From positions 1-64,000 of the forward strand of contig JAJFFJ010000051.1 of NCBI GenBank assembly GCA_021776685.1: a stretch of 64,000 nucleotides of DNA. Reading direction: 5' to 3'. This DNA is from Alphaproteobacteria bacterium. Lineage in GTDB: Bacteria > Pseudomonadota > Alphaproteobacteria > Bin65. The stretch's first letter is position 1. Every line of letters starts with the position of its first letter. The position numbers and the translations under genes were made by a program. Positions 1 to 64,000 of this stretch are shown here, piece after piece. Below the pieces are notes generated by a model. The model searched no databases. It saw only the letters and a program-made list of their open reading frames with translations, and was not told the origin of the DNA.

Positions 1-78
1 CTTGGGGTCATCGGGCGGGCGATTGGCGGGCCATGCGTCGGGATTTGCGGCGCTGGCGCTGTCAGGCGGCGTTGTCAT
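1..78 (-). CDS. N-terminal fragment of an unidentified protein
   Basis: An open frame reads leftwards from an ATG at 78 and leaves the window without a stop. Its 26 visible residues are rich in Pro, Ala and Asp and match no family that I recognise. No clear ribosome binding site precedes the ATG, so the call rests on the open frame and on its divergent position from the gene at 251. The CtrA-like box at 141-155 lies between the two genes and could serve either. Confidence 0.3.
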   Translation of the reverse strand, partial: MTTPPDSASAANPDAWPANRPPDDPK

Positions 79-140
79 GGCCGCAGTCTAGCCGAAGTCC
101 GCCTGAAAATACCACGCAGACGCGCGGCTTCCTGCCGCCG

Positions 141-155
141 TTAACCTCTGCTTAA
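141..155. promoter_or_regulatory. CtrA-like box TTAA-N7-TTAA
   Basis: The sequence reads TTAACCTCTGCTTAA, an exact match to the TTAA-N7-TTAA form bound by the alphaproteobacterial regulator CtrA. A second GTTAAC half-site lies at 175-180. The box is about 95 bases upstream of the polybasic protein gene. Binding is inferred from the motif only. Confidence 0.45.
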
Positions 156-250
156 GGAAGCCATTTGAACCCCCGTTAACCAGCAGTTTTGGCGCTCCCT
201 TAAAGGCGTTTCGCTAGGTTGGCTGCGGAACGACAAACAGGAGCGGGCAG

Positions 251-772
251 ATGCCTTTCCTTCAAATGAGTAACGATTCACCGACCAAAGCTCCCTGGCA
301 CCTGCTGATTGCAGGCGGCCTGGCGCTGCTGGTTTTGCTGATGCTGGGCACAGGCTCGGTGCGAACCGCCAGTGCGGACGCACCCAAGGCCGTCTCTCAG
401 GCCGGCGCCTGCGCCACCTGCGTGTTGGTCGCAGAGCGTGATCGGGTCAAGCGCCACGCCAAGCGAATTTACCGCAAGGCCAAGCGCAGGAATCGCATGA
501 TGAAGCGCCGGTTGGCCCGCAAGATGACCCGCAAGGCGCGCCGCCACAAGATTCGCGCCCATGTGTCGGACCGGAAGTCGTATCGCAAGGCTTTGCGCGC
601 CAAGCATCGCGCCAAATATCGCGCCCACCGGCTCAAAGGCAGAAAAGGCCGGGCCGAATTGGTCGCCAAGCGCCGCGAACGCCGCGCCCGCGTCCTTGAA
701 GCACGCCGCGCGCGCCAGAAAGAATTTCGCCGCGACTGGAACAACCTGACGCCGCAGGGCAACGTTCAGTAG
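251..772 (+). CDS. Polybasic single-pass or exported protein of unknown function
   Basis: This is a 173-residue protein that I cannot assign to a family. Residues 17-35 form one hydrophobic segment ending in an ASA-type signal peptidase site, so it is either exported or anchored by one helix. Two cysteines (54 and 57, CATC) follow. From about residue 62 to 160 roughly half the residues are Arg or Lys, mostly in predicted helix, ending in a less charged tail. The start is supported by AGGAG eight bases upstream. A CtrA-like box lies upstream and a strong hairpin terminator follows at 931. Polyanion binding (LPS, DNA or teichoic-like polymers) is possible but is inference. The long frames on the opposite strand are shadows of its biased codons. 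Confidence 0.72.
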   Translation: MPFLQMSNDSPTKAPWHLLIAGGLALLVLLMLGTGSVRTASADAPKAVSQAGACATCVLVAERDRVKRHAKRIYRKAKRRNRMMKRRLARKMTRKARRHKIRAHVSDRKSYRKALRAKHRAKYRAHRLKGRKGRAELVAKRRERRARVLEARRARQKEFRRDWNNLTPQGNVQ

Positions 773-799
773 GGCCGAAAGGGGCAACGTCCAGTAGGG
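757..799. repeat. Short tandem duplication at a gene end
   Basis: The 18-base unit GGGCAACGTYCAGTAGGG occurs at 757-774 and again at 782-799, differing only at the Y position. The first copy carries the stop codon of the upstream gene. It looks like a local slippage duplication. Confidence 0.6.
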
Positions 800-930
800 G
801 CATCAACCCGTCGGCCCAACGGCGAATAGGGCCAAGGTGCACACAAGGTGCGCACACGGAAACAGAGGCACATGACGGATTTGCGCCGTCATGTGCACAA
901 GACCGCGACTTCCTCTCACAGTAAAACCTT

Positions 931-957
931 CGGGGCCTATCAGGCCCCGATTTCTTT
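931..957 (+). terminator. Rho-independent terminator, possibly bidirectional
   Basis: A perfect 8-base stem (931-938 with 942-949, three-base loop) is followed by ATTTCTTT. It ends the transcript of the polybasic gene. It also lies just past the stop of the minus-strand dehydrogenase, where AAGGTTTT follows on the other strand, so it may act in both directions. Confidence 0.75.
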
Positions 958-978
958 GGGGCCAGTTTTCTCAGGCGC

Positions 979-1896
979 CTAAAGCCGCGGCGGGGTGATC
1001 CCGCCCAGGTCGCAAACCGCGTCCAGAATGGTGGAGAAATCCTTCTCGCCGTAATCCTTTGCCGCCATGGCCAGGGACTCCCGCACCGCTGCACCGGCGA
1101 AGACCGGCAGCCCGGCACGTCGCGCCGCCTCCACCGCCAGGGACGCGTCCTTGTGCGCCAGGGTCATGCGGAAGCCTGGCTCGTCATCGCCCTTCAGCAC
1201 CTTGTTTGGCCAGTTCAGCTGCAGCTGCCCGTTGGCCGCCGTGGTGCCCAGCAACACGTCCAGTGTCGTCTGCAGGTCGAGGCCAAAGGCCTGGCCGAGC
1301 GCCAGCGCCTCTGCGTTCATCTGGTTGATGCCCATGATCAGGAAGTTGTTGACCACCTTGGTGCGGATGCCGCTGCCGGGGGGGCCGCAATGATGGATGG
1401 TCGTGCCCATGCCCTCGAGCAACGGTTTGACCCGCTCAAAGTCGGCATCGTGGGCGCCCACCATGAAGAGCGATTCGCCGGCGATGGCATGGGCGGCCAG
1501 ACGTCCGACCGGGGCATCGACAAAGCTTCCGCCGGCCTCTGCCACCGCGGCGGCCACCTTGTCGGTCACCGCCGGGTCGATGGTCGACATGTCCATGACA
1601 AGCTGGCCGGGACGTCCGGCTTCAAGCAGACCGCCGGGGCCCGTCACGGTCGCCTCTACCTGGGGTGAATCCGGCACCATGGTGATGGCGATGTCCGCCT
1701 TCTCGGCCACCTCCGCCACGGACCCGGCGACTGTCGCGCCCAGATCGCGGAGCGCCGGCACCCGGTCCTGGGCAATGTCATAGACGATCAGGTCAAAGCC
1801 CTTGCGCGCCAGATTGGATGCCATGGGCTGGCCCATGGCGCCCAGCCCGATAAAGCCGACGGTGCTGGCCCTAGTGCCCATATTGGTGCCGCTCAT
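979..1896 (-). CDS. Beta-hydroxyacid dehydrogenase, YihU/sulfolactaldehyde reductase-like
   Basis: An NAD(P)-dependent dehydrogenase of the 3-hydroxyisobutyrate dehydrogenase family, 305 residues, the usual length. The N-terminus carries the Rossmann motif GFIGLGAMGQPMASNL. Substrate and catalytic segments include DAPVGR, GIRTKVVNN (catalytic Lys) and WPNKVLKGD, then LAHKD. The DxPVGR and WPNKVL-GD blocks recall E. coli YihU, which reduces sulfolactaldehyde and also acts on succinate semialdehyde, more than they recall MmsB or GarR. The start at 1896 is chosen because GGGGAG precedes it and the Rossmann fold begins 11 residues later; the frame upstream of it is non-coding in character. It is the last gene of a likely minus-strand group with the DCC and GbsR genes. 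The substrate is unproven. Confidence 0.87.
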   Translation of the reverse strand: MSGTNMGTRASTVGFIGLGAMGQPMASNLARKGFDLIVYDIAQDRVPALRDLGATVAGSVAEVAEKADIAITMVPDSPQVEATVTGPGGLLEAGRPGQLVMDMSTIDPAVTDKVAAAVAEAGGSFVDAPVGRLAAHAIAGESLFMVGAHDADFERVKPLLEGMGTTIHHCGPPGSGIRTKVVNNFLIMGINQMNAEALALGQAFGLDLQTTLDVLLGTTAANGQLQLNWPNKVLKGDDEPGFRMTLAHKDASLAVEAARRAGLPVFAGAAVRESLAMAAKDYGEKDFSTILDAVCDLGGITPPRL

Positions 1897-1991
1897 GAAA
1901 ATCTCCCCCAAAAAGTGGATTGGTCCGGTTTGCTGGGGGCGGACGATAGTCGAGGGGCTGCCGGCGGGCAATTCCGTGCGGCGGAAAAGTG

Positions 1992-2528
1992 CTAGCGGCT
2001 GTCCGCGGTGCGCGAGGCGGCGTGGGCGGCGCGGCGTTCGCGACGGCGATTCCATTGCCACAGCAGGGGCACCAGCAGACCGTCGTAAAACGCGATCGCG
2101 CCCCATTTCACGCCCGGCAGGTCGACCACCCGGGCCAGCCAGCGGTAGCGCGGCATCTGCCGCCACAGCAGGATAAACCCGTCGATGCCTTTTATCACCT
2201 GGCCGTCAGTGTCGCGCACGTGCAGGCGGCGTTTGGCGCCATCCACGGTCACCCCCAGGGGCGCCAGGGGCGATGGGTCCCGGGCAACATCATGGAAGGC
2301 CAGATCTGCGGGCGCAGCTCCCCCCAGCCGCTGGTATCGGGTCATCTCGGCGCGGCACACCGGGCAGCCGCCGTTGTAGAGCACGGTCACAGCGCCGGGC
2401 GCGCCGGACGGGTCGGTGACACCGGGCGTTTCGCTCTCGCCGGGCGCCTCCTCCTTTGCTTTCGCGGCAATCTTCGGCAGCGATGCCGTCATCTCGCGCA
2501 GCTTGCGTTCGGTATCCATGATCGACAT
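1992..2528 (-). CDS. DCC family thiol-disulfide oxidoreductase-like protein (DUF393)
   Basis: A 178-residue protein whose central part matches the DCC family, named after a conserved N-terminal motif. Here the motif is VLYNGGCPVCRAEM, with the CPVC redox pair. The rest follows the family pattern: a HDVA segment, a GIDGF segment, then WRQMPRYRWLARVV and a hydrophobic C-terminal stretch before a basic tail. About 45 residues of charged linker precede the domain. The start at 2528 has GGGAGG about seven bases upstream. The frame stays open to an ATG at 2828 that also has a Shine-Dalgarno (GGGAGA), which would give 278 residues, so a longer form is possible. Family members are thought to act in thiol redox; the substrate is unknown. 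Confidence 0.85.
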   Translation of the reverse strand: MSIMDTERKLREMTASLPKIAAKAKEEAPGESETPGVTDPSGAPGAVTVLYNGGCPVCRAEMTRYQRLGGAAPADLAFHDVARDPSPLAPLGVTVDGAKRRLHVRDTDGQVIKGIDGFILLWRQMPRYRWLARVVDLPGVKWGAIAFYDGLLVPLLWQWNRRRERRAAHAASRTADSR

Positions 2529-2855
2529 TGCACGCCTCCCTTCAGAGCAAGGATGCGGGCGACGCGGCTTCGGTCCACCCGCTATTGGAATTCCCGGTGG
2601 AAGTGCAGTTGGCTGGCCTGACTCAAGGGGCCAAGTGTGGCGCCCGCGCGATGGCTGCGTGACGTTTTTGGGCGCGGGATGTGACGTCATCGTGGCCCGG
2701 CGGCGTACGGGCATGGCTGGCGTTATTGGCGCAATCGGCGAGGAGCTCGCGCGGGGCTTCACCCGCCGCCTGAACCAGCCGTCCGGCCGGTGTGGCGGGT
2801 GGGTCAGGTCGTGGATCAAGCGGGCCATTTCGGTCTCCCTGGTGTCGGTTCGGGG
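2529..2855. other. Intergenic gap with a possible extra N-terminal frame
   Basis: These 327 bases separate the regulator and the DCC gene. The only signal I see is the minus-strand ATG at 2828 with GGGAGA upstream, opening a His/Pro/Arg-rich frame that runs into the DCC protein. It is either an N-terminal extension of that protein or non-coding leader. I see no RNA gene or strong hairpin. Confidence 0.4.
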
Positions 2856-3398
2856 CTATCGGTTCCGGTCGCGCCGGCGTTGGACCAGGCCAGCCACCTT
2901 GGCGCCCATCTTCAACAGCTTGATCAGCGTGCCGCGGGGCAGGTGGCGCACCTGGTCATGCCAGGTGGTCAGCGTATCCATGAAGTTCGTCAGTTCCCGG
3001 ATGCGTTTCTTGCTCTCCTCCGGCGTGCCGGCGTCGCCGGCTGCGTCCGCGTTGAGGCCGCGCAGCATGGCCAGCGTCGGGTCGATCTCCCGTCGTTTCC
3101 GCTCCTGGGTGATGCGGAACATGATCTCCCAGGGGTCGCTCTCGGCGATGAAGTGATCGCGCCGGTCGCCCATCAGGTGGGTGACATGGATCAGGCCCCA
3201 GGACTGCAGCTCCCGGATCGAGGTCGACACATTCGACCGCGCGATCGACAGGGTTTCCGATAGTTCTTCCGCATGGAGCGGCTGGGGCGAGAGGTAGAGC
3301 AACGCGTGGATCTGCGCGACCGAGCGGTTGACCCCCCATCGGGCGCCCATCTCTCCCCAATGGAGGACGAAGCGTTCCATCACCGGTGTCAGGTCCAT
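2856..3398 (-). CDS. GbsR/MarR-family transcriptional regulator
   Basis: A 180-residue DNA-binding protein. After a short helix (MERFVLHWGEMGARWG) comes a winged helix-turn-helix with SVAQIHALLYL, SETLSIARSNVSTSIRELQSWGL and a wing GDRRDHF, the arrangement of the GbsR branch of MarR regulators. A helical C-terminal half with a basic end follows, probably for dimerisation. The start at 3398 has AAGAGG upstream. It lies 23 bases after a small membrane protein gene and before the DCC gene, so it is probably in one transcript with them. It is the natural candidate for binding the perfect palindrome at 3895-3912 in the divergent promoter region. The effector is unknown. Confidence 0.85.
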   Translation of the reverse strand: MDLTPVMERFVLHWGEMGARWGVNRSVAQIHALLYLSPQPLHAEELSETLSIARSNVSTSIRELQSWGLIHVTHLMGDRRDHFIAESDPWEIMFRITQERKRREIDPTLAMLRGLNADAAGDAGTPEESKKRIRELTNFMDTLTTWHDQVRHLPRGTLIKLLKMGAKVAGLVQRRRDRNR

Positions 3399-3421
3399 AT
3401 GTGGTTCCTCTTCCTTTGCGG

Positions 3422-3793
3422 TCAGGTCAGCAGGCCGGGCACGGCCAGGGCCGTGAGGCCGGTGAACAGCAGCCATTGCGGCATGTGCCGATGCTTCTGG
3501 CGGGTGATGCGCACGAGACCCAGGCCCAGGATGGCGAATGCCAGGCACAGTCCGGCAGCCAGCGCGGCCACCGGCCAGGCCCGGCTGTCAAATGCCGCCC
3601 AGGCGAAGGCGGCGACCAGGCCGGCCAGGACGATGGTCACCCCATGCCAGCAATAATAGGCGGTCAGCCGCGCCACCGGGTGGATGTCCCGGGCCATCAG
3701 CAGGGGCCTGGCAATCGCCTTGCCGCCCGCGAACACATGCAGGGCGGTGACCCCGGTGGCGGCAATGGCGGCGGCGATGAGAAATCCGTTCAT
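3422..3793 (-). CDS. Small four-helix membrane protein of unknown function
   Basis: A 123-residue, very hydrophobic protein with about four predicted transmembrane segments, an ALHVFAGGK element after the first and a YYCWHG element before the second. I do not recognise a named family. The start at 3793 gives the first helix immediately; upstream in-frame codons lie inside the promoter region and look non-coding. It is the first gene of the minus-strand group that continues with the GbsR regulator. The divergent neighbour at 4019 is a similar size and topology with a comparable His in helix 1 (MVHAL), so the two may be distant relatives. Confidence 0.68.
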   Translation of the reverse strand: MNGFLIAAAIAATGVTALHVFAGGKAIARPLLMARDIHPVARLTAYYCWHGVTIVLAGLVAAFAWAAFDSRAWPVAALAAGLCLAFAILGLGLVRITRQKHRHMPQWLLFTGLTALAVPGLLT

Positions 3794-3894
3794 GAGAGTG
3801 TCGGCCCTTGAGCGTCCATTACTGCGCCCCTGTGACATTCTTGGGAGCGCCTGCGTCGGTTTGTCGATTGTGCTTTGCACTGACAATCCATTAA

Positions 3895-3912
3895 TTTCTG
3901 TATAGACAGAAA
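3895..3912. promoter_or_regulatory. Perfect palindrome, candidate GbsR operator
   Basis: TTTCTGTATAGACAGAAA is a perfect 7-base inverted repeat around ATAG. It lies between the two divergent small membrane protein genes, in an AT-rich patch of otherwise GC-rich sequence. A further ACAGAA half-site follows at 3915-3920 and a -35-like TTGACA at 3924-3929 points towards 4019. The size and placement fit a MarR-type dimer, and the regulator is encoded next door; binding is inference. Confidence 0.6.
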
Positions 3913-4018
3913 CTACAGAATATTTGACATTAATCAAGGCGCAATTGCCGGTGAGATTGCCGCAGGCGCCCCTGAACTGAAAAAAAGACACCGAATAAAG
4001 AAGAGAGGAGTAACGATC

Positions 4019-4456
4019 ATGCCGGCCATCTCATGGCTCTACGTCCTTGGCGCGGTCCCTTTCCTGATTCTGGGAATGGTGCACGCCCTCTACACCTTCC
4101 GGGATCTGCGCAACCCGGTCTATTTCGCGCCGCGTTCGCCGGAGCTGCTGGCCGCCATGCAGGCGGAAGGTCCCCGCCTCGCGCCCGTAACCTCCCTGTG
4201 GCGGGCGGGCCTCGGCTTTCACTTCAGCCACAGCCTGGGCGTGGTCGGATTCGCGGCGCTCTATCTGTGGATGGGCATCACCGCTCCCGCGGCGCTCTTG
4301 TCCCTGCCGCCGCTCCTGTGGGCGGCGCCCATCATCGCCTGGCTCTATGTGCTGATGGCCTGGCGCTTCTGGTTCCGCATCCCGCTCGTCGGCTCTCTCA
4401 TCGGCGCGCAGTTCTTCACCGCGGCGCTGATCGTGGTGTTGTTTGGTTGGGGTTGA
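4019..4456 (+). CDS. Small four-helix membrane protein, LIC_13387-like
   Basis: A 145-residue membrane protein with about four predicted helices. Helix 1 contains GMVHALYTF, a soluble loop of about 35 residues follows, then W-RAGLGFHFSHSLG at the start of helix 2. The GxxH and FxxSHS pattern recalls small uncharacterised membrane proteins such as Leptospira LIC_13387 (from memory). The start has AGAGGAG about seven bases upstream, a strong site. It is divergent from the operon carrying the GbsR regulator and shares the palindromic promoter region, so co-control is likely. No enzymatic motif is visible. Confidence 0.75.
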   Translation: MPAISWLYVLGAVPFLILGMVHALYTFRDLRNPVYFAPRSPELLAAMQAEGPRLAPVTSLWRAGLGFHFSHSLGVVGFAALYLWMGITAPAALLSLPPLLWAAPIIAWLYVLMAWRFWFRIPLVGSLIGAQFFTAALIVVLFGWG

Positions 4457-4561
4457 GCTGAGGGAAGCGCCAGAAAATAAGATCATTTTCCTTGCTCGGT
4501 TAAGCTCCGAAGCCCATATCCAGTGCTGGTGCGCCGCGAAGGCGGCGAATGTTTTGGGGAT

Positions 4562-4599
4562 ACCGCACTCCCCCACATTCCCCTACATTCCCCCACATC
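4562..4599 (-). promoter_or_regulatory. Phased 10-bp GTGGG repeats, MraZ-box-like, upstream of pmbA
   Basis: Read on the minus strand the block is three exact 10-base units (GATGTGGGGG-type, core GTGGGGGAAT with one GTAGGGGAAT) plus a degenerate fourth, GCGG. The units start exactly ten bases apart, one helical turn. It ends 96 bases before the pmbA ATG. The same three-unit block occurs at 15901-15930 upstream of xseA. E. coli MraZ binds TGGGN direct repeats at this spacing; whether MraZ binds here is inference. Confidence 0.55.
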
Positions 4600-4695
4600 G
4601 GGGCGAATTTTCGCGACGCGCCCAGAATACGAATCGCAGCACAACGCAACAAACAGCAACATTTCGCAACAATTCAAAAAAACCCCGGATAGCTC

Positions 4696-6087
4696 ATGAA
4701 TTCTGGCCCTTCTTCCGCCACCCCATCTGCCACCCCCACTCCCCCTGCCACTGACGACGACCCCCGCAACCTGCTGCAGGACTTGATTGCCAAGGCCCAG
4801 GCCGCCGGCGCCGATGGGGCTGACGCCCTCTATGCCCGGGGCGAGAGCCTGTCCCACGACATGCGGCTGGGCGAGGTGGAAAAGCTGGAGCGTGCGGAAG
4901 GCCACGACCTGGGCCTGCGCGTGCTCGTCGGCAAGCAACAGGCGATTGTCTCGACCACGGACATGAGTGCCGGCGCGCTGGATGAAATGGTCGAGCGCGC
5001 CGTCGCGATGGCCAAGGCAGTGCCGGAGGACCCGTTCTGCGGCATTGCGGAGCCGGCGCAGCTGGCCACAGACCCGCCCACTTTCGAGATGATGGAGGAC
5101 GCGGAGCCTTCCGCCGAATCGTTGATCGAACGGGCCCGCGTCTGCGAGGACGCAGCGCGTGCGGTGGAGGGCATCACCAATTCCGAGGGCGCCGAGGCCG
5201 GGTGGAGCCGCACCGGCGTCTGGCTGGCCGCGTCCAATGGCTTTACCGGGCATTATGGCCGCTCGTCTCACAGCGTCTCGGTGTCGGTGATTGCCGGCGA
5301 AGGCGCGGAGATGGAGGGGGACTATGAGTGGCGGCGCACCACATTTCTGGAAGACTTGCCCGATCCTGCAGTGCTCGGCCGCAAGGCAGGTGAACGCGCC
5401 ATCCGCCGCCTGAACGCCCGCAAGATGCCGTCCGCACAGGTGCCTGTGGTCTATGACCCGCGCGTCGCCGGGCGGATGATTGGCCACCTGCTGGGGGCGA
5501 TAAACGGCGCCGCCGTGGCCCGCGGCACCAGCTTCCTGAAGGACAGTCTGGGCGAGAAGGTGTTTGCCGACGGCGTCTCCGTGGTGGAAGACCCGCACCG
5601 GCCGCGCGGCCCTGGCTCCAAGCCGTTTGACGCGGAGGGCCTGGCCAATCAGTCCCGCCGGCTGATCGACAACGGCGTGCTGACCACATGGCTGCTGGAC
5701 CTGCGAGCGTCGCGGCAGCTCGACATGGCGCCTACGGGACACGCTGCCCGCGGCCCCTCGGGCCCGCCGTCGCCGTCCGCCACCAACGTCTATATCGAGG
5801 CCGGTGCGCAGACGCCGGCGGAGATGATGGCGGACATTGCCTCGGGCCTCTACATCACCGAGCTGATGGGCATGGGCGTGAATGGCGTCACCGGCGACTA
5901 TTCAATGGGCGCCGGCGGGTTCTGGATCGAGAATGGCGAGATCGCCTTCCCGGTGACTGAGCTGACCGTGGCCGGCAACCTGAAGGACATGTACCGGGAA
6001 CTGACCCCCGCCAATGACCTGAATTTCGACTATGGCACGGATTCGCCGACGCTCAGGGTCGAAGGCATGACCGTCGCCGGAAACTGA
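4696..6087 (+). CDS. pmbA: TldD/PmbA (TldE) family metalloprotease subunit
   Basis: A 463-residue protein of the TldD/TldE family, cytosolic partners that cleave unfolded or leader peptides, as in microcin B17 maturation. It is the TldE/PmbA-type subunit, since the HExxxH zinc motif of TldD is absent. Family blocks seen include an N-terminal domain with LGLRVLVGKQQA, a middle FTGHYGRSSHS, the AINGAAVARGTSFLKD block, and the C-terminal SGLYITELMGMGVNGVTGDYSMGAGGFWIENG. The first 25 residues are a Pro/Thr-rich lead. The start is the first ATG after the promoter region; its Shine-Dalgarno is weak. It stands alone on the plus strand, with the phased GTGGG repeats upstream. Confidence 0.93.
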   Translation: MNSGPSSATPSATPTPPATDDDPRNLLQDLIAKAQAAGADGADALYARGESLSHDMRLGEVEKLERAEGHDLGLRVLVGKQQAIVSTTDMSAGALDEMVERAVAMAKAVPEDPFCGIAEPAQLATDPPTFEMMEDAEPSAESLIERARVCEDAARAVEGITNSEGAEAGWSRTGVWLAASNGFTGHYGRSSHSVSVSVIAGEGAEMEGDYEWRRTTFLEDLPDPAVLGRKAGERAIRRLNARKMPSAQVPVVYDPRVAGRMIGHLLGAINGAAVARGTSFLKDSLGEKVFADGVSVVEDPHRPRGPGSKPFDAEGLANQSRRLIDNGVLTTWLLDLRASRQLDMAPTGHAARGPSGPPSPSATNVYIEAGAQTPAEMMADIASGLYITELMGMGVNGVTGDYSMGAGGFWIENGEIAFPVTELTVAGNLKDMYRELTPANDLNFDYGTDSPTLRVEGMTVAGN

Positions 6088-6232
6088 CGGGAAAGGCGCG
6101 CCGCAGGGTTTTTCAAGACTGTCTTTGTCCGGTCGTCGAGCCGTATTAGATGGTGTCTCCATCCCAATCGCTTCGAGCCCTGATCGAGGGTGATCCAGGT
6201 AGGAACAGGAAGCAGGTGGATAGAAGGCTGAT

Positions 6233-6249
6233 GCAGGTTCAAATCCTGC
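6233..6249 (+). other. Isolated T-arm-like hairpin (tRNA relic candidate)
   Basis: GCAGGTTCAAATCCTGC is a perfect five-base stem with a seven-base TTCAAAT loop, the signature of a tRNA T-arm. The following seven bases (TATACTC) find no acceptor partner upstream, and no D-arm or anticodon arm is visible, so this is not a tRNA. It lies in the 211-base gap before the LpxH-like gene. It may be a relic of a tRNA 3' end or chance. Confidence 0.3.
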
Positions 6250-6298
6250 TATACTCTGTGTCTGGCGGCCCCAGAGCCGCGGGCAGGGGAGGTGTGAC

Positions 6299-7171
6299 AT
6301 GAACATGATGCCGTTACCCGAGCGGGTGACCCGCCACCGCACCATTTTCATTTCCGACATCCATCTGGGCACCCGCGGCTGCAAGGCCGAATTCCTGCAC
6401 GATTTCCTCCGCCATACGGAGTCCGAGACGCTCTATCTGGTCGGCGATATCGTCGACGGCTGGCGTCTGAAGAAGATCTGGTACTGGCGCACCGCCTTCA
6501 ACGATGTGGTCCACGAAGTGCTGCGGAAGGTCCAGAACGGCACCCGGGTGATCTACATTCCCGGCAACCATGACGAGATTGCCCGCAACTATGTGGGCCT
6601 TACGGTGGGTGGTGTTGAATTCCGCGCCGACGACATCCACAAGACGGCGGACGGCCGGCGCTTTTTGGTCCTGCATGGGGACGAATTCGACGGCGTCGTG
6701 CGCAACGCCAAATGGCTCGCGATGATCGGGGACTGGGCCTACAACACCGCTCTCTGGGTCAACAGCGTGTTCAACTGGGGCCGGCGTCAGCTCGGGCTTC
6801 ACTACTGGTCGCTCTCCGCTTTTCTCAAGAAAAAGGTCAAGAGCGCCTTCAACTATATCCAGAAATACGAGACCCTGGTGGCCGACACCGCCGAGAAGCG
6901 TGGCGTGGATGGCGTCATCTGCGGGCACATCCACCATGCGGAAATGCGCATGATCGGCGACATCCTGTACTGCAACGACGGCGACTGGGTGGAGAGCTGT
7001 ACGGCGCTGGTGGAGGACATGGACGGACAACTGTCGATCCTCAACTGGGCGCATATAAGCCACGGGCGGGTGCAGCCAGCGGCGCCATCAGAGCCAGGGA
7101 CTGGCGCAAGGTCTGGGTCAGAAGAAGACGCCCAGGCATCGCCGCCCCGGTTGCCCGAACTGGTGGGGTGA
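6299..7171 (+). CDS. LpxH-like UDP-2,3-diacylglucosamine diphosphatase family phosphoesterase
   Basis: A 290-residue metallophosphoesterase of the calcineurin-like superfamily. The two-metal site motifs are present in order: DIHLG near residue 17, GDIVDGW, GNHDE, LHGDEFD and GHIHHAEM. These place it with the LpxH-type hydrolases that cleave UDP-2,3-diacylglucosamine to lipid X at the membrane surface, although this longer branch (COG2908) has uncertain substrates in alphaproteobacteria, which often use LpxI instead. The last 35 residues are low-complexity. The start has GGGGAGG seven bases upstream. It begins a plus-strand envelope run that continues with a glycosyltransferase, a phosphatase, MsbA, WaaA and LpxK, which supports a lipid or LPS role. 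Confidence 0.85.
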   Translation: MNMMPLPERVTRHRTIFISDIHLGTRGCKAEFLHDFLRHTESETLYLVGDIVDGWRLKKIWYWRTAFNDVVHEVLRKVQNGTRVIYIPGNHDEIARNYVGLTVGGVEFRADDIHKTADGRRFLVLHGDEFDGVVRNAKWLAMIGDWAYNTALWVNSVFNWGRRQLGLHYWSLSAFLKKKVKSAFNYIQKYETLVADTAEKRGVDGVICGHIHHAEMRMIGDILYCNDGDWVESCTALVEDMDGQLSILNWAHISHGRVQPAAPSEPGTGARSGSEEDAQASPPRLPELVG

Positions 7172-7220
7172 TCGGCCTGGAAACCGGCGATTTATCGGTA
7201 GTTCAACGGCAGGCGAAATT

Positions 7221-8258
7221 GTGAGGATATTGATCGTCACCGACGCCTGGTTCCCCCAGGTCAACGGCGTGGTCCGGACGCTGTCGACGGTGCGGGACGA
7301 ACTGGTGGCGATGGGCCATGAGGTGGACGTGATCTCGCCCGACCGGTTCTGCAGCCTGCCCTGCCCGACCTATCCGGAGATCCGGCTGGCCATCCTGCCG
7401 GGACGGAAACTGCGACGGCTGGGCGAGGCGTTCCGGGCGGACGCGATTCACATCGCCACGGAAGGACCGCTCGGCTGGGCGGCGCGGCGGTGGTGCCGGC
7501 GGCGGAAGCTTCCCTTTACCACCAGCTTCCACACCCGGTTTCCGGAATACATCCACGCGCGACTCCGGGTGCCGGTGCGGTGGGGATACGCGCTGCTGCG
7601 GCGGTTCCACCGGCCGTCCCGCGGCGTCATGGTGGCAACCCCGTCCCTCCGCCGGGAGCTGACGGCCCGGGGCTTCGTCAACCTCAGGCGCTGGACCCGG
7701 GGGGTGGACCTTGAGCTGTTCCGTCCCCGGCCGGAACGAATGTTCGCAGACAAACCGGGGCCCATCGCGCTCTTCTGCGGGCGGGTCGCGGTAGAAAAGA
7801 ATATCGCCGCCTTCCTCGACCTCGATATCGAAGGCACCAAGGTCGTCGTGGGCGACGGGCCGCAGTTGACGGCGCTGGCGCGGCGTCATCCGGACGTGGT
7901 CTTCACCGGCTACAAGACAGGCGAGGACCTCGCCCGGCACATTGCTTCTGCGGATGTATTCGTCTTTCCCAGTCTGACGGACACGTTCGGACTGGTGTTG
8001 CTGGAAGCGATGGCCAGCGGCGTGCCGGTGGCGGCTTATCCGGTGACCGGGCCCGTGGACGTGGTGACCGACCCGCGGGCCGGCTGTCTGGACGATGATC
8101 TGGCTACCGCCATCCGCAATGCGCTGACCCTTCGCGGGGAGAATTGCCGGGCTTTTGCCGAGACCTATTCCTGGCGCGCCTGCGCGCAGTTGTTCGTAGA
8201 GAACTTGCATCCGTTGCCCGCATCAGGGATAAGCCAGCCGGCGCCTGCGTCGCCGTAA
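7221..8258 (+). CDS. GT4-family glycosyltransferase
   Basis: A 345-residue GT-B glycosyltransferase. The N-terminal half begins MRILIVTDAWFPQVNGVVRT, typical of the mannosyl- and sulfoquinovosyl-type GT4 enzymes that work on membrane lipids, and contains ATEGPLG and TSFHTRFPEY. The C-terminal half has the donor site: LFCGRVAVEKN, VVGDGP, then PSLTDTFGLVLLEAMASGVPVAA with the EX7E pair. It starts at a GTG, where the fold begins at once. It follows the LpxH-like gene by 49 bases and precedes a phosphatase, a trio seen together in alphaproteobacteria. The acceptor is probably a glycerolipid; the sugar is not predictable. Confidence 0.88.
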   Translation: MRILIVTDAWFPQVNGVVRTLSTVRDELVAMGHEVDVISPDRFCSLPCPTYPEIRLAILPGRKLRRLGEAFRADAIHIATEGPLGWAARRWCRRRKLPFTTSFHTRFPEYIHARLRVPVRWGYALLRRFHRPSRGVMVATPSLRRELTARGFVNLRRWTRGVDLELFRPRPERMFADKPGPIALFCGRVAVEKNIAAFLDLDIEGTKVVVGDGPQLTALARRHPDVVFTGYKTGEDLARHIASADVFVFPSLTDTFGLVLLEAMASGVPVAAYPVTGPVDVVTDPRAGCLDDDLATAIRNALTLRGENCRAFAETYSWRACAQLFVENLHPLPASGISQPAPASP

Positions 8259-8300
8259 AACCGGCTTCCGGCCGGCGGCAGGCGGCGTCAAACCCGCGAG

Positions 8301-8996
8301 ATGCGACAACAGAAAGTCCAGGTGCCCATGGGCCACATGGAAAACCAGCTTGCGACCCGATGGGGGCGGTTCAAGACCTATCTTGACCTGCTGTTCGTCG
8401 ATCATGCGATTTTCCGGGTGTCATGGACCAATTTCAGCCGGGTCGGCGGCCAGCTCTACCGCTCCAATCATCCGATGCAGCGGCATATCCGCAGCGCGGC
8501 GCGTATGGGCATCAAATCGCTGATCAACCTGCGGGGCGAAAACCCGTCCAGCTGGTACTATCTGGAGGCGGAGGCCTGTGAGCGCTATGGCGTCGAGCTG
8601 GTCAATTTTCCCGTCAAATCACGTGACGCGCCCAGCAAAGAGCTGATTCACGGGTCGAAGGACCTGTTCGACCGCATCACCTATCCAGCGCTGATGCACT
8701 GTAAATCCGGTGCCGACCGGGCGGGGCTCATGGGCGTGCTCTACCTGCTGCTGCACGAGGGCCGGCCGATTGAAGAGGCAATGCGCCAGCTCGGCTGGGC
8801 CCACGGTCACGTGCGATCGTCCAAAACCGGGGTCCTGGATCATTTTTTCGAGACCTATGCCGCTGCCACCCGCGACAATCCGATGGATTTCCTCGCATGG
8901 GTTGACCAAGTCTACGATCCTGTGGCCGTCAAGGCGTCATTCAAACCCGGCCTGTTCGGCCAAACCCTGGGTGACCGCCTGTTGCGCCGCGAATGA
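8301..8996 (+). CDS. Dual-specificity/tyrosine phosphatase family protein
   Basis: A 231-residue protein with the CX5R phosphatase loop HCKSGADRAG in its centre, preceded by a family-typical LYRSNHP and INLRGENP block. These are features of DSP/PTP-type phosphatases that act on proteins, lipids or sugar phosphates. A general-acid Asp is plausible in KSRDAPS. The first 25 residues may be over-extended; ATGs at 8328 and 8337 are alternatives, and none has a good ribosome site. Its place between a lipid glycosyltransferase and MsbA suggests a lipid or LPS phosphate substrate rather than phosphotyrosine, which is inference. Confidence 0.85.
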   Translation: MRQQKVQVPMGHMENQLATRWGRFKTYLDLLFVDHAIFRVSWTNFSRVGGQLYRSNHPMQRHIRSAARMGIKSLINLRGENPSSWYYLEAEACERYGVELVNFPVKSRDAPSKELIHGSKDLFDRITYPALMHCKSGADRAGLMGVLYLLLHEGRPIEEAMRQLGWAHGHVRSSKTGVLDHFFETYAAATRDNPMDFLAWVDQVYDPVAVKASFKPGLFGQTLGDRLLRRE

Positions 8997-9026
8997 CGTC
9001 ATTCGCCGTCCCGTGCTAGGCTGCTC

Positions 9027-10961
9027 ATGGCCATCCGGCGTTTCCGGCGCCGCAAGAAAGACCCGCAATTGACCGAGACCACGGCACCTCCGGCGGCCAA
9101 TCCGCCATCTGAACCCGCACCGCAGGACGATGCCGACCGTCCCCGCAGCCGCACGCTCGCACTGATGGGTCGCATCGTGCGCGAGTACCAACTGCGGCAC
9201 TGGAAGAAGATCGTCGCCGGGCTCTTGTGCATGGCGCTGGTGGCGACTTGTACCTTTGCGCTGCCGTTCCTGCTGCGCGATGTGCTGGATGGCGCGCTCA
9301 CGGGTGAGCCGATTAGCCTGCCTGGTGCGCTGGAAGGCATGATGACGGGTCTGTTCGCGGCCGATCCCCGCCTCAACAATGTGATTTTCGTCGCGGTTAC
9401 CGTCGCCTGTTTGTTCATCATCAAGGGCAGCTCGGCTTATGGCGGCGAAACCCTCATGGCGATGGTCGGCCAGCGCAGCGTCGCCGATATTCAGACCGGC
9501 ATGTACGCTAATATGATGCGCTCAGACTTGGCGCATTTTCACAACACTTCGACCGGCTCGATGATCTCAGCCTTCATCAGCGACGCCACCAAGATGCGAA
9601 CGTTGTTTGCGGACACAATCACCGGCATCGGCCGCGATCTGGTCACGGCGCTTGGCTTGATCGTGGCCATGTTCGTGCTGGACTGGATTCTGTCTCTGCT
9701 GGTGTTCATCGTTTTCCCGCTGGCGATTTGGCCGATCATGGTTCTGGGCCGCAAGATGCGGAAAGTGTCCGGCCATACCCAGCAGGAGATGGCGCATTTT
9801 ACGACCTTGCTGGATGAAAGTTTCGAAGGCGCCCGGCACGTCAAAGCCTATGGCATGGAGGATTACGAAACCCGTCGCGCCGGCAGCCTGATCGACCGTA
9901 TCTACCGCCTGAATATCCGTGCCGTGCGGACCCGTGCCGTGGCGGAGCCCCTGCTGGAGGTGATTGCCGGCATCGCCATTGCGGGGATCATCCTCTATGC
10001 CGGAATTCAGATCATCGACAAGGTGCGCACGCCGGGAGACTTCCTAGCCTTTGTCGCGGCGCTGCTGTTTGCCTACGAGCCTGTCCGCCGCCTGGCCCGG
10101 CTGAACGCCAATATGCAGGAGGGGCTCGCCGCGGCCGATAGAGTCTTCCACCAGCTGGACCGGCGACCCTCCATTGTCGACAAGCCGGGCGCCGGTGTTT
10201 TGAAGGTGACGGCCGGTCATATCCGGTTCGAAGCGGTTACCTTTTCTTACACGGAAGGCGCGGCGGCTCTCGCTGAAATTACATTGGACGTGCCAGCCGG
10301 CAAGACTGTGGCGCTGGTCGGGCCCAGTGGCGCCGGGAAATCCACAGTGCAAAACCTGATCCCGCGCTTCTACGACGTGGATCTGGGGCGGGTCGAAGTA
10401 GACGGAACTGACGTGCGCGATGTCACGATTGCGTCGCTGCGCGCCAACATCGGCCTCGTCAGTCAGGAAACGAGCCTGTTCGATGACACGATTCTAGCCA
10501 ACATCGCCTATGGGCGGGCGGGCGCCACAGACGCTGACATCAAGGCAGCGGCGCAGGCAGCGGCTGCCCATGACTTCATCGAGGGATTGCCCGAGGGCTA
10601 CCAGACCCGGGTCGGGGGCATGGGCGTGAAGCTGTCCGGCGGTCAGCGCCAGCGCATCTCCATCGCGCGGGCAATCCTCAAGAACGCGCCGATCCTGCTG
10701 CTGGACGAGGCGACGTCGGCGCTGGACAACGAATCGGAGAGGCAGGTGCAGGCAGCGCTGAAGAAGTTGATGACAGGCCGCACCACCCTGGTCATTGCTC
10801 ACCGCCTGTCGACCGTTGCGGACGCTGACCTGATCTATGTGCTGGACCAGGGGCGGGTTGCCGAGTCCGGCAGCCATGACGACCTGCTCGGCCAGGAGGG
10901 GCTCTACGCCGATCTCTACCGCACCCATCTGTCGTCCACCGATGCGGCGGCGGCGGAGTAG
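9027..10961 (+). CDS. msbA: MsbA-type ABC lipid exporter (fused permease-ATPase)
   Basis: A 644-residue half-transporter. After a 55-residue charged lead come six predicted helices (about residues 60-350), then the nucleotide-binding domain with Walker A GPSGAGKST, Q-loop VSQETSLFDDTI, signature LSGGQRQR, Walker B ILLLDEATSALD and H-loop VIAHRLST. This is the MsbA/LmrA architecture, and the adjacent waaA and lpxK genes point to lipid A-core flipping across the inner membrane. The start is the first ATG after the phosphatase; its ribosome site is weak. A general multidrug role cannot be excluded from sequence alone. Confidence 0.9.
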   Translation: MAIRRFRRRKKDPQLTETTAPPAANPPSEPAPQDDADRPRSRTLALMGRIVREYQLRHWKKIVAGLLCMALVATCTFALPFLLRDVLDGALTGEPISLPGALEGMMTGLFAADPRLNNVIFVAVTVACLFIIKGSSAYGGETLMAMVGQRSVADIQTGMYANMMRSDLAHFHNTSTGSMISAFISDATKMRTLFADTITGIGRDLVTALGLIVAMFVLDWILSLLVFIVFPLAIWPIMVLGRKMRKVSGHTQQEMAHFTTLLDESFEGARHVKAYGMEDYETRRAGSLIDRIYRLNIRAVRTRAVAEPLLEVIAGIAIAGIILYAGIQIIDKVRTPGDFLAFVAALLFAYEPVRRLARLNANMQEGLAAADRVFHQLDRRPSIVDKPGAGVLKVTAGHIRFEAVTFSYTEGAAALAEITLDVPAGKTVALVGPSGAGKSTVQNLIPRFYDVDLGRVEVDGTDVRDVTIASLRANIGLVSQETSLFDDTILANIAYGRAGATDADIKAAAQAAAAHDFIEGLPEGYQTRVGGMGVKLSGGQRQRISIARAILKNAPILLLDEATSALDNESERQVQAALKKLMTGRTTLVIAHRLSTVADADLIYVLDQGRVAESGSHDDLLGQEGLYADLYRTHLSSTDAAAAE

Positions 10962-11000
10962 CCGTTTGCCGGCGCCTGGCAGCACCGGGTGGGCCGGCCA

Positions 11001-12428
11001 ATGATGGGGCTCTACCGGCCCCTCTCCGCGGCGCTGACGCCATGGGCGCGCCATGTGTTGCGGCGGCGGGAGCGCCGCGGCAAGGAGGAAGCAGAGCGGC
11101 TGACCGAGCGCATGGGCCAGCCGGGGCGACCCCGCCCCGACGGACCGTTGGTCTGGATCCATGCGGCCAGCGTTGGCGAGGCCCTATCGACTCTGCCCGT
11201 GATAGAACGCATCGCCAGCCGTGATAAGGCTCCGCATGTGTTGGTGACAACGGGCACGGTTACCTCTGCCCGGCTGATGGCGGATCGCCTGCCTGATCGC
11301 GCTTTCCACCAATATGTGCCGGTGGATTGTGCGCCATGGGTCACGGCCTTTCTGGATCACTGGCGGCCCGACGCGGCGCTCTGGACTGAATCCGAACTGT
11401 GGCCCAATCTCGTTACTCAGACTGCCGCCCGCGATATCCCGATGGCGTTGATCAACGCGCGACTCTCCCGGCGGTCCTTCCGGCGCTGGCGCCGGCTTCC
11501 CTGGCTGGGCAAGCCACTGGTGCGGGCGTTCCGGTTGATCGCGGCGGAATCAGCTGCCAGTGCTGAGCGATACGCAAAGCTCGGCGGCCGCGAAGTTATT
11601 GCTCCCGGTAACATCAAGCACGCTGCAGCGCCACTGCCCGTGGACGATATGGAGCTGGTTGGAATGCGTTCGGCCGTGGGCGGTCGACCGCTCTGGGTTG
11701 CCGCCAGCACCCACCCGGGCGAGGAGAAGCTGGTCGCGGATGCCCACCGGATCATCCGCCGGCGCCATCAGCAGTTGCTGACCATCATCGTACCGCGCCA
11801 CCCTGAACGTGGAGCGGCCGTTGCGGCCGACGTTGCAGCGGATGACATCACATTGGCGCAACGGTCCAAAACCCAGATGCCGGGTACCACGACCGGAATC
11901 TATATCGCCGATACCCTTGGCGAACTTGGCTTGTTCTACCGCCTGGCCGAGATCGTCTTTGTCGGCGGCACCCTGGCAGCCAAGGGCGGGCAGAACCCGA
12001 TCGAACCGGCCATGCTCGACTCGGCAATCCTGCATGGCCCGTCCGTGGAGAATTTCGCCGACATTTTTGATGCGCTGGCCACCGCTGGAGGCTCGTTCCC
12101 GGTGGCGGATGCGCCCGGCCTGGCGGCCGCGGTGATGCGTCTGCTCGACAGCCGCGATGCTCTCAACCTCGCGACAGCGGCGGCGCGTACTGTGGCGGAT
12201 GGTGAACGCCACGTGATCGACCGGCTGATGGATCATCTCCACCCTTTCCTCGATGAGGCGCTAGTGGCGGCCAGCCGACCCCCGCGGTCCGATGGTCCGG
12301 CATCGGGCCAAACCACGGGCCAAACCACGGGCCAGACCTCGGGTCAGACCTCGGGGGCGCCGGCCGTGCCGGCTGACTCCGGGCCTGCGAATGACACAAG
12401 CCCGGAGGCCGGCAATGCGGGCACCTGA
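11001..12428 (+). CDS. waaA: 3-deoxy-D-manno-octulosonic acid (Kdo) transferase
   Basis: WaaA transfers Kdo from CMP-Kdo to lipid IVA at the inner membrane. The N-terminus (MGLYRPLSAALTPWARHVLRRR) is the usual membrane-proximal start, followed by IHAASVGEALSTLPVIERI, WTESELWPN, and a C-terminal GT-B half with NIKHA, AASTHPGEE, IVPRHPER, and VGGTLAAKGGQNPIEPA. ATG 11001 or 11004 fits the family start; a GTG at 10989 is also in frame. The last 60 residues are a non-conserved tail made of a 12-base tandem repeat (GQTT/GQTS units) and Pro/Ala-rich sequence. The stop overlaps lpxK by 14 bases. Confidence 0.94.
   Translation: MMGLYRPLSAALTPWARHVLRRRERRGKEEAERLTERMGQPGRPRPDGPLVWIHAASVGEALSTLPVIERIASRDKAPHVLVTTGTVTSARLMADRLPDRAFHQYVPVDCAPWVTAFLDHWRPDAALWTESELWPNLVTQTAARDIPMALINARLSRRSFRRWRRLPWLGKPLVRAFRLIAAESAASAERYAKLGGREVIAPGNIKHAAAPLPVDDMELVGMRSAVGGRPLWVAASTHPGEEKLVADAHRIIRRRHQQLLTIIVPRHPERGAAVAADVAADDITLAQRSKTQMPGTTTGIYIADTLGELGLFYRLAEIVFVGGTLAAKGGQNPIEPAMLDSAILHGPSVENFADIFDALATAGGSFPVADAPGLAAAVMRLLDSRDALNLATAAARTVADGERHVIDRLMDHLHPFLDEALVAASRPPRSDGPASGQTTGQTTGQTSGQTSGAPAVPADSGPANDTSPEAGNAGT
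12305..12352 (+). repeat. Four 12-bp tandem repeats in the waaA tail
   Basis: Units GGGCCAAACCAC (twice), GGGCCAGACCTC and GGGTCAGACCTC follow each other without gaps and stay in frame, coding for GQTT, GQTT, GQTS, GQTS. This is an in-frame slippage repeat in a dispensable tail, likely variable between strains. Confidence 0.8.
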
Positions 12429-13458
12429 GTTTTGGCGCAGCCGCGGCGCGGTCTCCAACCTGCTGTGGCCGGCAGCCCAGGTCTGGCGTCTGGTCACTGC
12501 CCGGAGGATCGCCCAGCCGCCGCGTTTCCGTGCACCGGTGCCCGTGATCTGCGTCGGCAACGTCACCGCTGGTGGCACCGGCAAGACCCCCGTGGCAATG
12601 TCGCTCGCGGCCCATCTGGCTGAACGCGGAATTGCTGCCCATTTTCTCAGCCGGGGTTACCGTGGCCAACTGGCCGGGCCGGTCCAGGTTGATCCCCAGC
12701 ACCACAGCTTCCGCGATGTGGGCGATGAGCCGTTGCTGCTCGCGGCCCAGGCGCCGACCTGGGTGGCGCGCGACCGGGCGGCGGGGGGCGCGGCGGCCGT
12801 GGCTGCCGGCGCCCAGGCCCTGGTTATGGATGATGGATTTCAGAACCCCACCGTCGCCAAAGACATATCCCTTCTTGTGGTCGATGGAGGATTTGGCTTT
12901 GGCAACCACCGCTGCTTGCCGTCTGGGCCGATGCGGGAGCCCTTAGCAGATGCATTGGCGCGCGCTCACGCCGTGGTCATCGTCGGCGACGACCGGGAGG
13001 AGGTCGAGGCGGAGGTACTTGCGATCCGCCGCTTGCCCATTCTGACCGCTCGCTACGTTCCGGCGCCCGCCGCGGAGGCGCTGGCGGGAAAGCGCGTTGT
13101 GGCTTTCGCCGGCATCGGCCGGCCGGAGAAGTTCTTCGAAACCCTGGTGCTGCTTGGCGCGGAACTGGTGGAGGCAATCCCGTATCCGGACCACCATGCC
13201 TTTGCCGACAATGACATCATGATGGCCTGCGAGATTGCTGCCGAGCGGGACGCAATTCCCGTGACGACGGAGAAAGATTTTGTCCGCCTGCCCCGCGAGG
13301 CCCAGCCGATGGTCACGCCGGTGCCTGTCACGCTGGCGTGGGAAGATGAGGCGGCGCTGGCGCGCATCATTGGCGGCCTCCTCTCTACTGGCCGCGGCGG
13401 CCCCGATGCATCCGGCCCCGACTCCTTTGGCTCCGGCTCCGCCGGCGTTTCGACCTGA
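12415..13458 (+). CDS. lpxK: Tetraacyldisaccharide 4'-kinase
   Basis: LpxK phosphorylates the 4' position of the lipid A precursor. The 347-residue protein has the membrane-associated N-terminus (FWRSRGAVSNLLWPAAQVWRL), a P-loop in VGNVTAGGTGKTPV, LSRGY, the DEPLLLA block, MDDGFQNP and FAGIGRPEKFFETL, then TEKDFVRLP. The start at 12415 has GGAGG upstream and overlaps the end of waaA, implying coupled translation. The last 25 residues are a Gly/Ser/Asp-rich tail whose coding sequence overlaps the 3' end of the opposite-strand M23 gene by 74 bases. Length and motifs fit an active enzyme. Confidence 0.94.
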   Translation: MRAPEFWRSRGAVSNLLWPAAQVWRLVTARRIAQPPRFRAPVPVICVGNVTAGGTGKTPVAMSLAAHLAERGIAAHFLSRGYRGQLAGPVQVDPQHHSFRDVGDEPLLLAAQAPTWVARDRAAGGAAAVAAGAQALVMDDGFQNPTVAKDISLLVVDGGFGFGNHRCLPSGPMREPLADALARAHAVVIVGDDREEVEAEVLAIRRLPILTARYVPAPAAEALAGKRVVAFAGIGRPEKFFETLVLLGAELVEAIPYPDHHAFADNDIMMACEIAAERDAIPVTTEKDFVRLPREAQPMVTPVPVTLAWEDEAALARIIGGLLSTGRGGPDASGPDSFGSGSAGVST

Positions 13459-14350
13459 CGGCGCCGACGGTATGATGCATCATTTGCGCCGGGTCGAGAC
13501 GGATCTGTTTCCAGTTCATGCCCCAGTGGAGATGCGGGCCGGTGGAGCGGCCGGTTGATCCCACCTGGCCGATGATCTGACCCTGTGTCACCACATCGCC
13601 CGGTTTCACCAAAATCTTGTGCAGGTGAATATAAGTGGTGGTGACGCCGCGGCCATGGTCGAGCATCACCGTCTTTCCCGCGAAGAACAGATGGTGGGTC
13701 AGGATCACGACCCCGGGCACCGGCGCGCGTACCGGTCTGCCTCGCGCCGCAGCCAGGTCGAGGCCGAAATGGGGTTGGCGCGGGACTCCGTTAAAGAAGC
13801 GCTGGTTGCCGTAGACTCCTGAAATGCGCCCCGCCACGGGCCATTTGAACGGCCGCGTGAAATCCCGCCGGTCGCTGAACCGTTTGCGCGCTTCCACCAC
13901 CATCAGGAATTCTCGCTTGATCCGCGCTTTCTGGCGCTTCGGTGGCGTCACATATTTCCGCGCCACACCTTTGATGCGCTGCACGCGGTATCGGCGCTGG
14001 CGGATCTTCAGCTGGTGGGAAATCACCTGGCCGTTTGGGAGTCTCACCTTCAGCACCGCTGTGGGCGGCGCTTCCCGGCCCAGGCCAAAGACAAACAGCC
14101 CATCTGCTGCGACAGGCAACTTGTCCCGCACCCGCTTGCGCGCTTTTTCCCACCAGAACTTGCGGTCGATCACCAGAGTGACGGTGGCCCCTGACACGGT
14201 TTTGCCAATCACCAGGCCGCCCTGGACGAGCTGTCCCCGGAGCGCCAGCGGCAGGCCGCCTTGCTGGGCCATCGCGGATGTTGCCAGCAACGTGAGGGCC
14301 ACCGCTGCTGCGCCCCGTTGGATCCAAGTTGGCATCACCGTTTCAGTCAC
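13385..14350 (-). CDS. M23 family metallopeptidase (LytM-like), exported
   Basis: A 321-residue periplasmic endopeptidase-like protein. A signal peptide (about residues 8-28, ending AMAQ) leads into a basic N-terminal domain of about 150 residues, then the M23 domain with HFGLDLAAARG (first zinc His and Asp), YIHLH, and GPHLHWGMN (catalytic and third zinc His). All zinc ligands of the active LytM group are present, so it probably cleaves peptidoglycan peptides. It starts at a GTG whose first bases overlap the xseA stop (GTGA), so the two are translationally coupled. The C-terminus is an Arg/Ser/Gly-rich tail overlapping lpxK antisense. Confidence 0.9.
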   Translation of the reverse strand: MTETVMPTWIQRGAAAVALTLLATSAMAQQGGLPLALRGQLVQGGLVIGKTVSGATVTLVIDRKFWWEKARKRVRDKLPVAADGLFVFGLGREAPPTAVLKVRLPNGQVISHQLKIRQRRYRVQRIKGVARKYVTPPKRQKARIKREFLMVVEARKRFSDRRDFTRPFKWPVAGRISGVYGNQRFFNGVPRQPHFGLDLAAARGRPVRAPVPGVVILTHHLFFAGKTVMLDHGRGVTTTYIHLHKILVKPGDVVTQGQIIGQVGSTGRSTGPHLHWGMNWKQIRLDPAQMMHHTVGAVRSKRRRSRSQRSRGRMHRGRRGQ

Positions 14351-15852
14351 AGAAGCGACCCCTGGCTGTCGTCAGGGTCAGGCTTTTTGCGCCGGGTCGG
14401 GCGCACGCCGGGGCGTTTCGCGGAAGATGTTGGAGGAGGCGTCGCAGGGGCCAATTCGCCAGCGCCGTCGATCCGCGCGGGTGCGGCGCCGTCGTGAAAG
14501 CGGATCGCAACCTGGGCCCCGGGTCGGGCGTCCTTGACCGTGGTCACCGGTGTGCCGTCTGGGGATTGCACCAGCGCAAAGCCACGCTCGAGAACACGCT
14601 CGTAAGACAACGAATTGAGCAGCGCACCGGCGGCATCCAGCCTGCTGCCGGCGTCCGCAAGTCGGCGGCTTGTCAGATGGTCCATTCGCGCCGCCTGGTC
14701 GCGGATACGCTCCTGCCCGCGGGCAATCTTCTCGTCCAGGCTGCGCCGTTGAACACGGCTGCCGGCCAGGGTCAGCTGCTGACCCTTCTGGCGCAGCCAG
14801 CCGCGGATCGCGTTGCCCAGGCGCTCCACCCGGTCATCCAGCCGTTGTGCGCCGGTCTCGATCACACGTCGCGGGTCGGGCAGGCCGCGGCCCAGTCCTT
14901 CCAGGCGCAGACGCCGTTCCTCTACCAGCCGGTGCATCGCGCCGATCATCCGGCGGCTGTCATCGGTGACTTGGGCCAGCAATTCTGCGCGCACTGGCAC
15001 CGCCATCTCGGCGGCGGCCGTGGGTGTGGGCGCACGCCGGTCGGCGGCAAAGTCGATCAAGGTCGTGTCGGTCTCGTGGCCAACGGCGGATATCAGGGGA
15101 ATTTCGGACGCGGCGGCAGCCCTGACCACCACTTCTTCGTTGAAGGCCCACAGATCTTCCAATGCGCCACCACCGCGCGCCACGATGAGCAGGTCCGGGC
15201 GGGGGACCGGTCCGTCCTCGGGAATCGCGTTGAAGCCGGAGATGGCGGAGGCCACTTGCGTGGCTGCTCCGTCGCCCTGCACCAGCACGGGCCACAACAA
15301 AACATGCCGGGGAAAGCGGTCCGCCAGACGGTGCAGAATATCCCGGATTACCGCGCCCGTGGGCGACGTGACAACGCCGATTACCTCGGGAAGGAACGGC
15401 AGGTCGCGCTTGCGTTCGGCGTCAAACAGACCTTCTGCCGCTAGTTGGCGCCGGCGTTCCTCCAACAATTTCAGCAGCGCGCCTTCGCCGGCGTGCTCCA
15501 CGGATTCGATGACGATCTGATATTTGGACCGGCCCGGATATGTGGTCAGCCGCCCGGTGGCGATGATTTCCAGACCGTCTTCCGGCTGTACAGACAGGCG
15601 GCCAGCGGTGCCGCGCCAACAAACCGCATCGAGCACCGACTGGTCATCCTTGAGCGTCATGTAGAGGTGCCCGGAGGCGGCCTGCTTGAAACCGGAAATC
15701 TCGCCCCGTACCCGCACATGGCCAAATTCGCCCTCCACCGTGCGTTTCAACGCCTGGCTGATTTCCGTCACCGAAAATTCAGGCACATTGGACGCGGTGG
15801 CGGCTGGGTCCGTCGGCCCTTTTGGGGTCGCGGCTTGGGAAAGCGTGGTCAT
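14347..15852 (-). CDS. xseA: Exodeoxyribonuclease VII large subunit
   Basis: XseA is the large subunit of ExoVII, which degrades single-stranded DNA. The 501-residue protein has an N-terminal OB-fold (FSVTEISQALKRTVEGEFGHVRVRGEIS split over the first 60 residues), the catalytic core with VVTSPTGAVIRDIL, RGGGALEDLWAFN and SAVGHETDTTLIDFAADRRAPTP, a long coiled-coil region (about 290-400), and a short C-terminal domain with RGFALV. A Pro-rich basic tail of about 35 residues ends it. It is divergent from purD; GTGGG repeats lie 49 bases upstream. The small subunit XseB is not in the window. Confidence 0.95.
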   Translation of the reverse strand: MTTLSQAATPKGPTDPAATASNVPEFSVTEISQALKRTVEGEFGHVRVRGEISGFKQAASGHLYMTLKDDQSVLDAVCWRGTAGRLSVQPEDGLEIIATGRLTTYPGRSKYQIVIESVEHAGEGALLKLLEERRRQLAAEGLFDAERKRDLPFLPEVIGVVTSPTGAVIRDILHRLADRFPRHVLLWPVLVQGDGAATQVASAISGFNAIPEDGPVPRPDLLIVARGGGALEDLWAFNEEVVVRAAAASEIPLISAVGHETDTTLIDFAADRRAPTPTAAAEMAVPVRAELLAQVTDDSRRMIGAMHRLVEERRLRLEGLGRGLPDPRRVIETGAQRLDDRVERLGNAIRGWLRQKGQQLTLAGSRVQRRSLDEKIARGQERIRDQAARMDHLTSRRLADAGSRLDAAGALLNSLSYERVLERGFALVQSPDGTPVTTVKDARPGAQVAIRFHDGAAPARIDGAGELAPATPPPTSSAKRPGVRPTRRKKPDPDDSQGSLL

Positions 15853-16199
15853 GGGTTCTTTTCTACCCTGAATGGGGCGGTTTTCGGAATTTCTTCAGAT
15901 GTGGGTAAATGTGGGGGAATGTGGGGGAGGCAGCCCACGGCCAAAGCAGCCTTTGTTGGCAGGCAGGGAAATGTACCGGCAAACGCCGCCGTTGCTTCGA
16001 AACGTAGAGCTAGGAAAATAGTCAAAATACATCTCCTTTCAAGGCCACTCAATCGTCTGTGCGGTGACGGCAGGTACGGTCGCCGTGCGACCGTCGCCAT
16101 CCACAAACCGTCCCCACCGGGGCGGGGCGCCGCCTTGACTTGATCCGGGCGGCGGGCGCTATTCGCGGTCAAACCGGGGTGCAGAATGGGCGGACGGCG
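15853..16199. other. Divergent xseA/purD intergenic region
   Basis: This 347-base gap holds the phased GTGGG repeats next to xseA (15901-15930) and an AT-richer patch around 16000-16035 (AGCTAGGAAAATAGTCAAAA) that could carry promoters for purD. I see no tRNA, small RNA gene or credible small reading frame. The purD start at 16200 was chosen on the conserved protein N-terminus. Confidence 0.5.
15901..15930 (+). promoter_or_regulatory. Phased 10-bp GTGGG repeats, MraZ-box-like, upstream of xseA
   Basis: Three contiguous units GTGGGTAAAT, GTGGGGGAAT and GTGGGGGAGG repeat every ten bases. The block ends 49 bases from the xseA start and lies in the same orientation relative to its gene (GTGGG on the template strand) as the block before pmbA at 4562-4599. 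The shared GATGTGGG lead and three-unit layout suggest a common regulator. Confidence 0.55.
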
Positions 16200-17471
16200 A
16201 TGAAGGTTCTGGTGGTGGGCGGTGGCGGCCGGGAACATGCGTTGTGCTGGGCAATTGGCGCGTCACCGTTATGCGACAAGCTTTGGTGCGCGCCGGGGAA
16301 TGCCGGTATCGCGCAGGAAGCGGAATGTGTGCCCATCGGCGCCGAGGACATGGACGGACTGATCCGGTTCGCGCAGGAAAACCAAGTGGATTTCGTGGTG
16401 GTCGGGCCAGAGGCGCCGCTGGTGGCCGGGTTGGTGGATCGGCTCGACGCGCTCGGCATCAAGGCCTTTGGACCGTCGGCGGCAGCGGCGAGGCTTGAGG
16501 GCTCCAAAGGCTATATGAAAGACCTGTGCGCCAAGTATGGCATTCCCACCGCCGCCTATGGCCGCTTTCAGGATGCGGCTGCAGCCAAGGCGTTTGTCGA
16601 TCGTGAAGGTGCGCCGATTGTGGTGAAAGCCGATGGATTGGCGGCCGGCAAAGGGGTGATCATCGCCCAGACGGTGCCCGAGGCCCATGCCGCCATCGAG
16701 AACATCATGGGCGACCGCCAATTCGGCGACGCAGGGAATGAGGTGGTCGTCGAGGAATTTCTCGCCGGCGAGGAGGCATCGTTTCTGGCCATCTGCGATG
16801 GTGAGGACTTCGTGTCCCTGGCCTCTGCCCAGGACCACAAGGCGGTGGGCGAAGGCGATACCGGACCAAATACTGGCGGCATGGGCGCATATTCTCCGGC
16901 TCCGGTGGTGACAAAGGCAATTGAGGCCCAGGTTATTGCCGAAATCATCCGCCCCACCATGGCGGCCATGAAGGCCGAAGGCGCTCCGTTTAAGGGCGTG
17001 TTGTATGCCGGGTTGATGATCACCGAAAAAGGTCCGCAATTGCTGGAATTCAACGTGCGGTTTGGCGATCCCGAATGTCAGCCCCTGGTGATGCGCCTCA
17101 AGTCGGATCTCTTGAGCTGTCTTGTCGGTGCTGCCGATGGGGTTCTCAGGACGATGGACCTCCTCTGGCATGACGACGTGGCGCTCTGCGTGGTGATGGC
17201 GGCAGACGGCTATCCAGGTGCATACGAAAAAAATACTGAAATCAAGAACTTGGCTGCAGCCGGCGCCTTGGAAAACGTGACCATTTTCCATGCAGGCACG
17301 GTGGCGGAGAACGGCCGGATCCTGGCGAACGGGGGCCGGGTTCTGGGTGTCACTGCTCGGGGCGCGGACATCGCCGTTGCCCAGATAAACGCCTATGCGG
17401 CGGTGGACCGGATCGACTGGCCACAGGGGTTTTGTCGCCGCGACATAGGGTGGCGGGCGGTCGCGCGGTAG
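16200..17471 (+). CDS. purD: Phosphoribosylamine-glycine ligase (GAR synthetase)
   Basis: PurD catalyses the second step of purine synthesis, joining glycine to phosphoribosylamine with ATP. The 423-residue protein starts MKVLVVGGGGREHALCWAI, then GPEAPLVAGLVD, the ATP-grasp core with SKGYMKDLCAKYGIPTA, VVKADGLAAGKGV, the signature FNVRFGDPECQPL, and a C-terminal biotin-carboxylase-like domain (ALCVVMAADGYPGAY). Length is normal. The ATG at 16200 is fixed by the conserved N-terminus although the ribosome site is weak. It is divergent from xseA, an arrangement known in other alphaproteobacteria. No other pur gene is in the window. Confidence 0.96.
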   Translation: MKVLVVGGGGREHALCWAIGASPLCDKLWCAPGNAGIAQEAECVPIGAEDMDGLIRFAQENQVDFVVVGPEAPLVAGLVDRLDALGIKAFGPSAAAARLEGSKGYMKDLCAKYGIPTAAYGRFQDAAAAKAFVDREGAPIVVKADGLAAGKGVIIAQTVPEAHAAIENIMGDRQFGDAGNEVVVEEFLAGEEASFLAICDGEDFVSLASAQDHKAVGEGDTGPNTGGMGAYSPAPVVTKAIEAQVIAEIIRPTMAAMKAEGAPFKGVLYAGLMITEKGPQLLEFNVRFGDPECQPLVMRLKSDLLSCLVGAADGVLRTMDLLWHDDVALCVVMAADGYPGAYEKNTEIKNLAAAGALENVTIFHAGTVAENGRILANGGRVLGVTARGADIAVAQINAYAAVDRIDWPQGFCRRDIGWRAVAR

Positions 17472-17520
17472 GCCCGCCGGCGCTGACTTTTTCGGGAATT
17501 TTGCCGATCACGATTTATCG

Positions 17521-17535
17521 TTAACCGGTCATTAG
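17521..17535. promoter_or_regulatory. Near-consensus CtrA-like box
   Basis: TTAACCGGTCATTAG matches TTAA-N7-TTAA with one mismatch in the last base. It lies 19-52 bases upstream of the possible starts of the sensor kinase gene. Function is inferred from the motif alone. Confidence 0.35.
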
Positions 17536-17586
17536 GCTGGATTTGCTACGGTTTTGGCAGTGCTGACGAAGCAACGCCACAAGCCA

Positions 17587-19254
17587 ATGCCTCTAGCTTC
17601 CCGCTTATCGTTCAAAACCCCGTCCAGCTTGCGCCCGCCTGCGGCGCCGGCGGTCGATGGTGTGGCGCCGCCAATGGCGCGCCGCCGCCTGCGGCTGCCC
17701 CGCCCGGGTGGCTCGCGCGCATTCACGGCGATTCGCAACCGCTTTGTGGCCATCAATCTGCCCCTGATCCTGATCGCGACCCTCGGCCTCTACGGCGTGT
17801 CGGAATGGATGGTGTCATCCTTCACCAACCTGTCGATCCGCGAGGAGCTTCATCGGGTCAGCACGCAAATCTCGCGGGCAGTGACCGTCCATGTGGTCAA
17901 CGACAACAAGCTTCAGATCCGGAATGTCCTGGCGGGTGCCGCGGCGAACCCCGATCTGCGCGCCGTGCAGATTCTTGGCCCTAAGGGCCGCCTCATTGCC
18001 TCGGTGGGTAAGGCACCGAAAGTGGTTCCGGAGGGCCTGAAGCATTCGGTGCCGATTTTTGCGAAATTCGGCGCCCGGTCAAAGAAGGTGGGTGCTGTCG
18101 CGGTCGTGCTGTCCACCAACCGGTTAGTCAACGCGACCGACGACCGCCGGCAGATCGTCGCCATCATTGCCCTGTGCCTCGCCATGATCGCCGTTGTCAT
18201 CGGCATGATGGTGCAGGAGTGGACCGTCCGTTCGCCTTTGAAAAAGCTGATTGACGCCATCCGAAGGCGCGAGCAAACCGGCGAGACGGTGAGGGTTGAA
18301 TGGAAATCGTCGGACGAACTCGGGCAGGTGATCAAGGCGTTCAACGAACTTCAGGAGCGCGAGGAGATGTATATGTCCGCGCTCAAGAAGGCCCACGCGA
18401 CGCTTGAGCGAAAGGTGGACGAGCGAACGAAGGATCTGGCGCTGGCCCGGGATCAGGCGCGTGACGCGGTGGAAACCCGGGATGCCTTCATGGCCAAATT
18501 GAGCCACGAACTGCGGACCCCACTCAACGCGATCATCGGCTTTTCCGAAATGATCTCCCGCGATGTCCCAAGTCTGAACAAGGATGCCCGTAACCGGCAA
18601 TACGCACGGGATATTGGCCAGAGTGGCGGTCATCTGCTTAGCCTGATCGACGACCTGTTGGATCTGTCCTGCATGGAAATGGGCAAACACTCCTTGAACG
18701 AAGATACCGTGCCACTGAAAGAATTAGTCAGCGAGTGCGTGCAGATGGTGCGCAAGGATGTGGACCTACGCGGACACGTGCTCGATATTTGCGAATTGCC
18801 AGCGGTTCAGTTGCACTGTGATCCAACGAAAATCCGCCAGGTTCTGCTGAACCTGCTGTCCAACGCGATCAAGTTCACCCCTGATGGCGGTTTGGTCGAA
18901 ATCCTCAGTGAAGAGGATGAGCAAGGCTTGTGGCTGCACGTGACGGACAGCGGACCCGGGATTCCGGACGAAGACCAAGCCCGAATTTTCGAACCATTCC
19001 GGCAGTCGTCAACTGCAGCGTCGTCTGGTGAAGGCGGCGTTGGACTGGGCCTGTCGTTGGCGCGGTCCTTTATGGAGATGCAGGGCGGGCGCATTGAAAC
19101 CTACAGTAAGGTCGGCCGCGGTACGTGTATGAGTGTGCTTATTCCCGCCGCACGCGTGCTGCCCATCGCGGCAGAGGAAGGCGAGCCAGAAATCGACGAA
19201 CTGGATGCCGCCATGAAAACGCCCGCGCCTAAAATACGGCAGGCCGTCGCCTAG
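17587..19254 (+). CDS. Membrane sensor histidine kinase, orphan
   Basis: A roughly 555-residue sensor kinase. Two predicted membrane helices flank a periplasmic domain of about 130 residues (FVAINLPLILIATLGLYGV and IVAIIALCLAMIAVVIGMM). A HAMP-like segment and a short coiled coil follow, then HisKA with the phospho-acceptor in KLSHELRTPLNAIIGFSEMI, and HATPase_c with NLLSNAIKFTPDGG (N box), VTDSGPGIP (G1), FEPF and GGVGLGLSLAR (G2). The HisKA motif resembles the DivJ/PleC/PdhS group, but that is weak evidence. No response regulator is adjacent. ATG 17587 is used; an in-frame TTG at 17554 would add 11 residues. Its 3' end overlaps the convergent methyltransferase by four bases. Confidence 0.92.
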   Translation: MPLASRLSFKTPSSLRPPAAPAVDGVAPPMARRRLRLPRPGGSRAFTAIRNRFVAINLPLILIATLGLYGVSEWMVSSFTNLSIREELHRVSTQISRAVTVHVVNDNKLQIRNVLAGAAANPDLRAVQILGPKGRLIASVGKAPKVVPEGLKHSVPIFAKFGARSKKVGAVAVVLSTNRLVNATDDRRQIVAIIALCLAMIAVVIGMMVQEWTVRSPLKKLIDAIRRREQTGETVRVEWKSSDELGQVIKAFNELQEREEMYMSALKKAHATLERKVDERTKDLALARDQARDAVETRDAFMAKLSHELRTPLNAIIGFSEMISRDVPSLNKDARNRQYARDIGQSGGHLLSLIDDLLDLSCMEMGKHSLNEDTVPLKELVSECVQMVRKDVDLRGHVLDICELPAVQLHCDPTKIRQVLLNLLSNAIKFTPDGGLVEILSEEDEQGLWLHVTDSGPGIPDEDQARIFEPFRQSSTAASSGEGGVGLGLSLARSFMEMQGGRIETYSKVGRGTCMSVLIPAARVLPIAAEEGEPEIDELDAAMKTPAPKIRQAVA

Positions 19255-20096
19255 ACAGGCGTCTCACCGGTGTGCTGTACCCCAGAAAATCTTGCGCCAC
19301 CGATGGCGCCAATTTCCGCCAGATGCACGAAGCGGGCGTAGTGTTCGCAATAGTCGCGGTCGCGGTCTTCGCCCGTGCGCGCCAGTGTTTCGGCCCTCAA
19401 GCGCTCATACATGGCCAGCCGTTCCTGCAACACCGGCACCCGGGCAGCTGACAGATCGGTGACGGCAATATCGCGAAATCCGGCAGTTTCCAGCATCTGC
19501 CGATAGGCGTCTGGCACAGGGACGTACACAGCTGCGAAGGTGCGCGCCATCATTTTGCGATCAGTGTCATCGAACCCGGGGCCGGCAATCCAGTCGGTAA
19601 ATGCCAGGCGCCCGTCCGGCCGCAGCACGCGCGCGGCCTCCCCCAGCAGTGCCGGTTTGTCTGGCACATGCAGCCAGGCTTCCTGGCTGATGACAGCGTC
19701 AAAGACGCCGGTGGCGAAGGGCAGCGACTGGGCGTCACCGCAGCTGAACCGGGTTGTTCCGGCCAGGCCTACCCGGCCGCTCAGCTCACGGGCGCCATGG
19801 CACCTGCTCTCTGTCAGGTCCACGCCGGTGACCTCGGCGCCGGATTTCCAGGCCACATAGCGGGCCGGGCCGCCGATCCCGGCGCAGATATCCAACACCT
19901 GACTGTTGCTGGCGATCCCCGCTGCTTCGATCAACGCGTCATTGGCCGCCAGGTGCCCATAATGGTCCTGATCGTGATCGAAAAGGTCTGGCGGCGTAAG
20001 AGATTCGGGATCGCCGCCAGTCTCCCCAATCTTCGCCAACACCTGGGCGGCGGTGATCGGGTGGGTGTCGTAGAAATGGGTAACCTGATCGTGCAT
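19251..20096 (-). CDS. Class I SAM-dependent methyltransferase
   Basis: A 281-residue methyltransferase. The SAM-binding motif I is LDICAGIGGPARY, followed by VTGVDLTE (motif II) and GDAQSLPF, then FDAVISQEAWLHVPDK and LRPDGRLAFTDWI. The layout, with the FYDTHPITAAQVL lead and the HYGHLAANDAL segment, resembles glycine/sarcosine or phosphoethanolamine N-methyltransferases, but the substrate cannot be read. The start at 20096 is preceded by GAGGAGGGG nine bases away, a very strong site; an earlier ATG at 20126 overlaps the upstream gene. It is the last gene of the Fe-S protein/flavoprotein operon, so it may act on the same compound. Confidence 0.85.
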   Translation of the reverse strand: MHDQVTHFYDTHPITAAQVLAKIGETGGDPESLTPPDLFDHDQDHYGHLAANDALIEAAGIASNSQVLDICAGIGGPARYVAWKSGAEVTGVDLTESRCHGARELSGRVGLAGTTRFSCGDAQSLPFATGVFDAVISQEAWLHVPDKPALLGEAARVLRPDGRLAFTDWIAGPGFDDTDRKMMARTFAAVYVPVPDAYRQMLETAGFRDIAVTDLSAARVPVLQERLAMYERLRAETLARTGEDRDRDYCEHYARFVHLAEIGAIGGARFSGVQHTGETPV

Positions 20097-20112
20097 CACA
20101 AATGTCCCCTCC

Positions 20113-21660
20113 TCAGTCAATGCCATAGCGGCCTGGGGCGAGTATGCCATTGGGGTCGAGGGCGCCCTTGATTGCCTGCACGGTGTCGCGGAAAGCGGGC
20201 ATGGTTTTGGCCAGGTGGAAATCGTGCCAGTCCAGCGGTGCGCGGCCAACGCCGATGCCATGGTCGAAAAAGGTCTCGGCCAACTGCTCATATGTGCGGG
20301 CGGCGCGGGCGTTCTCATCCGGGTCTTCGCGGTTGAAGCCGATCACGTGCAAGCCCCGGGCGAAGCGCGGTCCGCAGACATTCATCACCGTATAGTCGAG
20401 GCCGTTGTCCTCATAGATTTTGCGGCCGATCTCCTGAAACTGGTTGGCCACTTTGCCATCCATGGGCGTGCCGGGCGTGAACCAGGCATTGCCGCCGCCC
20501 GGCCGCCATTTCAGCAGGCCAAGCTCGGTGGTGGTCGGCTCGCCGGAGATGGAACTGATGGCGCAGGCCAGCGACGGCTTCTCCAGCGCTTCTTCGTGAG
20601 GGATGTAGGTGGCTTTGCCGGACGCGCCAAAATGGCTGACCATCCGCTGAATCTGCGGCTCCATCGCTTCCATCGACGGCCCGTAAAACGCGCCAGAGAC
20701 GTTCCAGGACCCCAGGCCGTGGGCGCGCTGCAGGTCCTTGCGTTCATCATCGCTGATCGACCGGGTGCCGTTGCTGGCGGCATAGGCGGGCGACGGCTGC
20801 TCGCTGCCGATCGCGTAAAGATCGTTGGCAACGCGAAACAGGGTCGGCACGAAGTTCGACATTTTCAGGGGCCGGCAGAGCTCGATCACTTCTTCCAGGT
20901 CGGCGTCGTCCGGAAAGGCGAAATGGAAGGAGCGGATAGCCGGCGGCCGCGGCAGGAACCAGACGCCCAGTCGGGTCACGACGCCATAGTTGGACTGGGC
21001 GAAGAGCCCGTCCAGAATCGGCCCAAAAGCGTATTTGGAGACATGCCAGTTAACCAGGCCATCGTCGCCCGGCTGGTCGCCCGGTCGATCGATCGACCCG
21101 TCGCCTGTGCGCAGCACCTCGCCGTTGCCCAACACTACTTCCATCCCACAGGAAAAGCCGAAATGGTCGAACAGCGGACCATAGCCGGCGCCCTTGTCCA
21201 TGGCGTTGCCGATCATGCCGCCTTCAGGCGGGCCCGAGGTGACCGAGATCATCCACTGGCCGCCGCGGCGCTTCAACTCGTCAGCAAGCATCTGGAAGCT
21301 GACGCCGGGCTCGACAGCGGCGTAGCCCATCTTCTCGTCGACCTCCAGGATCCGGTTCATGCGCCGGCCCAGGTCCAGAACCACCATCCCTTCACGTGAG
21401 GCCGCCCGCGAGCCCAAGCCTATATTGTTGCCGGTGGAGACAGGGTAGAGCGGCACCTTGTGGGCGTTGGCGGCCTTGACCACCTGGGCGACCTCGTCGG
21501 TGGAGCCGGGATAGATCACCGCCGCTGGCCTGCGGTCGCCGCCGGGCAGGGTGTTCTCGCCGTAGCGGGTAAGGGTGTCGTCGCTGGTGTTGATGTGTGC
21601 GCTGCCGAGCGTGTCTCCCACCTGACCCAGAAAGCCCTCAAAATTTCCGCTGTCGCTCAT
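20113..21660 (-). CDS. VAO/4-cresol dehydrogenase-type FAD oxidoreductase
   Basis: A 515-residue flavoprotein of the vanillyl-alcohol oxidase superfamily. The FAD_binding_4 domain has PGSTDEVAQVVKAANAH, VSTGNNIGLGSRAA, and SGPPEGGMIGNAMDKGAGYG. The substrate cap domain follows, and the C-terminus (RDTVQAIKGALDPNGILAPG) is that of 4-cresol dehydrogenase and VAO. These enzymes oxidise para-alkylphenols or related compounds; the covalent-flavin residue cannot be fixed by eye. The start has GGGAGGGAACC upstream. It sits 40 bases after a GlcF-like Fe-S gene and 16 bases before a methyltransferase. The partner here is an Fe-S protein rather than the usual cytochrome c. Confidence 0.87.
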   Translation of the reverse strand: MSDSGNFEGFLGQVGDTLGSAHINTSDDTLTRYGENTLPGGDRRPAAVIYPGSTDEVAQVVKAANAHKVPLYPVSTGNNIGLGSRAASREGMVVLDLGRRMNRILEVDEKMGYAAVEPGVSFQMLADELKRRGGQWMISVTSGPPEGGMIGNAMDKGAGYGPLFDHFGFSCGMEVVLGNGEVLRTGDGSIDRPGDQPGDDGLVNWHVSKYAFGPILDGLFAQSNYGVVTRLGVWFLPRPPAIRSFHFAFPDDADLEEVIELCRPLKMSNFVPTLFRVANDLYAIGSEQPSPAYAASNGTRSISDDERKDLQRAHGLGSWNVSGAFYGPSMEAMEPQIQRMVSHFGASGKATYIPHEEALEKPSLACAISSISGEPTTTELGLLKWRPGGGNAWFTPGTPMDGKVANQFQEIGRKIYEDNGLDYTVMNVCGPRFARGLHVIGFNREDPDENARAARTYEQLAETFFDHGIGVGRAPLDWHDFHLAKTMPAFRDTVQAIKGALDPNGILAPGRYGID

Positions 21661-21700
21661 GGTTCCCTCCCCTGTGTTTATCTTCTTTTGGCGTAGGTTT

Positions 21701-23074
21701 TTACCACACGCCTTCGCTGGCCGGGGCGGGGCTTGCCGCCGCCTGCCGCGATACGGGCGCCGGCAGATCCATGCCCTTGAGTCCGTCGGGAAGTGGTCCG
21801 CCGGTGGCCCAGTCCAGCAGCTCCACGGTGTGCAGCGTTGGCAGGCCGGTATAAAGGGCGAGTTGGGTCAGGCAGCCCAGATTGCCTGCGGCCAGCGCCG
21901 CCGCCCCGGTGCTGTCAATATGGGCCGCTTTGCGCTGGCCCAAATCCCGGGCGATTTTCGGCTGCAGCATGTTGTAGGCCCCCGCCGATCCACAGCAGAA
22001 ATGCCCTTCCGGCACATCGCGCACCGTGAAGCCGGCCTCGCGGAGCAGGTCGCGCGGCGGTTGGGTGATTTTCTGGGCATGTTGCAGGGAGCAGGCGTCG
22101 TGATAGGCAATCTCGAGCGGCACCACATCGTCGGGCGGGCGCAGACCCACGTTCGCCAGCAGCTCGGTCACGTCCAGCGCCAGGTTGGCGATCCGCGCGG
22201 CTTGCTCGGCAGTCTCGGTTTCGTGGGCGAAGATGCGTCCGTAGTCCTTGACAGTTGTGCCACAGCCCGACGCGTTCACAACCACAGCGTCGATGGGCGC
22301 ACCGGAAGCCTCAGCCGCGTCCAACTGCTGGGTCCAGACGTCAATGGTGGCCCGGGCGCTCGCCTTGGCTTGCGCTTCCTTGCCCATGTGCAGGGTGAAG
22401 GCGCCGCAACAAGTGACACCAGCCGGCACCACCACGTCGCAGCCATGGCGGGTCAGCAGCCGCAAGGTGGCATGATTAAGCCGTGGCGCAAGCGCCTGCT
22501 GGACACAGCCGGTGAGCAGAAGCACCCGCCGTGTTGCGGTGCCATCCGCCGGGTAGACGCCAGGCATCACCGCGTCGGATGTGGGCGGCAGGGCGCCGGG
22601 GGCCAGGGTCAGCAAGGTTTTCAGTCGTCCCGGCAGCAGCCCGGCCAGGGGCCGCGCCAGGCGCGCCAGCCGGATGGCGCGGCGAAACCGGCGCACGTCC
22701 GGAACCGTCCGCGCCAGCAACCATCGGAACAGCCGGTCGAAGATCGGTCGATGATAATTGTCCTCGATATAGGCGCGGGCGATATCCGCCAGATGCATAT
22801 AGTCGACCTTGGCGGCGCAGGTGCTCATGCAGGAATTGCAACTGAGGCAACGGTCGATATAGCCGACCGTGCGGGGAGTAGGGGCGCCGCCGGCCTCAAG
22901 CATGTCGCGGATCAGGTCGATGCGCCCCCGCGGTGCGTCCAACTCGTCGCGAAGCAGCACATAGGTGGGGCAGACCGAGGTGCAGAAGCCATAGTGAACG
23001 CAATCCGTCAGGATCTTCCGGGCGTCGGCGATTTCCGGCACGCGCAGTTGAGCGTCTGTAAAGGCGGTTTGCAT
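21701..23074 (-). CDS. GlcF-like (Fe-S)-binding electron-transfer protein with CCG domains
   Basis: A 457-residue protein with two 4Fe-4S ferredoxin motifs near the N-terminus (CVHYGFCTSVCPTY, and CLSCNSCMSTCAAKVDY) and two CCG domains in the C-terminal half (CCGAFTLHMG, and CCGSAGAYN with the CSLQH and TGC elements). This is the layout of GlcF, the iron-sulfur subunit of glycolate oxidase. The genes beside it are not GlcD/GlcE but a VAO-type flavoprotein, so it probably carries electrons from that enzyme to the quinone pool. The start at 23074 is used because the motifs begin about 25 residues later; further upstream is promoter. It leads the operon and is divergent from lysR. Confidence 0.9.
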   Translation of the reverse strand: MQTAFTDAQLRVPEIADARKILTDCVHYGFCTSVCPTYVLLRDELDAPRGRIDLIRDMLEAGGAPTPRTVGYIDRCLSCNSCMSTCAAKVDYMHLADIARAYIEDNYHRPIFDRLFRWLLARTVPDVRRFRRAIRLARLARPLAGLLPGRLKTLLTLAPGALPPTSDAVMPGVYPADGTATRRVLLLTGCVQQALAPRLNHATLRLLTRHGCDVVVPAGVTCCGAFTLHMGKEAQAKASARATIDVWTQQLDAAEASGAPIDAVVVNASGCGTTVKDYGRIFAHETETAEQAARIANLALDVTELLANVGLRPPDDVVPLEIAYHDACSLQHAQKITQPPRDLLREAGFTVRDVPEGHFCCGSAGAYNMLQPKIARDLGQRKAAHIDSTGAAALAAGNLGCLTQLALYTGLPTLHTVELLDWATGGPLPDGLKGMDLPAPVSRQAAASPAPASEGVW

Positions 23075-23128
23075 GGGGGTTCGGTTATGCGGCCTCTGGA
23101 GGGGGCCATGGTTCTTGCGCGCGAATAA

Positions 23129-23143
23129 TTTGTCCAATACAAA
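23129..23143. promoter_or_regulatory. LysR-type T-N11-A operator candidate
   Basis: TTTGTCCAATACAAA is a perfect 5-base inverted repeat with a 5-base spacer and contains the T-N11-A pattern of LysR-family sites. It lies in the short AT-rich gap between the GlcF-like gene and the divergent lysR gene. GAATAA elements flank it at 23123 and 23153. Confidence 0.6.
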
Positions 23144-23178
23144 TTTTTCGTTCGAATAAGAGCTTTTGAGTATCAATC

Positions 23179-24123
23179 ATGGAATTACGGCATCTCCGGT
23201 ATTTTACTGCTGTGGCCGAAGAATTGCATTTTGGCCGTGCTGCAACCCGGCTGAACATGTCTCAGCCGCCACTCAGCCTACAGATTCGCAACCTCGAAGG
23301 GGAGCTGGGCGTTCAACTGCTAGAACGCACGAACCGCAAGGTCGCGCTTACAAAAGCGGGTGAGCGGTTCCTCCGCCGAGCGCGGGTGATTCTGGACGCG
23401 TCCGACAAGGCAGCGGTGGAGGCTCGCCGCATTGCCGCTGGCCATGAGGCGAGCATCTCCGTCGGCTATATGAGCGCAGCCATGCTCGATCAGTTTGTGC
23501 CGGTCCTGCATCGCTTCCGGCAGGATCATCCAGCTGTGGAGGTCAGCCTGCAGCAGATGTCGTCGCCGGACCAACTGAAGGCGCTGATGAATGGTGATCT
23601 GGACCTGGGCTTCGTCGATGTGCCGCCCAAGGAAGGTGCACTCTCGGTCAGCTCCGGCTACCTCGAGGCGACGGTCGCGTGGCGCGAGGCCCTGGTGGCC
23701 GCTCTGCCCGTGACCCACCGACTGGCGAACCGGAAGCGCGTTAGCCTGGGCGAGCTGGCTGACGAAGACTTCATTCTGCCGCCCCGTGAGCCCGCTGCTG
23801 GGTTTTACGACCAGGTAATTGCGCTGTGTCAAAAAACGAGTTTTAGCCCCAGGGTTGTCCAGCAAACGGGTGTTTTGCCTGTCACCATGACCTTTGTCGC
23901 CGCCGGCTACGGGGTGTCTGTGGTACCTGCATGCGTCTGCCAGCCGTGGCTAGGCCTGGCTCGGTTTGTTGCTCTTGAGGGCAATCCGTCAATTGGCGTC
24001 ACCATGGCCTGGCGTCCGGATGAGAACGCCTCGGCTGTGAGCCATTTCCGCCGGGCCGTCGAGGAAGCATCGCCCGCGCTGATTACCACGGCGTTCGACC
24101 GCGCGGCCGGTATCAATATTTGA
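23179..24123 (+). CDS. LysR-family transcriptional regulator
   Basis: A 314-residue LysR regulator. The N-terminal winged helix-turn-helix begins MELRHLRYFTAVAEELHFGRAA and has the LNMSQPPLSLQIRNLE recognition region, typical of the CatR/BenM-like branch. The effector-binding domain follows from about residue 90. It is divergent from the operon of the GlcF-like protein, flavoprotein and methyltransferase, with a T-N11-A site in between, so it very likely controls that operon. The CatM/BenM-type N-terminus is common in aromatic-compound regulators, which fits a VAO-type substrate, but this is suggestive only. Confidence 0.93.
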   Translation: MELRHLRYFTAVAEELHFGRAATRLNMSQPPLSLQIRNLEGELGVQLLERTNRKVALTKAGERFLRRARVILDASDKAAVEARRIAAGHEASISVGYMSAAMLDQFVPVLHRFRQDHPAVEVSLQQMSSPDQLKALMNGDLDLGFVDVPPKEGALSVSSGYLEATVAWREALVAALPVTHRLANRKRVSLGELADEDFILPPREPAAGFYDQVIALCQKTSFSPRVVQQTGVLPVTMTFVAAGYGVSVVPACVCQPWLGLARFVALEGNPSIGVTMAWRPDENASAVSHFRRAVEEASPALITTAFDRAAGINI

Positions 24124-24166
24124 GCGTTCACCATCTGCCTTGTGAGAAAGACAGCCTGGGAGCAAT

Positions 24167-24547
24167 GTGATTTCTGACGGGCGGTTCAGGATAGTGTGGC
24201 TGCTGGCGGGACTTTTGTGCCTGGGCGCTGGCGTGCTTGGGGTCTTTCTGCCTCTCTTGCCAACCACGCCATTCCTCCTGTTGGCGGCCTTCTGTTTTGC
24301 CCGTGGTTCTGCGCGCTTGCACGATTGGCTGGTCACGCACCCGAAACTGGGTCCGCCCATCACTCAGTGGCGAGAGCATGGGGCGATTTCCGTACAGGCA
24401 AAGATTTTGGCCGGCGTTGCCCTCGCCGTGACCTTCGCGATCAGCCTGATGCTGGACATCCCCGGTTGGGCGCTTGCCGCACAGGCAGTGGTGCTGGCGG
24501 TCGTCGCCCTATTCCTGTTCACACGGCCTGCGCCGCCACAGGGCTAG
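24167..24547 (+). CDS. ybaN: YbaN family (DUF454) inner-membrane protein
   Basis: A 126-residue membrane protein with the DUF454 pattern: a first helix, GVFLPLLPTTPFLLLAAFCFARGS, LHDWLVTHPKLGPPI-QWREH, and two closing helices. The function of the family is unknown. It starts at a GTG with GGGAG six bases upstream. It follows lysR by 43 bases and its end overlaps the convergent tadA by four bases. Confidence 0.85.
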   Translation: MISDGRFRIVWLLAGLLCLGAGVLGVFLPLLPTTPFLLLAAFCFARGSARLHDWLVTHPKLGPPITQWREHGAISVQAKILAGVALAVTFAISLMLDIPGWALAAQAVVLAVVALFLFTRPAPPQG

Positions 24548-24996
24548 CGGCGGGCGGCGAAAAATTCCTTCAGTAACGCCGCCGCGTCGGACTCGCGAAT
24601 GCCGCCATATACCTGAGGCGCATGATGGCAGGTGGTTTGGCTGAAGAATTTCGGTCCATGGTCCACCGCGCCACCTTTCGGGTCGCCCGCGCCAAAATAG
24701 AGGCGGCGGATGCGGGCGAATGAGATCGCCGCCGCGCAGAGCGCGCAGGGCTCGAGGGTGACATAGAGATCGCAATCCGGTAGCCGCGGGTCGCCACGGG
24801 CCGCGGCGGCGGCGCGGATCGCGACGATCTCTGCATGGGCCGTCGGGTCGGCGTCCGCCTCTGTGGCGTTGCCAGCCCGGGCCAGCACCTCCCCGGTTGC
24901 CGCCTCCACGACCACTGCCCCCACAGGCACCTCGCCGCGATCGGCGGCGGCGCGGGCTTCGGCGAAGGCGATATCCATGGGCGAGTCGGTGGTCAC
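24544..24996 (-). CDS. tadA: tRNA adenosine(34) deaminase
   Basis: TadA converts the wobble adenosine of tRNA-Arg(ACG) to inosine. The 150-residue protein has the zinc and catalytic motifs HAE (in ADPTAHAEIVAIR) and PCALCAAAI (PCxxC), plus the RIRRLYFGAGDPKGGAV block. The C-terminus (HAPQVYGGIRESDAAALLKEFF) fits TadA better than guanine or cytosine deaminases. The frame opens at a GTG (24996); an ATG at 24978 matches the usual TadA start and may be correct. Confidence 0.92.
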   Translation of the reverse strand: MTTDSPMDIAFAEARAAADRGEVPVGAVVVEAATGEVLARAGNATEADADPTAHAEIVAIRAAAAARGDPRLPDCDLYVTLEPCALCAAAISFARIRRLYFGAGDPKGGAVDHGPKFFSQTTCHHAPQVYGGIRESDAAALLKEFFAARR

Positions 24997-25059
24997 AGCA
25001 GCGCGGTCCTGTCAGCGGGTGGCGGCAGTATAGCCCCGCCGCGCCATGCGGCACAGAAG

Positions 25060-25085
25060 AAGGCCGGCCTCGAAAGGCCGGCCTT
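25060..25085 (-). terminator. Strong hairpin terminator
   Basis: A perfect 11-base stem (25060-25070 with 25075-25085) closes on a CGAA loop. On the minus strand it is followed by TTCTTCTG, and it lies just past the end of the six-helix membrane gene. It probably terminates the EamA operon. Confidence 0.7.
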
Positions 25086-25108
25086 CCTGCTGCAGGTGCT
25101 TCGACGGG

Positions 25109-25744
25109 TTAGCTGCGGCGCGCTTGACGCCAGTGGATGATCGCGACCAGGTGCATTATCGCATAGAGCGGCACCAGGAAGCCGGGGATCATCGCCAGCG
25201 GCAGGTCGTTCATTATGCTGGTGGTCGCGCCCCCGGTGATCGTCGGATCAGAGGCGAGAACACCCGTCGCGAAGGCGACGGCGAAGTCGAACAATCCCAG
25301 GAGATTGAACGCGAGAAACCGGCCGCTGGCGAGGCTGGCCGGATTTCGGACCAGCCTGTGTGTGACCCAGATGGCGGCGACGCCGACAGCAACGTCGCCA
25401 GCGCCCGCGGGCCAGGCGAACAATCCCGGCAAAATGCCCGCCGCCAGCAGCGCCAGAAACAGGGCGCCGATGACCCGGGTTTGCTGGACCGCGACCACGG
25501 TACGTATGTCGAGGCCGAGGACAAACCGGCGGAAGCTGGAAGAGGCGTTGTAGATCGTGAGGAAGACCGCGACCGGGATAGTCACACCCAGTATCAGGCC
25601 CGAGGGAAATTGGCCTGGCTCGATGGAAATTCCGCCGGAGGCTGCAAATGTTAGCGCAGCAGCGAACCAGATGCCGATGACGGCCACGCTTGTGCGGCCC
25701 CAGGAAAAACTCGACGGCGTCGAATGGAGTGTCGTTGTGGTCAT
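25109..25744 (-). CDS. Six-helix membrane protein of unknown function
   Basis: A 211-residue hydrophobic protein with about six predicted transmembrane segments. I do not recognise a named family; the C-terminal DLPLAMIPGFLVPLYAIMHLVAI is the most distinctive part. AAGGAG lies at the end of the upstream EamA gene, eight bases before the ATG, and the stop and start overlap as TAATG, so the two are translationally coupled. Regulation is probably by the MarR protein encoded upstream. It may assist the exporter or be an independent efflux or stress protein. Confidence 0.75.
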   Translation of the reverse strand: MTTTTLHSTPSSFSWGRTSVAVIGIWFAAALTFAASGGISIEPGQFPSGLILGVTIPVAVFLTIYNASSSFRRFVLGLDIRTVVAVQQTRVIGALFLALLAAGILPGLFAWPAGAGDVAVGVAAIWVTHRLVRNPASLASGRFLAFNLLGLFDFAVAFATGVLASDPTITGGATTSIMNDLPLAMIPGFLVPLYAIMHLVAIIHWRQARRS

Positions 25745-26679
25745 TATACTAACTCCTTTTTGGGTTGCAGTTGAGACGAGGGACGGGACGTTCTCTTGGT
25801 TGCGCCTGTGCTGTTCACCGCAAGCGCGCCTGTCAGGATTAATGCCAGTCCGGCGAAGGCCTCGATCGCCAGCGTTTCGCCGAGGGCCAATGCGCCCAGT
25901 CCGACGGCCACCACAGGCATGAACAGCGGCACCAGTGAGGTGCGGCCCGCGCCGACGCGTCGGATCAGGAAAAAAAACAGGCTCATGGCGATGGCCGTGC
26001 TGAAGATGCCGACAAAGACCACTGCAGCGATCGCACCCAGCGAGGGTGTTTGCGTGAGTTCGGGCCCGGCAAAGACGGCCAACGGCAGCAACAAAGCGGC
26101 GCCGACGATCATCTGGCCGGTCGCCATGGTTGGCGGCGCCAGCTTGGACTGCCGGCGGGCGTAGATGGTGCCGGCGGCATAGCTCACGACCGCGGCGAAG
26201 GTGATCACTACTCCTTCGATCTGGTCGCCGGCGTTCGCCAGCACTGCCGGCCCGATCACCAGCACAACGCCGGCAAGTCCAATCAGGGCCCCGGCAGCGC
26301 GGCGGCCGGTCAGCCGCTCGTCAGTGAGAAACACGGGCGCCAGGAGCACCATCATGACAGGCAGGGATCCGAACAGAATGCCGCCGAGGCCGCTGTCGAT
26401 ATGCTGCTGACCCCAGGCGATGGTGGCAAAGGGAATTGCCGCAGTCAGCAAGCCCAGCCAGATCAGCGGCATCCAGCCGCCAAGAGTCGCTGGTAGCCGT
26501 GCACCCAGGCGACGCATCACAAGCCAGCAGACCGGGATCGCAATTACAGCCCGGGCTGCTGCCACGACCATGGGCGGTATCTCTGCCACCGCGATGTTGA
26601 GGAACAGGAATGAACCGCCCAACAACACGGCGGTTAACGCCAGCAGCATCCAGTCTGTCGTGTTCATCGGCTTGTCCAT
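25744..26679 (-). CDS. EamA/DMT-family transporter
   Basis: A 311-residue inner-membrane transporter of the drug/metabolite superfamily with ten predicted helices in two EamA repeats. The repeats carry the family's AAARAVIAIPVCW, LFGSLPVMMVLLAPVFLTDERLTG and SLVPLFMPVVAVGLGALALGETL segments. Most relatives export amino acids or small metabolites. ATG 26679 is used because AGAGG precedes it by six bases. The operator-like palindrome at 26693-26708 overlaps its upstream region, and a marR gene lies upstream in the same direction, so it is likely derepressed by a MarR ligand. Confidence 0.9.
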   Translation of the reverse strand: MDKPMNTTDWMLLALTAVLLGGSFLFLNIAVAEIPPMVVAAARAVIAIPVCWLVMRRLGARLPATLGGWMPLIWLGLLTAAIPFATIAWGQQHIDSGLGGILFGSLPVMMVLLAPVFLTDERLTGRRAAGALIGLAGVVLVIGPAVLANAGDQIEGVVITFAAVVSYAAGTIYARRQSKLAPPTMATGQMIVGAALLLPLAVFAGPELTQTPSLGAIAAVVFVGIFSTAIAMSLFFFLIRRVGAGRTSLVPLFMPVVAVGLGALALGETLAIEAFAGLALILTGALAVNSTGATKRTSRPSSQLQPKKELV

Positions 26680-26692
26680 AAGTACCTCTTTT

Positions 26693-26708
26693 AAGTGCAT
26701 ATACACTT
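26693..26708. promoter_or_regulatory. Candidate MarR operator before the EamA gene
   Basis: AAGTGCATATACACTT is an inverted repeat with perfect AAGTG/CACTT arms, 14 bases upstream of the start codon. On the minus strand it reads AGTGTATATGCACTT, sharing AGTGTATAT with the site in the marR promoter at 27232-27244. The shared core makes it a probable binding site for the adjacent MarR protein. Confidence 0.65.
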
Positions 26709-26723
26709 ATATGAGCTGCAAGT

Positions 26724-26741
26724 GGCCGCCCGGAGGCGGCC
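26724..26741 (-). terminator. GC hairpin between marR and the EamA gene
   Basis: A perfect 7-base stem GGCCGCC/GGCGGCC closes on CGGA. It follows the marR stop on the minus strand but lacks a T-run, so it may be a weak terminator or a pause site that lowers read-through into the EamA gene. Confidence 0.35.
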
Positions 26742-26763
26742 GCGAATTCGTAGCTCGGTAGAC

Positions 26764-27210
26764 TCAGATCGGCGCGGATTCCGTTACCTTGTTGAGATCA
26801 TTCATCAAGCGCTGCCAGACCGTGTCGCCCAGTGCGGTGTGAACGTCTGTTTGGGCCTGGCGCCAAAGCGGCAGGGCGGCATCAAGGACTTCCTTTCCCT
26901 GATCGGTGATTTTGATGAGCCGCTCACGCTGGTCCTTGCCAGGGATCATCTCCACCCAGCTTTCGCGTACCAGCGGCTTCAAATTCCGGGACAAGGTGGT
27001 TCTGTCCATTACCAGTTCCTCGGCCATGCGTGCCACCGGCAACGGCCCTTGCCGGGCGGCGGTGACCAAAATCGGAAACTGGGTGATTTTGAGACCGCAT
27101 GGCGCAAGCGCCTGGTCATACATCTGGGTGATTGTCCGGCTTGCTTTGCGCAAGGCCAAATTGGTGCAATCGTGCATGCCGCCTGTCGGATTCTTTTTGG
27201 TTTCTGCCAT
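26764..27210 (-). CDS. MarR-family transcriptional regulator
   Basis: A 148-residue MarR regulator. Helices before the DNA-binding domain carry CTNLALRKASRTITQMYDQ; the winged helix-turn-helix has ARMAEELVMDRTTLSRNLKPL and the wing with GKDQRERLIKITDQG, including the conserved D-x-R. A cysteine near the N-terminus (Cys15) lies where some redox- or ligand-sensing MarR proteins have one. The start at 27210 has GAGGG upstream. It precedes the EamA exporter and membrane protein genes, and both promoters carry the AGTGTATAT element, so it probably represses itself and the exporter operon. Confidence 0.92.
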   Translation of the reverse strand: MAETKKNPTGGMHDCTNLALRKASRTITQMYDQALAPCGLKITQFPILVTAARQGPLPVARMAEELVMDRTTLSRNLKPLVRESWVEMIPGKDQRERLIKITDQGKEVLDAALPLWRQAQTDVHTALGDTVWQRLMNDLNKVTESAPI

Positions 27211-27231
27211 GGGTCCCTCGTTCTTAATAGA

Positions 27232-27260
27232 TGTATATACACTATTATTTATTGAGTCAA
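27232..27260 (-). promoter_or_regulatory. Sigma-70 promoter of marR with overlapping operator
   Basis: On the minus strand TTGACT (27260-27255), a 17-base spacer and TATACA (27237-27232) form a good housekeeping promoter. The -10 element lies within the palindrome TGTATATACA and the longer AGTGTATATACAT, which matches the element before the EamA gene. The layout is that of MarR autorepression. Confidence 0.7.
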
Positions 27261-27360
27261 GCGGTGAAATGGATTTACCGGCATTGGGCCGCATTGTTTG
27301 GCCAATCTGCTGCACCTATGGTGGGTACGATAATCACCTCGGCGGCACCGCGATAACACA

Positions 27361-28083
27361 ATGCGCCCCCTCATCGGCATCACCCTCGATTCGGAAGACC
27401 CATCCCCGGCAGGTTCGGGAGGCTACGCACAGTTTCCCTGGTATGCGGTGCGCGAGAACTATTGCGCGGCGGTAACGGCATCGGGCGGGCTGCCCGTCAC
27501 CCTGCCCCACGAGCCGGATATGGCAGAGGCCTATCTTGAGCGCATCGATGGCCTGTTGGTAACCGGCGGCCATTTCGACGTAGACCCCGGCATGTATGGT
27601 GCAGCGGAAACCCATGAGACCGTGACGCTCAAGTCCCGGCGCACCTTGTTCGAACGCGCGATCACCGAAGGCGCGCTGGCGCAGGACATGCCGGTGCTGG
27701 GTATCTGTGGCGGGCAACAACTGCTGCATGTGGTGCTGGGCGGTTCGCTGATCCAGCATATTCCGGACGAAGTGCCGGATGCGCTGGCCCATGAGCAGCC
27801 GAACCCGCGGGACGAGCCGGGCCATATGGTGTCGGTGGTCAGCGGCACCCTGCTGCACGACATCGTCCAGACCGAAGAATTGGCGGTCAACAGCGCCCAT
27901 CACCAGGCGGCGAAAGACGCGCCCGAGGGGGTCGCCATCAACGCCCGTGCGCCAGATGGCGTGATAGAAGGCATCGAACATGGCGCGCATAAATTCTGCC
28001 TGGGCGTGCAGTGGCATCCGGAATTTTTCATTTCCGAAGGCGACCGCCGAATTTTCAACGCCTTCGTCGAGGCCGCCACATGA
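27361..28083 (+). CDS. Gamma-glutamyl-gamma-aminobutyrate hydrolase family (class I GATase-like, peptidase C26)
   Basis: A 240-residue hydrolase of the PuuD type. It has the N-terminal PLIGITLD, LLVTGGHFDVDP, the nucleophile elbow GICGGQQLLHVVLGG (catalytic Cys) and the C-terminal HHQAAK and GVQWHPEF (His and Glu of the triad). PuuD cleaves gamma-glutamyl-GABA in putrescine breakdown, but other members cleave other gamma-glutamyl amides, and no puu genes are nearby. Its stop overlaps the next start as ATGA, coupling it to a pseudouridine synthase, which is unrelated in function. The ribosome site is weak. Confidence 0.88.
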   Translation: MRPLIGITLDSEDPSPAGSGGYAQFPWYAVRENYCAAVTASGGLPVTLPHEPDMAEAYLERIDGLLVTGGHFDVDPGMYGAAETHETVTLKSRRTLFERAITEGALAQDMPVLGICGGQQLLHVVLGGSLIQHIPDEVPDALAHEQPNPRDEPGHMVSVVSGTLLHDIVQTEELAVNSAHHQAAKDAPEGVAINARAPDGVIEGIEHGAHKFCLGVQWHPEFFISEGDRRIFNAFVEAAT

Positions 28084-29051
28084 CCGCGCCCGCCGCCGGC
28101 GGTGAGCGGATCGCCAAGCGCATGGCCCGCGCCGGCCTGTGTTCGCGCCGTGAAGCAGAGCGATGGATTGCCCAGGGCCGCGTTGCCGTAGATGGCGAAA
28201 CCCTGACCACCCCAGCGGTGACCGTAACGGCAGCCAGCCGCATTACCGTAGATGGCGAATTGGTGGGCGCCGCGGAGGCCACCCGCCTGTGGCGGTATCA
28301 CAAGCCCGTTGGTCTGGTGACCACCAACCGTGACCCCCAGGGACGATCCACCGTTTTCGACGCGCTGCCGGAGCATCTGCCGCGCGTGATGAGCATCGGC
28401 CGGCTTGATCTGACGTCGGAAGGGCTGTTGTTGCTGACCAATGACGGCGACCTCGCCCGGTACCTGGAACTGCCGGCCACAGGCTGGAAACGGCGATACC
28501 GGGTGCGCGTGCATGGCCGGATTCAAGAAGCTGCGCTCGCCGAACTGGCCCAGGGCGTCGAGGTGGATGGTATCAAGTATGGACCCATCGAAGCGGCGCT
28601 CGACCGGCAGCAGGGCGCCAATGCCTGGCTGACCTTCAGCCTGCGGGAAGGCAAGAATCGCGAAATTCGGCATGTCTGCGAACATCTGGGCTGGCCGGTC
28701 AACCGGTTGATCCGCACCGGCTTTGGCCCCTTCCAGTTGGGCTCGCTGCCAGCCAGCGAAGTTGACGAGGTGGCCCAGAAAGTGCTGCGCGAGCAACTGG
28801 GTGGAAAGATCGACCTGAAAGAGGGGCCCGTAAATCGCGCGACAAAGGCAGCCACCAGACAGAATTCCGACGAGAAACCCGTTGGTGAACCTTCCGGAAA
28901 ACCGGCCAGAATGCAGCTGGGAAAACCGGTGAGAAAACCTGCCGGAAAACAGACCAGAAATCCTGGTGGGAAGCCGGGTGACAAGTCTGGCGCCAAGCCG
29001 GCCGGAAAACGGGACGGGAAACCCGATGCGCGTCGTCGGCGGCGCACATAA
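28080..29051 (+). CDS. rRNA pseudouridine synthase, RluB/RsuA family
   Basis: A 323-residue pseudouridine synthase. The N-terminal S4 RNA-binding domain begins with ERIAKRMARAGLCSRREAERWI. The catalytic domain has KPVGLVTTNRDPQGRSTVFDALP and the catalytic Asp in SIGRLDLTSEGLLLLTNDGDLA, then KNREIRHVCEHLGWPVNRLIR. RluB (23S U2605) is the more likely identity than RsuA. About 60 residues of Lys/Pro/Gly-rich tail follow, common in alphaproteobacterial homologues. It overlaps the preceding hydrolase gene by four bases and rsmD by 26 bases, giving a tight rRNA-modification pair. Confidence 0.92.
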   Translation: MTAPAAGGERIAKRMARAGLCSRREAERWIAQGRVAVDGETLTTPAVTVTAASRITVDGELVGAAEATRLWRYHKPVGLVTTNRDPQGRSTVFDALPEHLPRVMSIGRLDLTSEGLLLLTNDGDLARYLELPATGWKRRYRVRVHGRIQEAALAELAQGVEVDGIKYGPIEAALDRQQGANAWLTFSLREGKNREIRHVCEHLGWPVNRLIRTGFGPFQLGSLPASEVDEVAQKVLREQLGGKIDLKEGPVNRATKAATRQNSDEKPVGEPSGKPARMQLGKPVRKPAGKQTRNPGGKPGDKSGAKPAGKRDGKPDARRRRRT

Positions 29052-29601
29052 GGGTCGGCGGCTGGTCGCGCCTGAGGGCCGCGATGTGCGCCCCACAAGC
29101 GACCGCGCCCGTGAATCCCTGTTCAACCGATTGGTCCATGGTGGCTATGGGCCCGGTGGGGTGTCGCCAGTTGTGGACGCGGTGGTGTTGGACATGTTCT
29201 GCGGTTCGGGCGCCCTGGGGCTGGAGGCGCTGTCGCGCGGCGCAGCACGCACGATCTTCATGGACCTGTCGCGCACCGCTCTGGATTGTGCCCGGGCCAA
29301 TGCGGCGAGCCTGGGCGAAACCGACCGGAGCGAATTTCTGTTGGCGGAAGCAACACGCCCACCTCCGCCACGCCAACAGGCCGCTTTGGTGTTTCTGGAT
29401 CCACCCTATGGCAGCGGCCTCGGAGAACCAGCGCTTGAGGCGTTGGCGGCATCAGGTTGGCTGGCAACCGGGGCGCTCTCAACGGTTGAAATCGGCCGGG
29501 ACGAGGTCTTCGCAACCCCGGACGGATTCGCGGAACTGGATGCGCGGCAGACGGGTGCGGCGCGCATCGTCATTCTGCGTTACCAATCTGAAAGTGCCTA
29601 G
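29026..29601 (+). CDS. rsmD: 16S rRNA (guanine(966)-N(2))-methyltransferase
   Basis: RsmD methylates G966 of 16S rRNA. The 191-residue protein has the family N-terminus MRVVGGAHKGRRLVAPEG with VRPTSDRARESLFNRL, SAM motif I VLDMFCGSGALGLEALSRGA and the target-site DPPY in FLDPPYGSG. The start at 29026 is fixed by the conserved N-terminus and lies inside the 3' end of the pseudouridine synthase gene. Its end overlaps the convergent MFS gene by four bases. Confidence 0.95.
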   Translation: MRVVGGAHKGRRLVAPEGRDVRPTSDRARESLFNRLVHGGYGPGGVSPVVDAVVLDMFCGSGALGLEALSRGAARTIFMDLSRTALDCARANAASLGETDRSEFLLAEATRPPPPRQQAALVFLDPPYGSGLGEPALEALAASGWLATGALSTVEIGRDEVFATPDGFAELDARQTGAARIVILRYQSESA

Positions 29602-30884
29602 TCGGCGCTGGTCGGAATTTCTGCCTTCGCTGCGGCGACACTGATACTGCGCAACAGCCGAACCGCCAACAGGGCGGCGAGCGCGACGATGATGGCGCCC
29701 GAGATATAGGGCGCATCCCGCCCCAAATATTGGAACAGCACGCCGGCGATGGCCGGACCGATCACGCGCACCATGCTGTTTGCCGACTGCAGCACACCCA
29801 TCACCGCGCCTTGCTTGTCCGCCGGCGAATTGCGGGAAATCAGGCTGGAAATCGCGGGGTCGCAGAAGGCGTAGCCAATCGCGACCAGCGCACCACTAAC
29901 GCCGACCATGAAGACATTGACCGACGGTGGAATCAGCGCCATGCCCAGACAGAGCACCACAAGCCCGGCCATCAGCATCTTTGCCTCGCCAAAGCGCGCG
30001 GCCACAGGCCCGACGGCGCCGCCCTGCACCACCACCAGAATGGCGCCGATATAGGCGAAAACCAGCCCGACCTCGAACGGCCCCCAGCCGTGGGCTCGCT
30101 CCACCCACAGGGCATAGGTGCCCTCCAGCCCGGCCATGGCGACGCCGGAAATCGTGCCGATCAGAATGGGCAGGAGGACAAGCGGTTCCCGCAGGACTTC
30201 GCCAAAGGTGCGTAGGCGGGTCATCAGACCATGCTGGATCGCCGCGCCAAGCCGTTCCGGCTCTTTCAGAAGGATAAGGGTCAGTACAGTGGCGACGGCG
30301 CAAACGCCCGCAGCGAGATAGAAGGCCAGGCGGTGGTCGACATTTCCCGGGTCACCCATGGCGAGCAGGCCGCCGAAGGCTGGGCCCAGAATAAAGCCCA
30401 GCCCGAAGGCCGCGCCCATCAATCCCATGCCCTTGGCGCGTTCTTCCGCCTCGGTCACGTCCGCCACATAGGCCATGGCAACGGCGATATTCGCGCCCAT
30501 AACGCCGCCCAATCCCCGCGCCAGGAACAGCATCCAAAGGGAGTCCGCCACGGCGAGGAGGGAGAAACTTAGGACAGAGCCGAAAATACTGAGGGCCAGA
30601 ATAGGCTTTCGCCCCCAGCGGTCGCTGATCCAGCCCAGGGGGAAGGCGCAGAAAAACTGGAAGAATGCGTAGACCGACATGAGGAGTGTCACCGCGCTCT
30701 CGCTCGCGCCGAACCGCTCCGCCCAGAAGGGCATGTAGGGCAGCATGATGCCGAAGCCGACCATGTCGATGAACACGATCAGGAGCAGTATCCAGATGCG
30801 GCTGAAAACGGAGCGGGAAGAGGACAAGCGGTGGACCCGGCTATGGTGAGGACGCAGCTTACAGGGGCAACGTACCGGCGCCAC
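29598..30884 (-). CDS. MFS transporter, TetA-like drug:H+ antiporter branch
   Basis: A major-facilitator protein of up to 428 residues with twelve predicted helices. Motif A after helix 2 is GWISDRWGRKP, and the antiporter motif C region after helix 5 is GFILGPAFGGL. The FIDMVGFGIMLPYMPFW start of helix 1 is typical of the TetA-like tripartite tricarboxylate/drug branch. The frame opens at a GTG (30884) without a ribosome site; the first 25-30 residues are basic and non-conserved, so the true start may be an internal GTG or TTG near 30836-30830. Efflux of a drug-like compound is likely; the substrate is unknown. Confidence 0.87.
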   Translation of the reverse strand: MAPVRCPCKLRPHHSRVHRLSSSRSVFSRIWILLLIVFIDMVGFGIMLPYMPFWAERFGASESAVTLLMSVYAFFQFFCAFPLGWISDRWGRKPILALSIFGSVLSFSLLAVADSLWMLFLARGLGGVMGANIAVAMAYVADVTEAEERAKGMGLMGAAFGLGFILGPAFGGLLAMGDPGNVDHRLAFYLAAGVCAVATVLTLILLKEPERLGAAIQHGLMTRLRTFGEVLREPLVLLPILIGTISGVAMAGLEGTYALWVERAHGWGPFEVGLVFAYIGAILVVVQGGAVGPVAARFGEAKMLMAGLVVLCLGMALIPPSVNVFMVGVSGALVAIGYAFCDPAISSLISRNSPADKQGAVMGVLQSANSMVRVIGPAIAGVLFQYLGRDAPYISGAIIVALAALLAVRLLRSISVAAAKAEIPTSAD

Positions 30885-30914
30885 CGCTAATTGCAGGCTT
30901 GGGGCAAGGCGGAA

Positions 30915-32735
30915 TCAGCGGCGGCCGAACAGCCGTTCGATGTCCTTGAGTTTCAGTTCCACATAGGTAGGCCGGCCATGGTTGCACTGGCCGGAATGGG
31001 GGGTCGCTTCCATCTGGCGCAGCAGCGCGTCCATCTCATGGACATTCAGCCGGCGGCCAGCGCGGATCGAACCGTGACAGGCCATGGTGCCGCAGACCTC
31101 TTCGAGCTTCTCCTTCAGACTGAAGGCTTCGCCCATTTCCGCCAGTTCGTCGGCCAAGTCGCGGAGCAGGCTTTGCACGGCCGTCTCGCCCAACAAGGCG
31201 GGTGTTTCCCGCACGATCACAGCCGAGGCGCCGAAGGGCTCGATCATCAGGCCCAGTTCCGCAAGCTCAGGCGCGCGCGCGGCAAGGCGCGCGGCAGCTG
31301 GCTCATCCAGTTCAACCACCTCGGGCAGCAGCAGCATTTGTGTGGCGACACCGCCGTTGGCGAGCGCGGCCTTCATACGCTCGTAAACCAGCCGTTCGTG
31401 GGCCGCGTGCTGGTCGACAATCACCAACCCATCTTCCGTCTGGGCGACCACATATGTTTCATGCACCTGCGCCCGCGCCGCGCCGAGCGGGTAGTTGGCC
31501 GCATCCGCATCACCTGTTTCCGATGCGCCCGCGGGTGCAGTTGGTCGTGCGGTCTCTGCAAATCCAGGCTGATAGCCTGCATTGGGTGCCTGCCAGGCGT
31601 TGCTGGCCTCCGCCAGATGTCCCGGCATCGGCGGTGGCGGTTGATAGTTGCCATAGCCTCCGCCCGTCCCAGAACGGAAGGCGCCCAGCGCGCCTTGGCT
31701 GACCGTTGTGCTGGCGCGATGTCCTGCTTCCGCAAGCGCATGTTTGAGGGCGCTGACGATCAGGCCCCGCACCAGGCCTGCGTCACGGAACCGTACCTCG
31801 GTCTTGGCAGGATGCACGTTCACATCCACCTGTTCCGGCGGTAGGTCCAGGAACAGCGCAACCAGCGGATGGCGGTCCCGGGCCAGAAAATCCTGATACG
31901 CGCCGCGCACCGCGCCGAACAGCAGCTTGTCGCGAACCGGCCGGCCATTCACGAACAGATACTGATGCTGGGCGTTGCCGCGATTGAACGTCGGCACGCC
32001 GATATGGCCGGTCAGACACAGAGCCTCGCGCACGGCATTGATGGCGAGGGCATTTTCGCGGAACTCCCGCCCCATGATCCGCCCCAAACGGGCCAGGCGC
32101 AGGCTCTCGTCGCCCCCTTCCAGGGACGCGGTTTCCGCCGGCAAGTCGATCAGCGCGCGCTCACGGTCGCCGGTCAGGCGGAAGGCTACCGCGGGATGGG
32201 CCATGGCCAGGCGGTTGAGCACATCGCTGACGTGGCCCTGTTCGGCACGCTCCGACTTCAAGAACTTGAGGCGCGCAGGAGTGGCGTAGAAAAGATCACG
32301 CACCTCCACCCGGGTGCCGGACGGATGGGCTGCCGGTTGGGGGTCCGCCACCTGGCCGCCCTCCACAGAGATCGTCCAGGCGCTGTCGGCACCTGCCGGG
32401 CGGGATGTGATGGTCAGGCGGCTGACGGCGCCGATCGACGGCAGCGCCTCGCCGCGAAAGCCCAGGGTGCCGATATGGGTGAGGTCGTCGCCGGGCAGTT
32501 TGGATGTGGCGTGCCGCTGGATGGCGAGGCCCAGGTCGTCCGGCGACATGCCGTGGCCGTCATCAGTGACGGAAATCAAGCTGCGGCCGCCGTCACGGAT
32601 CGCCACCTCGATGCGGCCGGCGCCGGCGTCGAGCGCGTTTTCCACGAGTTCCTTCACGACGGCAGCCGGGCGCTCGACCACTTCGCCGGCGGCGATTTGA
32701 TTGACGAGATTGGGCGGCAGCAGACGCAAGGACAT
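30915..32735 (-). CDS. mutL: DNA mismatch repair protein MutL
   Basis: MutL couples mismatch recognition to strand incision. The 606-residue protein has the GHKL ATPase with [33 protein letters not shown] (split here across the first 40 residues), DDGHGM, RHATSKL, and [10 protein letters not shown]. The C-terminal domain carries the endonuclease metal motif DQHA-x2-E-x4-E ([12 protein letters not shown]) and ACHGSIRAG, so it is probably a nicking MutL as in bacteria without MutH. The usual CPHGRP reads CNHGRP here. The 22-base gap from pgi suggests co-transcription. mutS is not in the window. Confidence 0.95.
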
Positions 32736-32757
32736 GCCGGTCAGGATACGCTTGGCC

Positions 32758-34044
32758 TCAGGCGCCGGAAAGGTATTTCCGGGTGCGCCGCTTGCCGTCT
32801 TCCACAGCCGGTTGATCGAATGGATCGATCCCCATCATCCGCCCGGCGAGGATGGTCTCGAGCATGAAATGCATCATCAACGCGCCGACTTCGCGCTCGC
32901 GGATCGCGCCCGCAGACATATTGAAGGTGCGCACGGGCCGGCCATGTGCGGCAAGACTGTCGGCGGTGCCCTGGTATTGCGCATCGATAAGGTCCGTCAG
33001 GCTGCGGCCATCCAGCTCCGGCGCGCAGCCTCCGGTGTCGATCAGGGGAGTGGGTGCCTGCCCCGGTCCCAGAGAGGGCCCCGCGGATGGCCCCAGAAGC
33101 GTGAATGTCGCGATATCGGGGCCGTCGAGCCATATCTGCAATTGGCTATGCTGGTCCACCGCGCCCACCGCCGGATAGGGAACTGCCCCCTCCCCAGCTT
33201 TGCCCAGACTTTCCGCCCAAAGCTGGCAGTACCAACGGGAGAATTGGCGCAGCCTGTCGGCGTAGGGCATCAGGACGGTGACCTTCCGGCCAGCCTGCAT
33301 CAGGCCGACCATCGCCGCCGCACCCTGGGCCGGCGCGCTGTCGCCGCCGTTGGAACGAAGGTCATCCAAAATTTTCGCTGCAGCCTGGCGCACGGAAGCC
33401 ACGTCCACCCCGGCAAAATGCGCGGGCAGGAGAACCACCGGACTGAATGCGGAAAAGCGCCCACCCAGATCGGGGTCATGGCGAATAATCGGCAGGCTTC
33501 GCGCAGCAGCGAAGGCGCGCATTGGGCTTTCGGAGGGGCCGGTCAGGATAACAAAGCGGCCGCGGGCCACCTCGTCGCCGAGTTGCTCCGTTGCCGCCTG
33601 CCACAGCAGTGCCAGGTGGGCCATCACTTCGGCCGTGGCGCCAGATTTCGAAATCGCCAAAACGCCGGTGTCGGACATGTCCGCGGTCAGATCTGAAAGA
33701 CTGTCCGGGTCCGGATTTTCGGCGAAAAGGAGGGCCTTGCCATCGGCCGCCCCGCAGGCATCCACCAGCGCCTTGGCGCCCAGGGACGAGCCGCCGGTGC
33801 CGACGATGATGATCCTGCCAACCTTGCCGAACGCAGCCCCAGCAGCATCGATAGCCTGATCCAGTCCGGCCTGGTCCTGCAGCCCATTCGCCAGCGCCAG
33901 CCGCCCGCCGTCAATGTCCGCGAGCAAATCTGCACTGGCCGCCGCCGCCGACTGACAGACGGCCGCATAGGCTGCGTCGGGCAGGCCGCCGTCACCGATA
34001 TGCCGCTCAAGACAGCGGTTGATATCCTGCGTGTAGGCCGCCAT
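32758..34044 (-). CDS. pgi: Glucose-6-phosphate isomerase, short form
   Basis: PGI interconverts glucose-6-phosphate and fructose-6-phosphate. At 428 residues it is about 120 shorter than the classical enzyme. The sugar-isomerase fold motifs are present: [47 protein letters not shown] (the PGI signature region), and the C-terminal helix with [27 protein letters not shown], which holds the catalytic base Lys. Residues usually between the first two helices are condensed. It is separated from the M16 genes by nine bases and from mutL by 22 bases. The identification is firm; kinetic preference is not predictable. Confidence 0.9.
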
Positions 34045-34053
34045 CGGCGTCGG

Positions 34054-35379
34054 CTAGAGCTTGCCCGGCGGGTTGCCGACGACCACGAAGGTGAGCCGGT
34101 CGGGCTGCAGCAGGCTACGGGCGACCCGGCGGATGTCCTTCAGGGTCACGGCGCGGATCAGGTCGTTGCGCTTCGTGAAATAGTCGGGCGTAAAGCCCTG
34201 GATTTGCCGGCTGACCATCAAGTTGGCGATCCGCTGGGATGTGGAGAAGCGCAGGGGATAGGAGCCAGTCAGGAACTTCTTCACCGCATCAAGTTCTTCC
34301 GCCGACACGCCCTTGGTCGCCATCCGTTTCCACTCTTCGCGGATGATGGCGATGGTCTGCGCCACGTCCCGGTTGCGGGTGGCCACGCCGCCCATATAGG
34401 CGGCGGAATGATCAAAGGGTTGAAGGTAGGAATAGACCGAATAGGCAAGGCCCCGCTTTTCGCGGACTTCCATATAAAGGCGGGAGGTCATGCCGCCGCC
34501 GCCAAGGATCTGGTTCAGCAGATAGGCGGTGATAAAATCCTTGTGCCGGCGGGGAATGCCGCTGTGGCCGAAGACCACGATGCTCTGCGGTATCGGAAAG
34601 CGCACGACCGTGACGCCGCCCGTGGCTTTGGGCAACATCCGCCGGACTGGTCCGCGTTTGGCCTTTGCCGGGAGGCTGCCGAAGACCTGGTCGAGCATCT
34701 TGCCAAGTTCTGCCGGCGAGATGTCGCCCACGACACCGATGTAGAGATTGTTGCGGGCAAGCTGGGTGCGGACAAAGCCGGCCAGATCTGCACGGGTGAT
34801 CGCCTTGATGCTGGTTTGCGTGCCCCGGCTGAACCGGCCGTAGGGATGGCCGCCAAATGCCGAGCGGAACCATGCCACTGATGCCAGGTAGCGCGGGTTG
34901 CGTTGCTGGCGGGTCAGGTCATCGGCCTGTCCGGTGCGCTCCCGTTCCACCGCGGCGGGATCGAAGCGGGCCTTTGTCAGCGCCAGGCGCAGCAGCCGGA
35001 AGGCCTCAGCCTTGTTGCGGCTGAGAGTGCGCAGGGAACCGCGGAAGCGGTCAAAGCCGGTGCTGAAGCTGATGCTGATCGACTTGGTTTCCATAGCGCG
35101 CTGAAAGGTGCTGGAATTCATGTCGCCGGCACCCTCGGTCAGAAGGCTGGCCACGAGCCGCGCCGTACCGCCCTTGCCTTTGGGGTCATAGACCGAACCG
35201 GCGCGCCAGGTAAAACTGACGCTGATGATCGGTGTGGTGCTGTCCTGCACCAGCCAGGCCTTGATGCCGCCGGGACTTTTCACCTGTTTGATGTCGATGG
35301 CCTGCGCCGGAGCGGCAGCAAGCAGGGTTGCGGAAATCGCTGTTATAACGGCCAGGGCCGCGAGCGGACGAACGGTCAT
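34054..35379 (-). CDS. M16 peptidase-like subunit, non-catalytic partner
   Basis: A 441-residue exported protein with a signal peptide (about residues 1-27, ending AQA). It has the two-domain M16 fold but no HxxEH; the corresponding position reads GGTARLVASLL. It keeps the Arg/Tyr substrate-clamp pair of the partner subunit (VREKRGLAYSVYS). This is the usual behaviour of the second gene in two-subunit M16 proteases such as the alphaproteobacterial processing peptidase-like pairs. It follows the catalytic subunit by two bases, so both are made together. Role: probably periplasmic peptide turnover. Confidence 0.9.
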   Translation of the reverse strand: MTVRPLAALAVITAISATLLAAAPAQAIDIKQVKSPGGIKAWLVQDSTTPIISVSFTWRAGSVYDPKGKGGTARLVASLLTEGAGDMNSSTFQRAMETKSISISFSTGFDRFRGSLRTLSRNKAEAFRLLRLALTKARFDPAAVERERTGQADDLTRQQRNPRYLASVAWFRSAFGGHPYGRFSRGTQTSIKAITRADLAGFVRTQLARNNLYIGVVGDISPAELGKMLDQVFGSLPAKAKRGPVRRMLPKATGGVTVVRFPIPQSIVVFGHSGIPRRHKDFITAYLLNQILGGGGMTSRLYMEVREKRGLAYSVYSYLQPFDHSAAYMGGVATRNRDVAQTIAIIREEWKRMATKGVSAEELDAVKKFLTGSYPLRFSTSQRIANLMVSRQIQGFTPDYFTKRNDLIRAVTLKDIRRVARSLLQPDRLTFVVVGNPPGKL

Positions 35380-35381
35380 GA

Positions 35382-36767
35382 TCAGCCCCCCTTCTTTTTA
35401 GGCGTTGCGGGCTTTTTCGCCGGCAGCAAGATGGCGGTGACGGAACCGCGGCTGCTCAGGACAAGTCGGGCGGCGGCGTTAACGGCTTCCACCGTGACGC
35501 TGCTGATGCGTTCCGGCCAGGCCTCAACCTCGGCGACGGTTCGTCCGGTGGTCAGCGCCCGGCCGAAGATCGATGCGCCGGTATACATGTTGTCCCGGGC
35601 GAAGATGGCCGCATCCAGCATCGACTGCTTGGCGCGGTCGACCTCTTCTTTGGTGACGCCTTTTGCCAGCAAGGCGGCGACTTCTGCATCCATCGCCCGT
35701 TCGACCGTGGCGACGCTGACGCCGCCGCGGGGGTTTGCGTACAGACCGAATTCGCCGCTGTCAAAGCTGCCGCTGTCGTACCAGGTGCCCGCGCGGGTCG
35801 CGAGCTTCTGCTTGACCACCAGCGATTCATAGAACCGGCTTGTCGCGCTATCGCCCAGGATCTGGTTCAGCACCATCAGGGCATAGGCGTGCTTTTTGCC
35901 GGCATTGTTCAGGCTTGGTGCAAGATACACGCGGCCCCAACGTGCGCGGGCGACACGTTTGTCCCGCAGGGTGACGCGGCGCGACGTGCGGCTGGGCGGC
36001 TCCTGCGGCCGGATCCGAGGCGGAATCGGACCCGCCTTGATCGGGCCGTAATACTTTTTCGCGAGCGGCAGAACCTCTTTCAGGGTCACATCACCGGCGA
36101 CGATCAGGATGGCATTGTTGGGCCGGTAATAGCGCCGATAGAATTCAAGTGCGTCCTTGCGGTTGAGCTTGTGAATCTCATGCATCCAGCCAATCACCGG
36201 GCTGCCGTAAGGATGGTTGCGCCAGAGCGCGGCACGGGCAGCCTCCCACAGAAGCGAATTTGGCTTGTTTTCCGTGCGCGAACGTCTCTCCTCTTCGACC
36301 ACCTTGCGTTCCGCTGCGACTTCTTTCTTGTCGATTACCAGATTGGTCATCCGGTCCGCTTCCAGGCGCATGACGATGGGCAGTCGATCCTTGGCGACGG
36401 TCTGGAAATAGGCCGTATAGTCCTGGGATGTGAAGGCGTTCTGCTGGCCGCCGTTGCGGTGGATGATTCGGTCGAACTCACCCGCCTTCAGGGTCTTGGT
36501 GCGCTTGAACATGAGATGCTCAAGAAAGTGCGCAATACCCGACTTGCCCGGCGGCTCGTCCGCGGCCCCCACCCGGTACCACACCATGTGGCGGACGACC
36601 GGCGCACGGCGGTTGGTAATCACCACCACCATCATGCCGTTCTTCAGTTTTGCGACTTGAGGGTGGAATACGCCTTTGCGCTGTTCGGCGTTGGCAGGAG
36701 CGCCCCAAAGGGTGCAACCGATAAACGCAAGCGCCGCAAGGGATTTTAGGCGGGTGGGGTTGATCAT
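35382..36767 (-). CDS. M16 family zinc metallopeptidase, catalytic subunit
   Basis: A 461-residue exported insulinase/pitrilysin-type protease. A signal peptide (about residues 1-23, ending ANA) is followed by the inverted zinc motif HFLEH in SGIAHFLEHLMFKRT and the distal Glu in VAAERKVVEEERR. The second inactive M16 domain follows. The start at 36767 is placed so that the signal peptide is intact; a GTG-free extension upstream falls in promoter sequence that contains a TATAAA -10-like element at 36802-36797 on the minus strand. It is paired with the non-catalytic subunit, and together they should form the peptide-cleaving chamber. Confidence 0.92.
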   Translation of the reverse strand: MINPTRLKSLAALAFIGCTLWGAPANAEQRKGVFHPQVAKLKNGMMVVVITNRRAPVVRHMVWYRVGAADEPPGKSGIAHFLEHLMFKRTKTLKAGEFDRIIHRNGGQQNAFTSQDYTAYFQTVAKDRLPIVMRLEADRMTNLVIDKKEVAAERKVVEEERRSRTENKPNSLLWEAARAALWRNHPYGSPVIGWMHEIHKLNRKDALEFYRRYYRPNNAILIVAGDVTLKEVLPLAKKYYGPIKAGPIPPRIRPQEPPSRTSRRVTLRDKRVARARWGRVYLAPSLNNAGKKHAYALMVLNQILGDSATSRFYESLVVKQKLATRAGTWYDSGSFDSGEFGLYANPRGGVSVATVERAMDAEVAALLAKGVTKEEVDRAKQSMLDAAIFARDNMYTGASIFGRALTTGRTVAEVEAWPERISSVTVEAVNAAARLVLSSRGSVTAILLPAKKPATPKKKGG

Positions 36768-36954
36768 AAATTTCGCTCTGACTGGTTGACGGTACATTTA
36801 TACTGTCCGCGCCTTGCAGGACCGTTACCAACGGAACGGCAAGGCTGGCCAGCGTCGCCCCACGACGCCCCCTGTATTTTCCCCTCTAAAGACTGGTCGG
36901 CCTCCGCCGGCGCCCCATCTGGCTCACGTCGCCAGCAAGGTGTGGCGGCAGTGC

Positions 36955-37485
36955 CTATTTGATGTCTGGCCGCGTGGTGGTGGCGCTTCTGCCCCGCGTG
37001 TCTTTTCCGCGGCCACTGTCCCCGGACGGCCGCGCCTTCGGGTCATATTTCAGCACCTTGTCGACAAACTTCTTGCTGTCCGACTTGCCGCGCTTGGATT
37101 CGATGTCGATGACCTTGCGCACCACGTTGGTGGTGACCCGGCCCTGCAGGCCGGCCTTACGCAGCACCTCCGCCTCACCAGGGGTACGTTCACCCGGCTT
37201 TATGGGGCGTCCGGCAACGCGGGCGCGATTCGCGGGCGCCACCTTCAATACCGTGCGGCTCAACCGCTCCGTGCCACGGGATTGTCCGCGGGCACGGGTT
37301 GCGGGCGGGCGCAAGCCAAATCCCGGGGGCACAGCCAACGGCGCGCCGCCGCCCAGGCCCTCTTCGCTGACGTTGCTCTTGTTGGTCAGCTTGTTCGCCA
37401 CATAGCGCACGTCTTCGGGCACCGTACAGCCGCCGGTGACAATCGCTGCGCCAATGGCGGCAGCAGTCAAAACCTTGATTCGCAT
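36955..37485 (-). CDS. bamF: BamF-like DUF3035 outer-membrane lipoprotein
   Basis: A 176-residue lipoprotein with signal and lipobox (AIVTGGC, lipidated Cys20). The family DUF3035 is restricted to alphaproteobacteria, where a member was found in the outer-membrane assembly complex as BamF (established knowledge). The body is basic and rich in Arg, Pro and Gly and has APLAVPPGFGLRPP, a segment typical of the family. Its place directly downstream of lspA, which encodes the lipoprotein signal peptidase, is the usual one. Some BamF homologues are shorter; the C-terminal 40 residues here are low-complexity. Confidence 0.85.
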   Translation of the reverse strand: MRIKVLTAAAIGAAIVTGGCTVPEDVRYVANKLTNKSNVSEEGLGGGAPLAVPPGFGLRPPATRARGQSRGTERLSRTVLKVAPANRARVAGRPIKPGERTPGEAEVLRKAGLQGRVTTNVVRKVIDIESKRGKSDSKKFVDKVLKYDPKARPSGDSGRGKDTRGRSATTTRPDIK

Positions 37486-37524
37486 CCCTGAACTCCGTTC
37501 GTCTCGGACCCGGTTATTTTGCGT

Positions 37525-38085
37525 CTATCTACGCGATTCCCGGCCGCCAAACAAGGCGGCGACAAGCAGCATGAAGACGCCGGTCGATATGGCGCTGTCG
37601 GCGACATTGAATGTGGCGAAGTGCCAGCTATTCCACGCGGGGACGTGGAAATCCACAAAGTCGATAACTGCACCTATTCTTATACGGTCAATTGCGTTGC
37701 CTATCGCCCCGCCAATGATCATGCCCAGCGCCAGCGACGTGAACCAGCCGTGGGCGCGGAACAGCCAGATGGCGAGGAACACCGCGATTCCGAGCGCCAC
37801 ACCCGTCAAAATCCAGCGCATGGCCTGGGAGCCATCATTGAACAGGCTGAAGCTGACGCCCTTGTTCATGACCAGAATGATGTTCAGCCAGCCGGTGACC
37901 CTGACTGGCACGCCATCGGCGAGCAGCACCTGGGTTACGTAAATCTTGCTCGCCTGGTCCGCGATGATGACCAGCAGCGCCAGCAACAAGCCCAGCATCG
38001 CCCAAGTGCGCCCGGGCTGGCGGGGCGTCTGGGTGGCCGTCTGGGCGGGCGCCGGAACAGGCTCGGGGGGGCTCGTGTCGGTCAT
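37525..38085 (-). CDS. lspA: Lipoprotein signal peptidase (signal peptidase II)
   Basis: LspA removes signal peptides from prolipoproteins at the inner membrane. The 186-residue protein has four predicted helices and the family blocks ADQASKIYV, NKGVSFSLF, GGAIGNAIDRIRIGAVIDFVDFH and FNVADSAI; the two catalytic Asp are in the NAIDR-to-VIDF and VADS segments. The first 25 residues are a Pro/Thr-rich extension. It starts 10 bases after ileS, an arrangement conserved in bacteria, and precedes the bamF lipoprotein gene. Confidence 0.95.
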   Translation of the reverse strand: MTDTSPPEPVPAPAQTATQTPRQPGRTWAMLGLLLALLVIIADQASKIYVTQVLLADGVPVRVTGWLNIILVMNKGVSFSLFNDGSQAMRWILTGVALGIAVFLAIWLFRAHGWFTSLALGMIIGGAIGNAIDRIRIGAVIDFVDFHVPAWNSWHFATFNVADSAISTGVFMLLVAALFGGRESRR

Positions 38086-38095
38086 GCCTGCGGAA

Positions 38096-40978
38096 TCAGG
38101 CCGCCGCCCGCAGATGCGCGACGGCGTCGCCACAGCGGGCGCAGGTGCCGGGGGCCTGGGACGCTTCGGAGACCTCGGGCAGCACCTTCCAGCACCGCTG
38201 GCACTTGTCGCCGTCTGCTGGGGCCGGCACCACGCCGATGCCAGGGGTATCAGGCAGGGTGAAGGCGTCGGCAGGGGGCGGCGCGTCGGTCAGTTGCGCG
38301 TCCGAGGTGATTGAGATTTCTGCGAGATCGATGCCGTCCATCGCCTCGATATAGTCCGCCGGGGCGTGGACCACAGGGGCGGCCTCCAGGCTCGCGCCGA
38401 TGCGTTTTTCTGCCCGTTCGATCTCCAGCGCGCCGGTTACGACACGGCGCAAGGTCCGGACTTTGGCCCATTTGGCGGCGAGCTCGTCATCGCGCCAATC
38501 TGCCGGAATGTCCGGGAACAGGCGCAGATGGACACTTGCGGCCATGTCCTCCTGGTCGCCGAAGCGGGCCTGCCAGGTTTCCTCCGCCGTGAAACACAGC
38601 ACGGGGGCCAGCCAGGCCGTCAGGCAGTTGAACAGGTGGTCGAGCACCGTGCGCGCCGCCCGCCGCTTCAGGTCATCAGCCCGGTCGCAATAGAGCGCGT
38701 CCTTGCGGATGTCGAAGTAGAAGGCGCTGAGCTCTACGGCGCAGAAATTGTGCAACGCGGTGTAGAAGGGGTGGAAATCGTAGCGGGCGTTGGCGTCGCG
38801 CAGGTCGCGGTCCAGCTCCCACAGGCGGTGCAATACCCAGCGTTCCAGCTCCGGCAACTCCGCCGGGTCGAGCCGCTCTGAGTCCTGGAAGCCGTCCAGA
38901 TTGCCCAGCAGGTAGCGGAAGGTGTTGCGCAGGCGGCGATAGGTGTCCGCCTGCTGTTTGACGATCTCAGGGCCAATCCGCAGGTCGTCAGAATAGTCGG
39001 ACGCGACCACCCACAGGCGCAGGATATCTGCGCCATACTGGTCCATGACTTCCTGGGGTGCGGTGACGTTGCCCATGGACTTGGACATTTTCTCGCCCTT
39101 CTCGTCCATGACGAAGCCATGGGTCAGCACGCCGTCATAGGGCGCCCGCCCGCGGGTGCCACAGGACTCCAGCAGCGAGGAATGGAACCAGCCGCGATGC
39201 TGGTCAGAGCCTTCCAGGTAAAGGGAGGCAGGCCATTGCTGGTCTTCGCGCTGTTCGAGGCAGAAGGCGTGGGTGGAGCCGGAGTCGAACCAGACATCCA
39301 GGATGTCGTTCACCTTCTCCCACTCGTCCGGGCTGTAGTCGTTGCCGAGGAAGCGGGCGCTGGCGCCATCGGAAAACCAGGCATCCGCGCCTTCGGCCTT
39401 GAAGGCCTCGACGATGCGGTCGTTGACGGCGGGGTCGTTGAGGATTTCGCCCGTGGTCTTGTTGACGAAGACCGTGATCGGCACCCCCCAGGCGCGCTGG
39501 CGGGAGATCACCCAGTCCGGGCGTTGCTCGATCATGCCGTAGAGGCGCTTCTGGCCGCTGGCCGGGTAGAAAGCGGTTTCGTCGATGGCTTTCAGGGAGA
39601 TTTCGCGCAGCCCACTGCCATCCGTCTTGTCGTCGCCCATGGTGATGAACCACTGGGGCGTATTGCGGAAGATCACCGGTTTTTTCGAGCGCCACGAGTG
39701 CGGATACTGGTGCTTCATGCGGCCCCGGGCGATCAGCGCGTCCGCTGCCACCAGCGCATCGATCACGGCCTGGTTGGCGTCGCCCTTCTTGCCCTTGTCG
39801 GTGATGACCCGCTTGCCGTCGAAGCCAGGGGCGTCAGCCGTAAAGAAACCGTCGCCGTCGACGGTAAAGGGGATGCGCGTGTCGATGCCGCGCGCCTTGA
39901 GTGCTGCCTCGTTCTCCGTCCAGGCGTCAAAATCCTCCCGGCCATGGCCGGGTGCGGTATGGACGAAGCCGGTGCCCGCTTCGTCCGTGACATGGTCGCC
40001 GGTAAGCAATGGCACGGTGAAATCGTAGCCGAGACCCGTGAGCGGGTGTGCGCAGGCGCTGACGGCAGTCAGGTCCGCATCGCCGCGTCGTTCAAAGGTA
40101 TCGACCCGCGCTGCGCCCATGACGTCTTTCGCAAGCGCATCGGCCAGGATGTAGCGGTCGCCGGTCCGCGCCCAGTTATCTTCGGGTGCTGACGTTACTT
40201 CATAATGGCCATAAGAGATTTTCGGCGAGTAGGCGACGGCGCGGTTACCCGGGATGGTCCAGGGCGTCGTCGTCCAGATGATGATGTTGGCGCCTGCCAG
40301 ATCATCCGGTCCGTCTGTCACCGGGAACTTCGCCCAGATCGTATCGCTTTCGTAGTCGTGATACTCGACCTCGGCCTCGGCCAGCGCGGTCTTTTCGACC
40401 ACCGACCACATCACCGGCTTGGAGCCACGGTACAGCTGGCCCGAGTCGTTGAACTTCATCAGCTCGGCGGCGATCAGCGCCTCCGCCTCGAAGGCCATGG
40501 TCAGGTAGGGGTTTTCCCAGTCGCCCAGCACACCCAGGCGCTTAAACTCGGTGCGCTGCACGTCGATCCAGTGCTCCGCGAACTCCCGGCATTCCTGGCG
40601 AAATTCGTTGACCGGCACCGCGTCCTTGTCCTGCTGTTTGGCGCGATACTGTTCCTCGATCTTCCATTCGATGGGCAGGCCATGGCAGTCCCAGCCGGGC
40701 ACATAGTTGGCGTCGCGGCCGAGCATCTGCTGGGACCGGTTGATCAGGTCCTTGAGGATCTTGTTCAGCGCGTGGCCGATATGCAGGTGGCCGTTTGCAT
40801 AGGGCGGGCCGTCGTGCAGGATGAATTTCTCCCGCCCGCGCGCGGCATCGCGCAGTTGCTTCCACAGGTCGATCTTACGCCACGTTTCCAGGATTTCCGG
40901 CTCGCGCTTGGGCAGGCCCGCGCGCATGGGAAACTCGGTCTTGGGCAGGAACAGGGTGTCTTTGTAATCGACGGTCAT
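38096..40978 (-). CDS. ileS: Isoleucyl-tRNA synthetase
   Basis: IleS charges tRNA-Ile. The 960-residue protein has the class I motifs HLHIGHA and EKMSKSMGN, the CP1 editing domain with [11 protein letters not shown] and [15 protein letters not shown], and [12 protein letters not shown]. The C-terminal zinc ribbon has [11 protein letters not shown] and CARCGDAV, which places it in the long bacterial form sensitive to mupirocin-type inhibitors. Length and order of domains are normal. It follows ribF by 68 bases and precedes lspA. Confidence 0.97.
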
Positions 40979-41046
40979 GATTCGGACGTTCTGATCTTGG
41001 TTGGGCGGGAATATGGCGATGAAATAAGAGGCGGGTAAAGGGGGCG

Positions 41047-42003
41047 TCAGGCCGCGGCCAGGATTTCGCGGGCCTGTGTGCTGTCGGTGGCGATCTGCGC
41101 CGTTAGCGCCTCCAGTCCATCGAACTTCTTTTCCGGGCGCAGGAAATCGACCAGCGCCACGCGTACTGAGCGGCCATAGATGTCGCCCGAAAAATCGAAC
41201 AGATGCACTTCCAGCAGCACCTTTTCATCGCCGATGGTGGGGCGCATGCCCAGGTTGGCGACGCCGTTGATCCAGCCCGCGTCCTCGCCGTCAACCGTGT
41301 CCGCCATGCGCAGGCGCACCGCGTAGACGCCGAATGCCGGCAGCAAATAGCCCTCAAGGTCCACATTGGCGGTCGGGAATCCAAGCTGCCTACCGCGCTT
41401 GTCGCCATGCTGGACATGACCTTCCACTTCCCATGGACGGCCCAGATAGGCGGCCGCATCGGCCGGTTTGCCATCTCGCAACAACTGGCGTACCTGGGTG
41501 GAGGAGAATTCGGCGCCGTCCTCGGCCTTAGCCGCTTCCACACAGGTGACGCCAAAACCGTGACGCGCACCCGCTTCCTGGAGGGTTTGCGGGTTGCCGC
41601 TGCGGCCCTTGCCGAAGGCGAAATCGTATCCGATGACCACATGACGGGCGGCGAGCGCGCCGATCAGAATATCATCAATAAAGGCGTCGGCCGTGCGGCT
41701 GGCCACCCGCTCGTCGAAGGGCAGCGCCACCAGCGCATCAATGCCGAGCGGTTCCATCTGCCGGGACTTCGAGCGTAGCGGCGTTAGGCGGAAGCTGGGT
41801 GCGTCAGGCTGGAAATACTGGCGTGGGTGCGGTTCGAAGGTCAGCACCGTCAGGGGCGAGCCCAGGCCGTCAGCGATGGCGCGGGCGCGGGCGATCACCT
41901 GACGGTGGCCTTCATGGACGCCGTCGAAATTGCCAATGACGACCACGCCGCTGCGGGCGTCGCCGTCCAGGTTGGTGAAATCGCGATAGAGGCGCATGGC
42001 CAC
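41047..42003 (-). CDS. ribF: Bifunctional riboflavin kinase/FAD synthetase
   Basis: RibF makes FMN and FAD. The 318-residue protein has the adenylyltransferase half with [14 protein letters not shown] (the HxGH-like nucleotide site), [25 protein letters not shown] and [12 protein letters not shown], and the kinase half with [11 protein letters not shown] and [12 protein letters not shown] and LEVHLFDF. It starts at a GTG with GGAG upstream; an ATG lies six bases later. It is the first gene of the conserved ribF-ileS-lspA order and follows a MaoC-type gene by 41 bases. Confidence 0.96.
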
Positions 42004-42044
42004 GCGGGCGCTCCGGATGGGTCGGCCCAGCTCCGGATCGGGGC

Positions 42045-42533
42045 TCAGTCCTGCGGGTTGCGGACCGGAACCTTGACCAGGGCCGTGCCTTCGATGACCA
42101 CTTCATCGCCCACAAGGCAGACGGTGTCCATCTCTGCGCGCGCCTTTTCTGGATGCAGTGCAGTGATGGTGGCGCGGGTGTTAACGGTGTCGCCCAGTCT
42201 GACCGGTGCGTTGAAGCGCAGCGTCTGGCCCATATAGGCGCAGCCAGGACCCGGCAGGCGGGTGCCGATCAGGGTCGAAATCAGGCTGCCGGTCAGCATG
42301 CCGTGGGCGATACGCCCGCCGAACATGGTCTGGCTGGCGAATTCCTCAGACAGGTGCAAAGGGTTTGTGTCACCGGAGATGCCCGCGAACAAGGTCACGT
42401 CCACCTCGGTCAGGGTTTTCGAGAAGGCCGCAGTCTGGCCGACAAAAAGATCTTCGAAATACAGGCCGTGCAATTCGCTCGGCTGGATCGGCAAATATGA
42501 TTCCGGGTGCGCGCGGGCGGCATCTGGGGACAT
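42045..42533 (-). CDS. MaoC-like hot-dog dehydratase
   Basis: A 162-residue hot-dog-fold protein. The R-hydratase active site is present: the catalytic Asp/His in FAGISGDTNPLHLSEEFA and GRIAHGMLTGSLIS. This is the pattern of (R)-specific enoyl-CoA hydratases such as PhaJ, which feed beta-oxidation intermediates to polyhydroxyalkanoate synthesis, and of MaoC-like dehydratases. It stands next to ribF, where similar genes occur in other alphaproteobacteria. The acyl-CoA preference is not predictable. Confidence 0.9.
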   Translation of the reverse strand: MSPDAARAHPESYLPIQPSELHGLYFEDLFVGQTAAFSKTLTEVDVTLFAGISGDTNPLHLSEEFASQTMFGGRIAHGMLTGSLISTLIGTRLPGPGCAYMGQTLRFNAPVRLGDTVNTRATITALHPEKARAEMDTVCLVGDEVVIEGTALVKVPVRNPQD

Positions 42534-42698
42534 GGCGGGAGACTCCGGTCGGGCAATTTATTGTGCGGTGCAATATATTGGAGCGACTGATGGCCAAGAA
42601 CAGGCCAAATTGTCACCTGACGGCGTGAATCCGCGGTATTGGCGGGCATGTTCTTGCAGTGTCGGCCGCTGCAATTTTGCGATCGGCCAGCGCTCGAT

Positions 42699-43580
42699 TC
42701 AGTCGGTCTCGATGGGCAGGCTGTCTTCGGTCGCCCATTCGCTCATGGAGTTGTCGTAGACCGCAATGTCCTGGTACCCGAGCTGGTACAGCAGGAACGC
42801 GTCATAGGTCGCCGCGATGCCGCCACCGCAATAGGCGAGAATACGCTGGTCGGGATTGGCCCCCGCGGCGGTGAAGGCGCCGGCTGCCGCCTCGGGCGCC
42901 GCCACTTCCTTGGTCTCCGAATCCAACAGGGACATTGCGGGCACGTTGACACTGCCGGGGATTCGGCCCGGGCGGCCATACCGGGGGCTCTCACCACTGT
43001 GCAGGTCAGGTGCCAGGGCGTTGATGGTGCAGACGCCGGCGTCGCCGATGGCGGCCAGCATCTCATCCTTGCCGACGAACAGGCTGGGGCGCGGGTTGGC
43101 AGTGAGGTTGCCGGCTGGGTAGGCGCAGGGCTCTGTCGAAACGGCGCGCCCGTCGGCAACCCATTTGTCGTAGCCGCCGTCGAGGATGCCGGCGGCGTCG
43201 AACCCGACCCAGCGAAGCATCCACCAAAAGCGGGTTGCCCACATTGAGGTCTTGCGGCTGTAGAGCACGATGCGCGCGCCGTCGCTGATACCGTGCCGGG
43301 CGAAAGCGGCGGCCGCGTCCTGCGGTGACGGCAGGGTAAAGCGATAGGGACTGTCGGCGACCGAGAACTCGCCCTGAAGGTCGAGGAAGCCCGAACCGGG
43401 AATATGGCCCGCGTCATAGTCGGCCCGGCCGCTGACCACCCGATAGGGCCGATCGGCGCTCTCATCCAGTTCCAGATAGGTCGTGCAGTCGAAAACCCTG
43501 AGTTCGGGGTTTGACAGGTTGGCCGCCAGCCAGTCGCCGGAGACCAGGGCCTCCGGGTGGTGAAATTGCGGGTCGCTCAT
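42699..43580 (-). CDS. 3-mercaptopyruvate/thiosulfate sulfurtransferase, two rhodanese domains
   Basis: A 293-residue tandem rhodanese. The N-terminal inactive domain has the usual YDAGHIPGSGFLDLQGEFS and SKTSMWATRFWWMLRW regions; the C-terminal domain has GRIPGSVNVPAM and the catalytic loop AYCGGGIAAT with the persulfide Cys. The loop Cys-Gly-Gly-Gly lies between the CGSGVTA of mercaptopyruvate enzymes and the charged CRxGxR of thiosulfate enzymes, so the donor is uncertain. GGAGGAG four bases before the ATG gives a strong start. Confidence 0.92.
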   Translation of the reverse strand: MSDPQFHHPEALVSGDWLAANLSNPELRVFDCTTYLELDESADRPYRVVSGRADYDAGHIPGSGFLDLQGEFSVADSPYRFTLPSPQDAAAAFARHGISDGARIVLYSRKTSMWATRFWWMLRWVGFDAAGILDGGYDKWVADGRAVSTEPCAYPAGNLTANPRPSLFVGKDEMLAAIGDAGVCTINALAPDLHSGESPRYGRPGRIPGSVNVPAMSLLDSETKEVAAPEAAAGAFTAAGANPDQRILAYCGGGIAATYDAFLLYQLGYQDIAVYDNSMSEWATEDSLPIETD

Positions 43581-43656
43581 GATCTCCTCCAGTCGCGGCG
43601 ATCAGACGACACGCAGAGAAAATTCTCAAGGAGATGTTGCGGTGGCCGGTTCGTCT

Positions 43657-45768
43657 CTAACGCAGCAGAGCCTCGACGGTGGCCGATTTGCCATCAGCGT
43701 CGATCACCGTGACCCGGACAAAGCCGGGGCTGTCTGGCGTCCAGAATGCCATGCGGCGGAGCGGATCTCCCGAAACGGGCCGGCCATTCACCAGCCACCT
43801 GAGAGGTTTGCGGCCCCCTTCGGCCGTCAGCGGCAATTGCTGTTTGCCCCGCGCAGATGGCGGCAGGATCAACCGGGCGCCATCCACCGGATAGGTGATG
43901 CGCAGCGCCCGCCGGTTGGCGGCAGTCAGGCGCGCGCTCTGCAATGTCTTGCCGGCGCGATACCGCTGCAGGTTGGCGGGGAGCCCGTTGTTGGCTGCGA
44001 CCAGGACACCTCTCGGACGCTCCGGCAGGGCGCGGCCCGCCGTGCCATTGCGTGATGTGGGAATCAGGTCGAAGACCCGGAACAGGATCGGCGCCGCTGT
44101 TTTGCGGCCATAGCGGCCGGGATGAGGGGTGCCGTCGGGCCGGCCGACCCACACCGCGACCGTATGATGGCTGTCGTACCCCACGGCCCATGCATCGCGG
44201 AAGCCATAGGAGGTACCGGTTTTGTAGGCGATGGGATAGGCGCGGTTGGCCAGTTGCCGGGCCACGGTGGCATCGGGCGGCGGTGCGGCTTCGAGAATCC
44301 GCGCCAGATACCAGGCCGCGACCGGCGAGACCACCCGTGCGGTCTTGCCGGGAACGCCACCTTCCGCTGTGCCCTGGCGGATCTGTATTGGCTGAACCAA
44401 ACCGCCGCGGGCGAGGCCAGCATAGAGTTGCGCCAACTCCAGCAATGTCATGCCGCTGCCGCCGAGCGCCAGTGGCAGGCCGGGGCCTTTGGTTCTGGTG
44501 TCGAAACGCAGGCGGATACCGGCGGCTTTCAGCCGGGCCACAAACCGCGCCGGCCCCACGCCCTCCAGCACTGCCACCGCCGGAATGTTGAGGGACTGCT
44601 GCAGCGCCTTCCGGATGGAGATTTGCCCGTGATAGACGCGCTGGAAATTCTCCGGCCTGTATCCGCCGAAGCGGGTGGGCACATCCGCAATCATCGTTTC
44701 CGGGTGGATCAGGTGGCTATCAAAGCCCATGCCGTAGATCACCGGCTTGAGCGTCGAGCCCGGCGAGCGCACGGCGGTCACCATGTCCACCTGGCCCAGC
44801 CGCTGGGTGTCAAAGAAGGACGCGGCGCCCAGCCAGGCCCGCACCTTGCCGGTCGCATTTTCGACCACCACCACCGCTACCGTGGCCGACGGATGCAGGC
44901 CGGTCAGCTCACTCCGCGCCAGTGCACGGATCGCGGTCTGCAGGTCGCGGTCAAGTGTGGTGCGATGGATGCGTCGTTTATCGGTCGCATGTAGCTGCCG
45001 CGCCAGATGGGGGGCGATGAAAGGCAGGGGTCGCCGGCGGGTGGGGATCGCTTCCGCCATACCGTCCCGGGCTTGCTCGAAAGTGATGACACCGCGGGCG
45101 GCCAACAACGTCAGAATTTTGTCACGCGCCGCCTTGGCCCGCGCCGGAAATCTGTCCGGTCGATTGATTGTGGGGGATTGGGGCAGCGCGATCAGCAGGG
45201 CCGCTTGCCCCGCGGTCAGATGGGTTGGCTCCTTGCCGAACCAGGCCAGGGATGCCGCGCGCACGCCCTCAAGATTGCCGCCCATAGGCGCCAGATTCAG
45301 ATACAGGCGCAGGATGTCATCTTTGCTGAACCGCAATTCCAGCTGTACCGCGCGGGCAGCCTGGCGCAGCTTGGCGGCCAGGTTACGCTCCGACGGCTCA
45401 AGCAGGCGCGCCACCTGCATGGTCAGGGTCGATCCGCCCGACACCACCTGGCCCTGCATTGCCCATTGCGCCACTGCGCGGGCGAAGGCCAGCGGGTCGA
45501 CGCCCGGGTGATGGCGAAAGCGTTTGTCTTCATAGGCGATCAGCATGCGCCGGTAGAGCGGCGATACGGCGTCGAGGCGTACCGGCAATCGCCATGTGCC
45601 GGACTTCGTGACAAAGGCCCGCAGCAGGTGGCCATTGCGGTCGACCACGATGGCGCTGAGATCCTGGGCCCGGCGCAGGTCCGGCGGGAACACCCGGTCG
45701 AGCACGCCGCTGGTGACGACCATGCCCCCAACGACAGCACCCAATATGAGCCAGCGCCGCTTCATCAC
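43657..45768 (-). CDS. pbpC: Penicillin-binding protein 1C
   Basis: PbpC is a bifunctional peptidoglycan enzyme. One N-terminal anchor helix is followed by the GT51 glycosyltransferase (catalytic Glu in AYEDKRFRHHPGVD, then GGSTLTMQ) and the transpeptidase with SPGSTLKP (SxxK), SLN and KTGTS. A C-terminal BiPBP_C domain of about 90 residues ends the protein. It starts at a GTG; an ATG follows directly. It lies immediately after the alpha-2-macroglobulin gene in the same direction, the conserved pair proposed to trap proteases and repair the wall (established knowledge). Confidence 0.95.
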   Translation of the reverse strand: MMKRRWLILGAVVGGMVVTSGVLDRVFPPDLRRAQDLSAIVVDRNGHLLRAFVTKSGTWRLPVRLDAVSPLYRRMLIAYEDKRFRHHPGVDPLAFARAVAQWAMQGQVVSGGSTLTMQVARLLEPSERNLAAKLRQAARAVQLELRFSKDDILRLYLNLAPMGGNLEGVRAASLAWFGKEPTHLTAGQAALLIALPQSPTINRPDRFPARAKAARDKILTLLAARGVITFEQARDGMAEAIPTRRRPLPFIAPHLARQLHATDKRRIHRTTLDRDLQTAIRALARSELTGLHPSATVAVVVVENATGKVRAWLGAASFFDTQRLGQVDMVTAVRSPGSTLKPVIYGMGFDSHLIHPETMIADVPTRFGGYRPENFQRVYHGQISIRKALQQSLNIPAVAVLEGVGPARFVARLKAAGIRLRFDTRTKGPGLPLALGGSGMTLLELAQLYAGLARGGLVQPIQIRQGTAEGGVPGKTARVVSPVAAWYLARILEAAPPPDATVARQLANRAYPIAYKTGTSYGFRDAWAVGYDSHHTVAVWVGRPDGTPHPGRYGRKTAAPILFRVFDLIPTSRNGTAGRALPERPRGVLVAANNGLPANLQRYRAGKTLQSARLTAANRRALRITYPVDGARLILPPSARGKQQLPLTAEGGRKPLRWLVNGRPVSGDPLRRMAFWTPDSPGFVRVTVIDADGKSATVEALLR

Positions 45769-45790
45769 ATTGGCCGGAAATGGCGCACTA

Positions 45791-45806
45791 CCCCGGGCGC
45801 CCGGGG
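45791..45806. other. Perfect 16-bp GC palindrome upstream of pbpC
   Basis: CCCCGGGCGCCCGGGG is self-complementary over all 16 bases. It lies in the 134-base gap between the pbpC start (45768) and the stop of the alpha-2-macroglobulin gene (45903). There is no T-run, so it is not a standard terminator. Confidence 0.5.
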
Positions 45807-45902
45807 GGCAGGCCGGAGACCAGTGCGTCGCAGCGGATGCCCTGGCCCCCGGATCGGCGCCGTGCGCCGTCCGGGGTGGTGGGGGTTAGCCATCGGTCGG
45901 GT

Positions 45903-48900
45903 CTATCGCCGCGGCTGAATGCGGACGAAGCCCATTTTGTCCCGGCCGAAGATCGACGGCCGGTACATGTCCTCGATGTGAGCGGCCGGCAGGCGGAAGG
46001 TGCCTGGGGTCACGGCACGGACCAGATAGGCCATGTGGAAGCTGCGACCGCGTCCGCCGATGTCGATGGCGGCGACGAAGCGGTCATCCCGCTTGTCGAT
46101 GTAGCGGGCGCCGGCCAGCTTGGGCAGCCACTTCATTTTGCCGGTGGACCGGCCACGCAACCGGGCATTCTCCAGCTCGAAGCCGGCGGGCAGGAGGTCG
46201 ACAATCAGCGCCTGATGATAGGTGCGCGTCTTGGCCGTTACCTGAATCACCGCCACCAGCACATCGCTCTGGCGCACGCGGGTGAGGTTCGCCCGCTTGC
46301 CGTCCAGGGTGTAGAAGATGCGCTTGATGGTGAAGCCCTGGGACGTCGCCGGCAGGGGCCGGTTGGGAATGCCGGTGACGGTCACGCCGTGCCAGACCGC
46401 GTTCTTCCCGGTGTTGCGAACGGCGATGCCGCGGCGCACCTGGGTGTCGCGCAGAGAGACATAGTGCGGCTTGACCCGGTCCTTCACCGTATCCTGGCCA
46501 ACCGCAACGCTGAACTTCGCGCTGCCGCTGCTGGTGGCATGCGCCGCCAGCAACAACCAGGCTTTCTCCTGGGTGCTGAGATGGCGCTGCTTGCCGCGCA
46601 GTTGAGCAACCACGGCCACCAGTTTGGCCAGTTCGGCCGGGCTTTGGGAGGACTGACCGGCGAGCACCAGCACGCCCGATTTGTCCCGCAGCTCTGAGCC
46701 ATAGTCGCGCACGAAGGTGCGCCAATAGCGGCCAACCATGGTCGGACGCCCGGTGTGAACCATCGCAGCGGCCAGCGCCGTCTTGGCCCGTGCGCCATCA
46801 CCATAGAGCGCGAGCGCTGCACCCACCTGGGCCTTGGCCAGCGCCGTTGGCAGCTTCTTCAGCCAGTTGTCGTGGAAGTAGCGCAGATCCGACACGCTGG
46901 TCTCTTTGTTCGCCGCCAGCACATAGTAGGCGTAGGCGATGACCGGCAGGTTCGGCGGGTCATGCTTGACGTTGCGCACCACCCACTTCAGCCGCTCGAT
47001 CATCCGGCTGTAGGGATATTCCGGGATCACATAGCCGCGTTTCTTGGCCTGGGTCAGGAAATCACCCACATAGGCTGTCAGCCAGCCGCCCTGGCTGTCC
47101 GACGAACTCCACATGCCGAAACCGCCATTGCGCTGTTGCATGTTCAGCACGCGGCTGACCGCGCCCTGCACCCTGCTGCGCACCGCAGCTTCATCGGCGG
47201 CGACGCCGATCGACCGCGCCACATCCGCCACATACAGCATCGGCAGCGCCTTGCTGGTGGTCTGCTCTGCACAGCCATAAGGATAGCGGGCCAGCGTTCG
47301 CAGGATGCCGGGCACGCCCAGATCCGGCGTGTTGGCAAAGCTCATCAGCACACGCATGGTGCCCGGCAGATAGGCGCGGGATGCGCCTGCCGCCACGACC
47401 AGCCGTTGCCCCGGTGCAAGTTTGCGGACCGAGAAGGTGGTGACCGGCGCCTGGGCCGGCCTGACGGCGATGTCCCAACTGCGGGAAATCTTAAATCCGC
47501 CGGGACCCGAGAGCGTCATGGTGATCTTGGCAACACCCAGGGTGCGGCCAATCAAAACAAACCGCTCTACAGACCGGCCGCCTTTGGCCAGCGCGCGAAC
47601 CACTGCCGCCCGCTTTCCGGTGCTGACCGCGGCGCCGTCGGCTTTCAGGCTGACGGTGTAGCGGCCTGCCTGGCCGTCCACATTGTTAAGGCTGACAGTC
47701 ACCGCGCCATTGTCGCCAGGGGCGAGGAAACGCGGCAGGGTGATGAGGCTGACCACCGGGTCACGCACGGTCAGCGGCCGTTCGCTGCTGCCGACACTGG
47801 TCTTGCTCCAGGCCACGGCCATCACGCGCAGGCGGCCGTTAAAGTCCGGCACATCCAGTGTGACCTTGGCGGTGCCGTCGGCACCCACAGTGACGATACC
47901 GGAGAACAGGGAGACGGTCTTGATGCTGGACGCATCCAGTGCCCCCATGCTCTTGGCGCCGGCCGCGTCACCGCCCTGGCGGATCTTGCCGAAGGCACCC
48001 GCGAAAGCGTCGATCAGGCGGCCATAGTCGTCGCGCACATCAAGCGCCAGCCGGCGCTTGGCGTAGAAATGACCCTGGGGCGCCGGAGATTTGTAGCCGG
48101 TGAGGGAAAGGATGCCCTCGTCCACCGCGGCCACGGTGACAAAGACTTTCTCGCCAGCCGGGACGTTGCCGACCCGCACGGTCAAATCAACCTTGCCGCG
48201 CGGCCGGATCATCTCGGGCCCCTCCAGCTTGACGCTAAGGGTGCGTTTCCCGAAGTCCTGGGCCACATAGGCGAGGCCGATGGCCCGCGACGGGCCTACC
48301 TTCTGCGATGCATTGGTCGGTCGGTAGGCGGTGGCCATCACATAGGCGCCAGGCCCCCAGCTTCCGTCCACCTTCAGGTCGACCGTGGTGCCACTGCGGC
48401 TCACCTTGACCGTGCGGCTTACCAGGATCTTGTTGGTGGCGACCACCAGATGCACAACGCCATCGAACGGCGGGCGCAGGAAGACCTTGGCGGTGTCGCC
48501 GGCCAGATAGCGCTTTTTGTCCAGGCGCACTGTCAGTTTATCGGGCACGTTGTCCCGGCCAGGCGGCGTCCACCAGCCCACATAGTAGCGGACGCTGGCA
48601 GCGGCGCCGGTCGCCTTGTCACGCACCTCGATGCGATAGCGCCCTTGCTGGGTCGCCATTGTCAGCGCGCCGGGCGCACCGGCGGTGATGTCGAGGCTAC
48701 CCTTCTTCACCGGTTCGTCCCGGCGGATCACGCGATACCGCCAATAGCCGTTCGAGAAGTACCAGTAATATTGATAGACCTCGCGCACGAGCCGGTAGTT
48801 GAGACCCGCAGCCGCGCGGCGCTCACCGGCCTGATTAAGCGCGATGACCTGCAGCTTTGCCGCCACGCCGGCGGGTACGCTGCCTTCGCCATTGGCGAGC

Positions 48901-51140
48901 TTCATACCCAGCACGAGCTTCTTGGCGCGCACGGGAATGGAGATCGTCCGCTCCAGCGCACGGCCACCAGATTCCAGCAGCGACACGCGTACGACGGCTT
49001 TCAGGGGCCGTGTGGTTTCCGGCACGCCATCCAGCGCGACGGGCAGCACGGCGCGGCCCTTGGCATCGGTGCGGGTGGCTTTGAGAGTAATCTGCTTTGA
49101 ACGCCAGCTCTCCGTCACCAGACCGAAGGTGTAGCCCTTCCATTTCGGATAGGGGTTCCAGTCCATCTGCAGACGCAGTGACGCCTCGACCGTCAGGTCA
49201 GCAGCCGCAGCGCCGTAGAGGAAGCGGCCATCGACCAGGACCGAGTTGGCCTGTCCGGGGCGCAGCGCCTCAATCGCCGCCTTCAACGTCATCTCCAGCT
49301 TCTCTGGGACGAAGTCTTCCACTTGGAAAAGCACACGGCCGATGGCGCGGCCTTTGGGATTTACATAGGCGCGAAGCGTCCAGCCGCCGGTACGTGACGC
49401 CTTGGACATGGGGATCGACAGGCGATAGCCGCCGTTGCCGGCGTCCTTCACCACAAATCTGCGGGCCTGCACACCGTCCGGCCGGAACAGCTTGAAGGTT
49501 ACCGGCATGCCCGTGATGGCATTGGCTTTGTCGTCACGCACGAGGGTGACCACATGCACGGTCTCGCCCGGGCGATAGACACCGCGCTCTGTATAAACGT
49601 AGCCGTCAACCGGGCCGGGGGCGGCGCGGCCGCTGACGCCGCGGTCGCTCAGGTCAAAGGCCGGGCCGGTCAGGTTCTGAAAATTGAAGTCGCCGTCCTT
49701 GGTGCGGACCATAAGGGCCGCGGGGCGGTTGCCGCCCGAGCCGCGGATTATGCCAGCGGCAAAGGTCACTCGGCCATCGGCATCGGTGGTGGCGGTTCCC
49801 AGCACCTTGTTGTTGCGGGCAATCAGGCTGACGCGTACGCCGGCCTTGGTTCCGCCGGTGGCGAAGGATCGCACATAGACCGCGAGTTCGCCTCCGCGAT
49901 AGGTGGCGATGCCCAGATCACTGACAACCAGATACTGGGTCGCCTGGTTGTCCCAGCGGCCATACTTGCCGTCCTTGCGCCAGGGACGGGCCATCAGAAT
50001 ATAGATGCCGGGTTTTGTGGATTTCAGGATCTGCGCCACCGGAATGGCGGTACCAACCTGGCGGTTCATCTTGCTCTGAATGTCGATGGTGCCCCGCCAG
50101 ATTTCCTCGCCTTGCGTATTGGCGATCTGGTTGCCGCGCCGGGCGGTCAGCAGGCGATACATCGCGGAGTCGTTGATCTGGTGCACCAGGTTGCGGTCAT
50201 TGATCCGCAGGACGCGTATTTGGGCACGGGCGACGTTGACCGACAGCATGGGAATTCCACGGCGGCCGACGCGAGGCAGGATGAAGGTCTTGCCGCGGAA
50301 ACCGATGCGCATGTCACGGTTCGGTACGCTGATGCGGTACTGCGCCTGCTTGGTGGTGCGCAGCGCGCCTTTGGCTTCCGGCAGCCCCTCGCGCACGGTC
50401 ACGTCATATGTGGTGCCGTGGTTGACGCCCTCGATGCACAGCACCCGGCCACGCACGGCAAAGGCAGCCTTCACGGCCGGCGACAGCTTCACATACTGGT
50501 CAAACATTGCCGGTGAGGCGGCGGGCAGCTGACGCGAAAAGGTCAGGCAGATGCGCGGCGTATTCGTTTCTTTCTCAACCCGGCTCGACATGACCTGCTG
50601 GCGGTGGCGCATGATCAGGCGGGTCAGGCGGCTCGCCGCGTCGCTGCGCCGGCGAATTTTGATTGATGCTTCAAGTGCCCCGATCGCCTGGTCGTAGCGG
50701 CGAAGCGCTTCCAGATTGAAGCCCACCAGATAAAGAGCATAGGACATGTCACGCGGCTTGCGGGTGTCCTGGGCCGCCCGGTAGGCGGCATAGGCTGCCG
50801 CGAGCGACTGGCTGTTGCGGTTGGTGGTGGCGAGCACCCAGGCATATCGCTGCCAGTGGCGGTATTCGCGCAGGCCCGCCGCGATCGCGCGGCCATAAAG
50901 CGGCAATGCGGCCCGGTAGTTTTTCTGCCGGGTCAACTGCTCGGCTTGCACATAGAAGACTGCAGCCGACTTCTTGTTGGCCCGCCCGTACCGGCGCACC
51001 AGCTGTCGGGCCAGCGCATCGGCGGCCTGGCTGAATTGGGGTTTATCGTAGGTGGGTTGAGGTCGGGTTTGAGCGTTGGCGGCAGGTGCCGTAATCACGG
51101 CGGCCAGAATCAGTATCAGTAGTGACTGGAAGCAACGCAT
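45903..51140 (-). CDS. Bacterial alpha-2-macroglobulin (MG2/thioester protein)
   Basis: A 1745-residue exported protein, YfhM-like. A signal peptide ends ANAQ, without a lipobox Cys, so it is not a lipoprotein as in E. coli. An unusual N-terminal region of about 150 residues has a TPR-like helical repeat (YGRAIAAGLREYRHWQRYAW and YALYLVGFNLEALRRYDQAI). The macroglobulin domains follow with the family motif VYTERGVYRPGETVH, and the reactive thioester YGCAEQTT (CxEQ) is intact. A receptor-like domain closes the protein. Bacterial A2M forms a covalent bond to attacking proteases in the periplasm. pbpC lies next. GTGAGG upstream of the ATG supports the start. Confidence 0.93.
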   Translation of the reverse strand: MRCFQSLLILILAAVITAPAANAQTRPQPTYDKPQFSQAADALARQLVRRYGRANKKSAAVFYVQAEQLTRQKNYRAALPLYGRAIAAGLREYRHWQRYAWVLATTNRNSQSLAAAYAAYRAAQDTRKPRDMSYALYLVGFNLEALRRYDQAIGALEASIKIRRRSDAASRLTRLIMRHRQQVMSSRVEKETNTPRICLTFSRQLPAASPAMFDQYVKLSPAVKAAFAVRGRVLCIEGVNHGTTYDVTVREGLPEAKGALRTTKQAQYRISVPNRDMRIGFRGKTFILPRVGRRGIPMLSVNVARAQIRVLRINDRNLVHQINDSAMYRLLTARRGNQIANTQGEEIWRGTIDIQSKMNRQVGTAIPVAQILKSTKPGIYILMARPWRKDGKYGRWDNQATQYLVVSDLGIATYRGGELAVYVRSFATGGTKAGVRVSLIARNNKVLGTATTDADGRVTFAAGIIRGSGGNRPAALMVRTKDGDFNFQNLTGPAFDLSDRGVSGRAAPGPVDGYVYTERGVYRPGETVHVVTLVRDDKANAITGMPVTFKLFRPDGVQARRFVVKDAGNGGYRLSIPMSKASRTGGWTLRAYVNPKGRAIGRVLFQVEDFVPEKLEMTLKAAIEALRPGQANSVLVDGRFLYGAAAADLTVEASLRLQMDWNPYPKWKGYTFGLVTESWRSKQITLKATRTDAKGRAVLPVALDGVPETTRPLKAVVRVSLLESGGRALERTISIPVRAKKLVLGMKLANGEGSVPAGVAAKLQVIALNQAGERRAAAGLNYRLVREVYQYYWYFSNGYWRYRVIRRDEPVKKGSLDITAGAPGALTMATQQGRYRIEVRDKATGAAASVRYYVGWWTPPGRDNVPDKLTVRLDKKRYLAGDTAKVFLRPPFDGVVHLVVATNKILVSRTVKVSRSGTTVDLKVDGSWGPGAYVMATAYRPTNASQKVGPSRAIGLAYVAQDFGKRTLSVKLEGPEMIRPRGKVDLTVRVGNVPAGEKVFVTVAAVDEGILSLTGYKSPAPQGHFYAKRRLALDVRDDYGRLIDAFAGAFGKIRQGGDAAGAKSMGALDASSIKTVSLFSGIVTVGADGTAKVTLDVPDFNGRLRVMAVAWSKTSVGSSERPLTVRDPVVSLITLPRFLAPGDNGAVTVSLNNVDGQAGRYTVSLKADGAAVSTGKRAAVVRALAKGGRSVERFVLIGRTLGVAKITMTLSGPGGFKISRSWDIAVRPAQAPVTTFSVRKLAPGQRLVVAAGASRAYLPGTMRVLMSFANTPDLGVPGILRTLARYPYGCAEQTTSKALPMLYVADVARSIGVAADEAAVRSRVQGAVSRVLNMQQRNGGFGMWSSSDSQGGWLTAYVGDFLTQAKKRGYVIPEYPYSRMIERLKWVVRNVKHDPPNLPVIAYAYYVLAANKETSVSDLRYFHDNWLKKLPTALAKAQVGAALALYGDGARAKTALAAAMVHTGRPTMVGRYWRTFVRDYGSELRDKSGVLVLAGQSSQSPAELAKLVAVVAQLRGKQRHLSTQEKAWLLLAAHATSSGSAKFSVAVGQDTVKDRVKPHYVSLRDTQVRRGIAVRNTGKNAVWHGVTVTGIPNRPLPATSQGFTIKRIFYTLDGKRANLTRVRQSDVLVAVIQVTAKTRTYHQALIVDLLPAGFELENARLRGRSTGKMKWLPKLAGARYIDKRDDRFVAAIDIGGRGRSFHMAYLVRAVTPGTFRLPAAHIEDMYRPSIFGRDKMGFVRIQPRR

Positions 51141-51324
51141 AGTGCCTCACCCTCTTTCTTGTGAATGTCGGCAGCAGTTTCCGCGGCCGTCTCTCCCCGC
51201 CATGCGCTTCAGCCTTGGTGGCCTGCGTGGCGGTGCCCGAACTTTATTGTTGTACCAGCGATCAGGTGACGCAAGTTTGTGACCGTTTTACGGACCTGTG
51301 GACATAATCATACCCGGGGCGAAC

Positions 51325-51831
51325 ATGGGCATTTCTGCGGCAAAGTTAATTGAGCGGCTGGGACTTGAGCCGCATCCCGAAGAAGGTGGATATTTTCGGG
51401 AGGTCTACCGCTCACCGGATTCGATTCCGGCTGACGGTCTTCCCAGCGAATATGAGGGCCCCAGGGCGCAGTCGACGGCGATCTATTATTTGCTGACACC
51501 AGATACATTTTCGGCGCTGCACCGGCTGGTGAGCGACGAGGTGTTTCACTTCTACGATGGCGACCCTGTAGAGCAATTGCGCCTCCATCCGGATGGACGG
51601 GGAGAGGTGGTGACGCTTGGCCGCGACATTGCCGGCGGGCAACAGCCGCTTTCTGTTGTGCCCCGCGATGTCTGGCAGGGCGCGCGACTGGTGGCGGGCG
51701 GTGCGTGGGCGCTGCTCGGCGCGACCGTAGCGCCCGGATTTGAGTTTGCCGACTACAGCCATGGCGACCGTGCGGTCTTGACCGAGGGTTGGCCGGAATA
51801 CGCCGATATGATCAGGGCGTTGACCACCTGA
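51325..51831 (+). CDS. Cupin-type DUF985 protein
   Basis: A 168-residue cupin-fold protein of the Cupin_5/DUF985 family. The opening LGLEPHPEEGGYFREVYRSPD, the central TAIYYLLTPDTFSALHRL-SDEVFHFYDGDPVEQLRLHPDG (split) and the C-terminal GFEFADYSHGDRAVLTEGWPE match the family. Metal-ligand candidates are the His in HRL and HFY. The function is unknown. The ATG at 51325 gives the usual N-terminus; a GTG at 51298 is also in frame. It is transcribed away from the A2M gene. Confidence 0.85.
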   Translation: MGISAAKLIERLGLEPHPEEGGYFREVYRSPDSIPADGLPSEYEGPRAQSTAIYYLLTPDTFSALHRLVSDEVFHFYDGDPVEQLRLHPDGRGEVVTLGRDIAGGQQPLSVVPRDVWQGARLVAGGAWALLGATVAPGFEFADYSHGDRAVLTEGWPEYADMIRALTT

Positions 51832-51928
51832 GCGACCGGGAACCGACCGCCATCCTAAAGATGCCCCATTCCCCCGGGCACATGAAGATCCGGGCTGTCC
51901 CGGAAGAAAAGAATGCAGGAGAGGGATC

Positions 51929-52477
51929 ATGAAAAGAACGACCGCCACGCTTCTTGGCACGCTGCTGCTGGCGGCTTGCGCCAATGATTCAGCCGTCCCG
52001 CCTGAGAAGCCGGTGGATCAGACACTTACGTTCACCGGCAAGGTCTTGGAGAAGGCCGGCCGCTGTCACACCGTTCGCACTCGCAATGGCCGGTTTGCGC
52101 TGGATCGTGGCGTATTGCGGGGTGTGCCTGTGGGCGCGTGGGTGCGGGTGCAAGGCTACAGCGCACGCAGACAGAGTTGTCCCAACGCCCAGCGCATCGT
52201 TGTTACCAGTCTGCGCCGCGTCCGCCAGACGAAACGGACGCGGTCATTCAACAATCCACGCAGTCGCGGGGTCTCGCTAGATCACTGCAAACGCTACCGC
52301 CGCCAATGCGGGCGGCCTGCCGCGCTGGCATTCTGCAGGCGTCGCGGCTTTCGTCAGGTGGCGGCCTTCTCGACCCGTCCGGCGCGGCGTACCCGGGTTC
52401 ATGTCGGCGGGCGCATCTGCCGGTCGCGCGGGCGCATCCAGTGCCGACGTTTTCGGGTCATCCGTTGCCGCGGCTAA
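51929..52477 (+). CDS. Cys/Arg-rich lipoprotein of unknown function
   Basis: A 182-residue predicted lipoprotein; the lipobox is TLLLAAC (Cys17). Residues 30-85 resemble a small OB/DUF5818-like beta domain (FTGKVLEKAGRCHTVRTRNGRF, FALDRG, AWVRVQGYS). The C-terminal 70 residues carry a Cys pattern with CKRYRRQCGRPAALAFCRRRG (split here), F-Q-VAAF, then ICRSRGRIQCRRF and a final C. The CGxPAAxxFC...GF motif also occurs in other uncharacterised extracellular proteins (from memory). Six Cys could form three disulfides. The RBS is GGAGAGGG. The protein is very Arg-rich. No function can be stated. Confidence 0.7.
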   Translation: MKRTTATLLGTLLLAACANDSAVPPEKPVDQTLTFTGKVLEKAGRCHTVRTRNGRFALDRGVLRGVPVGAWVRVQGYSARRQSCPNAQRIVVTSLRRVRQTKRTRSFNNPRSRGVSLDHCKRYRRQCGRPAALAFCRRRGFRQVAAFSTRPARRTRVHVGGRICRSRGRIQCRRFRVIRCRG

Positions 52478-52481
52478 TGGC

Positions 52482-54695
52482 TCAGGCCTGGTCGCCGCCG
52501 GGGGTAGAGCCATCCCAATCGTCGGGTGGCGGCGCATTGCGGAACGCGCGGATGCGCCCTGAATACAGGTCATAGAGTGCATCCAGCCGGCCGCCGCCCA
52601 TCTCGCGCGCCTGGGCCAGCGCCTCTTGCGCTTCCGCCCACCGGCGTGCCCGGTAGTGCGCCAGCATGGCTTCGTGGATTGTCTTTAGCTGTTTGAATGC
52701 ACCATCGTCTGCAATGGTCTCGTCTCCCAGCAAGGCAAAAATGGGCAGTGGCGCGCGCCCGGACTGACGCAGCAGATCAAGCTCCAGAGCTGCAAGCATA
52801 GGCACGTCTCGCCTGGCTCCCGGTCCCAGCACCACGCTTGCGCCGAAGAAGCGGCTTTGCCGGGCGAGCAGTGCGGCATGGGTCACCGGGCGTCCGAGCG
52901 CGGAATATTCAAACCGCTGGGCAACCCCTGCATCGCCCACAAAACATTCGCCCGCCTCGATGCCCACGGCAATGTCCAGCTCCGGTGGGCGATTGCCCTC
53001 CTGCCCTTCCGTGCGCAGGCGTTCGTTCAGACGGGCAGCCGTGGACATGATTTCCAGCGCAGCCCGGCAGGCGCGAAGCGCGTGCTCTTCGTCGGGCGCA
53101 GGTGCGTTCCAAAACGCCTGGACGCGTCCATGAGTCAGTTTGTCGAGCGTGCCGCCATGGGAATAGAGAATCGCCGTGGCTGGCGAAAAGAGCCGCCGCG
53201 TCAGCAATGTCATTTCCCGTGCGCCGTGGCGCTCTACCAGTTCGTCGAACTCGCGGATCATCACCTGCAAGGATGTAACCGGGCGCATGTCTTCGGCCGG
53301 CGGCGCCCGGCTTTCGGACTGCACAATCTGGCTGAGGAGCTTCGGCGGCAGGTTCCGCTGAAAGCGCAGCATCAGTGACTCGCGGTTGCTCTGCCGCCGG
53401 GCGGAGGCGGCGGCGTAGCTCGCCAAGCTGATTATGATAATTATGAGCGCCGGCGCGGTGCCGTCAATCTGCCAGCCATAGCGGGCAAAAGCGGCCCAGC
53501 CGGCCGCAGGCATCAACAATACGGCTGCCGTGACCATGAACAGCGCCGCATAGCCGCGAACCCGGCCAAGAAGATAGATCATCAGCAGCGATATCAGCAC
53601 CACATAGGCAAGCTCCAGGTCTTTGGCGAAGGCGGGCCGCGACAGGAATCGCCCTTGCAGAATCTGTTCCAGCGCCTGCGCCATGAGTACGGGTTCAGTG
53701 ACAATATCGCCCAGTGGGGTCCGCCAACGCGGGGTCGACGGCGTGCGGACGGTAACGATCACAATCCGGCCCTTGATCCGGTTTTTGTCCACCTCATTCG
53801 CCAAGACCCGCCAGGCAGATATCCTGCGCGACGGCCGGTCTGGTGAAACATGCAGCATCATCCAGCCGCGCCGGTCGGTCGGAATTTTCAAATCGCCGAT
53901 TTGCAGGGTTCCAAGGGGCGCGTGCTCGCCAAACAGAATGGGTGAGTGGGCAGGACCGCTGAGGGAGATACGTTTGGTTTTGCGGGTCAGGCGCACCAAT
54001 TCCGCCAGGACAGACGGGTAGATGCGCCCCCCAATCAGGAAAGCCGTTGGCAGCTTGCGGGTGACCTGGCCGGCCGGCAGGGTCGGCGGCCGTGCGCCGT
54101 TGCCTGCCGCCGCAGCCTCAATCAGCTGGATAGGACCTGAGGCGCCTTCGAGCCGGACCAGTTCGTCGGCAATACCGGCAGGCGCATCCACGCTGGTTTT
54201 GCGCCCTGGCAGCTTGGTTCCGCGCCTGGTTGTTGCATGGAAGCTGGTGACAGAAGGCGTCCTGGCGATTGCGCGGGCAAGTGACTTGTCCTGGCTTGTC
54301 CACCCTGAATATCGGGCCTTGATCGCATTTAGTTCCGGCAGCGGCGGCAGCCGCAGCAGCAGGCGTTGGGGCGCATTGGGGTCGGGCTCAGACAGGTCCA
54401 GCAAAACGCCGGTCGCCCTCGCGCCCATGTCGTGCAGCCGGTCGAAAATCTGCGCAATGCGGGTCCGTGGCCATGGCCATGGCGCGATGCGTTGCTGGGA
54501 ATCCTGGTCAATCTCGACGACCACTACAGCGGGCCCGTCGCTTGGCTCCTTGCGGGGGCGCAGGTCCTGATAAAGGTCGAAGGCGCCCAGTCTCAGGTTT
54601 CTCAACTGCGGCGGTTCAATCACCATGACGGCGGTCAGCGCGATCAGCACCATGAACGGCAAAATCTGAAGCAGCCAATAACCCGTCGTGCGCAT
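52482..54695 (-). CDS. CHASE2 sensor with degenerate class III cyclase domain
   Basis: A 737-residue membrane protein: one N-terminal helix, a large periplasmic CHASE2 sensor (about 40-370), three closing helices, and a C-terminal domain homologous to adenylyl cyclases. The cyclase fold is clear (HGGTLDKLTHGRVQAFWNAP, AVGIEAGECFVGD), but active-site residues are replaced: the first metal Asp in FADIRGF is Met (LQVMIREF), the second in FIGDAIMAF is Gly, and the GDxVNxAARLE block reads GRPVTHAALLA, losing the base-selecting Asp, the Asn and the Arg. It should be a pseudo-cyclase, perhaps signalling by protein contact. It follows the ZnuA-like gene by 16 bases and probably shares its Zur-linked promoter. 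Confidence 0.88.
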   Translation of the reverse strand: MRTTGYWLLQILPFMVLIALTAVMVIEPPQLRNLRLGAFDLYQDLRPRKEPSDGPAVVVVEIDQDSQQRIAPWPWPRTRIAQIFDRLHDMGARATGVLLDLSEPDPNAPQRLLLRLPPLPELNAIKARYSGWTSQDKSLARAIARTPSVTSFHATTRRGTKLPGRKTSVDAPAGIADELVRLEGASGPIQLIEAAAAGNGARPPTLPAGQVTRKLPTAFLIGGRIYPSVLAELVRLTRKTKRISLSGPAHSPILFGEHAPLGTLQIGDLKIPTDRRGWMMLHVSPDRPSRRISAWRVLANEVDKNRIKGRIVIVTVRTPSTPRWRTPLGDIVTEPVLMAQALEQILQGRFLSRPAFAKDLELAYVVLISLLMIYLLGRVRGYAALFMVTAAVLLMPAAGWAAFARYGWQIDGTAPALIIIIISLASYAAASARRQSNRESLMLRFQRNLPPKLLSQIVQSESRAPPAEDMRPVTSLQVMIREFDELVERHGAREMTLLTRRLFSPATAILYSHGGTLDKLTHGRVQAFWNAPAPDEEHALRACRAALEIMSTAARLNERLRTEGQEGNRPPELDIAVGIEAGECFVGDAGVAQRFEYSALGRPVTHAALLARQSRFFGASVVLGPGARRDVPMLAALELDLLRQSGRAPLPIFALLGDETIADDGAFKQLKTIHEAMLAHYRARRWAEAQEALAQAREMGGGRLDALYDLYSGRIRAFRNAPPPDDWDGSTPGGDQA

Positions 54696-54711
54696 GGTGC
54701 GAATGCCTGTG

Positions 54712-55827
54712 CTAACGAGTCGGCTGTTGGGGATCTAGGCAACGGACGAAGCGCTTCGTCACGCCGGCCATGATGGCGAAATAGGCGCGGTCGCTCGCGG
54801 GCACGGCCAGGCCATAGGGGTCGATAATGACAATGGCGTTGGCGCGGTTACCCAGCTTGTTGCGTACTTTCGGCGTGAGCGATGTGCCGCCGTAAATGCA
54901 GCGCGAAGCTTCCTGTGCCAGCCGGGCGCGCACAGCTGCAATTGTATTCCGGTCCAGCTTGCGCATCTTCAGGCTCAGGCGCGATGACGGACGCAATAAA
55001 TAGTGGCCTTCATAATAGCGGGTCTTGGCATCGATGATTGCATACCGGCCGCGCGCGATCGCCTGCAAGCTGGCCCGGGTCTCCGCATCCATGGTTTCGA
55101 TGCGCACGATCAACTGGGCCAGATTGCGTCTGTAGGTACGACCGTTGGTCGGGTCCAGCCTGATCAGCGCTCGGGCGATGTGCCGCGCCATGGCAATCGC
55201 ATTGCGGGGATCCATCCAGATATGGGGGTCGGGATCGCGCGGGCGAAGATCGGCGCGGGTGATCTGACGCGTGCGGGGGGTGTAGGCGGGTTTGGGCCTG
55301 CCTGATTGGCCGCCGCCATTCCGGCCTGTATCAACAGCGCCGCCGTCGCGGGGAATCACGACAGTGCGGCGGCCGGCGCCTGATTTCTTGACGGTGACCT
55401 TCGGTTTTGCCCTCCGCGCCGATCTCTGTGTCCGGGCCGCCGCCACGGCGCCGCTGCCCCGCCCTACGAGGCGCAGGCCGGGTGTATTGATCATCGGCAG
55501 GCTCTCGACCTTTTCCTTCAATTGCTTGAGCGGGCCCACGAGATAGGATTCGAGCCCGGGCCCGAGCCAGATGACAATTCTACCCCGCTGCAGAAGCGCC
55601 GTTTCATCGACATTCAGGGGTTGCGTGCGCAGATAGGGATTGCCCTCCAGCAACAGCGTCGGCGTGCCGGCGCCGCGCATCAGAAAGGCTGTCAGGCCAT
55701 AGATCGGCTTGATGCTGGTCAGAACCAAAGGTGGTTTGGCCTGGGCCGCGCCGGCGATCCCGGTGCTCAGTACCGCCAGCGTCAAGGCTGCCCGGATACG
55801 TGCGGCGGTGGTCAATATTCGCAGCAT
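54712..55827 (-). CDS. ZnuA-like substrate-binding protein with degenerate metal site
   Basis: A 371-residue exported protein of the cluster A-I (ZnuA/TroA) family with a signal peptide ending AQA. The fold is clear: VLTSIKPIYGL, WLGPGLESYL, DPHIWMDPRNAIAMA and IDPYGL. Of the three zinc histidines only the one in DPHIW remains; the first (SEHDY in E. coli) aligns with Arg in NPYLRTQPL and the third (FHDAYGYF) with Ile in AIIDAKTRYYE. The His-rich loop is replaced by a Lys/Arg-rich insert of about 70 residues. ATG 55827 is used; an in-frame ATG at 55872 lies eight bases from the Zur box and lacks a ribosome site. It probably does not bind zinc in the normal way. Confidence 0.85.
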   Translation of the reverse strand: MLRILTTAARIRAALTLAVLSTGIAGAAQAKPPLVLTSIKPIYGLTAFLMRGAGTPTLLLEGNPYLRTQPLNVDETALLQRGRIVIWLGPGLESYLVGPLKQLKEKVESLPMINTPGLRLVGRGSGAVAAARTQRSARRAKPKVTVKKSGAGRRTVVIPRDGGAVDTGRNGGGQSGRPKPAYTPRTRQITRADLRPRDPDPHIWMDPRNAIAMARHIARALIRLDPTNGRTYRRNLAQLIVRIETMDAETRASLQAIARGRYAIIDAKTRYYEGHYLLRPSSRLSLKMRKLDRNTIAAVRARLAQEASRCIYGGTSLTPKVRNKLGNRANAIVIIDPYGLAVPASDRAYFAIMAGVTKRFVRCLDPQQPTR

Positions 55828-55879
55828 CTCGGCGGCAACGCTCAGCAGCTCGTGCGGTTTCTCTGCGCGCATCCAATAC

Positions 55880-55892
55880 GTTATAGTATAAC
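55880..55892. promoter_or_regulatory. Perfect Zur box
   Basis: GTTATAGTATAAC is a perfect inverted repeat of GTTATA around one base and matches the core of proteobacterial Zur sites. It sits between zur-znuCB and the divergent ZnuA-like gene, 53 bases before the latter and 157 before zur, and overlaps TATAAC/TATACT-like -10 elements on both strands. One Zur dimer pair here could control both units. Confidence 0.8.
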
Positions 55893-56048
55893 AAATAGTG
55901 TAAGTGTTCGGACGCGCCGATGCCGCTGACTATGGGAGAGGGCGCGCGGCCTGACAAGGTATTTCAGGCGTTTGCGGGTCGTTCGCCGGGCCGATGCCCG
56001 GTTTTGGCAGCGCGCAAGACCGAGTCCGTCAGGTTGAAGGAGAATATA

Positions 56049-56546
56049 ATGGATCTCAGGATCACCGGCGGTTTCGCCCCGCCTGGCCACAACCATCGAC
56101 GCTGTATTGTGGACGCAATGGATCGGGCCGCCCAGGTTTGCGCCGCACGGGGCGCACGCCTGACGCCGCAGCGCCGGCGGGTTCTGGAGTTGATCTGGTC
56201 GTCGCACAAGCCTGTCGGCGCCTATGGATTGATCGAGCAGTTGTCCGAAAGCGGCCAACAGGTGGCGCCGCCGACGGTTTATCGTGCGCTCGACTTTCTC
56301 CTGGCCAATGGCCTGGTGCACAGGATCGAGCGGCTGAACGCATTTGTCGGCTGTCCGGAAGTTGAGCAGGATCACGCACCGCAATTTCTGATCTGCGGCG
56401 ACTGCGGCGATGTAGCGGAGCTTCGGGAACAATCCGTCGAGGCCGCCATCGCCGCAGGCGCGCGGTCGGCGGGTTTTGTTGGCTGGCGCGCCAGCGTTGA
56501 GGTGGTGGGTGTGTGTCCGGAATGCGCCGGCGGCATCTCTCCATGA
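56049..56546 (+). CDS. zur: Zinc uptake regulator Zur (Fur family)
   Basis: A 165-residue Fur-family protein. The winged helix domain has LTPQRRRVLELIWSSHKPVGAYGLIEQL and PPTVYRALDFLLANGLVHRIERLNAF. The dimer domain carries the zinc sites: HAPQFLICGDCGDV (CxxC), and CPEC near the end. Its place upstream of znuC and znuB and next to a Zur box identifies it as Zur rather than Fur. The start at 56049 has AAGGAG six bases upstream; an earlier in-frame ATG (55920) adds a non-conserved lead. The stop overlaps znuC as ATGA. Zinc-bound Zur should repress this operon and the divergent ZnuA-like unit. Confidence 0.94.
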   Translation: MDLRITGGFAPPGHNHRRCIVDAMDRAAQVCAARGARLTPQRRRVLELIWSSHKPVGAYGLIEQLSESGQQVAPPTVYRALDFLLANGLVHRIERLNAFVGCPEVEQDHAPQFLICGDCGDVAELREQSVEAAIAAGARSAGFVGWRASVEVVGVCPECAGGISP

Positions 56547-57313
56547 CTGATTCTGGATCGACCGAACCCGGGGTATCGCCGCTTGTGCGCTGCCGGGGTC
56601 TGACGGTCAGCTTTGGCGGGCTTGATGTAGTCGAGCGGGTCGATCTTGCCATCGACCGGGGCCAGATCGTCTCGCTCATCGGTCCTAACGGATCCGGCAA
56701 GACAACCCTGGTACGTGCGATCCTGGGCCTGGTCCCGCCATCGGGCGGCGCGATCGAACGCCAGCCTGGCCTGCGCATCGGCTATGTGCCCCAGCGGCTG
56801 GCAGTGGACCGGTCCCTGCCAATGACCGTGGCCAGGTTCCTCAGCATGACCCAACGCACCGGGCGGCGGGCACTTGTGGTGGAGCTGGAGCATTTGGGTA
56901 TCGGCGGTCTGGCCGACCGCCCGGTGCAGGATCTGTCCGGCGGCGAGTGGCAACGGGTGCTGCTGACCCGTGCGGTGCTGGCCCGGCCTGACCTTCTGGT
57001 CCTCGACGAGCCTGCGCAGGGGGTCGACATCATCGGCCAGAACGAGCTCTACCGGCACATTCGCGCCCTGCGTGACCGGCTGAACTGTGGCGTGCTGCTG
57101 GTGTCCCATGACCTGCATCTGGTGATGGCGTCGACGGACGAGGTGCTGTGTCTCAACCATCACGTCTGCTGCACCGGCCGGCCGGAAACCGTCGCTAACC
57201 ATCCCGCGTATGTTGAGTTGTTCGGCCGAGCGGCTACCGCCGAGCTCGCGGTCTATACCCACCATCACGACCATACCCACGACCCTGCCGAACAAGGCCA
57301 CAGCCATGGATGA
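56543..57313 (+). CDS. znuC: Zinc ABC transporter ATP-binding protein
   Basis: A 256-residue ATPase of the zinc/manganese ABC importers. Motifs are Walker A GPNGSGKTT, Q-loop YVPQRLA, signature LSGGEWQR, Walker B LLVLDEPAQGVD and H-loop VSHDLH. The GQNELYRHI and NHHVCCTG segments are typical of ZnuC. The C-terminus ends in THHHDHTHDPAEQGHSHG, a His-rich tail that could bind zinc in the cytoplasm. Start and stop overlap the neighbouring genes by 4 and 8 bases, so the operon is tightly coupled. Confidence 0.95.
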   Translation: MTDSGSTEPGVSPLVRCRGLTVSFGGLDVVERVDLAIDRGQIVSLIGPNGSGKTTLVRAILGLVPPSGGAIERQPGLRIGYVPQRLAVDRSLPMTVARFLSMTQRTGRRALVVELEHLGIGGLADRPVQDLSGGEWQRVLLTRAVLARPDLLVLDEPAQGVDIIGQNELYRHIRALRDRLNCGVLLVSHDLHLVMASTDEVLCLNHHVCCTGRPETVANHPAYVELFGRAATAELAVYTHHHDHTHDPAEQGHSHG

Positions 57314-58100
57314 CTTCTTGTGGCGGGCCGCTCTTGCCGGGGTGGGCGTCGCGGCGATGACCGGCCCGGTGGGCTGCCTTCTGGTGTGGCGGCGGATGGC
57401 GTTTTTTGGCGATACGCTGGCCCATGCCGCGCTTCTCGGGGTGGCGCTGGGCTTGCTGCTCGGTGTCAATGTCATGGTCGGCGTGGCGGCAACATCGGCG
57501 CTTCTGGCTGTTCTGCTGGCCGCTTCGGCCCGTCAGCGCTTGGTGCCGTCTGATACGGTGCTGGCGATCCTGTCTCATGGGGGGCTTGCAGCGGGGGTTA
57601 TTGTCCTGACTTTGCTGCCCGGTGTGCGGGTTGACCTGATGGGCTTCCTTTTCGGCGATATTCTTGCGGTGACGCGGGGTGATCTGATTTTGATCCTCGC
57701 CGTGGGCCTCGTGGTGTTGACCGTGCTGGCGGTCATCTGGCGTCAAGCCCTTGCGGTGGCGGTGGATGAAGACCTGGCCCGTGCGGATGGGGTGGCGGCA
57801 GATCGGATCAATCTGACGGTGGTCTTGCTGGCGGCCCTGGTGGTGGCCGCCGCAATCAAGGTGGTTGGCATCCTGCTGGTCGCGGCATTGATGATCATGC
57901 CGGCGGCAGCGGCCCGCCGCTTCGCCCGTACGCCAGAGCATATGGCGATTGGCACCGTGGTTGTGGGCGTTGCCGCCGTTTTCTTCGGCTTGGCGGCGTC
58001 GCTGGCCTGGGACACGCCGGCAGGCCCGTCGATCGTGGCGGCGATCGCCCTGCTGGTGGTGCTGGCATGGTTGACGCCGCGCCGGGCCATATCCCAATAA
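57306..58100 (+). CDS. znuB: Zinc ABC transporter permease
   Basis: A 264-residue inner-membrane permease with about eight predicted helices. Family blocks include GCLLVWRRMAFFGDTLAHAALLGVALG near the start, GDILAVTRGDL (coupling loop region), and KVVGILLVAALMIMPAAAARRFAR. With ZnuC it forms the translocating part of the zinc importer. The start at 57306 lies inside the end of znuC. The normal ZnuA partner is not apparent: the only ZnuA homologue here has lost two zinc histidines. Confidence 0.95.
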   Translation: MDDFLWRAALAGVGVAAMTGPVGCLLVWRRMAFFGDTLAHAALLGVALGLLLGVNVMVGVAATSALLAVLLAASARQRLVPSDTVLAILSHGGLAAGVIVLTLLPGVRVDLMGFLFGDILAVTRGDLILILAVGLVVLTVLAVIWRQALAVAVDEDLARADGVAADRINLTVVLLAALVVAAAIKVVGILLVAALMIMPAAAARRFARTPEHMAIGTVVVGVAAVFFGLAASLAWDTPAGPSIVAAIALLVVLAWLTPRRAISQ

Positions 58101-58125
58101 TCACATAAAAATACCGTAAATTAAT

Positions 58126-58144
58126 ATATTTCACGTTGAAATAT
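58126..58144. promoter_or_regulatory. LysR-type operator candidate before the sulfite reductase gene
   Basis: ATATTTCACGTTGAAATAT is a perfect 7-base inverted repeat with a 5-base centre and contains a T-N11-A core. It lies about 80 bases upstream of the start, in an AT-rich island. A CysB-like sulfur regulator is the obvious candidate, but none is in the window. Confidence 0.55.
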
Positions 58145-58222
58145 TGCTTTTTATGCACGACCGATCCAAATTCCCCATTACTCAGCAGTAGAACAGTTAT
58201 TTGCTGGGAAATGGAGGATACG

Positions 58223-60454
58223 GTGACAGACATTCCCCCGGTTGCGGGCCTTACATCCCTGGAGACCCTGGATCGTCAGCAATCCTGGCAGCCAGCCAGT
58301 GAACCACTGGTTAAACAGTCAGATGTTGTAGAATTGCGCGACGCTCTGGACAAATTCCGGTCCGGTGCTTGGGATGACGGTCGCTGGACCGCCTTCCGCT
58401 TGCGCTATGGCATTTATGGGCAGCTGCAGCCGGGCGTGCAGATGGTGCGCATCAAAATTCCGGGCGGCATCGTCACCCTGGAAACGGCCCGCGGCATGGC
58501 GGAGATCAACCGCCGTTTCGCCAAGGGCGACGTCCATCTGACCACCCGGCAGGACTTCCAAATCTACCATGTGCCGACCGATGCTGTGGCTGATCTGTAT
58601 CTGGCCATGTCCGACGCCGGACTGACGGCGCGGGAAGGCTGCGGCAATACCCTGCGCAACATGACCTCCTGCGCGCTGGCGGGTATTTGCCCCCGCGAGC
58701 ATGTGGATGCGGGTCTGGTGGCGCAGCAACTGTCGACCGCCTGGTTGCGCAACCCGCTGGTGCAGAACATGCCGCGCAAGTTCAAGGCGACGGTCTCGGG
58801 CTGTGCAACAGACTGCGGCGCATCGGGGATTCATGATTTCGGCGCCATTGCGGTGGAAGAAAATGGCCGGCGCGGTTTTCGTATCCTCGCCGGGGGTGGC
58901 ACCGGCGGCCAGCCGATCGCCGCGGTTCAGGTGCTGGACTTCATCACGGAAGATGCGTTGCCCACAGCGCTTGAGGCGGCGGTTCGCTTGCATCAGCGCT
59001 TCTCCAACCGGGTGGACCGCAATAAGGCGCGGCTCAAGTTTCTGGTCAAACGCTTCGGCGCTGACAAATTCCGCAGCCTGTTTCAGGAAGAATTTGAACG
59101 GCTGCGCGCATTGCCCCAACGGCCTTGGGAAAAACTCGCTTGGCGGACGCCGGCGGACGCACCCGAGCCGACGACGCCTCACGGCGTCTTCGATCAGCAT
59201 GATGGCGGCGTCAGCATTGTGATCACGCCGCCGCTGGGCCTGCTGTCGTCGGATCAGCTTGAAGCCGTCGCAAATATCGCTGAGACCAACGCCGGACGGG
59301 AACTCCGCCTGACCCGCGAACAGAATCTGGCCATTGTCGGTCTGTCGCCCGCCGTGATTGACGCCGTGATTGCTGAGCTTCGCAGCATCGGCTTGCCGGT
59401 ACAGGAACAGGCCGGCGGCGAGCCAGACCTGATCTCCTGCCCCGGCACCACCACCTGCCGCATCGGCATCACCAACAGCCAGGATTTTGGCCGGGAATTG
59501 GAAGAGGTGGTGCGCAGCTATACGGCCAATGACGCCGCGAAAAAGAATCTGCGGGTGCGCATCTCTGGCTGCCAGAACGGCTGCGGCCTGCACCATGTGG
59601 GAGACTTCGGCTTCCGCGGAATGGGCAAGAAGATCAACGGCAAGGTTGCCCCCCACTACCAGATCTATATCGGCGGCGACGACCGCACTGTGGGCGCGAT
59701 CGGCATTGCCGGGCCCATCGTGCCGGCGAAGCAGGCAAAAAAGGCGCTTAAGCTGTTGCTGGATGGCTATGACCGCGACCGACAACAGGACGAATCGGTC
59801 CGGTCATGGGCCCATCGCCTGGATAAAGAAGGTCTGGCCGTATATCTGGCGCCCCTGAATGCCGGTGCGGTAGATGACCCGTATGTTGACTGGGGCAAGA
59901 CAGAGGGCTTCACAACGCCGGCGGCGACCAAGGCCGAGTGCGCTACTGCGGTCCTGGATGACAGCTTGTTTCAGGACATGGCTGACGACGCCCTGATTAC
60001 TCTGGACCGCGCGTTGATCGCCGGCGATGTGGACCTGGCGCTGGAATCCGGCCGGGCTGCATTCATCTGGGGTGCGCGTCGGCTGCTGAACGCCATGGGC
60101 CAGTCCACGTCGGATGACGATACGGTCGAAAGCCTGAAGGCCTGGGTGCGACTGCATTATGCGGGTGATGTCGATGCCGTCGCTGCGCTGCAAGCCACCG
60201 AAGTCGCTGAGGATGCAGCGCACCTGACGCGCAATGGCACCATCGACAAATGGCGGGAAAGCCTCGCCGTCTGGCTGGACCTTGCAGAATTGGCCGTACG
60301 CAACGCAGAGGAAACCCTTGGTCTGGCTGAAATCGGCGCGCTTGCGGACTCTGGCGGTGCGGTTGCCGATCTGCTGAAGGCGCAAGAAATTACCGCAAAG
60401 GCGCCCGGGTCCGGCGATGTGGGCGCCACGCCGGTGGCGGGCTGGAGCTACTGA
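58223..60454 (+). CDS. Siroheme nitrite/sulfite reductase with duplicated cluster motifs and C-terminal extension
   Basis: A 743-residue hemoprotein, about 190 longer than CysI/SiR. Both pseudo-symmetric halves of the nitrite/sulfite reductase fold are present. The second half has the usual 4Fe-4S/siroheme ligands (Cys406, 412, 450, 454; CX5C-X37-CX3C). Unusually, the first half has a second full set (Cys150, 156, 194, 198) with the same spacing. From about residue 570 a Asp/Ala/Leu-rich helical extension follows that I do not recognise. The GTG start at 58223 has GGAGG five bases upstream; an ATG at 58211 is also in frame. cysH follows after three bases, so the role is sulfite reduction to sulfide in assimilation. 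Confidence 0.9.
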   Translation: MTDIPPVAGLTSLETLDRQQSWQPASEPLVKQSDVVELRDALDKFRSGAWDDGRWTAFRLRYGIYGQLQPGVQMVRIKIPGGIVTLETARGMAEINRRFAKGDVHLTTRQDFQIYHVPTDAVADLYLAMSDAGLTAREGCGNTLRNMTSCALAGICPREHVDAGLVAQQLSTAWLRNPLVQNMPRKFKATVSGCATDCGASGIHDFGAIAVEENGRRGFRILAGGGTGGQPIAAVQVLDFITEDALPTALEAAVRLHQRFSNRVDRNKARLKFLVKRFGADKFRSLFQEEFERLRALPQRPWEKLAWRTPADAPEPTTPHGVFDQHDGGVSIVITPPLGLLSSDQLEAVANIAETNAGRELRLTREQNLAIVGLSPAVIDAVIAELRSIGLPVQEQAGGEPDLISCPGTTTCRIGITNSQDFGRELEEVVRSYTANDAAKKNLRVRISGCQNGCGLHHVGDFGFRGMGKKINGKVAPHYQIYIGGDDRTVGAIGIAGPIVPAKQAKKALKLLLDGYDRDRQQDESVRSWAHRLDKEGLAVYLAPLNAGAVDDPYVDWGKTEGFTTPAATKAECATAVLDDSLFQDMADDALITLDRALIAGDVDLALESGRAAFIWGARRLLNAMGQSTSDDDTVESLKAWVRLHYAGDVDAVAALQATEVAEDAAHLTRNGTIDKWRESLAVWLDLAELAVRNAEETLGLAEIGALADSGGAVADLLKAQEITAKAPGSGDVGATPVAGWSY

Positions 60455-60457
60455 GAG

Positions 60458-61189
60458 ATGCCCTGGGATAGCCCGTCACCGGTGGCCGGAGACTTCTGGC
60501 CGCCAGAGGCTCACCGGTCACCGGAAGAGATCGCCCTCGAACTTGTGCGCCAGACGATTGGCCGCTTTGGCCAGCGGGTGGCCCTGGTCTCTTCTTTCGG
60601 TGCCGAATCAGCGGTGCTGCTCGACCTGGTTGCCCGCGTGGAGCCGGCAACACCGATCATATTTCTGGATACACTGAAGTTGTTTGGCGAGACCCTCGCC
60701 TACCGGCGAGACCTGGTGGCGCAACTGGGTCTGACAGATGTTCGCGATATACAGCCATTGGCAGCCGGCGTTGCCGCGAAAGACCCTGACGGCACCCTCT
60801 GGCAGACCAACCCAGACAGGTGCTGCGAGCTGCGCAAGGTGCTGCCGCTGGAGCGGGCGCTGGACGGGTTCGACGCCTGGTTCACAGGGCGCAAACAGCA
60901 TCACGGGGGCGACCGCGCCAGCCTTCCTGAGGTGGAATTCGACGGAACCCGCACGAAGGTCAATCCTCTCGCCACCTGGACGCCAGACGATATCGACGGG
61001 TTTTTCGAGGCGCGCCGCCTGCCGAAGCACCCGCTGTTGGCGGAGGGTTTTCTGTCAATCGGCTGTACTCCGTGCACAGCCCCTGTGGCTGACACCGACG
61101 CCGGCGCGCGCTCCGGCCGCTGGAAGGGCCGCAAGAAAAACGAATGCGGCATCCATACGGGCTACTGGGACAAGGCCGACGCACGCTAA
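60458..61189 (+). CDS. cysH: Phosphoadenylyl/adenylyl-sulfate reductase, Fe-S type
   Basis: CysH reduces APS or PAPS to sulfite. The 243-residue protein has the nucleotide-site VSSFGAESAVLLDLV, FLDTLKLFGETLAYR, FTGRKQHHGG, and the four cluster Cys as DRCCELRKV and GCTPCTAPV, followed by the catalytic Cys in ECGIHTG. The CC/CxxC pattern marks the 4Fe-4S class, which usually prefers APS. The usual TGLRR of the nucleotide loop reads TGRKQHH here. It is coupled to the sulfite reductase gene (three-base gap), so the two enzymes act in sequence. ATP sulfurylase and DUF934 genes, often adjacent in other alphaproteobacteria, are missing. Confidence 0.94.
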   Translation: MPWDSPSPVAGDFWPPEAHRSPEEIALELVRQTIGRFGQRVALVSSFGAESAVLLDLVARVEPATPIIFLDTLKLFGETLAYRRDLVAQLGLTDVRDIQPLAAGVAAKDPDGTLWQTNPDRCCELRKVLPLERALDGFDAWFTGRKQHHGGDRASLPEVEFDGTRTKVNPLATWTPDDIDGFFEARRLPKHPLLAEGFLSIGCTPCTAPVADTDAGARSGRWKGRKKNECGIHTGYWDKADAR

Positions 61190-61195
61190 GCGCTA

Positions 61196-62155
61196 TCAGG
61201 CTCGCTGGTACCTCAAAGCTTTCCAGTCAACCACCGCGGTCTGCCGATCAGGCAGGCAGGCGACCGGCACGTTTCTGCCGATGGTCAGGGACGGCATCAT
61301 CCCATCGGGCACGCGCACAATGACCTGGGTTTGAAAAGGCGCGCCCTCAGACGGCGTCACCATGAGGACCAAGTGCACCATGTCGTCGTCATGCTCCCCG
61401 GGTTTCAGCTTCTGGTCTGGCACCATCTGTTGGGCGGTGGCGCCGGTAAGGGTCGCAGCGCGAATCTCCGCTTGGCCGGGGATGCCTCGGGCCAGCACGT
61501 CGTCGCCCGACAGCACTTCCTCCGCCACCGCATCGTTGGGCAGCCCGGCAACCTCGAAGGCGCCGCCAGGGGTGTGCACGGTTCCAGCGCGCCCGCCCGC
61601 ACCGCCGCCAGCTTGTCCGCCCTTGCTCAGGTCCACAGCCAGACGGTTGGGATCGGACGGGTCGACCCAGACCGGTACCGTGACGCCCGGCTGCAGGATG
61701 CCCAGTTGATGGCGGCCCACAGGCACCCGCGTGGCGACGTCATAGGGCACACGCCCTTCGATGGTCACGCGCAGGCTGACCTGCATGATCGCGGTGAGAT
61801 GGTTGAGGGTGATGCCTGTGTCCCGCAGAGCTGTAACAAGCCCGTTGCCTGGCAGGCCGGTCCCGACCGCCTGACCGGTATTGCCAACCCTGGCGGTCAG
61901 CCTGGGGATGAGGTCACGATTGATGCCGCGGGTGAAGCGGCGGACGAAGATCCACACGGCGCCGAAGATCAAGAGAATACCCACCAGGATGGGCAGACCG
62001 ATCCACATCAATCCCATGGCTAGCCGTTCGCCATCGGTATGAACGCCCGCGCGATACTGGTCCAGCGCCTGACTGACGCCAAAGAAGAAGATAAAGCCAA
62101 ATACGACCGCCAATATCACAAAGATAAAGGCGATCAGTTTCCCAAGTCCGGCCAT
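61196..62155 (-). CDS. Two-helix membrane protein with two repeated cytosolic or periplasmic domains
   Basis: A 319-residue protein with two N-terminal helices (about residues 6-29 and 48-72), a basic stretch, then two similar beta-rich domains. Domain 1 has LRDTGITLNHLTAIMQVSLRVT and PVGRHQLGILQPGVTVPVWVDPSDPN; domain 2 has LTGATAQQMVPDQK, HLVLMVTPSEGAPFQTQVI and TIGRNVPVACLPD. Both follow a pattern of A-x-TG-N/Q-V-LxV and xPGxxVPVxxDP that also occurs in DUF3592-like proteins. A Gly-rich linker joins them. No catalytic motif is visible and the function is unknown. The start at 62155 has GGGGGCAGGGG upstream. It is convergent with cysH, with a six-base gap between the stops. Confidence 0.78.
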   Translation of the reverse strand: MAGLGKLIAFIFVILAVVFGFIFFFGVSQALDQYRAGVHTDGERLAMGLMWIGLPILVGILLIFGAVWIFVRRFTRGINRDLIPRLTARVGNTGQAVGTGLPGNGLVTALRDTGITLNHLTAIMQVSLRVTIEGRVPYDVATRVPVGRHQLGILQPGVTVPVWVDPSDPNRLAVDLSKGGQAGGGAGGRAGTVHTPGGAFEVAGLPNDAVAEEVLSGDDVLARGIPGQAEIRAATLTGATAQQMVPDQKLKPGEHDDDMVHLVLMVTPSEGAPFQTQVIVRVPDGMMPSLTIGRNVPVACLPDRQTAVVDWKALRYQRA

Positions 62156-62271
62156 GCCCCTGCCCCCGTGGTGCCAGTCACTGTTCCTGCCTGTCACAGT
62201 CGGTACGAAAGGAGATTGGCAGATGTGCCGATTGTGGGACAGGCGCCAGAGAACTTGCGCATTCAATTCCG

Positions 62272-64000
62272 CTATTCCGCGGCGGCCACCTGACCCGGCT
62301 CTTTCTCGTAGGCGTTCAGCCGGCGGGCGATGGCGCCGGGCGCGTCGCTGAACCGGCCCAGCAGTTTGTAGAACACGGGCACCACAAACAGGGTCAGCAC
62401 GGTGGCGAGCGACAGGCCGGCGGCAATGACAATGCCGATGGTGAAGCGGCTCTCAGATCCCGCGCCCGTGGACAGCACCAGTGGCATGGTCCCCATCACC
62501 GTCGACAGACCCGTCATCAGGATCGGACGGAACCGGGTGACCGATGCTTCGACCAATGCGTCGTCCACATCCATGCCCTCGTCGCGCAGCTGGTTTGCGA
62601 ACTCGACAATCAGGATGCCATTCTTTGCCGCCAGACCGATCAGGATCACCAGGCCGATCTGGCTGTAAATGTTGATGGAGCTGCCGACGGCCAGCAGGCC
62701 CAAAAGCGCGCCGGCAATCGCCAGCGGCACTGCCACCATCACCACAATCGGGTGGACGAAACTTTCAAACTGCCCGGCGAGCACCAAAAACACGATGATC
62801 AGGGCGAGTCCAATCACCAGCGCCATGGAGCTTTCAGATTCGCGGAGATCCGCCGATTCGCCTTTGTAGGCGATGCTCACTGCGTCAGGGATGCGTTCAC
62901 GCACCGTGCGCTCCAGAAACGCCAATGCGTCACCGAGGGCGTAATCTGGCGTCAGGTTCGCGGAAATCGTGACCGCGCGCAGTCGGTTGAATCGCGACAG
63001 CCGCCCGGCGCCTGCGCGCTCATCCGTACGCACCAGGTTTGACAGGGGGATCAGCTTGCCGGTGCGTTCCGAGCGCACATAGAGATTGAACAGGTTGGAC
63101 TTCTGCAGCCGGCTGGCCCGGTCTGCCTGAAGAATGACGTGATATTCCTCGCCGCGGTCCACATAGGTGGTCACCCGGCGCGAGCCGAACATCGTCTCAA
63201 GCGTCCGACCAACCTGCGCCAGGCTGACGCCCAGTTCGGCGGCGCGGTTGCGGTCCACCGCAACACGCACCTGCGGCCGGGTTTCCTCATAATCGGCATC
63301 GACGCCCAGCAATCCGGGGTTCTGCCGCGCGGCGCGCAGCACAATATCGCGCCATCGCGCCAATTCCTGATAACTGGTGCCCTGCAGCACGAACTGCACG
63401 GGTTTGCCAGCGCCGCGCCGGCCATAGCCCTGGCGCATGACTGGAAAGGCGCGGACGCCTGGGATTCTGGCCAGTTCCTTGCGCAGCTTGCGCATGGTGA
63501 CAAAAGTGGAATGTTTTCGTTTGCTCCAGGGGGCCATGACGATAATGGCTCGGGCGGTATGCATCTCCTCGGTCCGGCCAAAACTGCCCGGCACCCGCGC
63601 CAGGACGAGAATGACTTCACCGGTCTTGAGGTATTTCAGCATGTAGCGCTCGGCGATTTTCATTTGCCCGAGCGTGTAGTCGAAGCCGGCGCCTTCTGGT
63701 CCCTTCATGTTGACGAAGAAGGCGCCGCGGTCCTCTTTCGGCGCCAGCTCGGACGGCAGCACGCGCATCAGGCCGAGGATGCCGCCGAAGGCGATGATAA
63801 CCGCCGCGATGGAATAGACCGGATGGCCGAGCACGCCGGTCAGTGCCTTCCGATAGCCACGGGTCAGGGCGTCGAAGAAGCGTCCGGTCTGGCGCGGCAG
63901 CCAGCTTTTCTGGTCCGATGGGCGCAGCAGCTTTGAACACATCATCGCGCAAAGGGTCAGCGCCACCACACTGGAAAACAGCACCGCGCCGGAGATGGCG
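62272..64000 (-). CDS. RND efflux transporter permease, C-terminal part
   Basis: The frame enters from the right edge without a start and ends at 62272, leaving 575 residues of an AcrB/MexB-type inner-membrane pump of about 1030. Visible parts are the end of helix 6 (AISGAVLFSSVVALTLCAMM), helix 7, the second periplasmic porter domain with GRTEEMHTARA, VDRNRAAELGVSLAQVGRTLETMFG and the helices 8-12 block (QIGLVILIGLAAKNGILIVEFANQLRDEG, split). The N-terminal half with the proton-relay Asp pair lies outside. Substrate is unknown; the membrane-fusion partner is probably to the right. Confidence 0.93.
   Translation of the reverse strand, partial: AISGAVLFSSVVALTLCAMMCSKLLRPSDQKSWLPRQTGRFFDALTRGYRKALTGVLGHPVYSIAAVIIAFGGILGLMRVLPSELAPKEDRGAFFVNMKGPEGAGFDYTLGQMKIAERYMLKYLKTGEVILVLARVPGSFGRTEEMHTARAIIVMAPWSKRKHSTFVTMRKLRKELARIPGVRAFPVMRQGYGRRGAGKPVQFVLQGTSYQELARWRDIVLRAARQNPGLLGVDADYEETRPQVRVAVDRNRAAELGVSLAQVGRTLETMFGSRRVTTYVDRGEEYHVILQADRASRLQKSNLFNLYVRSERTGKLIPLSNLVRTDERAGAGRLSRFNRLRAVTISANLTPDYALGDALAFLERTVRERIPDAVSIAYKGESADLRESESSMALVIGLALIIVFLVLAGQFESFVHPIVVMVAVPLAIAGALLGLLAVGSSINIYSQIGLVILIGLAAKNGILIVEFANQLRDEGMDVDDALVEASVTRFRPILMTGLSTVMGTMPLVLSTGAGSESRFTIGIVIAAGLSLATVLTLFVVPVFYKLLGRFSDAPGAIARRLNAYEKEPGQVAAAE

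Follow-up and report, generated by a model that had tools for sequence, protein, structure and literature searches.

The closest described relatives of the two proteins considered here are the zinc-binding proteins of the ZnuA type and the CHASE2 cyclases. ZnuA proteins of cluster A-I (PF01297), such as those of Salmonella and E. coli (2xqv and 2ps3), share a signal peptide, the ZnuA fold and paired cysteines with the first protein, which also has their second zinc-binding His and their conserved Asp. In Paracoccus denitrificans, zur and znuA are likewise transcribed divergently, with a Zur box that was demonstrated by gel shift (PMC5387054), and the box motif of the present locus resembles it. 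The CHASE2 cyclases, including CyaD1, CyaD2 and CyaK of Sinorhizobium meliloti, have the whole domain layout and a conserved C-terminal tail in common with the second protein, and those of S. meliloti sense via the outer-membrane protein NsrA (PMC13001267). At the locus described here, one protein of each type is encoded beside zur, and each appears to have lost the residues on which its family activity depends. Judging from sequence comparison, each of these gutted protein types has parallels elsewhere that are kept by selection, and the pairing itself was seen nowhere else among the loci surveyed.

Layout of the zur locus

The window, which is the whole stretch of 64,000 nucleotides that was analysed, corresponds to contig C105 of an alphaproteobacterial assembly of 4.54 Mb in 158 contigs. 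The features on which this study centres are as follows.

55880–55892, no strand assigned: Zur box, perfect dyad GTTATAGTATAAC, between two divergent units
54712–55872, minus strand: gene for the ZnuA-like exported protein, open reading frame of 386 aa with a Pfam ZnuA match
52482–54695, minus strand: gene for the putative CHASE2 pseudo-cyclase, open reading frame of 737 aa with a Pfam CHASE2 match
55920–56546, plus strand: zur, by family search; the real start is likely a Met at about 56049
56543–57313, plus strand: znuC, NCBIfam ZnuC score 307.9, above the cut-off of 306
57306–58100, plus strand: znuB, by family searches

The initial annotation had described a perfect Zur box between two divergent units, one of them an ordinary zur-znuC-znuB operon, and both were recovered here, the operon at 55920–58100 by family searches and the box as a perfect dyad matched by the zur boxes of the class. 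At up to two mismatches, the dyad is expected 0.06 times in the window, and of the 104 class zur loci, 50 have a box at this stringency in the 400 bp preceding zur, against 0/104 in shuffled DNA. Genome G003 of the same family carries GTTATATTATAAC as its Zur box. A whole-genome scan with a slightly looser pattern and one mismatch allowed returned three sites, and only two boxes in the genome are perfect, namely the one at 55880–55892 and one on contig C110 (43854–43866), which precedes an intact znuA by 55 bp. We take the box to be real; it lies at or near the promoter, as is expected in a Zur regulon, and the pair would be under Zur control. The box is 7 bases upstream of the ATG at 55872 and about 53 bp from Met16 at 55827, which opens a normal-looking signal peptide. 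Since the latter spacing is near that at the intact znuA and the signal peptide looks normal, the ZnuA-like protein probably starts at Met16 and not at the ATG at 55872.

The gap of 16 bases from the ZnuA-like gene to the CHASE2 gene, on one strand, was confirmed together with both reading frames, and a convergent gene (51929–52477) lies directly beyond the pair, an arrangement that points to co-transcription of the two genes. Scans of the pair for sigma-70 promoters and terminators gave counts close to those of shuffled DNA; one promoter-like match fell within the CHASE2 gene. The pair has GC3 values of 0.73 and 0.75, its codon-position GC and codon use are like those of other genes in the window, and shifted frames of both genes have much lower coding scores. 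The possibility that they are decaying pseudogenes was rejected, both frames being intact with normal codon use; normal coding composition and the retention of scaffold residues make the two genes appear unlike decaying frames.

Several neighbouring genes were recorded in addition. The product of the convergent gene, whose end is separated from that of the CHASE2 gene by 4 bases, is small, exported and Cys-/Arg-rich, without a Pfam match. Further along (45903–51140) lies a gene for a bacterial alpha-2-macroglobulin of 1745 aa with a GCAEQ thioester-type motif, which adjoins a large penicillin-binding-protein-like open reading frame (43657–45768). On the other side (58136–61189), a nitrite/sulfite reductase-type gene lies 35 bases past znuB on the same strand and is followed by a cysH-like open reading frame, and transcription of the Zur-controlled operon may read through into the reductase-type gene.

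The ZnuA-like protein

The ZnuA-like protein matches Pfam ZnuA (PF01297) with E = 3e-28 and 99.3 bits against a curated cut-off of 29, and scores 75 bits on the NCBIfam ZnuA equivalog, which has a cut-off of 268. All three zinc-binding His are present in 54 of 57 class ZnuAs. In the window protein, the first (His in 54/57) is Arg82, the second is kept as His217, the third (His in 57/57) is Asp281, and the conserved Asp column is kept as Asp351. Two zinc His had been reported as replaced by Arg and Ile; the Arg stands, but the residue in the third column is Asp281 and not Ile280 according to phmmer, MAFFT and profile-HMM alignments, each of which is free of gaps there. The Lys/Arg-rich insert reported in place of the His-rich loop is indeed present, with 0 His and 19 Lys/Arg in a loop of 73 residues; a His-rich loop is usual, not universal, and six other class ZnuAs likewise have no His in it. 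Cys325 and Cys378 are kept, as are 35 of the 61 columns conserved among the 57 ZnuAs, and many of the losses form consecutive stretches at the pocket (S80-P81-H82, H281-D282-A283 and E329-P330-Q331), the conserved Glu-Pro-Gln being Gly-Thr-Ser in the window protein. These changes suggest that normal zinc binding has been lost, and one idea is that the metal-bound form is imitated by a bridge that Arg82 makes between Asp281 and Asp351. The AlphaFold model was built on an alignment of 6 sequences and has a pLDDT of 53, which is too poor for pocket geometry; in Foldseek, this low-confidence model matched ZnuA structures with a TMt of about 0.73.

In a tree of 59 ZnuAs, the branch of the ZnuA-like protein measures 2.48 against a median of 0.51, and it groups with another long branch; the tree is compatible both with an old divergent znuA and with a new arrival. 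A search of 84,980 named species for close relatives returned distant fragments only, no orthologue was found in 385 class genomes, and a scan of viral contigs found no ZnuA relatives.

The genome encodes two further PF01297 proteins, of which the one on contig C40 is AztC-like and has its own permease. The other, on C110, is the second normal ZnuA that the initial annotation had proposed to look for, intact, with a His-rich loop and its own perfect Zur box. In each of two genomes of the same family, G003 and G001, a single ZnuA is encoded, which retains all three His, and in G003 zur-znuCB has a box with neither znuA nor a CHASE2 gene adjoining. Zinc transport therefore has its own normal binding protein, which makes a transport role of the ZnuA-like protein unlikely, in agreement with the earlier reading of the pair as something other than transport; given the single intact ZnuA of the family genomes, the pair is extra to the ordinary zinc system.

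A parallel to the ZnuA-like protein is found in family f57, where, in 6/6 genomes with a match, the zur-linked ZnuA has Ser, Thr, Ala or Tyr in place of the first His, with a dN/dS of about 0.2, and where the genomes checked carry an AztC/TroA-like zinc-type binding protein elsewhere with three His intact. These ZnuAs (L145, L155 and L136) are like the window protein in their zur locus, lost first His and His-poor loop, whereas they keep the third His, have an acidic loop where that of the window protein is basic, have a CobW-type GTPase neighbour and no CHASE2 gene, and stand apart from the window protein in the tree. Within this family (L145, L155, L439 and L440), the CobW-type gene lies beside some of the ZnuA genes, and the second His is also lost (Tyr) in two genomes.

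The CHASE2 protein and its cyclase-fold domain

The sensor domain of the CHASE2 protein is clearly recognized (Pfam CHASE2 E = 2.5e-35, 122.7 bits against 26.3), while Guanylate_cyc reaches 17.9 bits against a curated cut-off of 21.9, although the fold still matches solved cyclases, among them the structures of Cya2, CyaB and CyaC. A first transmembrane helix is followed by the periplasmic CHASE2 domain (29–356), three transmembrane helices (357–445) and a cyclase-fold domain (465–657), and a structure model with a pLDDT of 88 shows this membrane layout and the cyclase fold. Loss of the two metal-binding Asp and of the base-selecting residues had been described, and residue comparison bears this out: all six catalytic positions examined, which cover the two metal Asp, the base-selecting Lys and Asp and the transition-state Asn and Arg, are changed (Met479, Gly523, Arg602, Thr605, Leu609 and Ser645). 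Four core residues are kept in 92 of 101 full-length class relatives and at least one is changed in the other 9/101, with all four lost in the window protein only. Outside the catalytic positions, 10/11 conserved columns are kept in the C-terminal tail and 33/53 in the sensor. The description of both proteins as degenerate at their active sites is thus upheld, by Arg82 and Asp281 in one and by the six changed positions in the other.

Class III cyclase sites are assembled from two subunits, and since both half-sites are lost here, no rescue by or of a partner is expected; rebuilding of an active site with an active cyclase partner was considered and is unlikely. The CHASE2 protein would have no cyclase activity. 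The same genome encodes, on contig C68, a full-length CHASE2 cyclase homologue with intact core catalytic residues and about 34% identity to the window protein over the full length, beside TPR-protein and FecR genes. A FecR or TPR-protein relative is near 33 of the 92 intact CHASE2 loci, and a TAXI protein near 0/92; the window protein has no adjoining FecR or TPR-protein gene.

Other CHASE2 pseudo-cyclases occur in the class. In family f10 they are present in 35/40 genomes, with the first metal Asp changed to Gly and the Arg to Tyr or His in 30/30 examined, and their dN/dS of about 0.02 in close pairs indicates strong purifying selection. These proteins (L053, L405, L406 and L408–L437) are like the window protein in having lost catalytic residues and in having a gene for a solute-binding protein adjacent in 10/30 loci, but differ in the residues lost (the second metal Asp is mostly kept), in the divergent orientation of that gene and in sharing about 28% identity with it. 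The adjoining gene encodes a TAXI-type periplasmic protein (L408–L414, L424, L426 and L432, in three genera) with a TRAP-type permease alongside, and no TAXI-type protein lies beside the pseudo-cyclase in genus g246. The parallel is weak because the gene is divergent, has a TRAP-type permease as neighbour and is missing from g246, and the ten loci count as one event because f10 genomes share one ancestry. A third pseudo-cyclase group, in family f121 (L337, L340 and L351), has the second metal Asp changed to Gly and the Arg to Leu, and its gene adjoins a cytochrome c gene with no binding protein beside it.

Possible roles of the pair

The best mechanism that we can offer, and one put forward tentatively, is a joint sensory role of the pair as an accessory sensor of zinc starvation, the link between the two proteins being drawn from their adjacency and shared control. 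The pair would be a lineage-specific, Zur-repressed two-gene operon, occupying the slot where the class often has a divergent znuA. When zinc is low, Zur would leave the box, and the pair would be made with ZnuCB, together with the intact ZnuA from its own box. The ZnuA-like protein would be exported with a ZnuA fold and without a normal zinc site, and hence would not feed ZnuBC, while the CHASE2 protein would span the inner membrane, exposing its sensor domain to the periplasm and carrying a cyclase-fold domain that makes no cyclic nucleotide. More speculatively, the ZnuA-like protein might act in the periplasm as the partner that supplies the CHASE2 sensor with its input, an envelope partner being reasonable given the NsrA precedent (PMC13001267), and output might pass by protein contact, or by mixed dimers that damp the active CHASE2 cyclase encoded on C68. 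If this were true, a shortage of zinc would induce a receptor whose input is something other than zinc and whose signal runs via a dead cyclase. We know of no report of a pseudo-cyclase output of CHASE2 proteins, and a literature search for a link between CHASE2 and zinc found nothing relevant.

A joint role is favoured by a real Zur box, the two perfect ones of the genome being here and at the intact znuA, by the 16-base gap on one strand with a convergent gene directly after, and by full frames in which loss is centred on the sites and the scaffold is retained; both kinds of degeneration are, moreover, maintained elsewhere, in f57 and f10. Against it stand the single assembly, the speculative contact between the proteins, the fast evolution of both genes, which is also compatible with relaxed selection, the weak f10 parallel and the f121 pseudo-cyclase without a neighbouring binding protein.

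That the two genes are chance neighbours, a redundant old or duplicated znuA drifting under an ancestral Zur box with a cyclase-dead CHASE2 gene downstream by accident, is almost as probable as the joint role. Conservation of the pair in relatives, a test set beforehand, went against the initial annotation: a CHASE2 gene was found at 0/104 zur loci of the class, znuA or zur at 0/101 CHASE2 loci, with no znuB match at those examined either, and the pair in 0/10 other genomes of the same family, all of other genera. Only one assembly is known to carry the pair, which is possibly a genus-wide, genus-specific device. This absence fits chance, as do the very long ZnuA-like branch, the presence of an intact Zur-boxed znuA and the repeated rise of pseudo-cyclase CHASE2 proteins (9/101); full-length frames with normal codon use, however, are harder to reconcile with drift, as are the clustering of many losses at functional pockets and the retention of much scaffold, the paired cysteines and the tail.

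It is rather unlikely that the ZnuA-like protein delivers or reports a different ligand, whether linked to the CHASE2 protein or not. The ligand might be another metal, held by His217, Asp281 and Asp351; alternatively, Arg82 and the basic loop might attract an anion or a metal complex. Asp281 could be a metal ligand, and a Glu at the position of the third His is a mark of Mn/Fe-type binding proteins (PMC12183173); His217, Asp351 and the fold are retained as well. The Arg in place of the first His argues against such a ligand, since that His is kept in 54/57 ZnuAs and its counterpart is needed in Rhizobium ZniA, in which single His-to-Ala changes abolish function (PMC12183173). Taken together, the acidic residue of Mn/Fe-type proteins and the ZniA data make normal zinc transport unlikely and leave metal binding possible.

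Returning to the joint sensory role, we consider a wider form of it unlikely, in which the pair is a zinc-starvation signalling pair with a former metal-binding protein as periplasmic ligand or sensor subunit of a CHASE2 receptor whose signalling needs no catalysis, and one instance of a broader theme of solute-binding proteins with CHASE2 pseudo-cyclases, the f10 TAXI pair being another. Less probable still is an action of the ZnuA-like protein on ZnuBC, as a non-binding docking competitor or accessory tuning ZnuA-dependent uptake with the CHASE2 protein unrelated, which would suit its retained ZnuA fold and a gene opposite znuCB with a common box between, but would leave the CHASE2 gene 16 bases downstream unexplained.

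Even if the pair is not joint, CHASE2 pseudo-cyclases and ZnuAs without the first His are kept by selection across whole bacterial families, and annotation by family name would miscall such proteins as adenylate cyclase and zinc-binding protein. Beside the intact znuA on C110, a 5'-nucleotidase/metallophosphoesterase gene lies 145 bases after znuA on the same strand (G000:C110; L347:3921–6555) and is a possible further member of the Zur regulon.
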